Of a stretch of DNA of 51,738 nt, positions 1 through 51,738 are shown piece by piece. Below the pieces are notes generated by a model, which searched no databases, was not told the origin of the DNA, and was given only the letters and a program-made list of their open reading frames with translations. Within the stretch, counting starts at the first letter, position 1. Each line of letters opens with the position of its first letter. The stretch covers positions 1-51,738 of the forward strand of contig JAFRSP010000044.1 of assembly GCA_017427525.1 (NCBI GenBank). Direction: 5' to 3'. The position numbers were made by a program, and so were the translations under genes. The stretch is from Clostridia bacterium. GTDB lineage: Bacteria; Bacillota; Clostridia; Oscillospirales; Feifaniaceae.

Positions 1-27
1 CCGGAAAGATAAGTCGGCGCCAACACC
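1..27 (+). rRNA. 5S ribosomal RNA, 3' end only
   Basis: The first bases resemble the 3' end of a clostridial 5S rRNA: a loop-E-like GGAAAGATAAGTCGGCGCC stretch followed by the closing-helix strand CGCCAACACC. The body of the gene lies outside the window, so the closing helix cannot be checked. A tRNA gene follows within 40 bases, as is common at the end of rRNA operons. The exact 3' end is approximate. This rests on pattern memory, not on an alignment. Confidence 0.6.
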
Positions 28-29
28 AG

Positions 30-58
30 GCAGTGGCTGCAAACGCAGCCACTGCTCC
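30..58 (+). terminator. Hairpin between 5S rRNA and tRNA-Asn
   Basis: There is a perfect 11-bp stem, GCAGTGGCTGC with GCAGCCACTGC, around an AAAC loop. Only a weak T-rich tail follows (TCCATATT). It could be a poor terminator for the rRNA operon or a processing hairpin between 5S and tRNA. Confidence 0.45.
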
Positions 59-62
59 ATAT

Positions 63-138
63 TCCTCCTTAGCTCAGTTGGTAGAGCATGCGGCTGTTAA
101 CCGCAGGGTCGTTGGTTCGAGTCCAACAGGGGGAGCCA
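63..138 (+). tRNA. tRNA-Asn (anticodon GTT)
   Basis: A 76-base cloverleaf with encoded CCA. The acceptor stem TCCTCCT pairs with AGGGGGA (one G-U pair). The D arm is GCTCAGTTGGTAGAGC. The anticodon stem TGCGG/CCGCA encloses the loop CTGTTAA, giving anticodon GTT. The T arm is GTTGG-TTCGAGT-CCAAC. It sits just after a probable 5S rRNA, so it is likely the last gene of an rRNA operon. Confidence 0.97.
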
Positions 139-139
139 A

Positions 140-166
140 ACACCTCGCATTTTGCGGGGTGTTTTT
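140..166 (+). terminator. Intrinsic terminator after tRNA-Asn
   Basis: A 9-bp stem ACACCTCGC/GCGGGGTGT with an ATTTT loop is followed by a T run. It starts two bases after the tRNA CCA end and closes the RNA operon. Confidence 0.9.
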
Positions 167-219
167 CTATGCTAAGACACGTTTCCTGCAGGGGCGGATC
201 TTGCGTCGAGGGGATTCGC

Positions 220-248
220 TTGCGCAGCCCTTTACGACCTGATATAAT
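220..248 (+). promoter_or_regulatory. Sigma-A-type promoter for the DUF951-prfA operon
   Basis: -35 TTGCGC at 220-225 and a perfect -10 TATAAT at 243-248 are 17 bases apart. Transcription would start near 255, leaving about 120 bases of leader before the DUF951 gene. Confidence 0.75.
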
Positions 249-373
249 AAACAATAGTTTTGACCGCCAGGTCAGGGAGCAGTGGGGAGTGCAGAAAGGT
301 TCATTGCAGTTCGCAGCGAGGCCGTACGTTGCCGCTTCTATCCATTGCTTGAAGGTGAAGAGGAGAATCTCAC

Positions 374-586
374 ATGCAGCTTTCGGTAGGAGATCGCTTT
401 TTGATGAAAAAATTGCATCCTTGTGGGCAAAACTGCTTTGAGGTGCTGCGCGTCGGAGGAGATGTGCGGGTGAGGTGCATTGCATGCGGAAGAGAGCTCT
501 GGATGAGCCGCACGGCATTTGAAAAGGCAATTCTCTCTCCCGCGCCGGAGAATTCTATGGAGAATACAGGAGAAAAACGAGCATGA
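374..586 (+). CDS. DUF951 family small protein
   Basis: A 70-residue protein of the DUF951 (YyzM-like) family, small conserved Firmicutes proteins of unknown function. The family pattern is visible: an N-terminal [14 protein letters not shown] segment, then [18 protein letters not shown], so two CxxC/HPCG-type Cys sites could bind metal or nucleic acid. A GAGGAG ribosome site precedes the ATG. The stop overlaps the prfA start (ATGA), which implies translational coupling with release factor 1. About 15 extra residues follow the core and are probably not conserved. Function is unknown; the link to translation is inference from context. Confidence 0.85.
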
Positions 587-1656
587 TTGAAAAGCTGGCA
601 GCCGCCGAGCAGCGTTTTGAACAGGTGAATGAACGCCTGATGGATCCTGCAGTGATGGGAGATCAAGCGCAATATACTGCCCTGATGCGGGAATTCAAAA
701 CCCTTTCTCCCGTGATTGAAAAGTATCGGGAATACAAGGCGGCGGAGCAGGCGGCCGAGGAGGCAAAGGAGCTGATGGCTTCACAGCCGGATCCGGAATT
801 CAAGGAGCTGGCGGAGGAGGAGTGGCAGCAAAGCCGCGAAAAAGCCGAGCAATGCCTGGAACAGCTCAAGATTTTGCTGATTCCGAAGGATCCGGACGAT
901 GACAAATCGGTCATTGTGGAGATTCGCGGCGGGGCAGGCGGGGACGAGGCCGCCCTTTTTGCAGCCAATCTCTACCGCATGTATTCCATGTATGCCGAAT
1001 CGAAGCACTATAAAACCGAAGTACTTTCGCTCAACGAAACCGAGCTGGGCGGCATCAAGGAAATCAGCTTTCTGATTGAGGGAGACGGGGTTTACAGCCG
1101 CCTCAAATTTGAGTCGGGTGTGCATCGTGTGCAGCGCGTGCCGGAAACAGAATCACAGGGCCGCATTCACACCTCGACGGTGACGGTGGCGGTGCTGCCC
1201 GAAGCCGAAGAGGTGGAGGTTCAAATCAACCCAGCCGATCTTCAGATCGATACGTTTCGGTCGGGAGGAGCAGGCGGACAGCATGTCAACAAGACCGAAT
1301 CGGCAATCCGCATTACACATTTGCCCACCGGCATTGTGGTGGAATGTCAGGATGAGCGGAGCCAGCACAAAAACAAAGAAAAAGCGATGAAGATCCTTCG
1401 CTCGCGTATCTATGAGGCGATGCAGGCAGAAAAAGATGCGGCACGCGCCGACGAACGGCGGCTTCAGGTTGGAACCGGAGACCGCAGCGAACGAATTCGC
1501 ACCTATAATTATCCCCAGAGCCGTGTGTCGGATCATCGGATCGGGCTGACTCTTTATAAGCTCGAGGCCTTTCTCAATGGAGATTTGGATGAGATGATCG
1601 ATGCCCTCATCACGGCAGCACAGACCGAAAAGCTGAAGTCGGGAGAGGCGACCTGA
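583..1656 (+). CDS. prfA: Peptide chain release factor 1 (RF1)
   Basis: A 357-residue class I release factor that reads UAA and UAG and triggers peptide release on the ribosome. The peptidyl-hydrolysis motif GGQ is present in [18 protein letters not shown] near residue 230. The codon-reading tripeptide is of RF1 type (PET in [14 protein letters not shown]) rather than the RF2 SPF. Length is normal for RF1. AGGAG precedes the ATG, inside the end of the DUF951 gene. The GGQ methyltransferase gene prmC, often beside prfA, is not here; the next gene is ywlC after a 357-base gap. Confidence 0.98.
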
Positions 1657-2013
1657 CCGGGCTGTCTGACGAAAAGCAGAAAGAGCAACGGAGTGTGCGG
1701 ACAAAGCGGCAGAGCGCCGTGAAAGATGTGAGAAGATTGTGCTGCAACCTGGCTGTGCAAAGGAACAGGGGCAGATGAAAAACAATAGAACATGAGACTT
1801 TTCCCGGGAAGGAGCAGTGAGGCTTCCGCCAAGTTCAAAGCCTTGGCGGAGAACGCAGGCGTCTGCCTTTCGGGAAAGGTCTGTTTGGTCTGCGCCGCAG
1901 GCGGTTTCACAACGGAGAACAGGGCGTTTCGGCGGGAGATCTCCAAAAATCCAGGCAAAACTCCAGAAAAAGTGACCGGCGGCGAGGCATGATTCCATTA
2001 AGCGAGGCATGCT
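1657..2013 (+). other. 357-base intergenic region prfA-ywlC
   Basis: No convincing gene is seen. Short open frames on both strands lack recognisable products. A perfect 9-bp hairpin lies at 1825-1850 (TCCGCCAAG/CTTGGCGGA, loop TTCAAAGC) without a following T run, so it is not a normal terminator. No clear promoter was found; ywlC may be read through from prfA. Confidence 0.5.
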
Positions 2014-3057
2014 ATGAATAAGACGAAGATCATACATGTGAACCCGCTTTGCTTTTCTCAGCAGGAGTTGGCAGAAGGCGGAAGATTGCTTCGAGAGGGA
2101 AAACTGGTAGTGTTCCCCACCGAAACGGTCTACGGACTTGGAGCCAATGCGCTGGATGGCGAGGCCTGCAAAGCGATCTATACGGCGAAGGGCCGTCCTG
2201 CCGACAATCCGCTCATTGTGCATCTGCCCGACCTTTCAGGGTTGGAGCAGCTGTGCCGTCTCATACCGCAAAAAGCCTATGAGCTCTTTGAAGCGTATTC
2301 TCCCGGCCCCTTGACCGTGATTCTTCCAAAGCGCGAATGCGTGCCGGAAGCCGTCACCTGCGGGCTGGATACGGTTGCAATTCGGATCCCCTCACATCCG
2401 GTGGCTGCGGCGCTGCTGCGTGAAGCGCGGGTTCCGGTTGCCGCGCCTTCGGCCAATCGATCAGGGCGGCCCAGCCCAACAAGGCTTTCCCATGTGGTGG
2501 AGGATCTGGATGGACTGGTCGATCTGATGATCGACGGCGGCGAGTGCGGAGTGGGACTCGAGTCTACTGTGGTTTCGCTTGCGGGAGAAAGACCGGTACT
2601 GCTGAGGCCGGGCGGGATCTCGCTGAAAATGCTGGAACAGGTGCTCGGCGAAGTGGAGGTTGATCGCGCCGTCACAGGGCAGCTTGCCGAGGGGCAGCGT
2701 CCGCAGGCGCCCGGCATGAAATACCGTCACTATGCTCCGAAGGCGCAGCTTACGCTGGGTCATGGGGATCCCGCCGCGCTGCGGCAATGGCTGATTGCCT
2801 GCAGCGAGCAGGAAAATGTGGGGATCCTTTGTTATGAAGAAGATGTCGCGGCCTTTCCCCATGCCGCGCATGTGGTAAGCCTGGGCAGACGGGATGATTT
2901 GGAAGCGCAGGCCCATGCGCTCTTCGATGCGCTGCGCAGCTTTGACGAGACCGGCGTTTCGGCGATTTTCGGCCCGCTGCCGGAGATGGAGGGCATCGGC
3001 CTTGCCGTACGCAACCGCTTGCTCAAGGCGGCGGGTCACAGAGTGGTCGAGCTTTAG
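2014..3057 (+). CDS. ywlC: Threonylcarbamoyl-AMP synthase (Sua5/YwlC/TsaC family)
   Basis: Makes L-threonylcarbamoyl-adenylate from Thr, bicarbonate and ATP, the first step of t6A37 modification of ANN-decoding tRNAs. The YrdC-type domain is at residues 15-205, with FPTETVYGLGANA, AKGRPADNPLIVH and PSANRSGRPSPT. The motif KYRHYAPK leads into the C-terminal Sua5 domain at about 240-347. The 347-residue length matches the long two-domain form. It has only a weak ribosome site (GCGAGG) but the family N-terminus fits this ATG. The neighbour prfA also serves translation. Confidence 0.96.
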   Translation: MNKTKIIHVNPLCFSQQELAEGGRLLREGKLVVFPTETVYGLGANALDGEACKAIYTAKGRPADNPLIVHLPDLSGLEQLCRLIPQKAYELFEAYSPGPLTVILPKRECVPEAVTCGLDTVAIRIPSHPVAAALLREARVPVAAPSANRSGRPSPTRLSHVVEDLDGLVDLMIDGGECGVGLESTVVSLAGERPVLLRPGGISLKMLEQVLGEVEVDRAVTGQLAEGQRPQAPGMKYRHYAPKAQLTLGHGDPAALRQWLIACSEQENVGILCYEEDVAAFPHAAHVVSLGRRDDLEAQAHALFDALRSFDETGVSAIFGPLPEMEGIGLAVRNRLLKAAGHRVVEL

Positions 3058-3136
3058 GGGCCGCGGCAGCTGCAGCAAGGCCCGCCGCGGACGGTGGGAA
3101 AAACCGCGCAGCGGTTTGTTTGGAGGAATTGGATCG

Positions 3137-3730
3137 ATGTTTCGCTTTGGAATCACGGGAAGAAGCGGCGCCGGCAAGAGCACGGTAGCCCGCCTGTTTG
3201 AACCCTATGGGGTGGTCCATGTTGACGCAGACAAGGTAGCGCACCGGATCTATGAGCCTGGCACGCCCTGCGCCGCCGAGCTTGCCGCACACTTTGGGGA
3301 ACAAATCCTGAATGAAGACGGCAGCATCAACCGAAAGATCCTGGGCGGCATCGTCTTTTCGGATGCGCAAAAGCTGGCAGAGCTCTCCCGGATCACACAC
3401 CGATATGTGAGGCTGGCCATTGAAGAAATCGAGAGGGAAGAGCAGGCAAAGGGAACCAAGGCCCTTTTGGTAGACGCCATCGCCCTGCTTGAAAGCGGGC
3501 TCGAGGGCGAGGCCGTGATTGCAGTTGCCGCCCCCTATGACCTCCTGCTGCACCGCATTATGGAGCGGGACGGGCTGGAGGAGCAGCAGGCCCGCCAACG
3601 TTTAAACGCACAAAAAGAGGAGAGCTATTTTCTCTCAAATGCCGACTATGTGGTGATCAACGACAGCGATCAAGAGGCCTTGCAAAAGCGTGTCCATGAG
3701 ATCGCGCGGGAGCTTGCACTGTGCGAGTGA
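3137..3730 (+). CDS. coaE: Dephospho-CoA kinase
   Basis: Phosphorylates the 3' hydroxyl of the dephospho-CoA ribose, the last step of coenzyme A synthesis. The 197-residue length is typical. The Walker A loop is in GITGRSGAGKST at residues 5-16, followed by HVDADKVAHRIYEPG. A lid-type segment RDGLEEQQARQRL is near 145. The frame is open further upstream, but the ATG at 3137 has GGAGG ten bases ahead and matches the family start MFRFGITG, so it was chosen. Its end overlaps the next gene. Confidence 0.96.
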   Translation: MFRFGITGRSGAGKSTVARLFEPYGVVHVDADKVAHRIYEPGTPCAAELAAHFGEQILNEDGSINRKILGGIVFSDAQKLAELSRITHRYVRLAIEEIEREEQAKGTKALLVDAIALLESGLEGEAVIAVAAPYDLLLHRIMERDGLEEQQARQRLNAQKEESYFLSNADYVVINDSDQEALQKRVHEIARELALCE

Positions 3731-4269
3731 AGAGGAGAAGGTTCCGTCTGCTCACGGGACTGGTCGTTCTGTCGCTGCTGCTGGCCTGCGGCGTGATGTG
3801 TTTGCGCAGCCTGTTTTCACTGCCCTATCGTGAGGCGGTGGAGCGGGAAGCTGCCCGATTTGGGCTTGCTCCATCTCTGGTGGCGGGGTTGGCGCTTGCC
3901 GAGAGTCATTTTAACGCTGCGGCCGTTTCCCCTGCGGGGGCGATCGGGCTGATGCAGCTCACCCCCGAGACCCATATATGGCTTAGCAATCGGCTGGGAT
4001 GTGAACCCGGCTCGCTGACCGACGCAGAGAACAACCTGTATTTCGGCAGCGCGTATCTCGCCTTTCTGCTCGAGAAATTCTCGAATCCAGAGGCCGCGCT
4101 GGCGGCCTACAATGCCGGACCTGCCAGAGTGCAGGGGTGGCTTGCGGATTCGCGCTACAGTGAGGATGGAAGCACCCTCAAGCAGATCCCCTTTGAAGAG
4201 ACGAAAACACATATTCGCAGAGTGCTGTTGTATCGTAGCATATATCGGCTGCTCTATGGACTGGAATAG
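3721..4269 (+). CDS. Membrane-anchored lytic transglycosylase (SLT domain)
   Basis: Cleaves the MurNAc-GlcNAc bond of peptidoglycan. An N-terminal basic stretch and one membrane segment (about 9-28) put the domain outside the cell. The Slt domain at about 40-180 has the catalytic Glu in LAESHFN (Glu61), the GAIGLMQLTPET motif and AALAAYNAGPARV. The start is GTG at 3721, ten bases inside coaE, eight bases after GGGAG. A second GTG at 3727 would give a tight four-base GTGA overlap. The 182-residue length fits YjbJ-type clostridial transglycosylases. Likely co-transcribed with coaE. Confidence 0.92.
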   Translation: MRVKRRRFRLLTGLVVLSLLLACGVMCLRSLFSLPYREAVEREAARFGLAPSLVAGLALAESHFNAAAVSPAGAIGLMQLTPETHIWLSNRLGCEPGSLTDAENNLYFGSAYLAFLLEKFSNPEAALAAYNAGPARVQGWLADSRYSEDGSTLKQIPFEETKTHIRRVLLYRSIYRLLYGLE

Positions 4270-4365
4270 GGCACAGCAAAGCGCAGGCTGAGGGGATCCG
4301 GCCACAGAAACTGTATCTGCCTGCATTTCGTCCAAAACGGGGCGGAAAAATCAGAGAAGAACGCA

Positions 4366-4480
4366 CCGGCTTTGCGCGGGGATTGCCCGGCGGGCCGTAT
4401 GAAAAAGCAAAACACGGCTGCGCTCTGCCGAATGTGGCGCGGCCATGCGGCTTTGCGCAAAAGGGACTGCGCAAAGCCGG
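4366..4480 (+). repeat. Repeat-based alternative hairpins in the RNase J leader
   Basis: A 12-base element CCGGCTTTGCGC lies at 4366-4377, a near copy GCGGCTTTGCGC at 4447-4458, and the inverted form GCGCAAAGCCGG at 4469-4480. The second copy forms a perfect 11-bp stem with the inverted copy (4448-4458 with 4469-4479), and the first copy could pair with it over 12 bp instead. The structure ends 12 bases before the RNase J ribosome site at 4493-4497. It could be a regulatory switch or a remnant of duplication. Confidence 0.55.
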
Positions 4481-4504
4481 ATCGAATCAAGTGGAGGTGC
4501 CTGA

Positions 4505-6574
4505 TTGAAAACCCAACTGGAACATCAAGAACGACAAGAGAAGGAAGAGAAGAAGCAAAGGCAGGCAAAGCCGCACCGCAGGCGCAAAGAAACCGAAGCG
4601 CATGCGGAGGCAGCTCCGGCTAAAGGGCATGAACAGAGCCCGACGGCGCCCACGCCCAAAAAGCGGCGAACCTCCCCCTACCCGGGGCAGGTGATGCCCT
4701 CGCTCTTTTCCAGACGTGCAGGCATGGAGCCGATTCCCGCAATGCCGAAGGCAGAGCCGTCCGGCAGGGGAGCCGAGTCCGCGCCTCAGCAAAAGAAGAA
4801 AAAACGCAAAGGAAAATCCGCCGCGCCGGAGACCAAGCTGCCGGTTACGCCGGCGCCGACCGTTTCTGCTTCGCCCGAAGCGGGCGCAAGGCGGCGTCAG
4901 CCCAAGAAGAAGGGCGGCGCGGCAGTGCGCATCATCTCGCTGGGCGGTCTGCATGAGATCGGAAAAAACATGACCGTGATCGAATACGGGGAGGATATCA
5001 TCGTGGTCGACTGCGGCATGGCTTTTCCCGACGAAACCATGCCCGGGGTCGATGTGGTAATCCCCGATGTGAGCTATCTTGTGAAGAATGCCGACCGCGT
5101 ACGCGGATTTTTCATCACCCATGGCCATGAAGACCACACAGGGGCGCTGCCCTATGTGCTGCAGCAGATCAATGCGCCGGTCTACGGAACCAGGCTGACC
5201 TGCGGGTTGATTAAAAACAAACTGCAGGAGCACCATCTTCTGCGCACGACCACCCTGCACGAGGTCCGTTATGGCGACGTGATTGAGGCGGGCTGCTTTT
5301 CGGTTGAGATCATCCGGAGCAACCACTCGATTCCCGATGCCTGCGCCCTCTGCATCAACACGCCGCTCGGCAACATCATCCACACGGGCGACTTCAAAAT
5401 CGATCCCACTCCCATCGACGGTGAAATGATGGATCTGGCGCGCCTGGGCGAGCTGGGAAAGGAAGGGGTGCTGGCCCTGATTTCCGACTCCACAAACGCC
5501 GAGCGGGAGGGTTATACCAAGTCGGAGCGCACGGTAGGCGCTGCGCTTGAGCGGCTCTTTGCCACCACCGAATGCCGGATCATCGTGACCACCTTTGCCT
5601 CCAACATCCACCGCGTGAAGCAGATCATCGATGCGGCGGAAAAATTCGGGCGCAAGGTGGCGATCTCGGGACGCTCGATGGTCAACAATGTCAATGCGGC
5701 AATGGAGCTCGGCGTGATCGAGATCTCGCCCAGCGTGCTGATCGACATTCAAAAAGTGAAGAATTACCCGCCGGAGGAGCTGGTGATCGTGACCACCGGC
5801 AGTCAGGGCGAGCCGCTTTCGGCGCTCTACCGCATGGCCTTTGCAGACCATAAAAACGTGGCTATCGGCGACAATGATTTGGTCATCATCTCGGCCTCCC
5901 CGGTGCCGGGCAACGAAGAGATGGTCAGCAACGTCATCAACGAACTGATGCGGCGGGGCGCAGAGGTCATCACCAACAAGCAGGCCGATATCCATGTTTC
6001 GGGGCACGGCTCGCAGGAAGAGCATAAATTGGTCATCGGGTTGACCCATCCGCGCACCTTCATTCCCATGCACGGTGAAATGCGGCACATGCTCGCGCAT
6101 GCCAAAACCGCGCAGACCATGGGGATCGCGCCGGAGAATATCGTGCTCAGCGAAATCGGAAAGGTCATCGAGCTCACCGAAGAGGGATGGCGCTTTGGCG
6201 GAACCGTTCCGGCAGGACAGGTGCTGGTTGATGGCAGCGGGATCGGCGATGTAGGCAATGTGGTGCTGCGCGACCGAAAGAATCTGTCGGAAAACGGGCT
6301 CATCGTCGTTACGGCCACCATCGAGAAGCGTACCGGCCGTTTGCTGACGGGGCCGGAAATCCTCACACGCGGTTTTGTCTATGTCAAGGAGTCGGACGAG
6401 CTGATGGAGCAGCTCCGCGCCGACGCGAAGGAGGCGCTGGAGCGCTGTTGCAGCAACGGCGTCACCGAATGGGGCGCCATCAAAAACGAACTGCGGGACG
6501 CCGTGTATTCCACGGTCTATAAAAGGACCAAGCGCACCCCGATGATCCTGCCCATGCTGATGGAGCTGGACTGA
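4505..6574 (+). CDS. rnj: Ribonuclease J with long basic N-terminal extension
   Basis: A 5'-3' exo/endoribonuclease for mRNA turnover and rRNA maturation, in the cytoplasm. The metallo-beta-lactamase core begins near residue 140 (VRIISLGGLHEIGKN). The zinc motif THGHEDHTG is near 206, a beta-CASP domain follows, then the C-terminal region with GPEILTRGFVYVKE. Length is 689 residues against about 555 in Bacillus; the excess is a 135-residue Lys/Arg/Glu/Pro-rich N-terminus, probably disordered. The start is TTG with GGAGG seven bases ahead; no better start exists nearby. The leader carries repeats that can form alternative hairpins. Confidence 0.96.
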   Translation: MKTQLEHQERQEKEEKKQRQAKPHRRRKETEAHAEAAPAKGHEQSPTAPTPKKRRTSPYPGQVMPSLFSRRAGMEPIPAMPKAEPSGRGAESAPQQKKKKRKGKSAAPETKLPVTPAPTVSASPEAGARRRQPKKKGGAAVRIISLGGLHEIGKNMTVIEYGEDIIVVDCGMAFPDETMPGVDVVIPDVSYLVKNADRVRGFFITHGHEDHTGALPYVLQQINAPVYGTRLTCGLIKNKLQEHHLLRTTTLHEVRYGDVIEAGCFSVEIIRSNHSIPDACALCINTPLGNIIHTGDFKIDPTPIDGEMMDLARLGELGKEGVLALISDSTNAEREGYTKSERTVGAALERLFATTECRIIVTTFASNIHRVKQIIDAAEKFGRKVAISGRSMVNNVNAAMELGVIEISPSVLIDIQKVKNYPPEELVIVTTGSQGEPLSALYRMAFADHKNVAIGDNDLVIISASPVPGNEEMVSNVINELMRRGAEVITNKQADIHVSGHGSQEEHKLVIGLTHPRTFIPMHGEMRHMLAHAKTAQTMGIAPENIVLSEIGKVIELTEEGWRFGGTVPAGQVLVDGSGIGDVGNVVLRDRKNLSENGLIVVTATIEKRTGRLLTGPEILTRGFVYVKESDELMEQLRADAKEALERCCSNGVTEWGAIKNELRDAVYSTVYKRTKRTPMILPMLMELD

Positions 6575-6597
6575 GGGAAGAAAAAAGCATAAGAAGA

Positions 6598-6637
6598 AAG
6601 GCGGAGCTCCTTGGATGCAAAGGAGTTCCGCCTTGTT
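6598..6637. terminator. Bidirectional terminator between rnj and mrdA
   Basis: AAGGCGGAGCTCCTT at 6598-6612 pairs with AAGGAGTTCCGCCTT at 6620-6634 (15 bp, one G-U), with A-rich sequence upstream and T-rich downstream. It sits between two convergent genes. Confidence 0.85.
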
Positions 6638-6697
6638 GCATATGGGGGTTTTTTCGAGCCCTTCTTTTTTGTCTGTCCCCGAAAGAGACCGTTCTCC

Positions 6698-8776
6698 TCA
6701 ATGGATCAGCGTCATTTCTTCAAAGGGAGAATCCGAGCCGTCGTTTTGTTCGCCAAAGTATGCATCCAGCATGGCACGGGCGATAGGGGCGATGCCATTT
6801 CCGCTGCCTGCGTGCTCCACCACCACGGCAATGGCGATTTCAGGGCTCTCATAGGGGGCGAAGCACACGAAGACGCCGTTGGCCGTGCCCTTTGAAACCG
6901 AGGCGGTTCCCGTTTTTCCTGCAACGGTGATGGGATAATTCCCGAAGACGTTGGAGGCGGTTCCCACCTCCGAAACGGCGCGCATGCCGGCCAAAACGGC
7001 GGCCAGGTTTTCAGGGCCGATCTCGAGCCGATCCTGCACGATCGGCTTGGTATGCTCGATCTTCCAGGGATCGTGATAGCTGCTGACCCCTTCGATCAGG
7101 GTGGGCTGATAGCGCGTGCCCCCGTTGGCGAGGGTTGCGATATAGTTGCAGAGCTGAAGCGGGGTGAAGAGATGGTCGCTTTGGCCGATGGCGGCCTGGA
7201 TGGTATCGCCGTCATACCAGCGCTGGGCTTTGGCTTCGCGCTCTTCGGGGCCGGCGACCACACCCGCGGCTTCAGCAGGCAGCTCCACACCGGTCTTGTT
7301 GCCCAATCCGAAGTCTTTCGACCAGCGCTCCAGCGCATCGATGCCGACCAAGCGGCCCACCTCATAAAAGTAATAGTTGCAGGAGTTTTGCAGGGCCTGA
7401 ATCACGGTCTGGGGGCCATGGGTGGTTCCATAGTCTCCGTAGATCCAGCAGCGGGGCGTATAGGGTGCGTAGTAGGTATAGATTCCACGGTCCACGATGA
7501 CGGTGCTGGTTCGCACGACGCCCTCTTCCAGTCCTGCAATGGCCGAAACCATTTTGTAGGTGGAGCCCGGCGCGTAGATGCCCGAGATCGCACGGTTGAA
7601 GAGCGGCTGGTCGGGATCGGCCAGAAGCTCGGCATAGTTGGCACGGAAGGAGGAGAGGTCATAGCTCGGGTAGGAAGCCATGGCCAAAATCTTTCCGGTG
7701 TTGACTTCGATGGCAACGGCTGCTCCTGCATTTGCGTCGGCCCCTCGTCGATCGGAGCGGCTTCGGCCCGCCCGTGCGACCGAAGAGATGGTCTCGGACA
7801 GCGCCGACTCGGCGGCCTGCTGGATGCTGCGGTCGATCGAGAGGATCACGTTTCCGCCGGCCTGGGGCTCCTTGGAGGAGATCACGTCGAGCGTTTTTCC
7901 ATAGAGTGTTTGCTCGACCTGCTTTTCACCGGAGGTTCCGCGCAGCACCGATTCCATGGTTTTCTCAATGCCGTCGATGCCCACGGTGTCGGAGAGCTGA
8001 TACCCCTGCTCCAGATAGCTTTCGGCATTCTCCCGATAGATGGGGCCGGTGCGCCCGAGAATGTGGCTGGCAAGGGTGGTGGTATATTCCCGCACGGGGA
8101 GGGTTTCGATCTCAACGCCCTGGAAGAATTCCTGCCGCTCCTTGATGGCTGTGACGGTGGCCACACTGACCGAGTCGGCCATCTTGAAGCGGGTGAGCGC
8201 AGAAAAATCACTGAGCTCCATTTCATAGCGGATGCCGGCCAGAAGCCGGCGCTGGGCCTCGGAATAGTCCTGAAGGTCATAGCGCTTCACCAGCGCCGCA
8301 AAAGCGTCTTTGGCCGATGTATCCTCGGGTAGAGAGAGGCGCTTGAGAAGGGCGGCCTTTCGGGTCTGCTGCACCGATTCTCCCTCGGCGTCGGCCAGCC
8401 AGGAGACAGGGGTGTTGGTCATGGGCAGTGAATCGGAGAAGGCGAGCTCTTCATCCTCCAAAACCGCCAGAAGACCGGCGATGATTTCGTTGGTACGGTC
8501 GGCGGGGAGCAAAAACCCGTCGAGCTGCACGGAAAAGACCATGCGGTTGGCCACAAGGGCATGACCGTAGCGGTCGTAGATCCCGCCGCGGGGGGCCGGC
8601 ACCGAAACGGTGCGGTAAACGCGGCGCTGACTTTGAGCAAGGTAGGCCTCTCCGTTGACGATCTGCAGATTGGCAAGCCGTCCGACGAAGAGCAGCGCAA
8701 ACACAAGAACCAGTACTCCGAGCAGGATGAACCGGCGCTTGTTGTTTTCATAGAGTCTGGCGTCACGGTTTTCCAT
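6698..8776 (-). CDS. mrdA: Penicillin-binding protein 2, elongasome transpeptidase
   Basis: A class B PBP that cross-links peptidoglycan during cell elongation. One membrane segment lies at about 14-35. The PBP dimerisation domain follows (PAPRGGIYDRYG near 58). The transpeptidase domain has the SxxK motif GSTYK near 404, SCN near 464 and the KTG motif VAGKTGTAS near 620. The 692-residue length is normal for the Firmicutes PBP2 type. It starts six bases after mreD with AGGAG ahead of the ATG, and ends the mreC-mreD-mrdA operon. There is a terminator just downstream. Confidence 0.96.
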   Translation of the reverse strand: MENRDARLYENNKRRFILLGVLVLVFALLFVGRLANLQIVNGEAYLAQSQRRVYRTVSVPAPRGGIYDRYGHALVANRMVFSVQLDGFLLPADRTNEIIAGLLAVLEDEELAFSDSLPMTNTPVSWLADAEGESVQQTRKAALLKRLSLPEDTSAKDAFAALVKRYDLQDYSEAQRRLLAGIRYEMELSDFSALTRFKMADSVSVATVTAIKERQEFFQGVEIETLPVREYTTTLASHILGRTGPIYRENAESYLEQGYQLSDTVGIDGIEKTMESVLRGTSGEKQVEQTLYGKTLDVISSKEPQAGGNVILSIDRSIQQAAESALSETISSVARAGRSRSDRRGADANAGAAVAIEVNTGKILAMASYPSYDLSSFRANYAELLADPDQPLFNRAISGIYAPGSTYKMVSAIAGLEEGVVRTSTVIVDRGIYTYYAPYTPRCWIYGDYGTTHGPQTVIQALQNSCNYYFYEVGRLVGIDALERWSKDFGLGNKTGVELPAEAAGVVAGPEEREAKAQRWYDGDTIQAAIGQSDHLFTPLQLCNYIATLANGGTRYQPTLIEGVSSYHDPWKIEHTKPIVQDRLEIGPENLAAVLAGMRAVSEVGTASNVFGNYPITVAGKTGTASVSKGTANGVFVCFAPYESPEIAIAVVVEHAGSGNGIAPIARAMLDAYFGEQNDGSDSPFEEMTLIH

Positions 8777-8782
8777 TGGCGA

Positions 8783-9307
8783 TTACTCCTGTGTCTGTTC
8801 GCCGCTGAAGGTGAGGTGGATGCGGCGGGCAATGAGGTAGAAGATGGGAAGATAAAAAAACGAGGTAACGGCGGTCATCACGATGGACTCCGCATGAGCG
8901 AAAAAGCCCGAGAAGTCAGCCGTTACGATGAGGCGCAGCAGCAGATCGCCCGCAAGGATTGCGGCATAGGAGCAGCAATAGAGCGAAAAGACAGAGAAAA
9001 ATCCGGGCAGCATATAGAGCCGAGAGACTAAGCCGCACAGTGCGCCGATGAGTAGAAGAGTCAGCGCTGAACGGCCGGCCGCCGCACTGACGGTGGCGTC
9101 CATCGCCAGGCCCAAAAAGAGGCCGAAGAGGCCGCCGGTCAGTTCGCCTTCAAACATCGCAACGGCGACCACCGCCGCGACTGTCATCACGGGAACGACG
9201 CCCATGAGCCGAAGGTCGGAGAGCAGGGTGGTCTGCAGCAGAAAAACGGCGAGGTCAAGCAGACCGTAGACGGCGATTTGATTGAGGCGACTCTTTTCAA
9301 GAATCAT
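8783..9307 (-). CDS. mreD: Rod shape-determining membrane protein MreD
   Basis: An integral membrane part of the elongasome. The 174 residues contain about five hydrophobic segments, with the family-like stretch GLFGLFLGLAMDA in the middle and a C-terminal FFYLPIFYLIARRI segment. GGAGG precedes the ATG by nine bases. It is placed between mreC and mrdA, the standard order, although the gap to mreC is unusually long (162 bases). Sequence conservation in this family is weak, so the call rests partly on position. Confidence 0.9.
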   Translation of the reverse strand: MILEKSRLNQIAVYGLLDLAVFLLQTTLLSDLRLMGVVPVMTVAAVVAVAMFEGELTGGLFGLFLGLAMDATVSAAAGRSALTLLLIGALCGLVSRLYMLPGFFSVFSLYCCSYAAILAGDLLLRLIVTADFSGFFAHAESIVMTAVTSFFYLPIFYLIARRIHLTFSGEQTQE

Positions 9308-9469
9308 ACGGTAACACCTCCGGGAGTCGTTCCCGACGCAAAAATCCTTCTGTTCGGACCTCTGTTGAGACAGCCCGCCAGAGGAGACGAGGAGACGCTT
9401 GCAGGAGAGGTTTTTTGAAAAATCTCCATTTGTGAGAAGCTGCGGCTCCGTTTGGGCGAAAAACCCGGG

Positions 9470-10330
9470 TCACGGCTGCTCCGCGAGCTCTGCCGATGCT
9501 TCCACGGGGAGGAATTGCTTGACCACCATCACGTAGCGAACTGCGGAGAAGTCAACGGCGGGGGTCAACACGGCATAGGAGGAGATATCGTGGTTTTCAG
9601 AGAGCACCTCGGTGACCGTGCCGATGACAATGCCCGCGGGAAACATGCCGCCGAGACCGGAGGTCTCCACAATGTCGCCGGTCTCAGCCGAGGAGCTGCT
9701 GGGCAGGTAGTTGACACGGCAAAGCCCCTGTTTTGAGAGCTCGGCGTCGCTCTCCAGCAGACCGAGGTCTCTGGTGCGGGAGATCACAGCTCCGATGGGG
9801 GTGAGATCGTCGAGGATGGAGGTCACTTTGGAATAGGTCGGGGCCACCTCGGTGACGAGACCGGCCAGTCCGTCCAGTGTGATAACGGCGTCATACCGCT
9901 CGATTCCGTCGAGACTGCCGCAGTCGATGGTGAAGGTAAAGAACAGATTGTCGGGGTCCCTGGCGATCACCTGTGCAAAGGCATATTCAAAGGGACGCTC
10001 GGTCTCGATCACGCCGCAGAACTCCCGAAGGATCTCGTTTTCGTTTTTGTAGCGGTTAAAATCGCGAAGCTGCTGCTCGAGCTCAAGCACCCGCCCGCGC
10101 AGGGCTTCATTTTCCTGTGAGATCTCATCGTAGCGGGTGAAATACCCGAGCTTGTCGGAGACGAAATTGGAAAGGGTTGTCACTCCTTTCTGCAGCGGTG
10201 TGAGAACCACGCCGACAATGCTCGAGAGGGGTCCTGTCGTTCCGCGCTGCTGCACGGTATACATGAATAGGAGCAGGCAAAGGCAGAGCGCCGCAAGAAT
10301 CAGGAAAAAGCGGCGGTTCTTCGCAGTCAA
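9470..10330 (-). CDS. mreC: Rod shape-determining protein MreC
   Basis: A bitopic elongasome scaffold that contacts PBP2 outside the membrane. There is one membrane segment at about 9-26, then a coiled coil at about 65-105 (YDEISQENEALRGRVLELEQ), then the beta-barrel domain with LDGLAGLVTEVAPTYSKV. The chosen start is TTG with AAGGGGG nine bases ahead, giving MTAKNRRFF and 286 residues; an upstream ATG in the same frame would run into maf and add an unrelated N-terminus. It follows maf by 40 bases. Confidence 0.95.
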   Translation of the reverse strand: MTAKNRRFFLILAALCLCLLLFMYTVQQRGTTGPLSSIVGVVLTPLQKGVTTLSNFVSDKLGYFTRYDEISQENEALRGRVLELEQQLRDFNRYKNENEILREFCGVIETERPFEYAFAQVIARDPDNLFFTFTIDCGSLDGIERYDAVITLDGLAGLVTEVAPTYSKVTSILDDLTPIGAVISRTRDLGLLESDAELSKQGLCRVNYLPSSSSAETGDIVETSGLGGMFPAGIVIGTVTEVLSENHDISSYAVLTPAVDFSAVRYVMVVKQFLPVEASAELAEQP

Positions 10331-10370
10331 GGTAGAAACCCCCTTTCTTGGCTGCGTGAGAGGGAAGCGA

Positions 10371-10952
10371 TCAGAGCACGTGGAGATCGAAATGCTGCTC
10401 CAGCATGCGGGCGAGCGTGAAGACCGGCAGGCCGACCACGGCAAAATAATCCCCCTCGATGCTGCTCACCAGGGTAGAGCCCTTGCCCTGGATGGCATAG
10501 GCGCCGGCCTTGTCGAAGGGCTCTCCGCTGGCAATATAGCGATCGATTTCTTCGGAAGAAAGCTCTTTGAAGTTGACCTTGGTGATCACCACTTCATTTT
10601 TCACCTGTCCGCGGCAGGCAATCGCGATGCCGGTGTAGACCGTGTGGGTCTTGCCCGAGAGCATTTCCAGCATTTTTCGGGCTTCGGATTCATTCTGCGG
10701 CTTGCCCAGCAGCATCCCGTCCACCTCGACCACGGTGTCGCAGCCAATGACGATAGAGAGCGGGAAGTCCTCGGCCACGTCTTGTGCTTTTGCGACCGAC
10801 AGGATGGCGGCGAGCGCCTTTCCGGAGCTCATGGCATAGTCGAGCTCGTTGATTTTCGAGGGAGCCACTTCAAATTCCAGCCCCAGATCGGTGAGCAGCT
10901 GCTGACGGCGGGGAGAATTGCTTGCAAGTACGATTCGCTGTTTCAAAACCAT
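10371..10952 (-). CDS. maf: Maf family nucleotide pyrophosphatase
   Basis: A house-cleaning enzyme that hydrolyses dTTP/UTP or modified nucleotides to monophosphates. In Bacillus, Maf is linked to septum formation. The N-terminal motif IVLASNSPRRQQLL is followed by VIGCDTVVEVDGMLLGKP and YAIQGKGSTLVSSIEGDY, all diagnostic. Length is 193 residues. The ATG at 10952 has GGAGG four bases ahead and overlaps the end of the DUF4321 gene by ten bases; a longer open frame upstream has no family match. The maf-mreC order is also seen in Bacillus, except that radC and mreB lie between them there. Confidence 0.96.
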   Translation of the reverse strand: MVLKQRIVLASNSPRRQQLLTDLGLEFEVAPSKINELDYAMSSGKALAAILSVAKAQDVAEDFPLSIVIGCDTVVEVDGMLLGKPQNESEARKMLEMLSGKTHTVYTGIAIACRGQVKNEVVITKVNFKELSSEEIDRYIASGEPFDKAGAYAIQGKGSTLVSSIEGDYFAVVGLPVFTLARMLEQHFDLHVL

Positions 10953-11218
10953 TTCCTCCAAACATAGAATGATAGGCCAAGCCCAAGCAGGATGGCGATA
11001 CTCAGGTGAAACGACAATCCAAAAGTGAGAGAGACGACCGAAAAGTCGAGCACCACGGGGTTTTGCGTGCCGATCCCGAAGGTGCATCCGTAGGAGAGCC
11101 AGGAGAGCGGCTCAAAGCCCTTTGTCAGCTCGGTCACGAAGGAGCCGAGCACGATACCGGAGAGGAAGATCAAAACACCCGTGGGGGTGAGGGGTTTCTT
11201 TTTGCTTCGCGTTGCCAT
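10943..11218 (-). CDS. DUF4321 small membrane protein
   Basis: A 91-residue protein with a basic N-terminus and two or three hydrophobic segments (about 12-30, 55-68 and 70-88). It resembles the clostridial DUF4321 family, which is often found beside maf; its function is unknown. Its ATG overlaps the dut stop (TAATG) and its end overlaps maf by ten bases, so the three genes are probably translated as a coupled set. Placement next to mreCD suggests an envelope role, which is inference. Confidence 0.8.
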   Translation of the reverse strand: MATRSKKKPLTPTGVLIFLSGIVLGSFVTELTKGFEPLSWLSYGCTFGIGTQNPVVLDFSVVSLTFGLSFHLSIAILLGLGLSFYVWRKWF

Positions 11219-11706
11219 TAAAGGCCCCCTTTCCGGCCGGAGGAGGCGCCTTCCGGCTCCAGCGGAGCGAGACCGGTTGAGCCGAATCCGCCTGCGCCGC
11301 GCTGGGTGGAGTCAAGCGAGGGACGCAGGTCGAGCGCCGCTTGGGCCACGGGGAGCAGTGCGAGCTGGGCGATGCGCATTTTGCCCGTGATGGAGATCGG
11401 CTGCTCGCCCAGGTTTAAGAGCGCAACGCAGAGCTCCCCGCGATAGTCGCTGTCGATCACGCCGACGCCGTTTGCAAGGCAGAGTCCCTGCCGCACGGCG
11501 AGCCCGCTGCGTGCAAAAAGCAGGCCGACATACCCCTGAGGAATGGCGACGGCCAGCCCTGTGGGAACGAGGGCAGAGGTGCCCGGGTTCAGCGTGAGCG
11601 AAACATCAGGGGCGGCGCAGAGATCGAGCGCCGCAGCGCCGGGCGTGGCATAGGTGGGAAGCACTGCGCCGGGTCGCAGAAGGGTGATCGGCAGAGAACA
11701 ATTCAA
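11218..11706 (-). CDS. dut: dUTP diphosphatase
   Basis: Hydrolyses dUTP to dUMP, which keeps uracil out of DNA and feeds dTMP synthesis. All five trimeric dUTPase motifs are visible: ATPGAAALDL (I), ARSGLA (II), GVIDSDYRGEL (III), RIAQLALLPV (IV) and RGAGGFGSTG (V, near the C-terminus). The 162-residue length is slightly long because of an extra tail after motif V. The start is TTG with GAGGAGG upstream; there is no ATG in range. Confidence 0.96.
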   Translation of the reverse strand: MNCSLPITLLRPGAVLPTYATPGAAALDLCAAPDVSLTLNPGTSALVPTGLAVAIPQGYVGLLFARSGLAVRQGLCLANGVGVIDSDYRGELCVALLNLGEQPISITGKMRIAQLALLPVAQAALDLRPSLDSTQRGAGGFGSTGLAPLEPEGASSGRKGGL

Positions 11707-11814
11707 ATCAGGGTTCCTCCTCGGTTGAATTTGCCGTGGCCCTGCAGGGTGTGCAGGAAGCCGTGCAGAGAAAGGGGAGAAAGCAAATCAGGGAAAACGA
11801 CGGCCTGCTTTTGA

Positions 11815-13908
11815 TCAAAGCACCCCGCGAACAGTCAGCCCCCGGGTGAAGTCGGCAGGACGCGCATCCGGCCCGCCCAGGTAGGCGGCGATCACGATGC
11901 CTGCCTCATCTGCCGTCTCGGTGGTGAAAGAGAGCAGGGAGAAATGCACGGGTAGTGTCTGATACTCCTCCCGATCGGCAAGCCAGAGGGTTTTGGCGTT
12001 GTGCAGCACCGTGCGGCAGCTGTCACCGTCGCGCAAAATGGGCAGATTTTCCCCCATACGGTCGGTGAGGGGGAGGGGGAGCTGACAGGCGCCCGAACAG
12101 CCGAACTCGTTGCGCGCCGGACAGGTTTCGCTCAGCATAAGAGGGAGCCGGCCATAGGCGAAAATGCCGACCGGCAGGCACTTGTGCAGGGCGCGAAGCT
12201 GGGCAAAATTGAGCTCGCACGAGGCGGTCACGGCGGAAAGGCCGAGTTCTTTGAGGGCGGCGACGCTCTGAGAGTTGAAGGCGTTGAGCCCGAGATCTCC
12301 CACAACGGGAAGACGGAACTCTCCGCAGAGTGCAAGATGTCCCAGATTGTAGATCAGGGCGCGCTGCGCACCGAGCCGGCAGGCGTCGGCAAGCTGCTGC
12401 CGGATGCGGGGAAAGTCCCTGTCGCGCGCCGCGCGCGGCAGGGCCGCGCCGAGCTGTACCCCAGCGTCGCGCAGTGCGGCGAGCGCATCGGGATGGGCGG
12501 AGAATTCGTGCACGGGGAAAAAGCAACAGTCGGCAAGCGCCGCATTTTGAGGCGCCTGATCCGACCGGGAAAATCGACAATAGATCGCTCGTTTTTGAAC
12601 GGGTTCTTCCGGAGGAAGGGGCGGGATGCGGTTCGTGAAGGGAATGGCGGGCTCCGGACGGGGCAACAGGCTCAGCGCCTCGCGCCGCATGGCATTGAGG
12701 GCAGAGAGGGACAGCATGAGCCCTGCTTCGAACTCGCAGGACACATTGCGGCAGACAAAGCCGGTGCCGCCGGTTTTGGAAAGCGCGCGGGAAACGATCT
12801 CCTCCGAGAGCGGATGGCTGCGCGCCGGCTCAGGAATGGGGCCGCTCACCGAAACGCTGAATCCCTCACAGCAGGCCGAAAGCCGTGTGGGGCTGCCGGC
12901 GTGCGCTGCAAAGAAAAAGGAGACCTCCCGTGCGGGACCTTCACCGCGCGGCACAAAGGCCGCGATCTGCTCCCGCTGGGCGGCGAGCAAGGGTTCCATC
13001 CGCTCGGGCGGCGTTTCCTCCCGCATGCCGAACATCTCTTTTCCCGGCGCGCCGCGGTAGTAGGCGTCGGTAAAACCGGATCGAGAAAAGAGCTCCTGCA
13101 CCTGTGCAAGCTCTTTTTTGCGGGGCGGGCGATGCTCATCCTTGAGGGTGCGGTAGAGCTTTGTCACGCCGTAGACGTATTCGGGGCGCTTCATCCGTCC
13201 CTCGATCTTCACGCAGCCCACGCCGATCGATTCAAGCTCGTCAAGATGCTCTGCCAAACAGTTGTCTTTGAGCGAAAGCAGATGACGCGGCTTTCCGCCG
13301 CGCAGCGAGTAGGGCAGCCGACAGGGACCGGCACACCGTCCGCGATTGGCGCTGCGCCGTCCCACCAGCGCCGAAAGATAGCACTGGCCCGAAACACTGT
13401 AGCACAGTGCGCCGTGGCAGAAAGCTTCGATTTCAACAGGGGAGTCGGCACAGAGAGAAGAGAGCTCCTCCTTTGAGAGTTCTCTTCCGACAACGGCCTG
13501 CCTGCATCCGAGCTGATTCAGACAGAAGAGAGCCGGCAGTGAGTTGGCCGCAGCCTGCGTGGAGGCGATGATGCGAAGCTCAGGCGCCATACTGCGCAGA
13601 GCGCGCATGAGCCCGAGGTCCTGCACGATAACGGCGTCGACGCCCCATGCACAGAGCCGGCCGACATAGGAGAGGGCCTCCTCCAGCTCGCGGTCGGAAA
13701 TGAGGGTATTGACGGTGACATAGCTCTTTACCCCGTTTTGACGGCAGTAGGCAATAGCCTGTTCCATCTCCGCATCCTCAAAGTTCTTGGCTCCCTGGCG
13801 GGCGTTAAAGCCGCCGCCGCCGAAATACACGGCGTCGGCCCCGCCGGCCACGGCGGCGCGAAGGGCTTCAAAGGAACCGGCGGGAGAGAGAATCCGCAGC
13901 CCCTCCAT
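11815..13908 (-). CDS. U32 family peptidase / RlhA-like rRNA hydroxylation protein
   Basis: The U32 domain covers about 5-290: LSPAGSFEALRAAVAGGADAV at the start, and a Cys-bearing core from CHGALCYSVSGQC to GRCAGPCRLPY (about 165-200) that probably holds an iron-sulfur cluster. A DUF3656-like C-terminal part follows (about 390-697). Relatives include RlhA (23S rRNA hydroxylation) and the collagenase-like U32 proteins, so protease activity is not assured. Its start overlaps the zapA stop (TGATG). The 108-base gap to dut has no clear promoter or terminator. Confidence 0.9.
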   Translation of the reverse strand: MEGLRILSPAGSFEALRAAVAGGADAVYFGGGGFNARQGAKNFEDAEMEQAIAYCRQNGVKSYVTVNTLISDRELEEALSYVGRLCAWGVDAVIVQDLGLMRALRSMAPELRIIASTQAAANSLPALFCLNQLGCRQAVVGRELSKEELSSLCADSPVEIEAFCHGALCYSVSGQCYLSALVGRRSANRGRCAGPCRLPYSLRGGKPRHLLSLKDNCLAEHLDELESIGVGCVKIEGRMKRPEYVYGVTKLYRTLKDEHRPPRKKELAQVQELFSRSGFTDAYYRGAPGKEMFGMREETPPERMEPLLAAQREQIAAFVPRGEGPAREVSFFFAAHAGSPTRLSACCEGFSVSVSGPIPEPARSHPLSEEIVSRALSKTGGTGFVCRNVSCEFEAGLMLSLSALNAMRREALSLLPRPEPAIPFTNRIPPLPPEEPVQKRAIYCRFSRSDQAPQNAALADCCFFPVHEFSAHPDALAALRDAGVQLGAALPRAARDRDFPRIRQQLADACRLGAQRALIYNLGHLALCGEFRLPVVGDLGLNAFNSQSVAALKELGLSAVTASCELNFAQLRALHKCLPVGIFAYGRLPLMLSETCPARNEFGCSGACQLPLPLTDRMGENLPILRDGDSCRTVLHNAKTLWLADREEYQTLPVHFSLLSFTTETADEAGIVIAAYLGGPDARPADFTRGLTVRGVL

Positions 13909-14207
13909 CAGTCGCGGCGCCGGCGCGCTTCGTCGAGCTCGAGACGCAGCTTGTTCATATCTTCCAGATAGCTGCGGAGCTGTGCGCGCAGATTGTCGGC
14001 CGTCTCGTCGGAGCGGCGCTTCTCGTCTGCAAACTGAATGGCGGCATAGATGGCGGCCATGGTGACCGAAGCTCGCGGATTGCGGTTCATCAGCTCGCGC
14101 ATGGTTTCGTCTACCATACGGGCTGTTTTTTCCACCGTGTCGCGATTTTCAGAGGTGGTCACATTGTAAGCGGTGCCGAGGATTCTGATTTCGTATTGTT
14201 CACTCAT
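13908..14207 (-). CDS. zapA: Cell division protein ZapA
   Basis: A small FtsZ-bundling protein. The 99 residues have the family start YEIRILGTAYNVTTSEN, then VDETMRELMNRNP, then a C-terminal coiled coil at about 62-99. The ATG at 14207 has GGAG upstream, which fits the usual ZapA length; the open frame continues further upstream without family similarity. It overlaps the U32 gene by one base, a pairing common in Firmicutes. Confidence 0.93.
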   Translation of the reverse strand: MSEQYEIRILGTAYNVTTSENRDTVEKTARMVDETMRELMNRNPRASVTMAAIYAAIQFADEKRRSDETADNLRAQLRSYLEDMNKLRLELDEARRRRD

Positions 14208-14361
14208 GCTGTTACTCCTCCTCAAAGGGAAGGCCTGTATTGATCGGTCTGGCCGCCTTCCGGAACCAGACCGTTTTGAACGTGGAAAGGAAATATCTGC
14301 GGGGAAGCGCCCTTTCCGCACAAAACGGATCGGGCGGAGTTCAACAAAAGGGGAATAGGGC

Positions 14362-15171
14362 TTACAGGGTGTGAAGGATCGGCTTTCTCTTGGTAAAGGT
14401 CGCATAGGCCTTAAAACCGGACTCCCGCAGCGCCTGCTGGGTTTCTTCGAGATAGCTGCCGACATTTTGCTCATTGTGTCCGTCGCTGCCAATGGTGACA
14501 AGTTCGCCGCCCAGCTCGCGGAAACGCCGCAGGATGGAGACCGAGGGCACCGGCTCGCCCAGCGTGCGAAATCCCGAGGTGTTGGCCTCCAGTGCCAGCC
14601 CGCGCTGTGCGATGGTTTTCAAGACCTCGTCCACCACGTCGAGACAGTGGTCGACGCTGAGACGGCGCTGCACATGAATCATGGCGTAGCGCAGCGGAAG
14701 CGTGAGGTGAGCAAAGGAGTCGAAATCGGCTTTCTGCGCCAGCTCGAGACACTCCTCCATATAGGCGGTCAGAAAGGGCTCGATGTCCTCGCAGCCATAG
14801 TCGAAGAAGTAGGCGTCAAAGCCCTTGATGGTGTGCAGCGAACAGAGCACACAGTCGAAGGGATAGATGGCAAGCCCCTCCTTGGCATGGGCCTCATCCT
14901 GAGTCCAGTTTCCGATCTCCAGACCGAGACGCAGACTGATGCGATCTCCCACAGCGCTTTGCGCCGCTGCAAAGCGTTCCAGCAGACGATCGGCGTCGAA
15001 GGGTTTTTTCCGCAGCTGCCAATCATAGCAGGGGGAGCCGCACTCCCAGTGATCGGTGATGCAGAGTTCCTGCAGCCCTTTGTCGGCCGCGGCGCGAGCC
15101 AGATCGACCATGTCGGTTTTGGAATCGGGAGAAATGTCGCTGTGAGAATGAAAGTCAGAATAGTAGGCCAT
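14362..15171 (-). CDS. PHP-domain histidinol-phosphatase family protein
   Basis: A 269-residue metal-dependent phosphoesterase. The PHP motifs are seen in order: DFHSHSDISPDS (7-18), CITDHWE (about 37-43), LGLEIGNW (about 81-88), CSLHTIKG and a final IGSDGHNEQN. The nearest relatives are HisK/HisJ-type histidinol phosphatases. No other his genes are in the window, so the substrate is uncertain. It stands alone between zapA and a peptide-binding lipoprotein, with an inverted repeat (14245-14273) downstream that lacks a T run on this strand. Confidence 0.87.
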   Translation of the reverse strand: MAYYSDFHSHSDISPDSKTDMVDLARAAADKGLQELCITDHWECGSPCYDWQLRKKPFDADRLLERFAAAQSAVGDRISLRLGLEIGNWTQDEAHAKEGLAIYPFDCVLCSLHTIKGFDAYFFDYGCEDIEPFLTAYMEECLELAQKADFDSFAHLTLPLRYAMIHVQRRLSVDHCLDVVDEVLKTIAQRGLALEANTSGFRTLGEPVPSVSILRRFRELGGELVTIGSDGHNEQNVGSYLEETQQALRESGFKAYATFTKRKPILHTL

Positions 15172-15270
15172 GAGATGAGCCGCCTCCGATCAAAATATAG
15201 ATGGCGCGGGGGAGAGAAAGCGCGGGAAAGATACAGGCTTGCGCGTCGAGCGCTTGTGGTTTGGAGCAAG

Positions 15271-16872
15271 TCAGGCGCGCAGGCTGGTTTTGCTGTAGTC
15301 GTTTTTGCTCACCGTATCGCTGAGCTGCGGCGGATTCTCTACATACGAAGCCACCGGCGTAACGGTGTACCATTCGAGCAGGGGAAGGAAGGGAATTTGC
15401 TCTGCCAGGAGTTGCTGCACCTGGCGCAGAGCGTTTCTGCGCAGCGCGATATTGGGCTGTGCAATGGCGGCATAGAGCCGGTTGCTGACGGTGGTGTTTT
15501 GATATCCCGAGATATTGAGCTGGCCTCCGATGGCGACGCGGTGCAGAATGGCTTCGGGATAGGGCCCCTGATAGCCGCCGTACAGGGTCATCTCATATTC
15601 GCCCGACGTGACGACGGTGGCCTCCCACTCCTCCCGATCGGTCTGGATCACGGTGAGATCGATACCGACCTCGCCGAGCTGCCGCTTGAGCACGGCGGCG
15701 ATTTCGGGGTAGGGTTCCACATCGCAGACCGAAAGCGTGAGGCGGATATAGCGGCCGGAGTCATTTTTCGAATAGAGGTTCGAGAGATACGAATCCGACT
15801 GTCTCGCGTTGTATTCGGGAACGGTCGCGCTCTGGAGCAGCGCCTGTTCAAAGGTGGGGGAGAGAAAATGAGTGGATACAGCGCCGATCCCCTGCATGGC
15901 CACGCTCAGAAGCTCTTCCCGGTCAATGGCGTGGGCCACAGCGAAGCGTAGCATGGGGTTGTTTCGGAAAATACTGCCCTCCGTCACATTAAAGGCCAGC
16001 TGGATGCGGGTGGCGTCGTCTACAGAGAGCAGGGTGACGGCAGGATTTTCCTCATAACTTTTGAGGGAGGAAAGAGGCAGGCCTACGGTGAGTACCTCGA
16101 GCTCGCCGCGCTCAAAGGCCGCGCGAGCCTCGGCGGCGCTGGGATAGTATTGAAAAACAAGACGATTGAGGGCGGGCCTACCGCCGTAATACCCGTCGTT
16201 TCGGGCCAAAATGACTTGTCCCGTATCCGGATTGCGCTCCTGGAAATAGAAGGGCCCTGTCCCGATGGGATGGGTCACGGCCTCGGCAGTCAGCCAATCC
16301 TGATCCTGATAAAGGTGCTGCGGCAGGATCGAGGCTCCCGGCTCCGCCAGCGTGTATAAAAACAAAGGAGAGGGGGTGGAAAACGAGAGATGGACCGTCT
16401 CAGCGTCGCTGAGCCAGATCTCCTTCACCTGGGAGAACTGGTCATAGAGCACGCCGCGCTGCGAGCGGATGGAGGTGAGGGTCCAAACCACGTCTTCGGC
16501 GGTGAAGGGCTGCCCGTCGTGCCAGAGCACACCCTTGCGCAGCTTGAGGTTCAGCACGGTGGCGTCATCGTTGAAGTTCCACTCGGTGGCGAGGTCCGGC
16601 AGAAGGTTTCCCGTGCTGGTCAGGCAGACCAGACGGGAGAAGAGATTTTCACTGATAGCGTCGGCGTCTTCATCCATGGCGTCGGGATTGAAGGTATAGG
16701 GCAGGCTGAGCAGCGGAAGACGCAGAGAACCGTCGCGAATGGCGGTTTGCGAAGAGTCCGAAGCAGGGGGGGTCGTCCCATCGTTTTTATGGCAGGCGGG
16801 CAACCCAAGACAGGTTGTGGCAGCCAATAACAGCGCAAGCAGCGCCCGACTCAGCTTTACTTTTCGGGGCAT
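15271..16872 (-). CDS. Peptide/nickel-type ABC substrate-binding lipoprotein
   Basis: A family 5 solute-binding protein (DppA/OppA-like). The signal peptide ends at the lipobox LPAC, so Cys27 is probably lipidated and the protein sits outside the membrane. The core shows LATEWNFNDDATVLNLKLRK and WHDGQPFTAEDVVWT. The ATG at 16872 has AAGGAGG six bases ahead; an earlier in-frame ATG would put extra residues before the signal peptide. Length is 533 residues. No permease or ATPase genes adjoin it, so it is an orphan binding protein that must share a transporter. Confidence 0.92.
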   Translation of the reverse strand: MPRKVKLSRALLALLLAATTCLGLPACHKNDGTTPPASDSSQTAIRDGSLRLPLLSLPYTFNPDAMDEDADAISENLFSRLVCLTSTGNLLPDLATEWNFNDDATVLNLKLRKGVLWHDGQPFTAEDVVWTLTSIRSQRGVLYDQFSQVKEIWLSDAETVHLSFSTPSPLFLYTLAEPGASILPQHLYQDQDWLTAEAVTHPIGTGPFYFQERNPDTGQVILARNDGYYGGRPALNRLVFQYYPSAAEARAAFERGELEVLTVGLPLSSLKSYEENPAVTLLSVDDATRIQLAFNVTEGSIFRNNPMLRFAVAHAIDREELLSVAMQGIGAVSTHFLSPTFEQALLQSATVPEYNARQSDSYLSNLYSKNDSGRYIRLTLSVCDVEPYPEIAAVLKRQLGEVGIDLTVIQTDREEWEATVVTSGEYEMTLYGGYQGPYPEAILHRVAIGGQLNISGYQNTTVSNRLYAAIAQPNIALRRNALRQVQQLLAEQIPFLPLLEWYTVTPVASYVENPPQLSDTVSKNDYSKTSLRA

Positions 16873-16943
16873 GGATTCCTCCTTATCTGAAGGCACGCCG
16901 GCGGAGTGGATGCCGGCGCGAAAAAGAGCGTCAATATAGCTAT

Positions 16944-16973
16944 AGTTTACACCAAGAAAGGGTCCTTTGTAAA
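16944..16973 (-). promoter_or_regulatory. Possible promoter for the peptide-binding lipoprotein
   Basis: On the minus strand, TTTACA (16968-16973) and TAAACT (16944-16949) are 18 bases apart, about 70 bases before the gene. It is back to back with the rmuC promoter. The -10 box is weak. Confidence 0.35.
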
Positions 16974-16982
16974 CGTCAAAGA

Positions 16983-17011
16983 TTGAATCCTGTGTGAAAG
17001 TTTAGTATAAT
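16983..17011 (+). promoter_or_regulatory. Promoter for rmuC
   Basis: -35 TTGAAT at 16983-16988 and a perfect -10 TATAAT at 17006-17011 with 17-base spacing, about 50 bases ahead of the rmuC ATG. Confidence 0.7.
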
Positions 17012-17060
17012 TTCCGAAAAGGAGAACCGCGCAAAAGCGTGTGCGGGAAGGAGTATTTCT

Positions 17061-18386
17061 ATGGAACCTTGGATGATTGCAGTGATGTTTCTCCTGCTGG
17101 CGGCTGCCGCGATTCTTTCGCTGATCGCCCTGCTTGCGGCGCTGCGCAGCCGGCGCGAATTGCACGAGGAGCTTTCCCAACTGCGCGGGGAGCTGCTCTC
17201 CGGGATGCAGAGCGGCCTGTCGGGGGGGTTCTCCACCCTTTCTCAGTCTCAGCAGCAGGTGGGGCGGCAGCAGGATCTCCGCCTCTCTGAACTGACGGCC
17301 CAGACGGTGCGTTCGCAGGACAGTCTGCGGCAGGAGCTTTCGGAGCGCCTGCATGCCGTGGAGACACGGTTCGGAGGCTTTTCACAGCAAAACGAGCAGC
17401 AGCTGCAGGGGATCCGCACGATGGTTTCCCAGCAGCTGAACACCCTGCGCACCGAGAATGCCGCCCAGCTGGAGCAGATGCGCCAGACCGTGGATGAGAA
17501 GCTGCAAAAAACCCTGGAAGAGCGGCTGGGGCAGTCCTTTGCCGCGGTCAGCACCCGGCTGGAGCAGGTGCACCGCGGGCTGGGAGAGATGCAGAACCTG
17601 GCCGTCGGTGTGGGAGACCTGAAGCGGGCGCTCACCAATGTCAAAACAAGAGGCGTGTGGGGAGAGGCTTCGCTGGGGGGGATCCTGGAGCAGATCCTGA
17701 CGCCGGAGCAATACGAGAAAAACGTAGCCACGCGACCCGGTTCTCGGGAGGTTGTGGAGTTTGCCGTTCGCCTGCCGGGCGAAGAGCGGCCGGTTTGGCT
17801 GCCCATTGACGCGAAGTTTCCGCTCGACGCTTATAACGAACTGATCGAGGCTTCCGAGGGTGGAGACCGGCGTGCGATTGAGCAGGCGCAGGCGGCACTG
17901 CTGCGCCGGCTGGACGGCTTTGCAAAAGATGTGCACGATAAATATGTTTCACCGCCCGACACCACCGATTTCGCTATCCTCTATCTGCCGACCGAATCGC
18001 TGTATGCCGAGGTGGTGCGGCTGGGTGCGGTGGAACGCCTGCAGACACGGTACCGCGTCTCTCTGGCGGGGCCGACTACTATGGCGGCCCTGCTGAACAG
18101 TCTGCAAATGGGATTTCGCACGCTGGCCATTGAACGGCGCTCGGCCGAGGTTTGGACGCTGCTGGGCGCGGTGCGGACCGAATTCGACCGCTTCGGCGAG
18201 GTGCTCAGTAAGGCGCGTCAGCGCCTCTCGCAGGCCGACAGTGAGCTGGAGTTGCTGGTGGGACGGCGTTCCAACGCCATTGCCCGCCGTCTCCGCCAGG
18301 TGGAAAGTCTTCCCCAGGAGTTCTCCGGCCCTCTGCTGGAGCAGCCCGGGTTCTTTGAAGCAGAAGCGGAAGAAGAACGTGGCTGA
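17061..18386 (+). CDS. rmuC: DNA recombination protein RmuC
   Basis: A RmuC-family protein, thought to restrain recombination at short inverted repeats; its restriction-like core may be nucleolytic. There is one N-terminal membrane segment (about 4-26), then a coiled coil to about 170. The RmuC domain follows at about 175-420, with TRGVWGEASLGGILEQILTP, LPIDAKFPLDAY and SLAGPTTMAALLNSLQMGF. The 441-residue length is normal. GGAG lies upstream of the ATG and a good promoter is present. Confidence 0.95.
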   Translation: MEPWMIAVMFLLLAAAAILSLIALLAALRSRRELHEELSQLRGELLSGMQSGLSGGFSTLSQSQQQVGRQQDLRLSELTAQTVRSQDSLRQELSERLHAVETRFGGFSQQNEQQLQGIRTMVSQQLNTLRTENAAQLEQMRQTVDEKLQKTLEERLGQSFAAVSTRLEQVHRGLGEMQNLAVGVGDLKRALTNVKTRGVWGEASLGGILEQILTPEQYEKNVATRPGSREVVEFAVRLPGEERPVWLPIDAKFPLDAYNELIEASEGGDRRAIEQAQAALLRRLDGFAKDVHDKYVSPPDTTDFAILYLPTESLYAEVVRLGAVERLQTRYRVSLAGPTTMAALLNSLQMGFRTLAIERRSAEVWTLLGAVRTEFDRFGEVLSKARQRLSQADSELELLVGRRSNAIARRLRQVESLPQEFSGPLLEQPGFFEAEAEEERG

Positions 18387-18491
18387 AACACAGGGAACCG
18401 CCCTGCGCCCTGCTTCTGCGGAGAGAGGATCAAGCTGAAAAAGGGAATCAAAACCTCAAAATAAACCGGGGAAAAGAAAGGATGGACAACC

Positions 18492-19133
18492 ATGGATCAA
18501 AACCTTGCACGTGCACAAACCCTGCGGATGCAGCAGCTTGCAAAGGCGCTGGAGAAAAACAACATGGACGTGATCTGCCTTGAGAACAAGGAGCAGGTGG
18601 TTCCCACGCTCGAGGGCCTGATCGAAAAAGGAGCCAAGGTCTCGGTGGGAGGGTCGGCGACCCTCTTTGAAACAGGCGTGATCGACTGGCTGCGCAGCTA
18701 CGACTGTGAATTTCATGACCGCTACGCGCCCGGGCTGACCGGAGAGCAGGTCATGGAGGTTTTCCGCGCCGCCTTCACCGACGACGTCTATCTCACCTCG
18801 ACCAACGCCGTCACTGAGGCGGGTGAGCTGGTCAATGTGGACGCAAACGGAAACCGCGTGGCCGCCATGCTGTTCGGGCCCAAGAAGGTCATCGTCGTGA
18901 CGGGAATGAACAAGCTGGTGCGGGATGTTCCGGCGGCCTTTGCCCGCATTGAAGAGGTGGCGGCGCCGGCCAACGCCATCCGGCTTGGGCGCAAGACCCC
19001 CTGCACCGAGACCGGAAGATGCATGCACTGCAAGTCGGAAGACGCCATCTGCCGAAAGGCGACCATTCTGGCGTCGCAGCAGGGTAAAGGGCGCGTCACC
19101 GTGATTCTGGTGGCCGAGAAGCTGGGCTACTGA
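18492..19133 (+). CDS. LUD-domain (LutC-like) protein
   Basis: A 213-residue LUD-domain protein (DUF162). The domain holds VSVGGSATLFETGV, DVYLTSTNAVTEAGELVNVDA and GMNKLVRD. A Cys-rich C-terminal stretch (CTETGRCMHCKSEDAIC, about 175-190) could bind a metal or cluster. Relatives take part in L-lactate oxidation (LutC), but lutA and lutB are absent, so the role is open. AAAGGATGG precedes the ATG. It probably follows rmuC in one transcript, as the 105-base gap has no clear promoter. Confidence 0.87.
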   Translation: MDQNLARAQTLRMQQLAKALEKNNMDVICLENKEQVVPTLEGLIEKGAKVSVGGSATLFETGVIDWLRSYDCEFHDRYAPGLTGEQVMEVFRAAFTDDVYLTSTNAVTEAGELVNVDANGNRVAAMLFGPKKVIVVTGMNKLVRDVPAAFARIEEVAAPANAIRLGRKTPCTETGRCMHCKSEDAICRKATILASQQGKGRVTVILVAEKLGY

Positions 19134-19193
19134 CCCTCTGTGCGGAAACTGCAGAGATCCTGCCGACGCAGGCCATGCCGCAGACCAAGCAAA

Positions 19194-19232
19194 AAAGACC
19201 GTCTTCGCCTAAAATGCGAAGACGGTCTTTTG
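19194..19232. terminator. Bidirectional terminator between the LUD gene and nifJ
   Basis: A perfect 15-bp stem, AAAGACCGTCTTCGC with GCGAAGACGGTCTTT, loop CTAAAAT, with A and T runs on either side. It lies between convergent genes. Confidence 0.93.
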
Positions 19233-19254
19233 GTTTTTTGGGGAACGTGATGGA

Positions 19255-22833
<3,579 letters not shown>

Positions 22834-22922
22834 TCTGAATATCCTCCTTGGAGAAGTGTGTAATTTGTTTGGCTAAAATGCCGAAATACACGCAAGTTTT
22901 TAGTGAAAAATGCGACAAGTTT

Positions 22923-22951
22923 AGGATATCACAAAAAAAGATGCGATGCAA
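22923..22951 (-). promoter_or_regulatory. Possible promoter for nifJ
   Basis: On the minus strand, TTGCAT (22946-22951) and TATCCT (22923-22928) are 17 bases apart, just after the terminator of the upstream gene. It would give a leader of about 80 bases. No clear Rex-type operator was seen. Confidence 0.4.
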
Positions 22952-22952
22952 T

Positions 22953-22978
22953 AAAAAAACCGCCCAAAAAGGGCGGAT
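22953..22978 (-). terminator. Terminator of the small membrane-protein gene
   Basis: On the minus strand, CCGCCC-TTTTT-GGGCGG is followed by seven T residues. It closes the 23049-23312 gene, so nifJ needs its own promoter. Confidence 0.88.
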
Positions 22979-23048
22979 TTCAGAGGCGGACATTTGTGCG
23001 CTATTGAAAAACGAATCTCCGCACAGGGAGGTCTTGCAGGATAGAAAG

Positions 23049-23312
23049 TCAAAATAGCAGGGCAAGAAGATATCCGATCCCCAGCAGGCAGGCGGAAGCC
23101 GCAAAGAGGAGCAGGATCCGCAGCAGAAACCGTTTTCGGAAAAGAGGAGCGGGGCGATTTGAGGAAGAGGCGGCGATCAGGCGATGGGCTTCGGCTGCCA
23201 GATCGGCGTCGTTCGCCTGAACCGAGGGGTTCACGATGAAGATGGCCTCTTCAAAATAGTCGCTGCCGGTATCGCGCACCACGATGACCTGCTTGTTGAG
23301 TCCCCGAATCAC
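23049..23312 (-). CDS. Small membrane protein, unknown
   Basis: An 87-residue protein with no family I can name. The N-terminal half is soluble (start MIRGLNKQVIVVRDTG, then EEAIFIVNP) and the C-terminus is one hydrophobic segment at about 66-86, after the basic stretch RKRF. This suggests a tail-anchored protein with its N-terminus in the cytoplasm. The start is GTG with AAGGAGG nine bases ahead. It has its own terminator, so it is a real transcription unit between nifJ and nth. Confidence 0.75.
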   Translation of the reverse strand: MIRGLNKQVIVVRDTGSDYFEEAIFIVNPSVQANDADLAAEAHRLIAASSSNRPAPLFRKRFLLRILLLFAASACLLGIGYLLALLF

Positions 23313-23679
23313 AGCCTTTCGCCTCCTTGCCGAATCAAAAGAAAATCAAAGTCGAAGCGTCGGAAGGCGACGCTGAAACGAGATCTGCAAGTCGGCGCTG
23401 CGGTAAAGTGTTCGCAGCACAGATTGCCGACGCGTGAAAAAAAGGACTTGAAGAACGGCCCTTTCTCTGCACGGATAGTTTGGGCAGAGAGCGACGGCAT
23501 TATTCGTGCAAAAAATGTCTGCTTGGGCGGGGATCGCAAAAGAAAACAGGCAGAAGACAAGTCTTTCCTTCAGAGAGATTCGCCGAAGCAGAACCCTGTC
23601 TGCTTGCAAGAACGGGGAAAATGCGATAGAATAAGGAGCGGAAAAGCTCGAAATCGGGCGAAATGGGGGGGATTTTGCG
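23313..23679. other. 367-base intergenic region with tandem hairpins
   Basis: The region separates divergent genes. Two hairpins sit side by side: AGCGTCG/CGACGCT (23356-23374) and a two-part stem, GTCGGC plus GCTGCG with CGCAGC plus GCCGAC (23391-23431). Neither has a T run on the strand that would make it a terminator for a neighbour. They could lie in the leader of the minus-strand small gene. No gene was seen. Confidence 0.5.
23604..23632 (+). promoter_or_regulatory. Promoter for nth
   Basis: TTGCAA (23604-23609) and TAGAAT (23627-23632) with 17-base spacing, about 47 bases before the nth start. Confidence 0.6.
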
Positions 23680-24339
23680 ATGCCGAAGAACAGGCTGCAG
23701 GAGGAGCGGCGCGCGCGCGCAGAGGCTGTGGCGGAGGCGTTGGAGCAACGCTATCCCGATGCGCTGTGCAGCTTGTCCTATCGCAAGGACTATGAACTGA
23801 TGATCTCGGTGCGGCTTTCGGCACAGTGCACGGATGCAAGGGTCAACATCGTCACCGAGACGCTGTTTGAGAAATATCCCACGCTGGAAAGCTTTGCGCA
23901 GGCCGACCTTGCGGAGCTGCAGGAGGCGGTGCGGCCCTGTGGATTCTACAAGGTGAAGGGCTCGGATATTAAAGAGGCCTGCCGTCTGCTGATCGAGCGG
24001 CACGGCGGACGGGTGCCGAACTCCATGGAAGAGCTTCTGGCGCTGCCCGGCGTCGGCCGGAAAACGGCCAATCTGCTGATGGGAGATCTCTTCGGACAGC
24101 AGGGCGCCGTTGTGGCAGACACCCACTGCATCCGCATCGCCGGCCGCCTTGGGCTGGTGGACAGCAAGGAGCCGGAAAAGGTGGAAGTGCAGCTTCGGGA
24201 GGTGGTGGACCCTGCGAAGAGCAACGATCTGTGCCATCGCTTCGTCCTGTTCGGCAGAGAGGTCTGCAAGGCGAGAAAGCCGGCCTGCGGGAGCTGCCCG
24301 CTGGCGGAGCTCTGTCCCAGTCGGCAGGAGCAGTCATGA
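23680..24339 (+). CDS. nth: Endonuclease III
   Basis: A bifunctional DNA glycosylase/AP lyase that removes oxidised pyrimidines. The helix-hairpin-helix LPGVGRKTANLL (about 125-136) holds the catalytic Lys, and the catalytic Asp is in VVADTHCIRIAGRLGL. The C-terminal iron-sulfur loop CKARKPACGSCPLAELC fits the C-x6-C-x2-C-x5-C rule. The 219-residue length is normal. It is a single-gene unit with its own promoter and a shared terminator downstream. Confidence 0.97.
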   Translation: MPKNRLQEERRARAEAVAEALEQRYPDALCSLSYRKDYELMISVRLSAQCTDARVNIVTETLFEKYPTLESFAQADLAELQEAVRPCGFYKVKGSDIKEACRLLIERHGGRVPNSMEELLALPGVGRKTANLLMGDLFGQQGAVVADTHCIRIAGRLGLVDSKEPEKVEVQLREVVDPAKSNDLCHRFVLFGREVCKARKPACGSCPLAELCPSRQEQS

Positions 24340-24377
24340 CAAAAGCATCCCGCCCTGCCGCGGGATAAAAAAGAACG

Positions 24378-24431
24378 GCTCCGTTGCTTCGGACAATGGA
24401 CTTCCAAATGCCCATTGCACTGCAGCGGAGC
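24378..24431. repeat. Long imperfect inverted repeat between nth and the ABC operon
   Basis: GCTCCGTTGC (24378-24387) pairs with GCAGCGGAGC (24422-24431) with one G-U, and inside it CAATGG (24394-24399) pairs with CCATTG (24412-24417). There is no T run. A second hairpin, ATCCCGC/GCGGGAT, lies just upstream. The role is unknown. Confidence 0.5.
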
Positions 24432-24551
24432 GGCTCGATTCGGAGCATACCCTATCAAGATTGGAACATCAATTCCGGAAAGGGCCTTTTTCTTCCGCCG
24501 TGTATGCGGATTTTTCCAGGCCCTGCAGCCGCGCGGCGGGAAATGAATCAG

Positions 24552-24592
24552 AAAAAGAGGAGAGAAGAAGGATTCCTTCTCTCCTCTTTTTT
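24552..24592. terminator. Bidirectional terminator between nth and the cysteine ABC operon
   Basis: A 16-bp stem AAAAAGAGGAGAGAAG/CTTCTCTCCTCTTTTT with an eight-base loop. It serves both convergent units. Confidence 0.9.
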
Positions 24593-24606
24593 GCTGCTTT
24601 GGAGGA

Positions 24607-25473
24607 TTACTGCACCACGCCGCCCTCCACGACCAGGCTGTCTTCATAGTCCAGACCGTAGGTGTCGACCAGGGTGGCCTCATAGTCGGCATGGAAGAAT
24701 TGCTCTTCGCCAAGGCTCTTGATTTCCTCGTTCAACCAATCGAGAAGCGAGGTGTTTCCCTTTGAAACGGCGGGGGCGATGGTGTCTTGGCTGCCGAGAG
24801 AGGGGATTCCCACAGTGTAGCCCTCGTTTTGCAGGGCAAAGGCGATCACCTCGGTGTTGTCGTTCGCCCAGGCGACGGCGTTTCCGTTTTCCAGGGCATT
24901 TTTCGCGGTGGCGTAAGAATCATATTTCTGAAGCGGGATCTCGGGGTTGTTTTTGATGAGATAGGTCTCGGCGGTGGTTCCGGAAATCACGATGATGGAA
25001 TCGTTTGGATCCCAGTTGTCAAGACTGTCGATCACGCGGCTGTCGGGAGAGACCACGCCGAGTGCGACGTTCATGTAGGGAAGAGCAAAATCCACTTCCT
25101 CGGCGCGCTCAGGGGTTACGGTAAAGTTCGCAAGAATGATATCGACCTTTCCGGTCTGGAGGTATTCGATACGGTTGGCGGCTTCGGTGGAGACGTATTC
25201 CACCTTTACCCCGAGGTCTTTTGCGATACGGTCGGCAAAGTATACGTCGTAGCCCTGATATTCGCCGTTTTCATCCACATATCCAAAGGGGTTTTTGTCG
25301 GAAAACACGCCGATTCGAACGGTACCGCTCTCCTGAATGTCCGAAAGGGAGCGGTAAATGGTATCCTCCACCGGTTCGGCGTTGCTTTCGTTGTCGGAGG
25401 AGCTGCAGGCTGTGAACGCAAACACCAGGGTCAGTATAGTGAGAAGGACAAGAGCTTTTCGAATGTATTTCAT
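24607..25473 (-). CDS. Cysteine-type ABC transporter substrate-binding lipoprotein (CjaA-like)
   Basis: A family 3 solute-binding protein of an amino-acid importer. The lipobox FTAC puts the lipidated Cys at residue 23. The pattern closely follows CjaA-type cysteine-binding proteins as I remember them: FGYVDENGEYQGYDVYFADRI, VDIILANFTVTPERAEEVDF, then PYMNVALGVV, EEQFFHADYEATL and a C-terminal VVEGG. Length is 288 residues. It is the last gene of the operon, 29 bases after the ATPase. Substrate is inferred from family similarity and from the Cys-rich leader ORF of the operon. Confidence 0.9.
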   Translation of the reverse strand: MKYIRKALVLLTILTLVFAFTACSSSDNESNAEPVEDTIYRSLSDIQESGTVRIGVFSDKNPFGYVDENGEYQGYDVYFADRIAKDLGVKVEYVSTEAANRIEYLQTGKVDIILANFTVTPERAEEVDFALPYMNVALGVVSPDSRVIDSLDNWDPNDSIIVISGTTAETYLIKNNPEIPLQKYDSYATAKNALENGNAVAWANDNTEVIAFALQNEGYTVGIPSLGSQDTIAPAVSKGNTSLLDWLNEEIKSLGEEQFFHADYEATLVDTYGLDYEDSLVVEGGVVQ

Positions 25474-25502
25474 AAGAATCTCCTTTCGGCACAGTGGCCA
25501 GA

Positions 25503-26276
25503 TCAGTTTTGGGATTGTGGCTGTTCGAGACGTTTTCGTTCAAAGGTAAAGGTTTGCAGAAATTTTTTCGCCCGTTCTGTTTTGGGAGAATCAAAGAATT
25601 CTTCGGGCGTGCCCTCCTCTTGGATCCTTCCCGCTTCGAGCAGGATGATCCGGTCGGCCACGGCCCGTGCGAATTGCATCTCATGGGTGACGATCAGCAT
25701 GGTCTTTCCCTGATCGGCAAGACGTAAGATCACGTCCAGGACCTCCCGCACCATCTCGGGGTCGAGCGCTGCGGTCACCTCGTCGAACAGCAGGATCTCC
25801 GGATGCATGCACAGCGCCCGCACGATGGCGACACGCTGCTTTTGTCCGCCGGAGAGCTGCCGGGGGTAGCTTGCCGCTTTTTCCTCCAGACCCACGCGGG
25901 CGAGAAGGGCCATCGCCTCTTTGGAAGCATCCTCTCTGGAACGCTTCTGCACCTTCATCGGGGCGAGGACGATATTCTCCAGCACGGTCAGATGGGGAAA
26001 CAGATCATAGCTCTGAAAGACCATTCCGATTTTTTGACGCAGCTCGGTCAGATTTTTGCTGCTCTTTGAAACAAGTTCGCCATGCAGCCGGATTTCACCG
26101 CCCTGGATCTCCTCCAGGGCGTTCATACATCGCAGCAGCGTACTTTTCCCGCATCCGCTGGGGCCGACGATCACCACGACCTCTCCTTCATGCACGGTCA
26201 GGCTCAGATCATCTAAAACGAGAAGCTCGTCGAACCGTTTTGTGAGATGCGAAAGGGTTAAAATGGGGTTCGACAC
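25503..26276 (-). CDS. Polar amino-acid ABC transporter ATPase
   Basis: The ATP-hydrolysing subunit of the importer. It has Walker A in VGPSGCGKSTLLRC (about 38-51), the Q-loop in MVFQSYDLFPHLTV, signature LSGGQKQRVAIVRAL, Walker B ILLFDEVTAALDPE and the switch His in IVTHEMQFA. The start was set at GTG 26276, which has GGAGGTGA upstream overlapping the permease stop; the longer open frame would overlap the permease by 56 bases and lacks family similarity. Length is 257 residues, typical of GlnQ-type subunits. Confidence 0.95.
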   Translation of the reverse strand: MSNPILTLSHLTKRFDELLVLDDLSLTVHEGEVVVIVGPSGCGKSTLLRCMNALEEIQGGEIRLHGELVSKSSKNLTELRQKIGMVFQSYDLFPHLTVLENIVLAPMKVQKRSREDASKEAMALLARVGLEEKAASYPRQLSGGQKQRVAIVRALCMHPEILLFDEVTAALDPEMVREVLDVILRLADQGKTMLIVTHEMQFARAVADRIILLEAGRIQEEGTPEEFFDSPKTERAKKFLQTFTFERKRLEQPQSQN

Positions 26277-26280
26277 CGGC

Positions 26281-26955
26281 TCACCTCCATCGTCTTTCAA
26301 GATATTTTGCAAGCAGGCTGATCGGCCAGCAGGCAAAGAAATACAGGAGCAACACGGTCAGGTAGATACCAAAAGCCGCATTAGGACTGCTCATGCGATT
26401 TGCCTCGATGATTTGCTGCGCGACCTTGAGCACCTCCACCACCCCGATCATGAGCACCAAACTGGTGGTCTTGATCATGCGGGTGATGAGATTGATCGAG
26501 AGGGGAATCAGCCTGCGCACAGCCTGAGGCAGCACGACAAAGAAATAAGATTGCCTCTTCGAGAGGCCGAGGGCGGCCGCGCTTTCATATTGATGCGCCG
26601 GAATGCTGGTCAAGGCGCCGCGCACCAGATCGCTCATCTCCGCCGTGCCCCACAGGGAGAAGACGATCACAGAAGAGAGCTCGCCGGAAAGATTCCAGCC
26701 AAAGGCCCGTGTGGTTCCGAAATACACAAGGAAGAGCAGCACCATCTGGGGCATGATACGGATAAACTCCAGGTATAACCGAAGGATCGCCCGGCTGAGG
26801 GGATTCTTCCAGGTCATGAGAATGCCGAGCAGGGTGCCGAGGAGCAGACTGATCGCGACCGAGACCAGGCTGATTTTGAGCGCAACGCCCAACCCCCCCA
26901 GAATACGAGCGAAATTTTTTCCCTTGAGGAGCACGCTAAGTCCCAAATCCGGCAT
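26281..26955 (-). CDS. Polar amino-acid ABC transporter permease (second)
   Basis: A membrane subunit of the HisMQ type, 224 residues with about five membrane segments. The EAA-type loop is in YESAAALGLSKRQSYFFVVLPQA (about 122-144). GGAGG precedes the ATG. It overlaps the preceding permease gene by 20 bases, which implies tight coupling. Two different permease genes point to a heterodimeric channel. Confidence 0.94.
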   Translation of the reverse strand: MPDLGLSVLLKGKNFARILGGLGVALKISLVSVAISLLLGTLLGILMTWKNPLSRAILRLYLEFIRIMPQMVLLFLVYFGTTRAFGWNLSGELSSVIVFSLWGTAEMSDLVRGALTSIPAHQYESAAALGLSKRQSYFFVVLPQAVRRLIPLSINLITRMIKTTSLVLMIGVVEVLKVAQQIIEANRMSSPNAAFGIYLTVLLLYFFACWPISLLAKYLERRWR

Positions 26956-27595
26956 GGCGGGTCCTCCTCTCCAAAAGGGTTCCGAGCAGCGAAATGGGAA
27001 GCAGGATCAGCAAATAGAAGACCACGAGCAGAAACAGACTCTCTGTGGTTTTGTAATACAGTCCGATCAGATCCTTGGCCGTGAACATCAAATCCATCAA
27101 GCTGATGGCGGAAAACACGCTGGTTTCCTTCAGGAGAAAAATCACATTGGCCACAAAGGCGGGCACGCTGACCGAAAAGGCCTGAGGGAAGATCACATAC
27201 CGCAGCGTCTGCCCCCTGCTCAGGCCGAGACTGTAGGCGCTCTCCTCCTGGATGATATCGATGGCCTCCACCCCGCTTCGGAAGGCCTCCGCCATATAGC
27301 TTCCTCCGAGGAAGGCCAGACCGGCGATTCCGCAGGCGACGGCGTTGGTGGGCACCCCGATTTTTGGAAGGCCATAATAGAGGAAGAAGAGCTGCACCAG
27401 CAGAGGAGTGTTTCGACTGAGCTCAATGTAGGCAGAAACAAGCTGCCGAAACACAGGGATTCGGCTGCGCTGCACCGCAGTGCAAAACAGCCCAATCAGA
27501 ATCGCAGCTGCGATGCCCAGCAGACCGATACGGACGGTCAGCCCGGCAGCTTTGCGATAGAGGGGAAGATACTGACGAATCACGGTCCAGTTCAA
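26936..27595 (-). CDS. Polar amino-acid ABC transporter permease (first)
   Basis: The first structural gene of the operon, 219 residues with about five membrane segments. The family motif SRNTPLLVQLFFLYYGLP is near 58, and the EAA loop is in EESAYSLGLSRGQTLRYVIFPQA. The start is TTG at 27595 with AAGGAG eight bases ahead; an ATG 46 codons upstream would put the protein start almost in the leader terminator and add a sequence with no family match. Expression is probably set by the leader attenuator at 27732-27960. Confidence 0.93.
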   Translation of the reverse strand: MNWTVIRQYLPLYRKAAGLTVRIGLLGIAAAILIGLFCTAVQRSRIPVFRQLVSAYIELSRNTPLLVQLFFLYYGLPKIGVPTNAVACGIAGLAFLGGSYMAEAFRSGVEAIDIIQEESAYSLGLSRGQTLRYVIFPQAFSVSVPAFVANVIFLLKETSVFSAISLMDLMFTAKDLIGLYYKTTESLFLLVVFYLLILLPISLLGTLLERRTRHAGFGT

Positions 27596-27731
27596 GAGAG
27601 CGGCTCCTTTCTGCGAGATTGTCGTGGGTTGGGGTTCAAACGTACGGGTCAGTCGTCCCGCCCCGAGCCGCGGGAGTCGAAAAAGCGGTCCTTTGCGGTT
27701 CTCCACAGAGAGTTTTCGGGAAATTAACCGC

Positions 27732-27766
27732 AAAAAAAGCCCGAGAGCAAGATGAAGCTCTCGGGC
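27732..27766 (-). terminator. Intrinsic terminator inside the ABC operon leader
   Basis: On the minus strand, GCCCGAGAGC pairs perfectly with GCTCTCGGGC (10 bp, eight-base loop), followed by seven T residues. It lies upstream of the structural genes, so it must be an attenuator or the end of a short RNA. Confidence 0.93.
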
Positions 27767-27792
27767 AGATAACAGTCGGAACGCAGAAAAAC

Positions 27793-27921
27793 CTAATTCG
27801 GCAATTCAGCACAGCACAAACACGAATGCTTGAGCGCCCCGGCCACAATACAAACCCGGGAGTTCAGCATCCGACAACACATGCAGGGATATTCCGTTTT
27901 GAAGGGGAGGAAACCGATCAT
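27793..27921 (-). CDS. Cys-rich leader peptide of the cysteine ABC operon
   Basis: A 42-codon ORF between the promoter and the attenuator. Cys codons are at 13, 15, 16, 24, 34, 36 and 37, giving the clusters CMCC and CLCC; 17 percent Cys against about 1 percent in normal proteins. A ribosome site core (GAAGG) lies eight bases before the ATG, within the palindrome AAGGCCTT. The TAG stop is 26 bases before the terminator stem. The peptide itself has no recognisable domain; its job is probably to sense charged tRNA-Cys as it is translated. It is too short for standard gene calling. Confidence 0.72.
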   Translation of the reverse strand: MIGFLPFKTEYPCMCCRMLNSRVCIVAGALKHSCLCCAELPN

Positions 27922-27966
27922 TTCCAAGGCCTTCTTTCGAATGATTTGATCAAACAAAGTGATATC

Positions 27967-27995
27967 ATGTTACACCTATTGGTTTACTCTGTCAA
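27967..27995 (-). promoter_or_regulatory. Strong promoter of the cysteine ABC operon leader
   Basis: On the minus strand, a perfect -35 TTGACA (27990-27995) and -10 TAACAT (27967-27972) with 17-base spacing. The spacer holds ACCTATT (27974-27980, plus strand), which recurs in the divergent rrf2-gene promoter at 28034-28040. Confidence 0.82.
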
Positions 27996-28026
27996 TATAT
28001 TCTTCAAAAAAACTTATGTGAAAAAC

Positions 28027-28059
28027 TTGCGCAACCTATTTACCCTGGAGTATAATAGG
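28027..28059 (+). promoter_or_regulatory. Promoter and possible operator of the Rrf2 gene
   Basis: TTGCGC (28027-28032) and a perfect TATAAT (28051-28056), 18 bases apart. An inverted repeat CCTATT (28035-28040) with AATAGG (28054-28059) straddles the -10 box and could be an autoregulatory site. The motif ACCTATT is shared with the divergent promoter. Confidence 0.65.
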
Positions 28060-28089
28060 CCAAAAGACGACAGGCGGAGGGGATGTACT

Positions 28090-28491
28090 GTGATTTCCAC
28101 AAAAGGAAGGTATGCTCTGCGGGTGATGATCGATCTGGCCGAGCACGCAGACGAGGGATATGTTCCTCTGAAAGAGGTTGCCGACCGGCAGGAGATCTCG
28201 AAGAAATACCTGGAGATTATTGTGCGGGATCTGGTGAAGGGAAATCTGCTGATCGGAGCAAGCGGAAAAGGCGGGGGATACCGGCTTTGCCGCAAACCGG
28301 AGGAATACACGGTTTGGGAAATCTTAGAGTGCATGGAATGCTCCCTGGCAACGGTCGCCTGTCTGACGGATGGGGCGGTCCCCTGTCCAAGAGCGGCAGA
28401 CTGCAAAACCCTTCCCATGTGGGAGGAGTTTGACGGCATGGTGAAAGCCTATTTTACAGGCAAGCGGCTGAGCGACATGGTTTTACAGTAA
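28090..28491 (+). CDS. Rrf2 family transcriptional regulator
   Basis: A 133-residue winged-helix regulator (Rrf2 superfamily, which includes IscR and CymR). The N-terminal ISTKGRYALRVMIDLA and the recognition region QEISKKYLEIIVRDL followed by GASGKGGGYRL are diagnostic. Three Cys in CLTDGAVPCPRAADC (C-x7-C-x5-C) match the cluster-binding loop of IscR-like members; CymR itself lacks this. The GTG start has GGAGG upstream; the frame stays open far upstream through non-coding leader. It is divergent from the cysteine ABC operon, so control of that operon is likely but unproven. Confidence 0.93.
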   Translation: MISTKGRYALRVMIDLAEHADEGYVPLKEVADRQEISKKYLEIIVRDLVKGNLLIGASGKGGGYRLCRKPEEYTVWEILECMECSLATVACLTDGAVPCPRAADCKTLPMWEEFDGMVKAYFTGKRLSDMVLQ

Positions 28492-28555
28492 GGGGTGCGG
28501 GGAAGCCCGCTCAAAGCCTTCATACATATGCAGAGAAAAAAGATCCGAAAACAAA

Positions 28556-28602
28556 AACGCCCGTTTGAAAGAGCGCCTGCGCCTTCAAACAGGCGTTTTT
28601 TG
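28556..28602 (+). terminator. Terminator of the Rrf2 gene
   Basis: AACGCCCGTTTGAA (28556-28569) pairs with TTCAAACAGGCGTT (28584-28597) with one mismatch, followed by a T run. Its stem core recurs in the next hairpin. Confidence 0.85.
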
Positions 28603-28607
28603 CTGTG

Positions 28608-28645
28608 AAAACAATCAAAGGACGCCTGTTTCAAACCAGGCGTCC
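28608..28645 (-). terminator. Terminator after the 28663-29385 gene
   Basis: On the minus strand, GGACGCCTG/CAGGCGTCC (28620-28645) is followed by a broken T-rich tail, TTTGATTGTTTT. It is weaker than the neighbouring plus-strand terminator and shares its GCCTG core. Confidence 0.6.
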
Positions 28646-28662
28646 CTTGTTCCAGGAGAGTT

Positions 28663-29385
28663 TCAGGAGAAGGGCCCCTCCTCATGGGAGGGGGGAAGTT
28701 CCTGCAGCGAGGTGGTCTGTACCAGGTAGGTGAGAGCGTCCTCCTGCCAGGTTTCAACCCGCAGAGGAACGGCGTAGTAGAGGCTGATCCAGCAGCGCTC
28801 TTCTAGCGGAAGTTCACTGTCCTGATAGCTGACATAGACGGTCTGCTCTCCGTCGAGCACCTCATAGCGGCAGGTGAGCGATTCGGGAGGGAGCTTCAGA
28901 AGTGTGGTCAGATCCATCATGCCGATGGCGGCAAGCGGCGTAGTCGCGTCGCTTTTGGGTACCGAAACCGACGAGCCGTTGACGGTCAGGGTGAGGCGGC
29001 CGTTTTCACGCTTTAGGCCCCTCCGTACGATGCCGTATTCGAGCAGCTCCGAGAGAGCGTTTTCCCCCTCTTTCCGGTAGACCGCCGTGAAGCTGCGGGA
29101 GGAATCCCCTTCAAACACGGTGATGGAGCCGTCCCATAAAAGGCTCTCGGGCTCTGAAAGTTCAGACAACAGCGCAAGATATCCTTCCGCCGTCAGCGGC
29201 GTATCCAGAGAGATGGGTTCCTCCGGCATGGTGAGAGAGCGGTTGTTTGCAAATTCCTCCTCCGGCATGTCCACAATGGGAGAGTTGGCAGAGCTGTTCC
29301 ACAAAACATGCGCGCTCCAGAACAGCAGCGCCGCGGCGGCCATCACGGCAACCGTGATCAGAGAAAAACGGCCGGCGCGCTTCAC
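28663..29385 (-). CDS. Membrane-anchored extracytoplasmic protein, unknown
   Basis: A 240-residue protein with no family I recognise. A basic N-terminus and one membrane segment (about 8-29) suggest an external or periplasm-like C-terminal domain. The domain is rich in beta-prone sequence (RLTLTVNGSSVSVPKS, QTVYVSYQDSELPLEE), like small lipid- or ligand-binding folds. The start is GTG, overlapping the wecB stop (GTGA), with GGGGAGG upstream. It ends the wecA-wecB operon, so a role in envelope polysaccharide is likely, though unproven. Confidence 0.75.
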   Translation of the reverse strand: MKRAGRFSLITVAVMAAAALLFWSAHVLWNSSANSPIVDMPEEEFANNRSLTMPEEPISLDTPLTAEGYLALLSELSEPESLLWDGSITVFEGDSSRSFTAVYRKEGENALSELLEYGIVRRGLKRENGRLTLTVNGSSVSVPKSDATTPLAAIGMMDLTTLLKLPPESLTCRYEVLDGEQTVYVSYQDSELPLEERCWISLYYAVPLRVETWQEDALTYLVQTTSLQELPPSHEEGPFS

Positions 29386-30560
29386 GGGGAAACCTCCCCA
29401 AAAGGAGCGGGTGGAGCGTCCCGCAGCCCATAGACATACTCAATGGCGTCGGCAATGCGCCGGCAGGCCGCGCCGTCCCCATAGGGGTTCACGGCATGCG
29501 CCATGGTGGTGTAAGAGACTTCGTTCTCTAGCAGTTCACGCGCAGCTGCCGCGATCTCGCCGTATTCCACCCCGCAGAGGCGGGCGGTGCCGGCGCGGAC
29601 GGCTTCCGGTCGTTCGGTCTCACGGCGGAGCACCAGCACCGGCTTGCCCAGCGCCGGCGCCTCTTCCTGAAGGCCGCCGGAATCGGTCATGACAAAATGG
29701 CAGCGTGCGAGCAGGTTATGCATGTCTGCTGTGTCGAGCGGGGGCAGGAGCAGGAAATTGGGCAGCCCGGAAAGGACCGCATGAACCGGTTCGGAAACGG
29801 CGGGATTGGGGTGGACCGGATAGACAAAGGCGGTATCCGGATGGGCAAGCGCCAGATCGCGCAGAGCCGCACAGATGTTTTGCAGAGGCTGTCCCAGGTT
29901 CTCCCGCCGATGGACCGTGACCACCACGGTGCGGGAATAGTCGGAGAGGATCCGTTCCAGCGCGCTTTGGGAAAAACGATGGTCGGACCGCACTGTATAC
30001 GCCAGCGCATCGATCACGGTGTTTCCGGTGACAAAGACGTTGTCGAGAATATGTTCCTGTGCCAGCGCGGCGGCATTGGATGCTGTGGGAGCGAAGTGCA
30101 GAGAGGCGAGCTGCCCCGTCACGAGACGGTTTCCCTCCTCGGGGAAGGGAGAGGCCTTGTTGTAAGTACGAAGTCCGGCCTCCACGTGGCCGATCGCCTT
30201 TTTGGAATAGAAAGCGGTGAGCGCCGCCGCAGCCGTGGTGGTGGTGTCGCCGTGCACCAGCACGAGATCGGCGGGGTAGTTCGCCAAAACTTCGGCGAGG
30301 CCCGAGATGATCCTGGAGGCGATACCGCACAGGCTCTGGCTCTGCTGCATGACGTTGAGGTCAAAATCCGGCGTGAGGCCAAAGTGGCGGTTGACAAGAT
30401 CGAGAAGCTCGCGGTGCTGGGCCGTAACGCAGACGGCGCAGGAGATCTGCTCTCTGCGGCGAAGCTCCTTCACAAGCGGGGCCATTTTGATCGCCTCCGG
30501 ACGCGTACCGAAAACGGCCAGCACCCGCAGGGGAGTCTGGCCGGCAATCAGCTTGTTCAT
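29382..30560 (-). CDS. wecB: UDP-N-acetylglucosamine 2-epimerase (non-hydrolysing)
   Basis: Interconverts UDP-GlcNAc and UDP-ManNAc, giving ManNAc for wall teichoic acid linkers or exopolysaccharide. The motifs VFGTRPEAIKMAPLV, HVEAGLRTYNK, HRRENLGQPL and TDSGGLQEEAP are all present. Length is 392 residues. The ATG at 30560 has AAGGAG nine bases ahead and overlaps the wecA stop (ATGA). It is coupled with the lipid-linked GlcNAc transferase gene upstream. Confidence 0.96.
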   Translation of the reverse strand: MNKLIAGQTPLRVLAVFGTRPEAIKMAPLVKELRRREQISCAVCVTAQHRELLDLVNRHFGLTPDFDLNVMQQSQSLCGIASRIISGLAEVLANYPADLVLVHGDTTTTAAAALTAFYSKKAIGHVEAGLRTYNKASPFPEEGNRLVTGQLASLHFAPTASNAAALAQEHILDNVFVTGNTVIDALAYTVRSDHRFSQSALERILSDYSRTVVVTVHRRENLGQPLQNICAALRDLALAHPDTAFVYPVHPNPAVSEPVHAVLSGLPNFLLLPPLDTADMHNLLARCHFVMTDSGGLQEEAPALGKPVLVLRRETERPEAVRAGTARLCGVEYGEIAAAARELLENEVSYTTMAHAVNPYGDGAACRRIADAIEYVYGLRDAPPAPFGEVSP

Positions 30561-31645
30561 AAGCGCTTCTCCTTTGATTCGCTGCCGCTTTGATTGGGAT
30601 GCGGCAAAGCGGCACGGTGGTGATTCAGAATCTTGAAGGCAGAGGCTGCCAGGATCAGGGCGCACCCGATCCCCAGCAGCGCTTTGGAAAGCGTGGTGGT
30701 TGTGAGCAGCACGGCCGAGAGCCCAAGCAGCGCCGACACCACATACAGGATGGCCACAGCCTGCTGCTGTGAGAAGCCCATATCGATCAAACGGTGGTGC
30801 AGATGGCCGCGGTCAGCCTCCATGGGGGAATGGCCCGAGAGCACGCGGCGGAAAATGGCAAAAGCCGTGTCGAAAATCGGAAGACCGAAGATCAAAAAGG
30901 GGATGAAAAAACTGATGACGGCATACATCTTGAAGAGCCCCTGCACGGAGAGGGTCGCCAAGATATAACCGAGGAAGGTAGCTCCGGTATCGCCCATGAA
31001 GATCTTGGCAGGATTGCGGTTATAGGGGAAGAATCCAAGGCAGGCACCGCACAGGATGGAGGCCAGCAGGGCGATATCGCCTTCGCTGACCAGAACGGCA
31101 ATGACCAGGATCGAAAAGGTGCCGATGGAAGACACGCCCACCGCAAGCCCGTCCAGCCCGTCGATGAAATTCACGGCGTTGGTCATACCGACGATCCAAA
31201 GGAGGGTGAGCGGAATCGAAAAAATACCGAGACTCATGTATGGCCGGGAGGAGAAGATGTTGAAATTGGTGACAACGTCGACCCGAACGCCGCAGGAGAT
31301 GGGGATGAGCGCCGCGAGGATCTGCACCACGAATTTCGGCTTTGCGGGCAGGGCGACCACGTCGTCCACCACGCCCATCACCACGATGACCACGGCGCCA
31401 AGCAGGGTGCCGCGCAGCGCGGCGGTCATGGGGCAGAAAAGCAGAGTGGTAAAGAGAAAGGAAAGGAAAATAGCGAGCCCCCCAAGCCGGGGGATAGGGT
31501 GCTTGTGCATCCTTCGCATATCCTTCGGAACGTCGATCGCACCGATGCGTCCGGCCAGATCTTTAACGGGGGGCGTCAGCAAAAACGCAAGAACCGCTGC
31601 CATGGCAAACGCGGCAAATAGACTGTAGTAAGACGAAGCCGTCAT
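30557..31645 (-). CDS. wecA: Undecaprenyl-phosphate GlcNAc-1-phosphate transferase (WecA/TagO-like)
   Basis: Starts lipid-linked polymer assembly by moving GlcNAc-1-P onto undecaprenyl phosphate at the membrane. There are about ten membrane segments in 362 residues. The catalytic VVDDVVALPAKPKF, NAVNFIDGLDGLA and FMGDTGATFLGY loops and the C-terminal RGHLHHRLIDMG loop are typical of the MraY/WecA family, and the last favours WecA/TagO over MraY. With wecB it makes the start of a ManNAc-GlcNAc linkage unit, as in wall teichoic acid. Confidence 0.95.
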   Translation of the reverse strand: MTASSYYSLFAAFAMAAVLAFLLTPPVKDLAGRIGAIDVPKDMRRMHKHPIPRLGGLAIFLSFLFTTLLFCPMTAALRGTLLGAVVIVVMGVVDDVVALPAKPKFVVQILAALIPISCGVRVDVVTNFNIFSSRPYMSLGIFSIPLTLLWIVGMTNAVNFIDGLDGLAVGVSSIGTFSILVIAVLVSEGDIALLASILCGACLGFFPYNRNPAKIFMGDTGATFLGYILATLSVQGLFKMYAVISFFIPFLIFGLPIFDTAFAIFRRVLSGHSPMEADRGHLHHRLIDMGFSQQQAVAILYVVSALLGLSAVLLTTTTLSKALLGIGCALILAASAFKILNHHRAALPHPNQSGSESKEKRL

Positions 31646-31798
31646 AGAGAACCTCCGAAAACCGGAATTGTCAAATCAGAGCAAAAGCGGAGAATGGCGG
31701 CGCAGAAAGACAGGCGCCGTTTCCCGCTGGGGCAAGGGAGTGCGGCACAGACAGACGGCCGAGAACTTCAAACTCCCAACAAAACCCCATTTTATCTT

Positions 31799-31826
31799 AT
31801 TGTAACGGTTTTTCCTGTAAAAGCAA
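31799..31826 (-). promoter_or_regulatory. Possible promoter for the wecA operon
   Basis: On the minus strand, TTGCTT (31821-31826) and TACAAT (31799-31804) are 16 bases apart, in an A/T-rich block about 150 bases before wecA. A hairpin AACGGTT/AACCGTT covers the same stretch. Confidence 0.35.
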
Positions 31827-31884
31827 CCGTTAATTTGAGAACACGATGATTTTTCTCGGTCTTGCAGGGAGGAAATTCCCCTGA

Positions 31885-33018
31885 TCAGGCGGGATTGTCC
31901 GCCTGTTCGGCGGACTGGGCCGGAGGGTCCGTCTGCTTGATGCGCAAACGCTGCCGTTCCCGCCAAGAGCCGTTGGTCATGAGGATGCCGTTGAGTTCGG
32001 CCCCCACCATGAGCAGCACACCGAAGAAATACAGCCAGAGCAGCAAAACGATCACGCCGCACAGCGAGCCATAGAGCAGGGAGTACCGTGCCGCATACGT
32101 CACATAGAGAGAGAAGAGCCAGGAGAAGAGGATCCACAGCACAAAGATCACGATGCTGCCTGGCAGGGCCTCACGAAGGGTCATTTTGCGGTTTGGGGCT
32201 CCGGTATAGAGCAGCAAAAGAAAGACGAAGAGCAGCGCAGCGGGGATGAGGCGGCGCATCAGGCGCCAAAATAGTGCAAGTGACGAGAGCGAAGGAAAGA
32301 GGCTGCACAAAACCAGAATCAACCGGTCGCCGACCACGGAGAAAACCAGGGAGAGAAGGATAGAGAGCAGCATAGCTCCCGTCATGAGAAAAGAGAAGAT
32401 GCTCCGTCTTGCAACCTTTCGGGGAGGAAGACGCATGGCGCGGTTGACAGACACCTCCAGAGAGCGGGCAGTGCGTGAGACAAAGAGAAAGGTCAGAAAG
32501 AGACCTGTCAGCAGCATGGAAAGGGAACTGTTGTTTTTCAGATAAGCGTAATAGCCGGTCAGCAGCTGTTCGATCTCGGCAGGGATCAGAGAGGCATTTT
32601 CAGCGCTGAAAGCCGGAAGGACAGGGAGCATCGGCACAAGAGAGCTCATAAGGATGAGCAAGGCGAGCAGGGAGAAGAGGAAAAAATAGGCGAGCGACGC
32701 GCCGGACTCATAGATCCTGTCGTTGAAAAAGCGCCCGATCAGGCGGTAGAGGGTGTGAAAACTCCGATATTTTGAAAAACGGGGATACAGGCGAAGATAC
32801 AGCCGGTTGTAAGGCGTGAGGGTGCGGAGCGAGGGCTCCTGCACGGCAGATGCGTCGGGTCTTGAAAAAGCAGAGGCAGCGCCGGAGTCGCTTTTGTCGG
32901 CGGAAAAGGCAAAAACCGGCAGCAGGCCTTTTGATGGCGTCGGCGCGGGCAAGAACGCTGGAGAGATTTGGGCGGCGGCAAAAACGACGCGCAAATCAAA
33001 ACGCGGTGAAATCAACAT
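31885..33018 (-). CDS. YihY/virulence factor BrkB family membrane protein
   Basis: A 377-residue integral membrane protein of the YihY family, function not established (a transport or export role has been proposed). About six membrane segments lie between 105 and 345. The family loop GASLAYFFLFSLLALLILM is near 105, and YGSLCGVIVLLLWLYF near 320. The first 85 residues are hydrophilic and unlike the family, so they may be an added cytoplasmic tail. GGAGG lies eight bases before the ATG, which supports this long start. It is probably a single-gene unit. Confidence 0.9.
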   Translation of the reverse strand: MLISPRFDLRVVFAAAQISPAFLPAPTPSKGLLPVFAFSADKSDSGAASAFSRPDASAVQEPSLRTLTPYNRLYLRLYPRFSKYRSFHTLYRLIGRFFNDRIYESGASLAYFFLFSLLALLILMSSLVPMLPVLPAFSAENASLIPAEIEQLLTGYYAYLKNNSSLSMLLTGLFLTFLFVSRTARSLEVSVNRAMRLPPRKVARRSIFSFLMTGAMLLSILLSLVFSVVGDRLILVLCSLFPSLSSLALFWRLMRRLIPAALLFVFLLLLYTGAPNRKMTLREALPGSIVIFVLWILFSWLFSLYVTYAARYSLLYGSLCGVIVLLLWLYFFGVLLMVGAELNGILMTNGSWRERQRLRIKQTDPPAQSAEQADNPA

Positions 33019-33091
33019 GCAAAAAACCTCCGAAGCAGGGAATCCTAAGGCAAAGAACCGTTTTCTTTAACGCTTCTTTTATGGTAACGGC

Positions 33092-33119
33092 TTGAGAAAG
33101 AAAAAACCGCCTGTATAAC
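33092..33119 (+). promoter_or_regulatory. Possible promoter for the 33229 lipoprotein gene
   Basis: TTGAGA (33092-33097) and TATAAC (33114-33119), 16 bases apart, about 110 bases before the start codon. Confidence 0.45.
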
Positions 33120-33228
33120 ATGCCCTGTATGGGGCGGTCTATGCGAATGAGAGGATTTCTCGTGGGGAAGGATAGCTACTGGGAAGCGAATCCCAACAGG
33201 GGGGCAATATCAGAGCAAGGAGGGAAAA

Positions 33229-33630
33229 ATGGACATGCAAAGAGAAAAATGGTTCACGGCTTTTCTGCTTTTGCCGCTTGTTTTGTCGCTTGCAGGCTGC
33301 GGGGAACAGCAGGAGTTCGGCGGCGTAAGCGAATCCAGGCAGCACGGCCTTGAATTGCCAGCCGCGCGGGAAGACATGCCGGATATCGGCTGGGAAGAAT
33401 TCACCGATTTGGGGCATACGGCCTTTCAAAACAGCGGAAATGCCGCTTTGATCGAAAAACAGATTTGGGAAGCGTCATACCGCAGAGGAAAGGTCTTCAG
33501 CTTTGAGGGAGAGAATCTGCCCGGCAGAGAGCCCGAACGGGACGAAGACTATCGTTCCCCGGAGGATGCGGATCGGGAACTGTCCGAAAGGATCGCAGAC
33601 CTTCCCTGGGGAATGGCCATAGAGCCCTGA
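33229..33630 (+). CDS. Small lipoprotein, unknown
   Basis: A 133-residue protein with a lipobox SLAGC, so Cys24 is probably lipidated. The mature part is acidic and polar (GENLPGREPERDEDYRSPED) with no domain I know. AAGGAGG precedes the ATG by five bases. The next gene encodes a cell-wall amidase, which hints at an envelope role. Confidence 0.75.
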   Translation: MDMQREKWFTAFLLLPLVLSLAGCGEQQEFGGVSESRQHGLELPAAREDMPDIGWEEFTDLGHTAFQNSGNAALIEKQIWEASYRRGKVFSFEGENLPGREPERDEDYRSPEDADRELSERIADLPWGMAIEP

Positions 33631-33807
33631 GACGTTCAGACCGCAGGAAAAATCGGGAAGACACAGCATCGCCGTTTCCGCCGCGCACGGGCTTTGCCTT
33701 GCGCGGCGGCGGATTTTGCAGAAAGAACCGCGGACCTGCACACGGGCTCCGGTCTTTGCATAAAAAGAAAAAGAAACCATACCAAAACCAAAAGGAGGAA
33801 CCCCCAC

Positions 33808-34551
33808 TTGCCGAGTATTTTTTTAAGTCCTTCCACCCAGGAATGGAACCCCTACTTAACCGTCGGCAATGAAGAATACTGGATGAACCTGATTGCCGAC
33901 GCCATGGAACCCTATTTGATTGCCAGCGGGATCTCCTTTACCCGCAACGACCGCAACGCGCCGCTGGGGCAGGCCATTGCACAGTCCAATGCAGGGAACT
34001 ATGCGCTGCATCTTGCGCTGCACTCCAACGCCGCGCCTGAGAATCTGGCCGGTCGGCTGCAGGGGATCGACGCCTATTACTACGCAAACAGCGCCCGTGG
34101 ACGGAATGCGGCGGAGATTCTGGCAAGGAATCTGAAAACGATCTATCCCGACCCCTCTCTGGTCAAAACGGTGGGCACCACCGAGCTCGCCGAGCTCTCG
34201 CGCACCCGGGCGCCGGCCGTACTCATCGAGTTGGGATATCACGACAACCCGGAGGATGAGGCGTGGATCAGGAACAATATCGTGGCCATTGCGAGGAATC
34301 TGGTGCAGGGGCTCACGGTCTACTTCGGCATTCCCTTTGTGGAACCGCAGGGCGTGCGCTATGGAACGGTCACCACCGAGGAGACGCCGCTGATGCTGCG
34401 CAACCGTCCTGATATCGAGGCCGAGATCATCGCCCGCATTCCGCGCGGCACGCGCCTGCCGATTTATGGAAGCGTAGGAGAGTGGTATGTCGTCAGCTAT
34501 CAGGGCAGGGAAGGATACGCCTTCTCCGACTATATTACGCCGGAAGGATAA
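33808..34551 (+). CDS. N-acetylmuramoyl-L-alanine amidase, atypical Amidase_3, with SH3-like domain
   Basis: Probably cuts the MurNAc to L-Ala bond of peptidoglycan. The Amidase_3 domain spans about 1-175. Zn-ligand candidates Glu22/23 in GNEEYW and His72 in LALHSNAAP are present, as is the catalytic Glu141 in LIELGYHDN. The usual first motif with a His (GHGG) is replaced by LSPSTQEW, so the first Zn ligand is missing or supplied elsewhere. A C-terminal SH3-like domain (about 185-247) may bind wall. The start is TTG at 33808 with AAGGAGG upstream. No signal peptide is seen, so export is unexplained. Confidence 0.85.
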   Translation: MPSIFLSPSTQEWNPYLTVGNEEYWMNLIADAMEPYLIASGISFTRNDRNAPLGQAIAQSNAGNYALHLALHSNAAPENLAGRLQGIDAYYYANSARGRNAAEILARNLKTIYPDPSLVKTVGTTELAELSRTRAPAVLIELGYHDNPEDEAWIRNNIVAIARNLVQGLTVYFGIPFVEPQGVRYGTVTTEETPLMLRNRPDIEAEIIARIPRGTRLPIYGSVGEWYVVSYQGREGYAFSDYITPEG

Positions 34552-34697
34552 ACCTGAGCGCAGGGCGAGACCCGCCAGTCAGACGAGGCCCCTTTTTCGT
34601 TTGGTCGGAAGAAAAGGCGCGCAGGTTCCCGAAGGGGAAGGCCGGCCTGTCAGCCCTGGCGGCAAAGCGATGCATTTTTCAGATCTGCCCCGATGTT

Positions 34698-34730
34698 GCG
34701 CTGCGGTAGCATTTGCCGCAGCGCGTTTTT
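34698..34730 (+). terminator. Terminator after the amidase gene
   Basis: GCGCTGCGG/CCGCAGCGC (9 bp, nine-base loop) followed by GTTTTT. It lies 147 bases after the amidase stop. Confidence 0.82.
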
Positions 34731-34792
34731 GTGCGTTTTTCCCCTTTGCGGGGGCGGCTGCGGATTTTTCGGCATTCCTCTTTTGCTTCGTC

Positions 34793-34822
34793 TTGCTGAA
34801 AGGCGCCGCCGCATGGTATACT
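34793..34822 (+). promoter_or_regulatory. Promoter for the MBL hydrolase gene
   Basis: TTGCTG (34793-34798) and TATACT (34817-34822), 18 bases apart, 40 bases before the ATG. Confidence 0.6.
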
Positions 34823-34862
34823 GACAGCGTCAAAGAAAACTTGACGGAAAGAGGGAAGAGGA

Positions 34863-35849
34863 ATGGAGATCAAAAAGCTCTGTGACAAAATCTATCAGGT
34901 GGGACTCCCGCTTCGCGGAAATCCGCTCAAGGAGCTCAACTGCTGTATCATCAAGGGAGAGACGCGCAATCTTGTGGTCGACACCGCCTTTAACCAAGAG
35001 GAGGCGAAGGGCATTCTGCTTGAGGCGCTGAAGGAGCTCGACTGTCCGCTCGAGAAGACCGACAGTTTTCTCACGCACTGCCATTCCGACCACTCCGGAC
35101 TGCTCTATGCGATCAAAACGCCGGAAAACTGCTGCTATGCCAGCCGGATCGACGGCGACATGGTCAATGCGCCCTATCGTCCCGGCTACCGCAACGAGGG
35201 AATGGCGGCAGCCGGTCCCAGAATGGGATTTGTGCAAACGGCGACCGAGCTGGCCAACGCCCATCCGGCGGCGGCCAACCGCTGTCCGCAGCCGATCGAA
35301 TTCACCTTCGTCGAGGAGGGCGACGTCATCGATCTGGGGGGCTTCCGTTTCGAGGTCGTCGATCTCTCAGGCCACTCTCCGGGGCAGATCGGCCTCTATG
35401 AGCGGGAGAAGCACATCCTGTTTGTGGGCGACCACATTCTCGGAAAGATCACGCCCAACATCACCTATTGGAACGACGACTTCGATGCGCTGGCCGTCTA
35501 TCTGAAAAACCTGAAAAAGGTTCGCGGGATGCGGGTGGAGCACATGTTCGGCGCCCATCGCTTCCATGTGTCAAGCCACACGGAACGCATCGACCAGCTT
35601 CTGGCGCACCACGAGCGCCGTTTGAATGAGGTCCGCGCCCTGCTACGGGAGGGCCGCTCCACCGCGTTTGAGGTGGCGGCCGGTATGCATTGGGATTTCG
35701 GCGGCGGGGTCTTTTTGGAATTCCCGCTGACCCAGCAATGGTTCGCGGCCGGAGAGGCGCTGGCCCATCTGGAATACCTCTACCACGTGGGCGAGGCGAA
35801 GCGGGTGAGAGAGGATCGCCTGCTGCGCTACAGCCCGGCCCAAGGCTGA
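34863..35849 (+). CDS. MBL-fold metallo-hydrolase
   Basis: A 328-residue protein of the glyoxalase II/LACTB2-like part of the metallo-beta-lactamase superfamily. The ligand set is complete: THCHSDHSG (about 71-79), the His in DLSGHSPGQ, the Asp in FVGDHILG, and the final His in FGAHRFH. A C-terminal helical region after 240 resembles a winged-helix tail. The substrate is unknown. It has its own promoter and an AAGAGG-type ribosome site. It is likely cytoplasmic. Confidence 0.9.
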   Translation: MEIKKLCDKIYQVGLPLRGNPLKELNCCIIKGETRNLVVDTAFNQEEAKGILLEALKELDCPLEKTDSFLTHCHSDHSGLLYAIKTPENCCYASRIDGDMVNAPYRPGYRNEGMAAAGPRMGFVQTATELANAHPAAANRCPQPIEFTFVEEGDVIDLGGFRFEVVDLSGHSPGQIGLYEREKHILFVGDHILGKITPNITYWNDDFDALAVYLKNLKKVRGMRVEHMFGAHRFHVSSHTERIDQLLAHHERRLNEVRALLREGRSTAFEVAAGMHWDFGGGVFLEFPLTQQWFAAGEALAHLEYLYHVGEAKRVREDRLLRYSPAQG

Positions 35850-35894
35850 CGCGATAGACCGGAAAAAACAGGGCCTGCCGCGGCGGGACAAAAC

Positions 35895-35923
35895 TTGCAC
35901 AGAATACGGAAAAGTGTTATACT
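35895..35923 (+). promoter_or_regulatory. Promoter for pepD
   Basis: TTGCAC (35895-35900) and TATACT (35918-35923) with 17-base spacing, about 100 bases before the pepD ATG. Confidence 0.68.
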
Positions 35924-36025
35924 AAAGAAGTGGAAATCTCTGAGAGAAGCGGCGACAGGCACCGTATGGGAATTGCCCGTTTGCGCCGGACGCCGCGCAG
36001 GAAAAAGCATAAAGGAGAGAACGGC

Positions 36026-37477
36026 ATGGGCAAGGTAGAACGACCCTATTTGCTGACAGGTCTTGAGCCTGCCGCAGCGCTCCGCTTTTTTGAAGATATC
36101 GCACGGCTTCCGCACGGATCGGCAGACGAAGGCGCGCTCGCCGACTATCTGTGCCAATTTGCGGAAGAGCGCGGGCTCTCATATCGCAGAGACAAATGGC
36201 AAAACGTTGTGATCAAGAAGAGAGGGCAGGGGCGCAATGCCAATGTCGCGCCCATCGCCCTTCAAGGACACACGGATATGGTCTGCGAAAAGAACGAGGG
36301 TGTTGCGCACGATTTTCACACCGATCCGATCCCCTATTATCTCGATGGGGAGTGGGTGCGCGCCCACGGAACTACGCTGGGTGCCGACGATGGGCTTGCG
36401 ATCGGTATTATGCTGGCGGTGCTGGACGACGACAAACTGCCGCATCCGCCGCTCGAGTGTGTTTTTACCTCCCAAGAAGAGCTGGGAATGGATGGCGCGC
36501 GCTACCTTTCGGCCGACTGGGTCTCGGCGCGCCGCCTGATCAATCTCGACGGAGGCAGCGAAGGGCTGTCGACCGTCAGTTCGGCAGGGGGTATTTCGGT
36601 CACGATCACGGTGCCTTTTACCCGCTGCCCCGCCGAGGGAGAGGGCCTTTCGGTGCGCCTGACAGGGCTGACCGGCGGGCATTCCGGCGGGAAGATCCCC
36701 GAACAGCGGGCCAATTCCAACCGTCTGATGGGCCGCCTCCTGGCGGCGGCGGAGCAGGCAGCGCCGCTGCGCATGGCTTCGCTCTCAGGCGGAAGAAAAG
36801 ACAACGCCATTCCCCGCGAGGCCTTTGCCCTCTTCTGCACCGAAAACGCCGAAGCGGCTGCAGGGGTGATGCAGACGCTCTTTTTGCAGCTGAAGCAGGA
36901 ATATGCGAAGACCGATCCCGATATGATCCTGACCATAGAGCGGGCCGAGCCCGCCTTTATGATGGACGAGGCGGCCAGCCGCAAGCTGGTCTTGCTGATG
37001 CAGCTGCTGCCCGATGGGGTGCAGCACTGGAACCATCAGTTTGCCCTGCCCACCACCAGCGCCAACCTCGGCGTGGTAGAGACGCTGGAGGACTGCACCA
37101 CGGTGCGCAGTTCCATCCGCTCGACCTCGCAGACCATGCAGGACGAGGTGCAAAACAAGATGCTGAGCGCGGCAAAGGCGCTTGAGTTGCCGTGGAGACT
37201 CAGCGAGGCCTATCCCAGCTGGTATTACCGCGAGGATTCCCCCCTGCGTCGTTTGGCGGCGCCGCTCTACCGCAGCACGGTAGGGGTGGAGCTGGTCTTT
37301 CAGGCCACCCACGGCGGGCTGGAGTGCGGCCTCTTCTGTGAGAAATGGCCGGATATGGACATTCTCTCGATCGGCTGCCTAACGGAAGGGGTGCACAGTC
37401 CCGACGAGGCGCTCAACCTCCCCTCCTATGAGAAGCTGTATCTCTTTGTCAGGCGGATGCTTGAGAGCCTGACCTGA
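36026..37477 (+). CDS. pepD: Aminoacyl-histidine dipeptidase (PepD, M20C)
   Basis: A zinc dipeptidase that splits Xaa-His and other dipeptides in the cytoplasm. It shows LQGHTDMVCEKN, the bridging Asp in LGADDGLAIGI, the catalytic pair in FTSQEELGMDGA, and a C-terminal QATHGGLECGLF ligand loop. The 483-residue length matches the family. The ATG at 36026 has AAGGAGA ahead; the open frame further upstream covers the promoter and cannot be coding. Confidence 0.95.
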   Translation: MGKVERPYLLTGLEPAAALRFFEDIARLPHGSADEGALADYLCQFAEERGLSYRRDKWQNVVIKKRGQGRNANVAPIALQGHTDMVCEKNEGVAHDFHTDPIPYYLDGEWVRAHGTTLGADDGLAIGIMLAVLDDDKLPHPPLECVFTSQEELGMDGARYLSADWVSARRLINLDGGSEGLSTVSSAGGISVTITVPFTRCPAEGEGLSVRLTGLTGGHSGGKIPEQRANSNRLMGRLLAAAEQAAPLRMASLSGGRKDNAIPREAFALFCTENAEAAAGVMQTLFLQLKQEYAKTDPDMILTIERAEPAFMMDEAASRKLVLLMQLLPDGVQHWNHQFALPTTSANLGVVETLEDCTTVRSSIRSTSQTMQDEVQNKMLSAAKALELPWRLSEAYPSWYYREDSPLRRLAAPLYRSTVGVELVFQATHGGLECGLFCEKWPDMDILSIGCLTEGVHSPDEALNLPSYEKLYLFVRRMLESLT

Positions 37478-37633
37478 GGAATCAGAGTTTTATTTGCTCC
37501 TGGAAGGAGGAGCCGATGCGCGCAAAGCCGCTGAAGCATATTGGGCAGCACATCCAAGCGGCGCGGCGGGACTCCTCATACAGGGGATTGGAAAACCTTC
37601 CATAAGAAAGAAACGCAGAAAGGAAGAGCAAGG

Positions 37634-39238
37634 ATGAAATTGACCTTTTACGGAGCAGCGAAGGCTGTGACCGGGAGCTGCCACTGTATCGAGGCCTGCG
37701 GTAAACGGATTTTGGTCGACTGCGGTCTGCAGCAGGGACGCGACGAGGTGGACAATACCGAGCTCGGATTTCATCCGGGCGAAGTGGACTATGTTTTTGT
37801 GACCCATGCCCACATCGACCACTCCGGCCGTCTGCCGCTGCTGATGAAGCGCGGATATCAGGGGGGCTTTTACACCTCGAGGCTGACCGGCCAGCTGCTT
37901 GAGATCATGCTACGCGACTCGGCTCACATCCAGGAATCCGAAGCGGAGTATCAGAACCGAAAGGGCAAGCGCGCCGGAGCGGCGGAAGTCGAGCCGCTCT
38001 ACACAGTTGCCGATGCGGATCTTGCGCTGGAACAGCTCAACACCTTTGACTACGAGAGCCGCCAGACCCTGTGTGATGGGATCGATTTCCGCTTTGTCGA
38101 CGCAGGACATCTTCTGGGTTCCTGCATCATCGAATTCTGGGTGACCGAAAACGGCGAAACCAAAAAGCTGGTCTTCTCCGGCGACCTTGGCAATATCAAT
38201 CACCCCATCATCCGGGATCCCCAGTTTGTCACGGAAGCAGACTATGTGGTGATGGAGTCGACCTATGGAAACCGCAACCACGAGGGAGAAGCGGCCTATA
38301 CAGAAGCGCTTGCTGAAATCCTCGATGAGACCTTTGCCAAGGGCGGAAACGTGGTCATTCCCGCCTTTGCCGTTGGGCGTACCCAGGAGCTGCTCTACTA
38401 TATCCGCGAGATCAAGGAAGAGGGACTGGTCAAGAGCCTGCCCGACTTCCAGGTCTGTGTCGACAGTCCGCTGGCCCATCAGGCTACCACCATCTTCTCG
38501 GGCGACCTCACCGGCTATATCGACGAGGAGGCCAAGGAGCTGGTGCGGGATGGCGTTTCCATCCTCACCTTTGAGAATCTGGTGCTCACCGAAACGGTGG
38601 AGGAATCCAAGACCCTCAACCTGGATCCCCGTCCCAAGGTGATCATCTCGGCCAGCGGTATGTGCGATGCCGGACGAATCCGCCACCACCTCAAGCACAA
38701 TCTGTGGCGGCCGGAATCCTGCATCGTCTTTGTCGGATTCCAGGCCGAGGGCAGCTTCGGCCGTCATCTGCTGAACGGCGCCGAGAAGGTGAGAATGTTT
38801 GGCGAAGAGATCGCGGTGAAGGCCAAGGTGGTCAATTTGCCCGGGCTTTCCTCCCACGCCGGACATGATGCGCTGATCGACTGGGCGGAGCACTTTGATC
38901 CAAAGCCTGCGCAGGTCTTCGTGGTGCACGGTGAGAACGAAGTCACCGAATCCTTTGCGGCCGAGCTTAGGGAGAAGGGATTTGCCGCGCATTCGGCCAA
39001 CTATCGCGAAGAATACGATCTGCTGGAGAACCGTGTGCTGGTGGAGGGAACGCTTCCGCCGGTCAAGAAGAAGGCAGAGCCGGAAGACGGACAGTATACT
39101 TCGGAAGCTTTCCCCGAGCTGCTCGACGTGGGAAACAAGCTCATGTCGGCGATTCGTGCCAACCGCGGCGGGGCCAACAAAAACCTGCGTTCCATGGCAG
39201 AGCAGCTTCGCAAGCTGCTTGAAGAGTGGGAGCAGTAA
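37634..39238 (+). CDS. Beta-CASP metallo-beta-lactamase (RNA-processing exonuclease type)
   Basis: A cytoplasmic CPSF-like nuclease. The core has VTHAHIDHSGRLPLL (about 57-71), VFSGDLGN, and DAGHLLGSCIIEF; the beta-CASP region holds FAVGRTQELLYYIRE and ISASGMCDAGRI; the final His motif is PGLSSHAGHDAL. The 534 residues contain no KH domain, so it is closer to bacterial stand-alone beta-CASP proteins (Int11/YcjX-type naming varies) than to archaeal CPSF. The ATG at 37634 has AAGGAAG upstream. It is the second beta-CASP gene in the window after RNase J. Confidence 0.93.
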   Translation: MKLTFYGAAKAVTGSCHCIEACGKRILVDCGLQQGRDEVDNTELGFHPGEVDYVFVTHAHIDHSGRLPLLMKRGYQGGFYTSRLTGQLLEIMLRDSAHIQESEAEYQNRKGKRAGAAEVEPLYTVADADLALEQLNTFDYESRQTLCDGIDFRFVDAGHLLGSCIIEFWVTENGETKKLVFSGDLGNINHPIIRDPQFVTEADYVVMESTYGNRNHEGEAAYTEALAEILDETFAKGGNVVIPAFAVGRTQELLYYIREIKEEGLVKSLPDFQVCVDSPLAHQATTIFSGDLTGYIDEEAKELVRDGVSILTFENLVLTETVEESKTLNLDPRPKVIISASGMCDAGRIRHHLKHNLWRPESCIVFVGFQAEGSFGRHLLNGAEKVRMFGEEIAVKAKVVNLPGLSSHAGHDALIDWAEHFDPKPAQVFVVHGENEVTESFAAELREKGFAAHSANYREEYDLLENRVLVEGTLPPVKKKAEPEDGQYTSEAFPELLDVGNKLMSAIRANRGGANKNLRSMAEQLRKLLEEWEQ

Positions 39239-39547
39239 TCCTTACCTTCTTTTGAAAGGCCTGGGCTTGTTCCCCGAAGCAAAGAGGGCTTCGTAAAAGA
39301 CAATCGTTTACGCTCGGAAGCTGCAGATGCTTCCGAGCGTTTTCCCTTGCACGGCGGGTCTGTCAAAATGGATGAGCAGAGTTTCTCTGCCGGAGCGGGC
39401 CCTCACTGCAAGCTCTCATTTTGCGCAGGGCTTTTCGCGGGCTGTGGGTTTTGAAGATACAAAGAGGGGACAGGCCTTGGTTTGAATCACACCCTGCCGC
39501 GAGGCGGCATGACAAAAAAGTAACATTCAGATTCGGAGGAAAACGCG
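39239..39547 (+). other. 309-base intergenic region before the DMT transporter
   Basis: No gene seen. It holds the 39311-39344 terminator; no clear promoter for the transporter was found. Confidence 0.45.
39311..39344 (+). terminator. Terminator after the beta-CASP nuclease gene
   Basis: A perfect 11-bp stem CGCTCGGAAGC/GCTTCCGAGCG, loop TGCAGAT, followed by TTTT. Confidence 0.85.
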
Positions 39548-40438
39548 ATGTGGTTTTGGTATTCCCTGATTGCCATTCTGTTTTGGAGCGGATCGGATCT
39601 TTTTTCCAAGATGGGCTCTCCCTCGGAAGATATCTACAGCCATTGGAAAATGGTGATGGCGGTGGGCGGCATCATGGGACTTCATGCCATCGTGTTGCTG
39701 ATCGGCGGGCAGCCCTTTTCCCTGCAGGACATGGTGACCTACCTTCCCGCCTCGGGACTTTACATTCTCTCCATGATCCTGGGCTATGTCGGCCTTCGCT
39801 ACATCATGCTCTCGGTCTCCACGCCCATCTGCAATTCCTCGGGAGCGGTCGCCGCTTTGCTCTGCTTCTTCTTCCTGCACGAGCGGATGACGAGTCTGCA
39901 ATTCTTTGCGGTGTGCCTCATCACCTTCGGCGTGTTTGCGCTCTCGGTCATTGAAAAGCAGAAGGAAGATGCGATGCGCGCGGCGCAGGGCGTCACGCCC
40001 GATCCCCGCTACACCAAGAGCTTTATCGCCGTTGCTTTTCCGCTGCTCTATTGTGCGATCGACGGACTGGGCACCTTTGTGGATGCGCTGCTGCTCGACA
40101 CCGTGATCGCCGAAGAAGTGGCGAATATCGCCTATGAGCTCACCTTTTTGGCCATGGCGATTTTTGCCTTCATCTATGTGGTGATTATCAAAAAGCAGAA
40201 GATCCGCCTCAGGCAGGAGCGCCCAAAGCTGTTGGCCGGCGTTTGTGAGGCGGCAGGGCAGTTTGCCTATATCTTCGCTCTTGGCGACAACGCCATTGTG
40301 GCGGCGCCCTTGATCTCCTCCTACTGCATCGTCTCTCTGCTCTGGGCCCGCGTGCTGCTCAAGGAAAAGCTGACCTTCAAGCAATACCTTGTCATTGCCA
40401 TTGCCGCCGTTGGCATTATCATCATGGGGATGGAATAA
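39548..40438 (+). CDS. DMT-superfamily (EamA) transporter
   Basis: A 296-residue integral membrane protein with about ten predicted segments in two EamA-type halves (1-140 and 155-296). The first half begins MWFWYSLIAILFWSGSDLFSK and the second half ends with a glycine-containing helix. Family members move small metabolites or nucleotide sugars; the substrate cannot be told. GGAGG lies ahead of the ATG (TTCGGAGGAAAACGCG). Confidence 0.9.
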   Translation: MWFWYSLIAILFWSGSDLFSKMGSPSEDIYSHWKMVMAVGGIMGLHAIVLLIGGQPFSLQDMVTYLPASGLYILSMILGYVGLRYIMLSVSTPICNSSGAVAALLCFFFLHERMTSLQFFAVCLITFGVFALSVIEKQKEDAMRAAQGVTPDPRYTKSFIAVAFPLLYCAIDGLGTFVDALLLDTVIAEEVANIAYELTFLAMAIFAFIYVVIIKKQKIRLRQERPKLLAGVCEAAGQFAYIFALGDNAIVAAPLISSYCIVSLLWARVLLKEKLTFKQYLVIAIAAVGIIIMGME

Positions 40439-40477
40439 AACAAAGAAAAAAACTGTTCAAAAAGGAAGGGATCGGCT

Positions 40478-40999
40478 ATGGAATTTCGTCTTGCTGCACC
40501 GCAGGAAACGGAAAAGGTCATTGCATTCTACCGAAAGGCCATCGAGGATATGGTCGGGCTTCCCTATATGCCGAAGTGGCAGCTTGGAGTGAATCCGACC
40601 GAGGAGGGGCTTGGCGGAGCCATTGAACGGGGAGAGCTCTACGTGGTGGAGCGGGACGGAACTCTCGTGGGAGCCGTGATTCTGAACCATAAGCACGACG
40701 ATGCATATGACCGCGTGGATTGGGCGATTGAAGCCGAGCCCGAGCAGGTAACGGTGCTGCACACGCTCTGCGTCACCCCGAAGGAGCAGAGAAAGGGGAT
40801 CGGCGGATTCCTGATTCAAAATGTGTTAAAGCGCGCAAAGGAGCTTGGGCAGAAGGCAGTCCGTCTCGACGTATTGGGCACCAGCCTGCCTCCGCAGAAG
40901 ATGTATCGCCGCGCAGGATTTGATCACCGCGCCACGCTGAATCTCTTCTATGAGGATACGGGGCCTGCCGATTTTCTGCTCTTTGAATATGTGCTATAA
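40478..40999 (+). CDS. GNAT family N-acetyltransferase
   Basis: A 173-residue acetyl-CoA-dependent acyltransferase. The acetyl-CoA loop is in CVTPKEQRKGIGGFLIQNVL (about 105-124), and the C-terminal MYRRAGFDHRATLNLFYED is typical. The acceptor is unknown. It starts 40 bases after the transporter gene with AAGGAAGG upstream, so it may share that transcript. Confidence 0.92.
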   Translation: MEFRLAAPQETEKVIAFYRKAIEDMVGLPYMPKWQLGVNPTEEGLGGAIERGELYVVERDGTLVGAVILNHKHDDAYDRVDWAIEAEPEQVTVLHTLCVTPKEQRKGIGGFLIQNVLKRAKELGQKAVRLDVLGTSLPPQKMYRRAGFDHRATLNLFYEDTGPADFLLFEYVL

Positions 41000-41035
41000 C
41001 CGTCTGCCGCTTGAACAAGGCGGGAGAAAAAGAAG

Positions 41036-41075
41036 GAGGCAGCCCGCTTGAACCAAGCGGACTGCCTCTTTTGAT
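41036..41075. terminator. Terminator after the GNAT gene
   Basis: GAGGCAGCCCGCTTG/CAAGCGGACTGCCTC (one mismatch) followed by TTTTGATTTTT. It sits between convergent genes and may serve both. Confidence 0.85.
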
Positions 41076-41104
41076 TTTTCGATAACGGGCCAAGGCGGAC
41101 GGGT

Positions 41105-41332
41105 TCAGAATTTCTTTTCACCCTTAAGAATCATCATCTTGTCGAGCTTGGGGTCGATCTCAGGCGTTTGCACCTTCTCGGCCCATTCGTCTGGATCGAA
41201 TTCCTCCACAGAAATGGTGATGGCGCGCTGCGGGCATCCCCAGAGTTCGAGAAAGAGCTCGTTGATGCGCTCCACAACCTTTTTCTTGGTCTCCTCGTCC
41301 TTGGGGAAGGTTTTGATGGCAATGTATGGCAT
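41105..41332 (-). CDS. Tautomerase family protein (4-oxalocrotonate tautomerase-like)
   Basis: A 75-residue protein starting MPYIAIKTF; loss of Met1 would expose the catalytic Pro of the tautomerase fold. ISVEEFDPDEWAEKV matches family positions. Small members act as hexamers on enol or keto acids, and many have no known substrate. AAGGAGG lies eight bases before the ATG. It follows the flavodoxin-ferredoxin gene by 41 bases in the same direction. Confidence 0.88.
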   Translation of the reverse strand: MPYIAIKTFPKDEETKKKVVERINELFLELWGCPQRAITISVEEFDPDEWAEKVQTPEIDPKLDKMMILKGEKKF

Positions 41333-41373
41333 GAAAACAACCTCCTTATCTCCGGTTTGCGGTGCGGCTCAGA

Positions 41374-42132
41374 TCAGAGAAGATATTCATTCTCCCTGCG
41401 CTGACTGAGCTTTTGAGAAAACGCTGCGGCAAAGGTGCGATAGGCCGGTGTGTTCATATTCTTCGCTCCGGTGGGACAGACCATGATGCAGCGGAAGCAG
41501 GAGATACAGAGCGCCGGATCGATCCGAGCGTCGTCCTCCCAGCTGATGGCCCCCACAGGACATTCCACAACGCAGAGACCGCAGTGGATGCAGGTCTCAT
41601 CGGTCCGCGGATGGAAGCTCCCGGCGCCGCTTTCCTTGTAGGGATAATTCCCTTCAATGGCGGGCGGAGTCCTTCTGCCTTCCTGCAGCTTTTGCAGAAC
41701 GTTTTCGGCAAAGGCGCGATCCTGCGCAAGATCCTGCTCGTCCGGACGGCCCACCTGGATCTCTCCATAGGTGTGCTGCGCCACAAGCGCCGCCGCCGCG
41801 ATGGGAACAAAGCCACGGGAAGAAACCAGATCCGAGAGCTCGAGCAGAGCGTCGTCATAATGGCGGTTCCCGTAGGTCACGGTCACAATGCAGGGGGTTT
41901 GGTTTCCGTGCAGCTGCGAGAAGCGGAGAGCGGCCGGCGAAGGCAGTCTGCCCGAATACACCGGGGAGCCGAAGACCACCAGATCATCCGGCCCAAAGGA
42001 AATTTCCTTGGGAGGAGAGGGCTTTGTGAAATTGAGAACGTCAGCCTGCTCGTCCAGCGCCCGAGCGATCGCGAGCACGCCTCGTTCGGTGCCTCCGGTG
42101 GGAGAGAAGTAAACAGCAGTCGTCTTGAACAT
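41374..42132 (-). CDS. EFR1-type flavodoxin-ferredoxin fusion protein
   Basis: The N-terminal flavodoxin-like domain (about 1-150) has YFSPTGGTERGVLAIA for FMN phosphate and VVFGSPVYSGRLP. The C-terminal domain has two [4Fe-4S] motifs, CIHCGLCVVECP and CISCFRCIMVCP. This is a small redox carrier in anaerobes; partners are unknown. The ATG at 42132 has AAGGAG nine bases ahead, giving 252 residues; the open frame continues upstream without family match. Confidence 0.92.
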   Translation of the reverse strand: MFKTTAVYFSPTGGTERGVLAIARALDEQADVLNFTKPSPPKEISFGPDDLVVFGSPVYSGRLPSPAALRFSQLHGNQTPCIVTVTYGNRHYDDALLELSDLVSSRGFVPIAAAALVAQHTYGEIQVGRPDEQDLAQDRAFAENVLQKLQEGRRTPPAIEGNYPYKESGAGSFHPRTDETCIHCGLCVVECPVGAISWEDDARIDPALCISCFRCIMVCPTGAKNMNTPAYRTFAAAFSQKLSQRRENEYLL

Positions 42133-42250
42133 GGATATCTGCTCCTTTCTGAATGGCAAAGGCTTGCCCGCTTCTCCCGTCGAAAAGAGAAAGGATGCAG
42201 GGGGGTGCAAAGGGGCGAGAGTCGGCGGCAAACAAAGACGAAGGGGAGAA

Positions 42251-43600
42251 TCAGTCTTCCAAAACAGGCAGGGGATTCGATTCGAACTCCTGCGTGCTGA
42301 GCATAGACTCCATGAAGTCGACATACTCTTCCTTGGTCATTTTGGGCTCGTAGCCGGCGATGTGCTCCTTGGCGCGTTTGGCGTCGTCCTTGAGGAACTT
42401 ATAGGCGGAGAGCGCAAAGATCTTGGCAGGGACCACATAAGCGAGATACTCGTCGGTCACGGCCACGTCGGGATTGTGCAGCATACCGCTGAAACCGCCG
42501 GTGGCGAACTGGATCAGGGGCTTCAGATAGGAGACGTCGCCGTAATCGGTAGAACCGGTACCGTGCGGAGTTTCGTTGGGGGTGAAGAACTCGTATTTGT
42601 CGGCGGCGATGTCCTTGCAGGCCTCGATCACGGGGGAGGGATCGTGCGAGGGGATGGTGGGCAGATAGCCGGGCAGAGTCTCGATCACAAGCCCGCATCC
42701 GGTGGCTACGGCGCCGGCGCGGAAGGCACGATCGACCTTGTGGTGCGCATCGACATAGGCGGGGATGTTCTTGGCACGCACGGAGTATTCCATCGTCACG
42801 TTGTCGGCGATGACGTTCATGGCAACGCCGCCCGCGGTGACAAAGCCGTGCACACGCACGGTGTCCTGATCGCGGAAGGATTCGCGCTGCACATCGATGG
42901 CGTGCATGGCGATGGCGGCGGCGTTGAGCGCATCTACGCCCTTGTGAGGCGAGCCGGCGGCGTGGGCCGCCTTGCCCTTGAAGGCGATGACCTTGTTGAC
43001 AAAGCCGTTGGAGGAGCCGTTGGAGAGCGAAATATCGTGTTCGGTGCCGGCGTGGTGGCCGACGACGAGGTCGATGTTGTCGAGGGCTCCGATCCGGATG
43101 AGCTCGCACTTTCCGCCGCCATAGCGGATGATGCCCTCATCCCGCATCTTGCTCTTGAGCTCGAGCTCCACGAACTCCTCGGCCGGAACGGCAAAGAAGG
43201 TGATATTGCCTCCGAGCGCCGCTTTGACCTCGGGGTCGCACAGGGCCAGGGCGGCGCCCATCACGGCGGTGATCTGCGCGTTGTGACCGCAGCAGTGCGA
43301 AGCTCCGGTTTCGGGGTTGGCGTCCACATGAGAGGGGATGGGCAGCGCATCCATCTCTCCCATGAGGGCAAGGTTGGGACCTTCCGCATCTTTGCCCTTC
43401 AGATAGGCCTTCACGCCGGTTACGGCGAGGCCTTCTTCGGTTTCAAGGCCGAGCTTCTTGACAACGTCGGTGAATTTTCCCGCCGTGCGGAATTCGCGGT
43501 AGCCGAGCTCCGCATTTTTCCAGATGTCGCGGCCGAACGCAATGATTTCGTCCTTTTTTTCATCAATCAGTTGGCAGATGCGTTGTTCCAGTTTATCCAT
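42251..43600 (-). CDS. M20-family amidohydrolase (AbgB-like)
   Basis: A metal-dependent hydrolase of N-acyl or N-aminobenzoyl amino acids. The motifs GEMDALPIP, HCCGHNAQITAVMG and AVPAEEFVELE are present, and the dimerisation region holds GKAAHAAGSPHKGVDALNA. The 449-residue length fits AbgB-type enzymes. The ATG at 43600 has AAGGAGG eight bases ahead; the longer open frame overlaps the divergent promoter region and was not used. The substrate is uncertain. Confidence 0.92.
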   Translation of the reverse strand: MDKLEQRICQLIDEKKDEIIAFGRDIWKNAELGYREFRTAGKFTDVVKKLGLETEEGLAVTGVKAYLKGKDAEGPNLALMGEMDALPIPSHVDANPETGASHCCGHNAQITAVMGAALALCDPEVKAALGGNITFFAVPAEEFVELELKSKMRDEGIIRYGGGKCELIRIGALDNIDLVVGHHAGTEHDISLSNGSSNGFVNKVIAFKGKAAHAAGSPHKGVDALNAAAIAMHAIDVQRESFRDQDTVRVHGFVTAGGVAMNVIADNVTMEYSVRAKNIPAYVDAHHKVDRAFRAGAVATGCGLVIETLPGYLPTIPSHDPSPVIEACKDIAADKYEFFTPNETPHGTGSTDYGDVSYLKPLIQFATGGFSGMLHNPDVAVTDEYLAYVVPAKIFALSAYKFLKDDAKRAKEHIAGYEPKMTKEEYVDFMESMLSTQEFESNPLPVLED

Positions 43601-43907
43601 TGAGTTTGCCTCCTTTGTGGAAGAGATTCTGCAGAGCAGGAGACGACCTGCACTGGTTTGGTTGATTATACCACACCGGACGGCGAAAGAAAAGAAAAAC
43701 ACTCTTTTTTTTGATATCAAGGCCGTCGATCGGAGCAGGACAAAAGAATATAAGGCCCGCACAGGGCAGGCTCTCCGGCGAAAACTCCATTTTATTAGAG
43801 GAGAAAGGCTTTTTCTCACGGGGAAAATATGGTATACTTTTGGCAGATCCTATGCGGCGCAGGAGCGGCGTAAGCTCTGCTGCCGCGAGAAATCGAGGAG
43901 GTTCGCC

Positions 43908-44882
43908 ATGCTCTATCTGACACGAGAGGATATGCAGCGCGTGATGTCGATGGAAGAGGCCATCGGGGCGCTGGAATCCGCCTTTCGCCTCTACAGTTCC
44001 GGACAGGCCGTTGTGCCGCTGCGCACGATGGTAGATGTTCCGAAACACAACGGACAGGCCATCTTCATGCCCGCGTTGGCAGGCGACGCGCTGGGGATCA
44101 AGATCGTCAGCACCTATCCCGACAATCCGAAGGCGGGCAAGCCGGTGACCCCAGCCTGTATGGTGATGCTGGACGAAAAGACGGGAGAGGTCTCCTGCCT
44201 GATGGACGGCACCTATCTGACCCAGTTGCGTACAGCGGCGGGGGCCGGAGCGGCCATGCGGGCACTGGCGGCAAAAGGCGCCGTAGTAGGGGCCCTGATC
44301 GGTTTGGGCGGACAGTCTGCCTGTCAGTTTGAGGCCCTGTGCGTGGCCGTTCCCACCTTAAGAGAGATTCGGGTATTTGATATTGACCCGCAGCGGCGGG
44401 CTGCATTTGCCGCTGAGCGGGATGGAGTGAACGGTCTCCGTGTGCTGCCGGTCGCAAGCGGAGACGAGGCTGTGGAGGGAGCCGATGTGGTCACCACGGT
44501 CACGACCTCGAGAAAGCCGGTCTTCTCCTTTGCCAGCGTGAAAAAGGGCTGCCACATCAATGCGATCGGCTCCTACACTCCTGAGATGCAGGAGCTTCCG
44601 CCCGAGCTGGTGGCGGGGTGCGACCTCATCGTGCTGGACACGGCCGACGGGGTGCTGCACGAGTCGGGCGATCTGCTGAAGCCCCTTGCGCAGGGCCTGC
44701 TCGAGGGGAAAAAGATCGATACCGAGCTGGGTCACGTGCTGCTGGGCGAGGCGGTTGGCCGCACATCGCCGGAGCAGATCACGCTCTACAAGTCGACCGG
44801 AAGCGGCGTGATGGACGCCGTGTGTGCATCCGCGATCATGCAGCGTGCCCGGCAGGCGGGAGTCGGCGTCAGGATCGGCTGA
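43908..44882 (+). CDS. Ornithine cyclodeaminase family protein
   Basis: An NAD(P)-dependent enzyme of the ornithine cyclodeaminase/mu-crystallin family. The Rossmann motif is in GALIGLGGQSACQFEAL, and YLTQLRTAAGAGAAMRAL and HINAIGSYTPEMQELP are typical. It could be ornithine cyclodeaminase, alanine dehydrogenase or a ketimine reductase. GAGGAGG precedes the ATG by six bases. A TATACT at 43833-43838 is a possible -10 box with no good -35. Length is 324 residues. Confidence 0.93.
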   Translation: MLYLTREDMQRVMSMEEAIGALESAFRLYSSGQAVVPLRTMVDVPKHNGQAIFMPALAGDALGIKIVSTYPDNPKAGKPVTPACMVMLDEKTGEVSCLMDGTYLTQLRTAAGAGAAMRALAAKGAVVGALIGLGGQSACQFEALCVAVPTLREIRVFDIDPQRRAAFAAERDGVNGLRVLPVASGDEAVEGADVVTTVTTSRKPVFSFASVKKGCHINAIGSYTPEMQELPPELVAGCDLIVLDTADGVLHESGDLLKPLAQGLLEGKKIDTELGHVLLGEAVGRTSPEQITLYKSTGSGVMDAVCASAIMQRARQAGVGVRIG

Positions 44883-45002
44883 AATTCAAACGGTTTTGCG
44901 GGCCTGTCTGACTTTGTGGAGCAAAGGATTTCTATTTTAAACGGATAGGGAAAAGCTTTGCAAAGAAAAGAGGAAAATGCTCTCCGGGATACATTTTTTA
45001 TC

Positions 45003-45031
45003 TTGGCAAGCGGCTCAAAAGATGATACACT
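45003..45031 (+). promoter_or_regulatory. Promoter of the ridA-patB unit
   Basis: TTGGCA (45003-45008) and TACACT (45026-45031) with 17-base spacing. The leader is about 220 bases, unusually long for a small housekeeping gene. Confidence 0.72.
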
Positions 45032-45096
45032 AAAAAAAGAAAAGTTCCCATTCCCCCGCGGAGCACATCGGCTTTTTTCAAAGGGAGACAAGGACG

Positions 45097-45240
45097 ATGC
45101 CCTGCTCTGCCGCACCCTGTTTGGAAGAAGCCTGCACAGGCCTCGACGGGATAGCGTGTTCCAAAAGGAGTTTTCACCAGAGAGGTCAAGGGCTGTTCGG
45201 GAGCGGGAAACCAAACCGGAAAGAAGATCCGAATCTGTGA
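45097..45240 (+). CDS. Cys-rich upstream ORF of ridA-patB
   Basis: A 47-codon ORF within the ridA leader with its own ribosome site (AAGGGAG at 45081-45087, nine bases before the ATG). Cys codons are at 3, 8, 13 and 21, four in the first 21 codons. It is in a different frame from ridA. The TGA stop lies directly against the ridA ribosome site (AAGAAAGGGAG), so ribosomes ending here would affect ridA initiation. No domain is visible. It resembles the ABC-operon leader ORF only in Cys content, so chance cannot be excluded. Confidence 0.5.
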   Translation: MPCSAAPCLEEACTGLDGIACSKRSFHQRGQGLFGSGKPNRKEDPNL

Positions 45241-45257
45241 AGAAAGGGAGAATTTGC

Positions 45258-45632
45258 ATGAAACATGCTGTAGCAACACCCGGCGCGCCGGCTGCAATCG
45301 GCCCCTATTCTCAGGGGATCCGTGCAGGGGGCATGGTATTTGTCTCCGGGCAGCTTCCGCTGGATGTCAAAACCGGCGCATTCCCCGAGGATGTCAAGGG
45401 GCAAACCAAGTGCTCAATTCTCAACTGCAAAGCTATTTTGGAAGCTGCGGGGCTGAGCCTCGCAAACGTAGTCAAAACCACGGTGTTCCTGAAAGACATG
45501 GATGATTTTGCCGCAATGAACGAGGTATACGCCTCCTTCTTTGAGGAGCCCTTTCCTGCCCGCGCTGCGGTGCAGGTGGCGAGGCTGCCGAGAGACGCCA
45601 TGGTGGAAATCGAAATGATTGCCGCTGAATAA
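45258..45632 (+). CDS. ridA: RidA family enamine/imine deaminase
   Basis: Hydrolyses reactive enamines such as 2-aminoacrylate, made by PLP enzymes acting on Ser and Cys, to keto acids. The 124-residue length is normal. It has AIGPYSQGIRAGGMVFVSGQ near the start, KTTVFLKDMDDFAAMNEVY, and the conserved Arg in PARAAVQVARLP with the final VEIEMIAA. AAGGGAG lies eight bases before the ATG. It is followed by patB, a C-S lyase whose product is a RidA substrate. Confidence 0.95.
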   Translation: MKHAVATPGAPAAIGPYSQGIRAGGMVFVSGQLPLDVKTGAFPEDVKGQTKCSILNCKAILEAAGLSLANVVKTTVFLKDMDDFAAMNEVYASFFEEPFPARAAVQVARLPRDAMVEIEMIAAE

Positions 45633-45756
45633 ATATGCAGAATGGATTTCTTTCCGAAATGCGGCGTGTTTCGGATAGAAGCAGCAAAAAGACCCGCGCA
45701 ACGCACATGCAGTATCACCCGTTCAAACAATGATTTTTGGAAAGGATGAAGTGGTT

Positions 45757-46935
45757 GTGAAGTTTAATTTTGACGAAAGAATCGACAGGACCGGAAGAGG
45801 ACAGGCAAAATGGGAGCCTGAGATCCTGGAAAGACTGTTTGGAGATCGTGACCTTCTCTCCTTCTGGGTCGCCGATATGGATTTCCGTGTCGCCCCTCCG
45901 ATTCGCGAAGCGCTGGTTGAAGCGGTCGAACACGGCTGCATGGGCTATACCAGCCTGGACAAATCCTTCTATGATGCGTATATCAACTGGCAGAAGCGCC
46001 GCAACGGTTGGGAGCCCTCTGTGGATTGGTTCCGCTACACCCCCGGCGTGGTGCCCGCAATCAACCTGCTGCTGCTGTCGATCACCGAAGAGGGAGACGA
46101 AGTGCTGATTCAGCGCCCCGTCTACTATCCCTTCACCGACTCCATTGTGAAGCAAAAACGCGTTGTGGTTTCGAGCGCGCTCATCAATGAGGGCGGAAAA
46201 TACACCATCGACTTCGAAGATTTCGAGAAAAAGGCCGCTTCCCCGAAGTGCAAAGCCTTTGTTATGAGCAATCCTCACAACCCGGTCGGCCGTGTGTTCA
46301 CGGAAGAAGAGCTCAGAAAGATCGGCGAGATCTGCAACAAGCACGGCGTGTTCGTCATCTCCGATGAGATCCACTCCGACCTGATCGCAAAGGGCCATAA
46401 GCATGTGGTGTATGCTTCCCTGGGTAAGGAATTCGAGCAGAACTGCGCGATTTGCCACGCTCCCTCGAAGACCTTCAATCTGGCGGGACTTCAGCTCTCC
46501 TGCATCCTGATCCCGAACGAAGAGGCCCGTGCAAAGTTCGATGCGATCCAGAACCGTTACAGCATCACCAGCCCGAACTACTTTGCACCCGTTGCCGCCA
46601 AGGCCGCTTGGAACAAGGGCGAAGAGTGGCTGGAAGCCTGCTATGACTACATGTATGAGAACTACAAGTACATCGTCGATTTCTGCGCCGCCCATTGGGA
46701 TGGCAAGGTCATCGTCTCGCCCCTGGAGGGGACCTATCTGGCCTGGCTCGACTTCCGCGCCATCGAGAGCGATCCCGAGAAGCTGCTGAACATGGTTCGC
46801 AAGGAAGGAAAGGTCGCGCTCGACGAGGGCTACATCTTTGGGCCTGAGGGCGCCGGCTTTGAGCGAATCAACCTGGCCTGCCCGAAGTCGCTCATCGTGG
46901 AGCTGATGGATCGTCTGGCCAAGTTCGTCAAATAA
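45757..46935 (+). CDS. patB: PLP-dependent C-S lyase (MalY/PatB family)
   Basis: Cleaves C-S bonds of cystathionine or cysteine, releasing thiol or sulfide, ammonia and pyruvate through an aminoacrylate stage. Motifs: VADMDFRVAPPIREAL, GYTSLDKSFYDAY, SNPHNPVGRVFTEEEL, VFVISDEIHSDL, and the PLP Lys in SKTFNLAGLQ. The start is GTG at 45757 (MKFNFDERIDR matches the family, with AAAGGA upstream); an ATG 27 bases earlier has no ribosome site. Length is 392 residues. Could equally act as an aminotransferase, but the motifs favour the lyase branch. Confidence 0.94.
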   Translation: MKFNFDERIDRTGRGQAKWEPEILERLFGDRDLLSFWVADMDFRVAPPIREALVEAVEHGCMGYTSLDKSFYDAYINWQKRRNGWEPSVDWFRYTPGVVPAINLLLLSITEEGDEVLIQRPVYYPFTDSIVKQKRVVVSSALINEGGKYTIDFEDFEKKAASPKCKAFVMSNPHNPVGRVFTEEELRKIGEICNKHGVFVISDEIHSDLIAKGHKHVVYASLGKEFEQNCAICHAPSKTFNLAGLQLSCILIPNEEARAKFDAIQNRYSITSPNYFAPVAAKAAWNKGEEWLEACYDYMYENYKYIVDFCAAHWDGKVIVSPLEGTYLAWLDFRAIESDPEKLLNMVRKEGKVALDEGYIFGPEGAGFERINLACPKSLIVELMDRLAKFVK

Positions 46936-46969
46936 GCAGGACAAAAAGACATCAGATCAGGATCGTTGT

Positions 46970-47050
46970 GCGGAGGAGGACCATTGCGGTTCTCCTCCGC
47001 AGCTTTTGGGCAGGGCAGCTTTTTTCACAAAAGCTGCCCTGCCCTTGTTT
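46970..47050 (+). terminator. Two tandem terminator hairpins after patB
   Basis: The first is GCGGAGGAG/CTCCTCCGC (46970-47000) with a short CTTTT tail. The second is a perfect 16-bp stem GGGCAGGGCAGCTTTT/AAAAGCTGCCCTGCCC (47008-47044) followed by TTGTTT. Confidence 0.85.
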
Positions 47051-47484
47051 CAGGTTGGGGGAAGTTGAAGAGCAACCGCGCCTTGGCGGCGTGGTTCCAC
47101 GCTGCCAAGGCATAAATGGAAAGCGATATGCTTGGTGGAAGAGGGGCAGGCTTTTGAGAAAAGGGGGTGCAGAAGAGGCTGCCGTGGGGAACAATCTACC
47201 CCAAGCAGAGACTTCCGATCTCGCGATTGTGCCCGTATGCGCGTGAAAGAAATCAACCGAAATTGGGAGATTTCAGGCCTTTGCACCGCTGGTTTTGGAG
47301 TCTTTTTTGCCAGAGAAAAACATGCAGGCTGAATCGAACTTCCCGTTTCAGAAAGGCGAAGATAGAATATTTATTCGAATTATAATCAGAATATACGATT
47401 GAAAGTCTGCCGTTGCAAGCAACGTTTTTACTCAGAAAGACCGGAAGAGAAAGAACGAAAGTTGGAGCTCTGCACCTTTTTGAG
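47051..47484. other. Unexplained intergenic stretch after patB
   Basis: No gene recognised. It has a 15-bp hairpin GCCTTGGCGGCGTGG/CCACGCTGCCAAGGC at 47080-47111, an A/T-rich block at about 47360-47400, and a possible minus-strand promoter: TTGCAA (47413-47418) and TATATT (47390-47395), 17 bases apart. Open frames here look non-coding. A small RNA is possible. Confidence 0.4.
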
Positions 47485-47521
47485 AAAAAAGCAGGTCGGA
47501 AATCCGGATGGATTTCCGACC
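47485..47521 (-). terminator. Terminator of the SLH glycosidase gene
   Basis: On the minus strand, the perfect 12-bp stem GGTCGGAAATCC/GGATTTCCGACC (four-base loop) is followed by TGC and six T residues. Confidence 0.9.
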
Positions 47522-47594
47522 CTTCGGTTGTTTTGAGCGTATTGAGAGAAACAGCCTTTGGAAGTTTGATGAGATAGGGCAAGATGCCGCAGAA

Positions 47595-50500
47595 TCAGAA
47601 GAGCCCGGCCAAAATTTTTGCCGCTTCGCTGCGCTTCACGGTGCCGCTGGTGCGGACGGTGTTGTCTTCGTAGCCGCTAAGGAGCTTGAGTCCGGTGAGC
47701 ACCGAAACGGATTCCCTGGCCCATTCCGGTACCTTTGCCGCGTCGGCGAAGGTGAGGTCGGGGGCAGGATACCCCTTTGGCAGAGTTTTTGCCAGCATGG
47801 TCATAAGCTCGCCACGGGTCACACTGTCATTTGCCGCATAGACCACGCCGGTCGAGGTGGCCCTTCCGCTGACTAGGCCCAGGGCGTAGACCGTTTTGAT
47901 GTAGGGAACAGCCCACTCCGGCAGACGCTGGTTGTCTTCAAAGGGAAGGGAGGTGCCGGCGTAGGTTTCGGGGTTTTCACCGAGCAGCCGCACCAAAACG
48001 GCGGCGATCTCGGCACGTGTCATGCTGCGGTCGGGACGGAAGTAGAGAGCGCCGCCCTCGCCGATTTCACCAGAGAAAAGGCCCTGCGCCGCCGCATAGG
48101 CAACCGGATCTACTGCCCAGTGACCGTGCATATCGGCAAAGAGAACTTCAGCCTCTCCGGCGTTGCCCAAGGTCAGCGAGGTGCGGGCAAGTGTGCCAAA
48201 GGCGCCGCAAGCTGTCAGCGTGAAACGGGTCAGCTCATCTTCCCGCAGCGAGACCGCTGCGGTCACGGTCAGAGTGTCCTTGTTGTAGGAGCAGGGGATC
48301 GATCTTCCGTTTTGCGTCAGAGTGAGCGATTCCACAGGGCCGCCGGAGGCGTCTGCCGCAGTGGCCGTGAGGGTGAACTGCAGAGAAGCAGGCTGCTCGT
48401 CAGAGACCGGATCGGCCTTGAGCTCCGAGAGCAGCGGAATGGCTTCCGCACGGGGAGAAGAGGTATAGCAGGCAGTGATCTGATCGAGGAAGAGGCTGCC
48501 GGCCAGCTGCTGCGGCGTCACCTTGATTCCTGTGAGAGAAGCCGCGCCGTGCGGGATCGCAACCACGCAGAAGGTATACTTGCTGCTGCCCGGGAAGGAA
48601 TAGTCGACGGTGCGCGTTCCAAAATTCAAGGTCAGGGAAGCGGCGTCACCCTTGAGGAAGAAGGAGAGGTGCGTTGGGGAATCCTTCAGAGACAGTGCGG
48701 CAGAGGGGGCGAGCGTGAAGCTTGCGGGCTCGGCGATTGAGTCGGATTCAGTGAGATAGAGGGAAAGCAGCCGTTCGGAGTGGGGAGCTTCTTCAAGGGA
48801 GAGGCCCAGGCCTTCGGGCAGACCGTCGCCCTCCTGTTCCACAGGCTTTTCCGAGGCTTCAGTAGGAGGGAGAGTTTCCGTCGGCTCTGTCTCCGTTTCG
48901 ATTTCGGAGGAATTTGCAGACTCCGGCTCAGGTTGTTCAGGATCGATCGGCTGCTCGGAAGGATTTGTGGGTGGAGCATCGGTTTCCGGCAATTCTTCAG
49001 GGAGGAAGTTATAATCGATACGCAGCGCCGACATCCCGCGGGCTACGTCATTGTGCGTCTGGGTCAGTGCCGCCTCGGCACCCGATGCGCTCCAGTTGCT
49101 GCCCTGCTCAAAGGGTTCTACCGTGTAGGGAGATTTTCCGGTGGAAAGGGGAACTTCCACCTTGCGGTCGCCCGCCGAAACGATCAGGGTGCCGGTGGTG
49201 CCTGAGGCGTCGGAAGCGGTCAGAAGACCTGTGGAGTCAACTGTTGCCGCCGCACCCTCCACCGAGAAGGAGACCGCATCGGAAGAGAGCAGCACATTCT
49301 GACGACACCACACGGCGCGAACCGAGAGGTGAACCTGCTCCCCTTCGTTGAGCGTGAGCGAGCTGATCGTGTTGTTTCCGGCATAGACCGAGAGCCGGTC
49401 GGGAGTTTCAATTACAGTGAGCGGCGCGCTTCCGGAGAGAGAGCCCGCCTTTGCACGAACCGTATAGGTGCCTTGGCGATCTGGAACGCGCAGGAGCCCG
49501 TCACGATCCTGTTCCCCTTCGAGAGACAGCGTCACATGGGAGGGCAGGGGGGCGGGAAAATAGTTTTCGTCTGTGGTATGGGAGCTTAGGCTGATGACCG
49601 AGCCTGCCAGGGCCACTGCCCCATATGGGGTAATGTGGAGCAATTCCGCCTCTTCGGTCGGTTGACTTGTGGAGCAGAGCAAAATGGCATTTGCCACTGC
49701 GCGCAGCCCTCCGTCGGAGGGCTTGGTTTTCAGAGAGGGATAGCTTTCATCTGGAGTTTTGGCGAGCAAAGCCGTCGAGCCGCCGCCATCGAGATTGATG
49801 GCCGAAATGCAGCCGCGTGCGGCAAATTCCCGGGCAAGCTGCGAAAGGGTTGCGCCGGCTGAGTAATCACTGCGTCGCCCGTCTAGCGCATAGAGCAGCA
49901 CGTCGCCGTTGCGGCAGACGCCGATGGCGGTGCGTGGATTTGCCGCGGCGATTGCATTATCGAAGTTGGCGCAGATCTGTCCATCCTCTACCAGAAGGTC
50001 GCCGCCGCCGACTGCCTGTGTCACATCGTTCCAGGCAGGCTCCTGCGCTTCGATCGAGAGGGTGAGCTCTTCTCCCGGCTGCATCAGGGTCAGCAACGGA
50101 TAGGCGGTGCTGTCGACCGAAGCGGTGAGAACGCAGACTCCTTCGGGAATGGCCATGGAAATATCGGTTTCAATCACGTCTTCCACGCGCAGCCGCATGG
50201 TACCCCCGATGCGGGGTTCGCCTTCCAGGACGCGCAGCATCACATCGCAGCCGGCGCCCTGATTTCGGGTTTCACCGGAAAAATCTCCGGTCAGCAGATA
50301 GATACCGCCGGCTGCCGTCCGCAGCTTGTTGAGATGTGCAACAGGGAGAACGGTGGTGGTACCGCGCAGGGTCATGGTAAGTCCAGGCGCTCCGATCAGG
50401 GCAGAACCGTCTGCCCGAAAACCTACGGCATTTCGTCCCGCGTCGCTGGAACGCAGGATTCCATCTGTGACGACAATTCCCATGGGAAGACCCGTTGTGG

Positions 50501-50867
50501 TGGAGAAAAAATCTCCATTGATGGCGGCAATCACCGGCCTTCCGCGGTTTGCAACAAAGTCTGCAACGGTGGAGATGGTGGATTTTCCATAGAGACGATT
50601 GCCATAGGCGGCAACGGGAACCACATTGTCCCCCGGAGAATAGGTGAGAAACACGGCGGTTTGGGGAGAGGCGTCTTGAAGGAACTCCGTGGTCAGCAGC
50701 GTGTCCGGAGCGATCGGCTGAGAAATCGTATAGAGCACATCTCCCAAGGCGTGGGAAAAATCTGATGTGTGATCTGCGGCAAAGGCATAGAGCGGCAAAA
50801 CATGCAGAAGAATCAAAAAGGCCAGCAGCGTAGCCAAGGATGAGAGCAGCTTATGGGTGTGAAGCAT
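47595..50867 (-). CDS. Surface-anchored phosphodiester glycosidase with SLH repeats
   Basis: A 1090-residue exported protein. The signal peptide covers about 1-31 (ends LYAFAADH). The NAGPA-type phosphodiester glycosidase domain (about 70-400) has AAINGDFFSTTTGLPMG and SAINLDGGGSTALLAK. Beta-sandwich/Ig-like regions follow, then an acidic Pro/Glu/Thr-rich linker (about 625-685), a carbohydrate-binding-like region, and two to three SLH repeats (about 905-1090, start FADMHGHWAVDPVAYAAAQG). SLH repeats bind secondary wall polymer. It may trim surface polysaccharide. GGAGG lies six bases before the ATG at 50867; 19 codons upstream lack a ribosome site. Confidence 0.93.
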   Translation of the reverse strand: MLHTHKLLSSLATLLAFLILLHVLPLYAFAADHTSDFSHALGDVLYTISQPIAPDTLLTTEFLQDASPQTAVFLTYSPGDNVVPVAAYGNRLYGKSTISTVADFVANRGRPVIAAINGDFFSTTTGLPMGIVVTDGILRSSDAGRNAVGFRADGSALIGAPGLTMTLRGTTTVLPVAHLNKLRTAAGGIYLLTGDFSGETRNQGAGCDVMLRVLEGEPRIGGTMRLRVEDVIETDISMAIPEGVCVLTASVDSTAYPLLTLMQPGEELTLSIEAQEPAWNDVTQAVGGGDLLVEDGQICANFDNAIAAANPRTAIGVCRNGDVLLYALDGRRSDYSAGATLSQLAREFAARGCISAINLDGGGSTALLAKTPDESYPSLKTKPSDGGLRAVANAILLCSTSQPTEEAELLHITPYGAVALAGSVISLSSHTTDENYFPAPLPSHVTLSLEGEQDRDGLLRVPDRQGTYTVRAKAGSLSGSAPLTVIETPDRLSVYAGNNTISSLTLNEGEQVHLSVRAVWCRQNVLLSSDAVSFSVEGAAATVDSTGLLTASDASGTTGTLIVSAGDRKVEVPLSTGKSPYTVEPFEQGSNWSASGAEAALTQTHNDVARGMSALRIDYNFLPEELPETDAPPTNPSEQPIDPEQPEPESANSSEIETETEPTETLPPTEASEKPVEQEGDGLPEGLGLSLEEAPHSERLLSLYLTESDSIAEPASFTLAPSAALSLKDSPTHLSFFLKGDAASLTLNFGTRTVDYSFPGSSKYTFCVVAIPHGAASLTGIKVTPQQLAGSLFLDQITACYTSSPRAEAIPLLSELKADPVSDEQPASLQFTLTATAADASGGPVESLTLTQNGRSIPCSYNKDTLTVTAAVSLREDELTRFTLTACGAFGTLARTSLTLGNAGEAEVLFADMHGHWAVDPVAYAAAQGLFSGEIGEGGALYFRPDRSMTRAEIAAVLVRLLGENPETYAGTSLPFEDNQRLPEWAVPYIKTVYALGLVSGRATSTGVVYAANDSVTRGELMTMLAKTLPKGYPAPDLTFADAAKVPEWARESVSVLTGLKLLSGYEDNTVRTSGTVKRSEAAKILAGLF

Positions 50868-50910
50868 GGTATTCCTCCAATGTGAATGCAAAAAAGGTAA
50901 GAACGATATT

Positions 50911-50939
50911 ATTGTATCAAGCATAAGACGCTGTGTAAA
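50911..50939 (-). promoter_or_regulatory. Promoter of the SLH glycosidase gene
   Basis: On the minus strand, TTTACA (50934-50939) and TACAAT (50911-50916) with 17-base spacing, 44 bases before the ATG. The rest of the 412-base gap (50868-51279) holds only the 51160-51198 terminator and a 12-base palindrome CATAAGCTTATG near 51050; no gene was seen. Confidence 0.7.
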
Positions 50940-51159
50940 GAGTCATTCGGGGGGAGAGAATACCAAAACAAGCCCTGCGATAAAGACTGTGAGCCCCTCC
51001 GCATAGATGGAAGGAAGAAAATCCGTGCATATGGCGGGTATATCATAAGCTTATGTGGGCAGAGGAAAAGGAAAAAGCGGGAAAACCGGTCAGTTCACGG
51101 AGGAAAAGCTGTGTTTTCCCAAGACAAGTCGGCCTTGTTTTGAGGATTGAAGGAGAGAA

Positions 51160-51198
51160 AGAAAAAAGGGAAGATGCGAAATTCGCATCTTCCCTTTG
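51160..51198 (-). terminator. Terminator of the amino-acid permease gene
   Basis: AAAGGGAAGATGCGAA (51165-51180) pairs with TTCGCATCTTCCCTTT (51182-51197), with a T run on the minus strand. Effective loop is formed by the central AT-rich bases. Confidence 0.88.
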
Positions 51199-51279
51199 GT
51201 TTGAAAGGGTATAGTCCCTTCACGGGATCCCGTCCATCGGAAACCGACCGGAGGGATCATGCCATTTCCAAAGCCCAGG

Positions 51280-51738
51280 TTAGTTCTCGAGCTCGTAGGA
51301 AATGGTGGGTGTGGCATGCTTGTACCAGACCAGGGAGTAGAGAACGCCGACAGCCATCATGGCGAGGTTGAAGATGATGGTCTTGGGATCGGAGTCGGTG
51401 ATCTTGCCCCAGAGGTTGAAGCAGGCGCCAATGAAGCAGATCCACATGATCACGTTGAACACGCCTCTCGGCATATGGAAGATGGACTTCTCCCACTGCT
51501 CGGGCCACATATCCGGGATCTTTCTCATGTTGAAGATGAAGATCGCAGTCTGGGTGTATGAGCCCAGGAGGGTCATATCGGTCACAGCGGAGATGTTGAT
51601 TCCGAGGAAGAGAGGAGCGATGGTGATGAAGTAGTAGATGAGCAGGAACTTCCAGGCAGTCTTATACTTGGGATGCAGGGTGCCCAGGTTCTTGGGGAGC
51701 CAGCCGTCATGCGAGAGCATGACCAGCGGGATCGGCAC
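51280..51738 (-). CDS. APC family amino-acid permease, C-terminal part
   Basis: The last 152 residues of a membrane transporter cut by the window end; the true start lies beyond 51738. The visible part has the family loop MLSHDGWLPKNLGTLHPKYKT (a variant of the DGxLP motif), then about four membrane segments. The substrate is not identifiable. A terminator lies about 80 bases downstream. Confidence 0.85.
   Translation of the reverse strand: MPIPLVMLSHDGWLPKNLGTLHPKYKTAWKFLLIYYFITIAPLFLGINISAVTDMTLLGSYTQTAIFIFNMRKIPDMWPEQWEKSIFHMPRGVFNVIMWICFIGACFNLWGKITDSDPKTIIFNLAMMAVGVLYSLVWYKHATPTISYELEN

Follow-up and report, generated by a model that had tools for sequence, protein, structure and literature searches.

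A widespread Cys-codon leader with the features of a ribosome-mediated attenuator precedes cysteine and sulfur genes in Clostridia

What does a short cysteine-rich reading frame do in front of a putative cysteine importer operon in a Clostridia bacterium, when leader-peptide attenuation is usually linked to Proteobacteria and Actinobacteria and Firmicutes are thought to use T-boxes? The question is raised by a 51,738-nucleotide stretch of DNA, hereafter the window, which carries the leader and the operon on its minus strand. The operon encodes an ABC permease with a BPD_transp_1 domain (26939..27595; the first structural gene, with a TTG start preceded by AAAGGAG), a second ABC permease (26284..26955), an ABC ATPase (25506..26276), and an SBP_bac_3 substrate-binding protein (24610..25473). 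The closest solved structures to the binding protein are 2yjp and 1xt8, which we take to be cysteine binders from Neisseria gonorrhoeae and Campylobacter jejuni (CjaA), respectively, and this agrees with an earlier sequence-only reading of the locus that had called the transporter a CjaA-like, cysteine-type importer. An Rrf2-family regulator resembling IscR and CymR is encoded divergently from the ABC operon (28090..28491, plus strand). The stretch separating the Rrf2 gene from the operon beyond it contains two or three terminator-like hairpins (28555-28649).

Upstream of the first permease gene, we located a sigma-70-type promoter, TTGACA-17-TAACAT (27967..27995; TTGACA at 27995-27990 and TAACAT at 27972-27967), and a Shine-Dalgarno sequence, AGAAGG (27930..27935), in a position homologous to GGAGG in a relative, L002. 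The leader ORF that follows runs from an ATG at 27921 to a stop at 27793 and has homologous peptides in relatives; its 42 codons specify MIGFLPFKTEYPCMCCRMLNSRVCIVAGALKHSCLCCAELPN, with seven Cys residues at codons 13, 15, 16, 24, 34, 36, and 37. From the placement of Cys in relatives, the C-M-C-C cluster at codons 13, 15, and 16 (27874..27885) was assigned as the regulatory one. Downstream, an intrinsic terminator (27732..27766; −22.6 kcal/mol) consists of a stem at 27766-27739, with ten pairs of which eight are G-C in the window copy, and a run of seven T at 27738-27732. The promoter, the 42-codon Cys-rich ORF, the 10-bp terminator with seven T, and the downstream ABC operon were thus all confirmed as the sequence-only reading had described them, on the minus strand. 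The same reading had proposed an alternative pairing of 27862-27855 with 27765-27758. This pairing joins an antiterminator 5′ arm, CUCCCGGG, within the codons of the N-S-R region (27855..27862), to a 3′ arm, CCCGAGAG, that also forms the terminator 5′ strand (27758..27765); it is real but imperfect, with seven of eight positions paired and one C·A mismatch.

Cys content alone is suggestive and not decisive. As many as 2 of the 277 window ORFs of 30–60 aa contain seven or more Cys, even though a 7-Cys leader has a binomial chance of 1e-6 at the local Cys rate of 1.28%. The fold of the window leader beats those of shuffled sequences (z = −4.66). What raises the leader above chance is its conservation in relatives: judged from sequence, the window leader is a divergent member of a widespread family.

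A DNA similarity search of 59 related genomes yielded a single homologue (beginning MIGYTTLNGNIFMCCRMLCSRD), from another family of the same order; its leader precedes an O-acetylhomoserine/serine sulfhydrylase gene, behind iscS- and iscU-like genes, and not an ABC operon. Because plain DNA similarity gave only this one homologue, RNA-model and pattern searches were adopted. Leaders rich in Cys, MCCRMLYSRAYDMAGAFDC and MCCCISSRTS, also stand before the permease orthologues of further families in the order. We built an RNA model from six leaders and surveyed three taxonomic levels with it, obtaining matches in 19 of 394 genomes for the order, 12 of 391 for the class, and 3 of 348 for the phylum; the surveys overlap in some genomes. 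A DNA pattern in which only CGAATGNTNNNCTCCCGG and a distant CCGGGAG were fixed, with Cys codons unspecified, identified at least 118 loci from 84,980 species genomes, and removal of near-duplicates left 107 leaders among the matches listed. The sequence-only reading had pointed to Oscillospirales as the place to look for Cys-rich ORFs followed by terminators, and the element was found across Oscillospirales, Lachnospiraceae, and Saccharofermentans-like genomes, before CjaA-like importers among other genes. The family is thus widespread, mostly in front of a sulfhydrylase, and no oddity of one operon.

Record labels among the matches listed include Lachnospiraceae, Ruminococcaceae, Oscillospiraceae, Saccharofermentans, Butyrivibrio, Blautia, Gemmiger, Christensenella, and one Eggerthellaceae. 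They include Lachnospiraceae isolates, namely strains YSD2013 (FMTX01000012.1) and AB2028 (JHYJ01000003.1). Many matched records are metagenome-assembled genomes (MAGs), so lone taxonomic outliers may be misbinned; in the uncultured Eggerthellaceae MAG (L109), which carries an actinobacterial label, the element lies before a sulfhydrylase gene, reflecting either horizontal transfer or misbinning. The element was also seen twice on one contig or in one genome (L060, at 2021-2210 and 6223-6404; G626; G477; G644), and in G626 and G644 the two copies precede different genes. Two orthologous ABC operons, one of them from the genus of the window, have leaders without the common core (L008, 1315-1401; L009, 1146-1298). 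These leaders are Cys-rich but unrelated in sequence, with terminators and alternative folds of their own, and represent either leader turnover or independent origin. A TPP riboswitch is located near the orthologous ABC operon in L009 (771-869, minus strand).

The reading frame is strongly maintained across the family. A Shine-Dalgarno sequence with a start codon in the core frame and no intervening stop was present in 94 of the 107 matches listed, compared with 7 and 7 for the other two frames. The Cys codons that the sequence-only reading had made central are likewise conserved: in a search that left codons unspecified, 102 of the 107 matches listed carry Cys within three codons before the RML-x-SR core, most commonly in the triplets M-C-C, C-C-C, R-C-G, C-M-C, and W-C-C. 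In some sulfhydrylase leaders only one Cys codon stands close to the core (RCGRML type), a point against the attenuator reading. Cys accounts for 9.4% of leader tails among the matches listed and 1.3% in the genes of the window, and the core Cys codons are UGU or UGC in a ratio of 159:19 (matches listed), compared with 31% UGU in neighbouring genes. A subgroup (L006, L019, L021) has lost R-M-L, for which the L006 group has I-S-S, and kept three Cys; in L158 an in-frame stop ends the ORF just behind CCRMR, but the Cys codons and the antiterminator are retained.

Few matches depart from this arrangement. L062, L111, and L118 have no Cys in the three codons before the core and lack the leader features, and were therefore treated as chance pattern matches, of which ~3.6 would be expected by a rough count at equal base frequencies. 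In L044, Cys lies slightly more upstream than three codons, and L078 is a true exception without Cys at this place. L027 (FYRMRYSRA, no clear T-run) was considered as a counter-example to Cys conservation and rejected, its terminator being degraded as well; a decayed copy is the likelier reading, if an unproven one. Other codons recur beside Cys: AUG occupies codon −3 in 53 and codon −4 in 37 of the 107 matches listed, and occurs also inside the core, while UGG (Trp) occurs 19 times at positions −3 to −1, adjoining Cys codons (matches listed). These Met and Trp codons are unexplained by an attenuator that reads Cys and count against it.

We next consider the RNA. An alignment of 80 leaders showed pairing in 88.3% of cells for the antiterminator and inner helices, compared with 77.9% after shuffling, and in 98.7% for the outer helix (helix 1). 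The covariation score of 0.260 exceeded that of shuffled (0.127) and slid (at most 0.044) controls, which upholds the stems inferred by the sequence-only reading. Because this alignment had been fitted to the model, we added an independent ungapped test, in which helix 2 and the bases flanking the fixed arms exceeded controls with arms re-paired between sequences. The terminator arm is followed by a T-run in 100 of the 107 matches listed. Since the arm CCGGGAG is common to the antiterminator and the terminator, the two structures are mutually exclusive. L167 seems, by eye, to have swapped both arms, pairing GGGCUG with CAGCCC. Evidence is weaker for a further hairpin that would form behind the ribosome, between the Cys-codon region and GCGUUCGAC; its score was only modestly above controls (15.19 versus 14.54 after re-pairing), although no re-pairing reached 15.19. 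The case that would have refuted the earlier proposal, namely orthologues keeping the structure and losing the frame or the Cys codons, was not seen, as orthologues keep all three.

The spacing between codons and structure is consistent with a stalled ribosome acting as the switch. In the window (codon 16) and in its relatives, the last Cys codon begins 14 nt before the antiterminator arm. A ribosome footprint extends ~12 nt beyond the first A-site base. With this footprint assumed, a modelled stall at codon −1 spares the arm and one at codon 0 covers it, which would place the last Cys codons at the furthest downstream position that still spares the arm. In the model for relatives, a ribosome on the arm raised the probability of the terminator from 0.16 to 0.87. 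Without a ribosome, most relatives favoured the antiterminator at equilibrium (0.84), so termination would need translation past the Cys codons. With the ribosome at the leader stop, the equilibrium probability of the antiterminator was still 0.69, and the off-state is thus only partly explained at equilibrium. The window copy behaved differently from most relatives in the model: the terminator beat the antiterminator at equilibrium for every ribosome position, and in the transcript before the terminator 3′ strand the antiterminator had a probability of ~0.99. If the model holds, switching in the window must be kinetic and co-transcriptional, and the window copy could be biased towards termination.

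The observed structure, codon placement, and gene company, together with the promoter, the Shine-Dalgarno sequence, and the frame, make it very probable, as far as sequence and modelling can tell, that the element is a ribosome-mediated transcription attenuator sensing charged tRNA-Cys. RNA polymerase would start at ~27960, and the leader ORF, whose translation is inferred, would be translated behind it. When Cys-tRNA is scarce, the ribosome would halt with a Cys codon in the A site, codon 16 being the last that is effective, and its front edge would end just short of CUCCCGGG (27862-27855). The free arm could then pair with CCCGAGAG (27765-27758), blocking the terminator and allowing the cysteine importer to be transcribed. 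When Cys-tRNA is ample, the ribosome would cover the arm, or the upstream hairpin, UGUCGAAUGC with GCGUUCGAC in relatives, would form behind the ribosome, and transcription would be terminated. In most relatives, an upstream Rrf2-type operator at the promoter would supply a second input. The sequence-only reading had placed the stall at codons 13–16; Cys placement fits this, but the key stall, itself inferred, is more probably at codon 16. The attenuation mechanism put forward in that reading is well supported by sequence and model, with the response to cysteine remaining an inference in the absence of expression data.

The genes behind the element fit the amino acid that would be sensed, being genes of cysteine and sulfur metabolism. 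Among the matches listed, the commonest is an O-acetylhomoserine/serine sulfhydrylase (52), followed by MetQ/NlpA-type (16) and CjaA-like (8) substrate-binding proteins, permeases (7), glutathione-transferase-like proteins (2), and single cases of a glutamate-cysteine ligase, an NMT1/sulfonate-type substrate-binding protein, and an M20 peptidase, with others cut off. Gene classes outside the window were assigned by eye from sequence, without a family scan, and no cysS was found among the classified downstream genes. A trans-sulfuration enzyme is next in L166 and L167. In L090, L123, and L145, CjaA-like and MetQ-like substrate-binding domains are contained in one predicted polypeptide of 420–568 aa, an unusual fusion hinting at a common sulfur amino acid substrate.

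The promoter region offers a possible second layer of control. TTGACA occupies the same place in relatives, where it lies within a palindrome, ACCTATTGACATAGTAGG, that overlaps the −35 box in 70 of the 107 matches listed (L031-L148) and is absent from control stretches. The window has only a half-site, CAATAGGT (27974..27981, minus strand), whose assignment as half of an Rrf2-type operator is weak. Because Rrf2 homologues adjoin 32 other loci among the matches listed, we infer that the palindrome is likely the operator of a CymR/IscR-like Rrf2 regulator, suggesting dual control by attenuation and this putative operator. T-boxes are also in use in the genome of the window, since five were found there (G000 contigs C29, C45, C58, C72, and C59; L169-L173). 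Read by eye, they precede alaS, pheS/T, a trpB-like gene, metN, and thrS, and none of the five was seen on a Cys gene.

Could a different kind of sensor produce the same locus? A metabolite-binding riboswitch, in which the RNA core would sense cysteine or a related metabolite, with the overlapping ORF merely incidental, could draw on the very well conserved nucleotide core, CGAAUGNUNNNCUCCCGG, and on the covarying RNA structure. An incidental ORF, however, would not hold a Shine-Dalgarno sequence and start in one frame (94 versus 7 and 7 of the matches listed), nor does such a riboswitch account for Cys codons kept with wobble changes and enriched to 9.4% of tail codons (matches listed). Moreover, the antiterminator and the upstream hairpin account for the conserved bases, and no Rfam riboswitch matched at the leader, which makes this explanation very unlikely. 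The core could alternatively belong to an arrest peptide, with a nascent C-R-M-L-x-S-R sequence stalling the ribosome through exit-tunnel contacts and sensing, for example, redox state or metals through Cys thiols. The conservation of the core across families would suit such a peptide, but the N-terminal sequences vary freely among groups, the core residues fall where the RNA pairs, with Cys directly before the arm, and the S-R part would still be unmade during a stall at codon 16; the I-S-S variant of the L006 group and the early stop of L158 are further difficulties, and little credence can be given to this idea.

Regulation by an Rrf2-family repressor at the promoter alone, with the leader a decayed or unimportant 5′ UTR, would leave the covariation, the terminator, the frame, and the Cys codons unexplained. 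The palindrome is missing in 37 of the 107 matches listed and in L004, L005, and L011, and the window has a half-site only. The presence of the operator-like palindrome over the −35 box in the other 70 matches listed and in no control windows, and the divergent Rrf2 gene in the window, are what speak for this possibility, which we regard as scarcely tenable. A sensor that reads Cys-tRNA and Met-tRNA together, responding to sulfur amino acids jointly, deserves somewhat more attention, given the AUG codons before and inside the core (53 and 37 of the 107 matches listed at −3 and −4) and targets that include MetQ-type importers and a sulfhydrylase able to serve methionine synthesis. Yet Met content shows no clear relation to gene type (sulfhydrylase 1.00, MetQ 1.31, CjaA-type 1.25; matches listed), and a separate T-box stands before metN in the genome of the window. 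A joint sensor is improbable, though not negligible, and attenuation driven by Cys codons remains our preferred reading.

The element matched no known family. Rfam 15 gave no family match over the leader at the gathering threshold or with E up to 5 in 12 loci; the only sound matches were to a tRNA at the window edge and to a TPP riboswitch and a T-box in other parts of the loci. The T-box covariance model RF00230 likewise failed to match the leader, both for the window and for representative loci, and an NCBIfam scan of six leader peptides found no family. Open PMC literature yielded no description of a cysteine leader peptide for Clostridia, Lachnospiraceae, or in connection with O-acetylhomoserine.

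The mechanism itself is of an already known kind. In mycobacteria, polycysteine leaderless uORFs are reported to attenuate cys genes (Canestrari et al. 2020, doi 10.1111/mmi.14498, via PMC9094748, PMC13236596); such attenuators had been predicted earlier, with no conserved terminator hairpin found there (PMC1262725). The two systems share a short Cys-rich ORF before cysteine genes and cysteine-responsive attenuation, the latter inferred for Clostridia, and differ in that they belong to different classes of bacteria and that the Clostridia element has a Shine-Dalgarno sequence, a covarying antiterminator, an intrinsic terminator, and a conserved RNA/peptide core. The window leader does not meet the criterion for a leaderless ORF, a start at the transcript 5′ end, as it has the Shine-Dalgarno sequence and a 5′ UTR of ~40 nt, counted from the predicted promoter and hence from a predicted transcript start. 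The Rhodobacterales uORFC-8-2 motif before cysS has likewise been predicted to be a ribosome-mediated attenuator; it has tandem Cys codons around positions 14–15 and an intrinsic terminator (PMC8632094), and is confined to Alphaproteobacteria and cysS, whereas the Clostridia element serves importers and sulfhydrylases. Cys T-boxes of Firmicutes, such as those of Clostridium perfringens cysP2 and ubiG (PMC2940859), perform the same task, in that tRNA-Cys charging controls premature termination, but the T-box RNA binds tRNA directly without translation, and the Clostridia leaders have no T-box match. Leader peptides for other amino acids occur in Firmicutes, both being attenuation systems: bacilli have a histidine peptide before hisS*/hisZ (PMC2965389), and a Leu-rich ilv attenuator peptide for branched-chain amino acids is reported from S. 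aureus (PMC5794164). In the open literature, we found no earlier account of the family or of its core, host range, regulon, and association with an Rrf2-type operator, although prior description in subscription papers is not excluded.

It is conceivable, though we would not put it at quite even odds, that one Cys-codon attenuator family, mostly coupled to an Rrf2 (CymR/IscR-like) operator, is a main cysteine sensor of many gut and rumen Clostridia, replacing Cys T-boxes and integrating charged tRNA-Cys with Fe-S/cysteine-pool status, with Met input possible. The element raises the questions of why the ribosome, and not a T-box, would read Cys in these lineages, and how work would be divided between attenuation and the Rrf2 repressor. 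The family turned up in more than a hundred genomes from anaerobes of the gut and rumen, and its conserved core eases annotation. Furthermore, it offers clues to the function of importers whose substrate is unknown and outlines a putative cysteine regulon, comprising the sulfhydrylase, CjaA and MetQ importers, and glutamate-cysteine ligase, for organisms with little experimental genetics.
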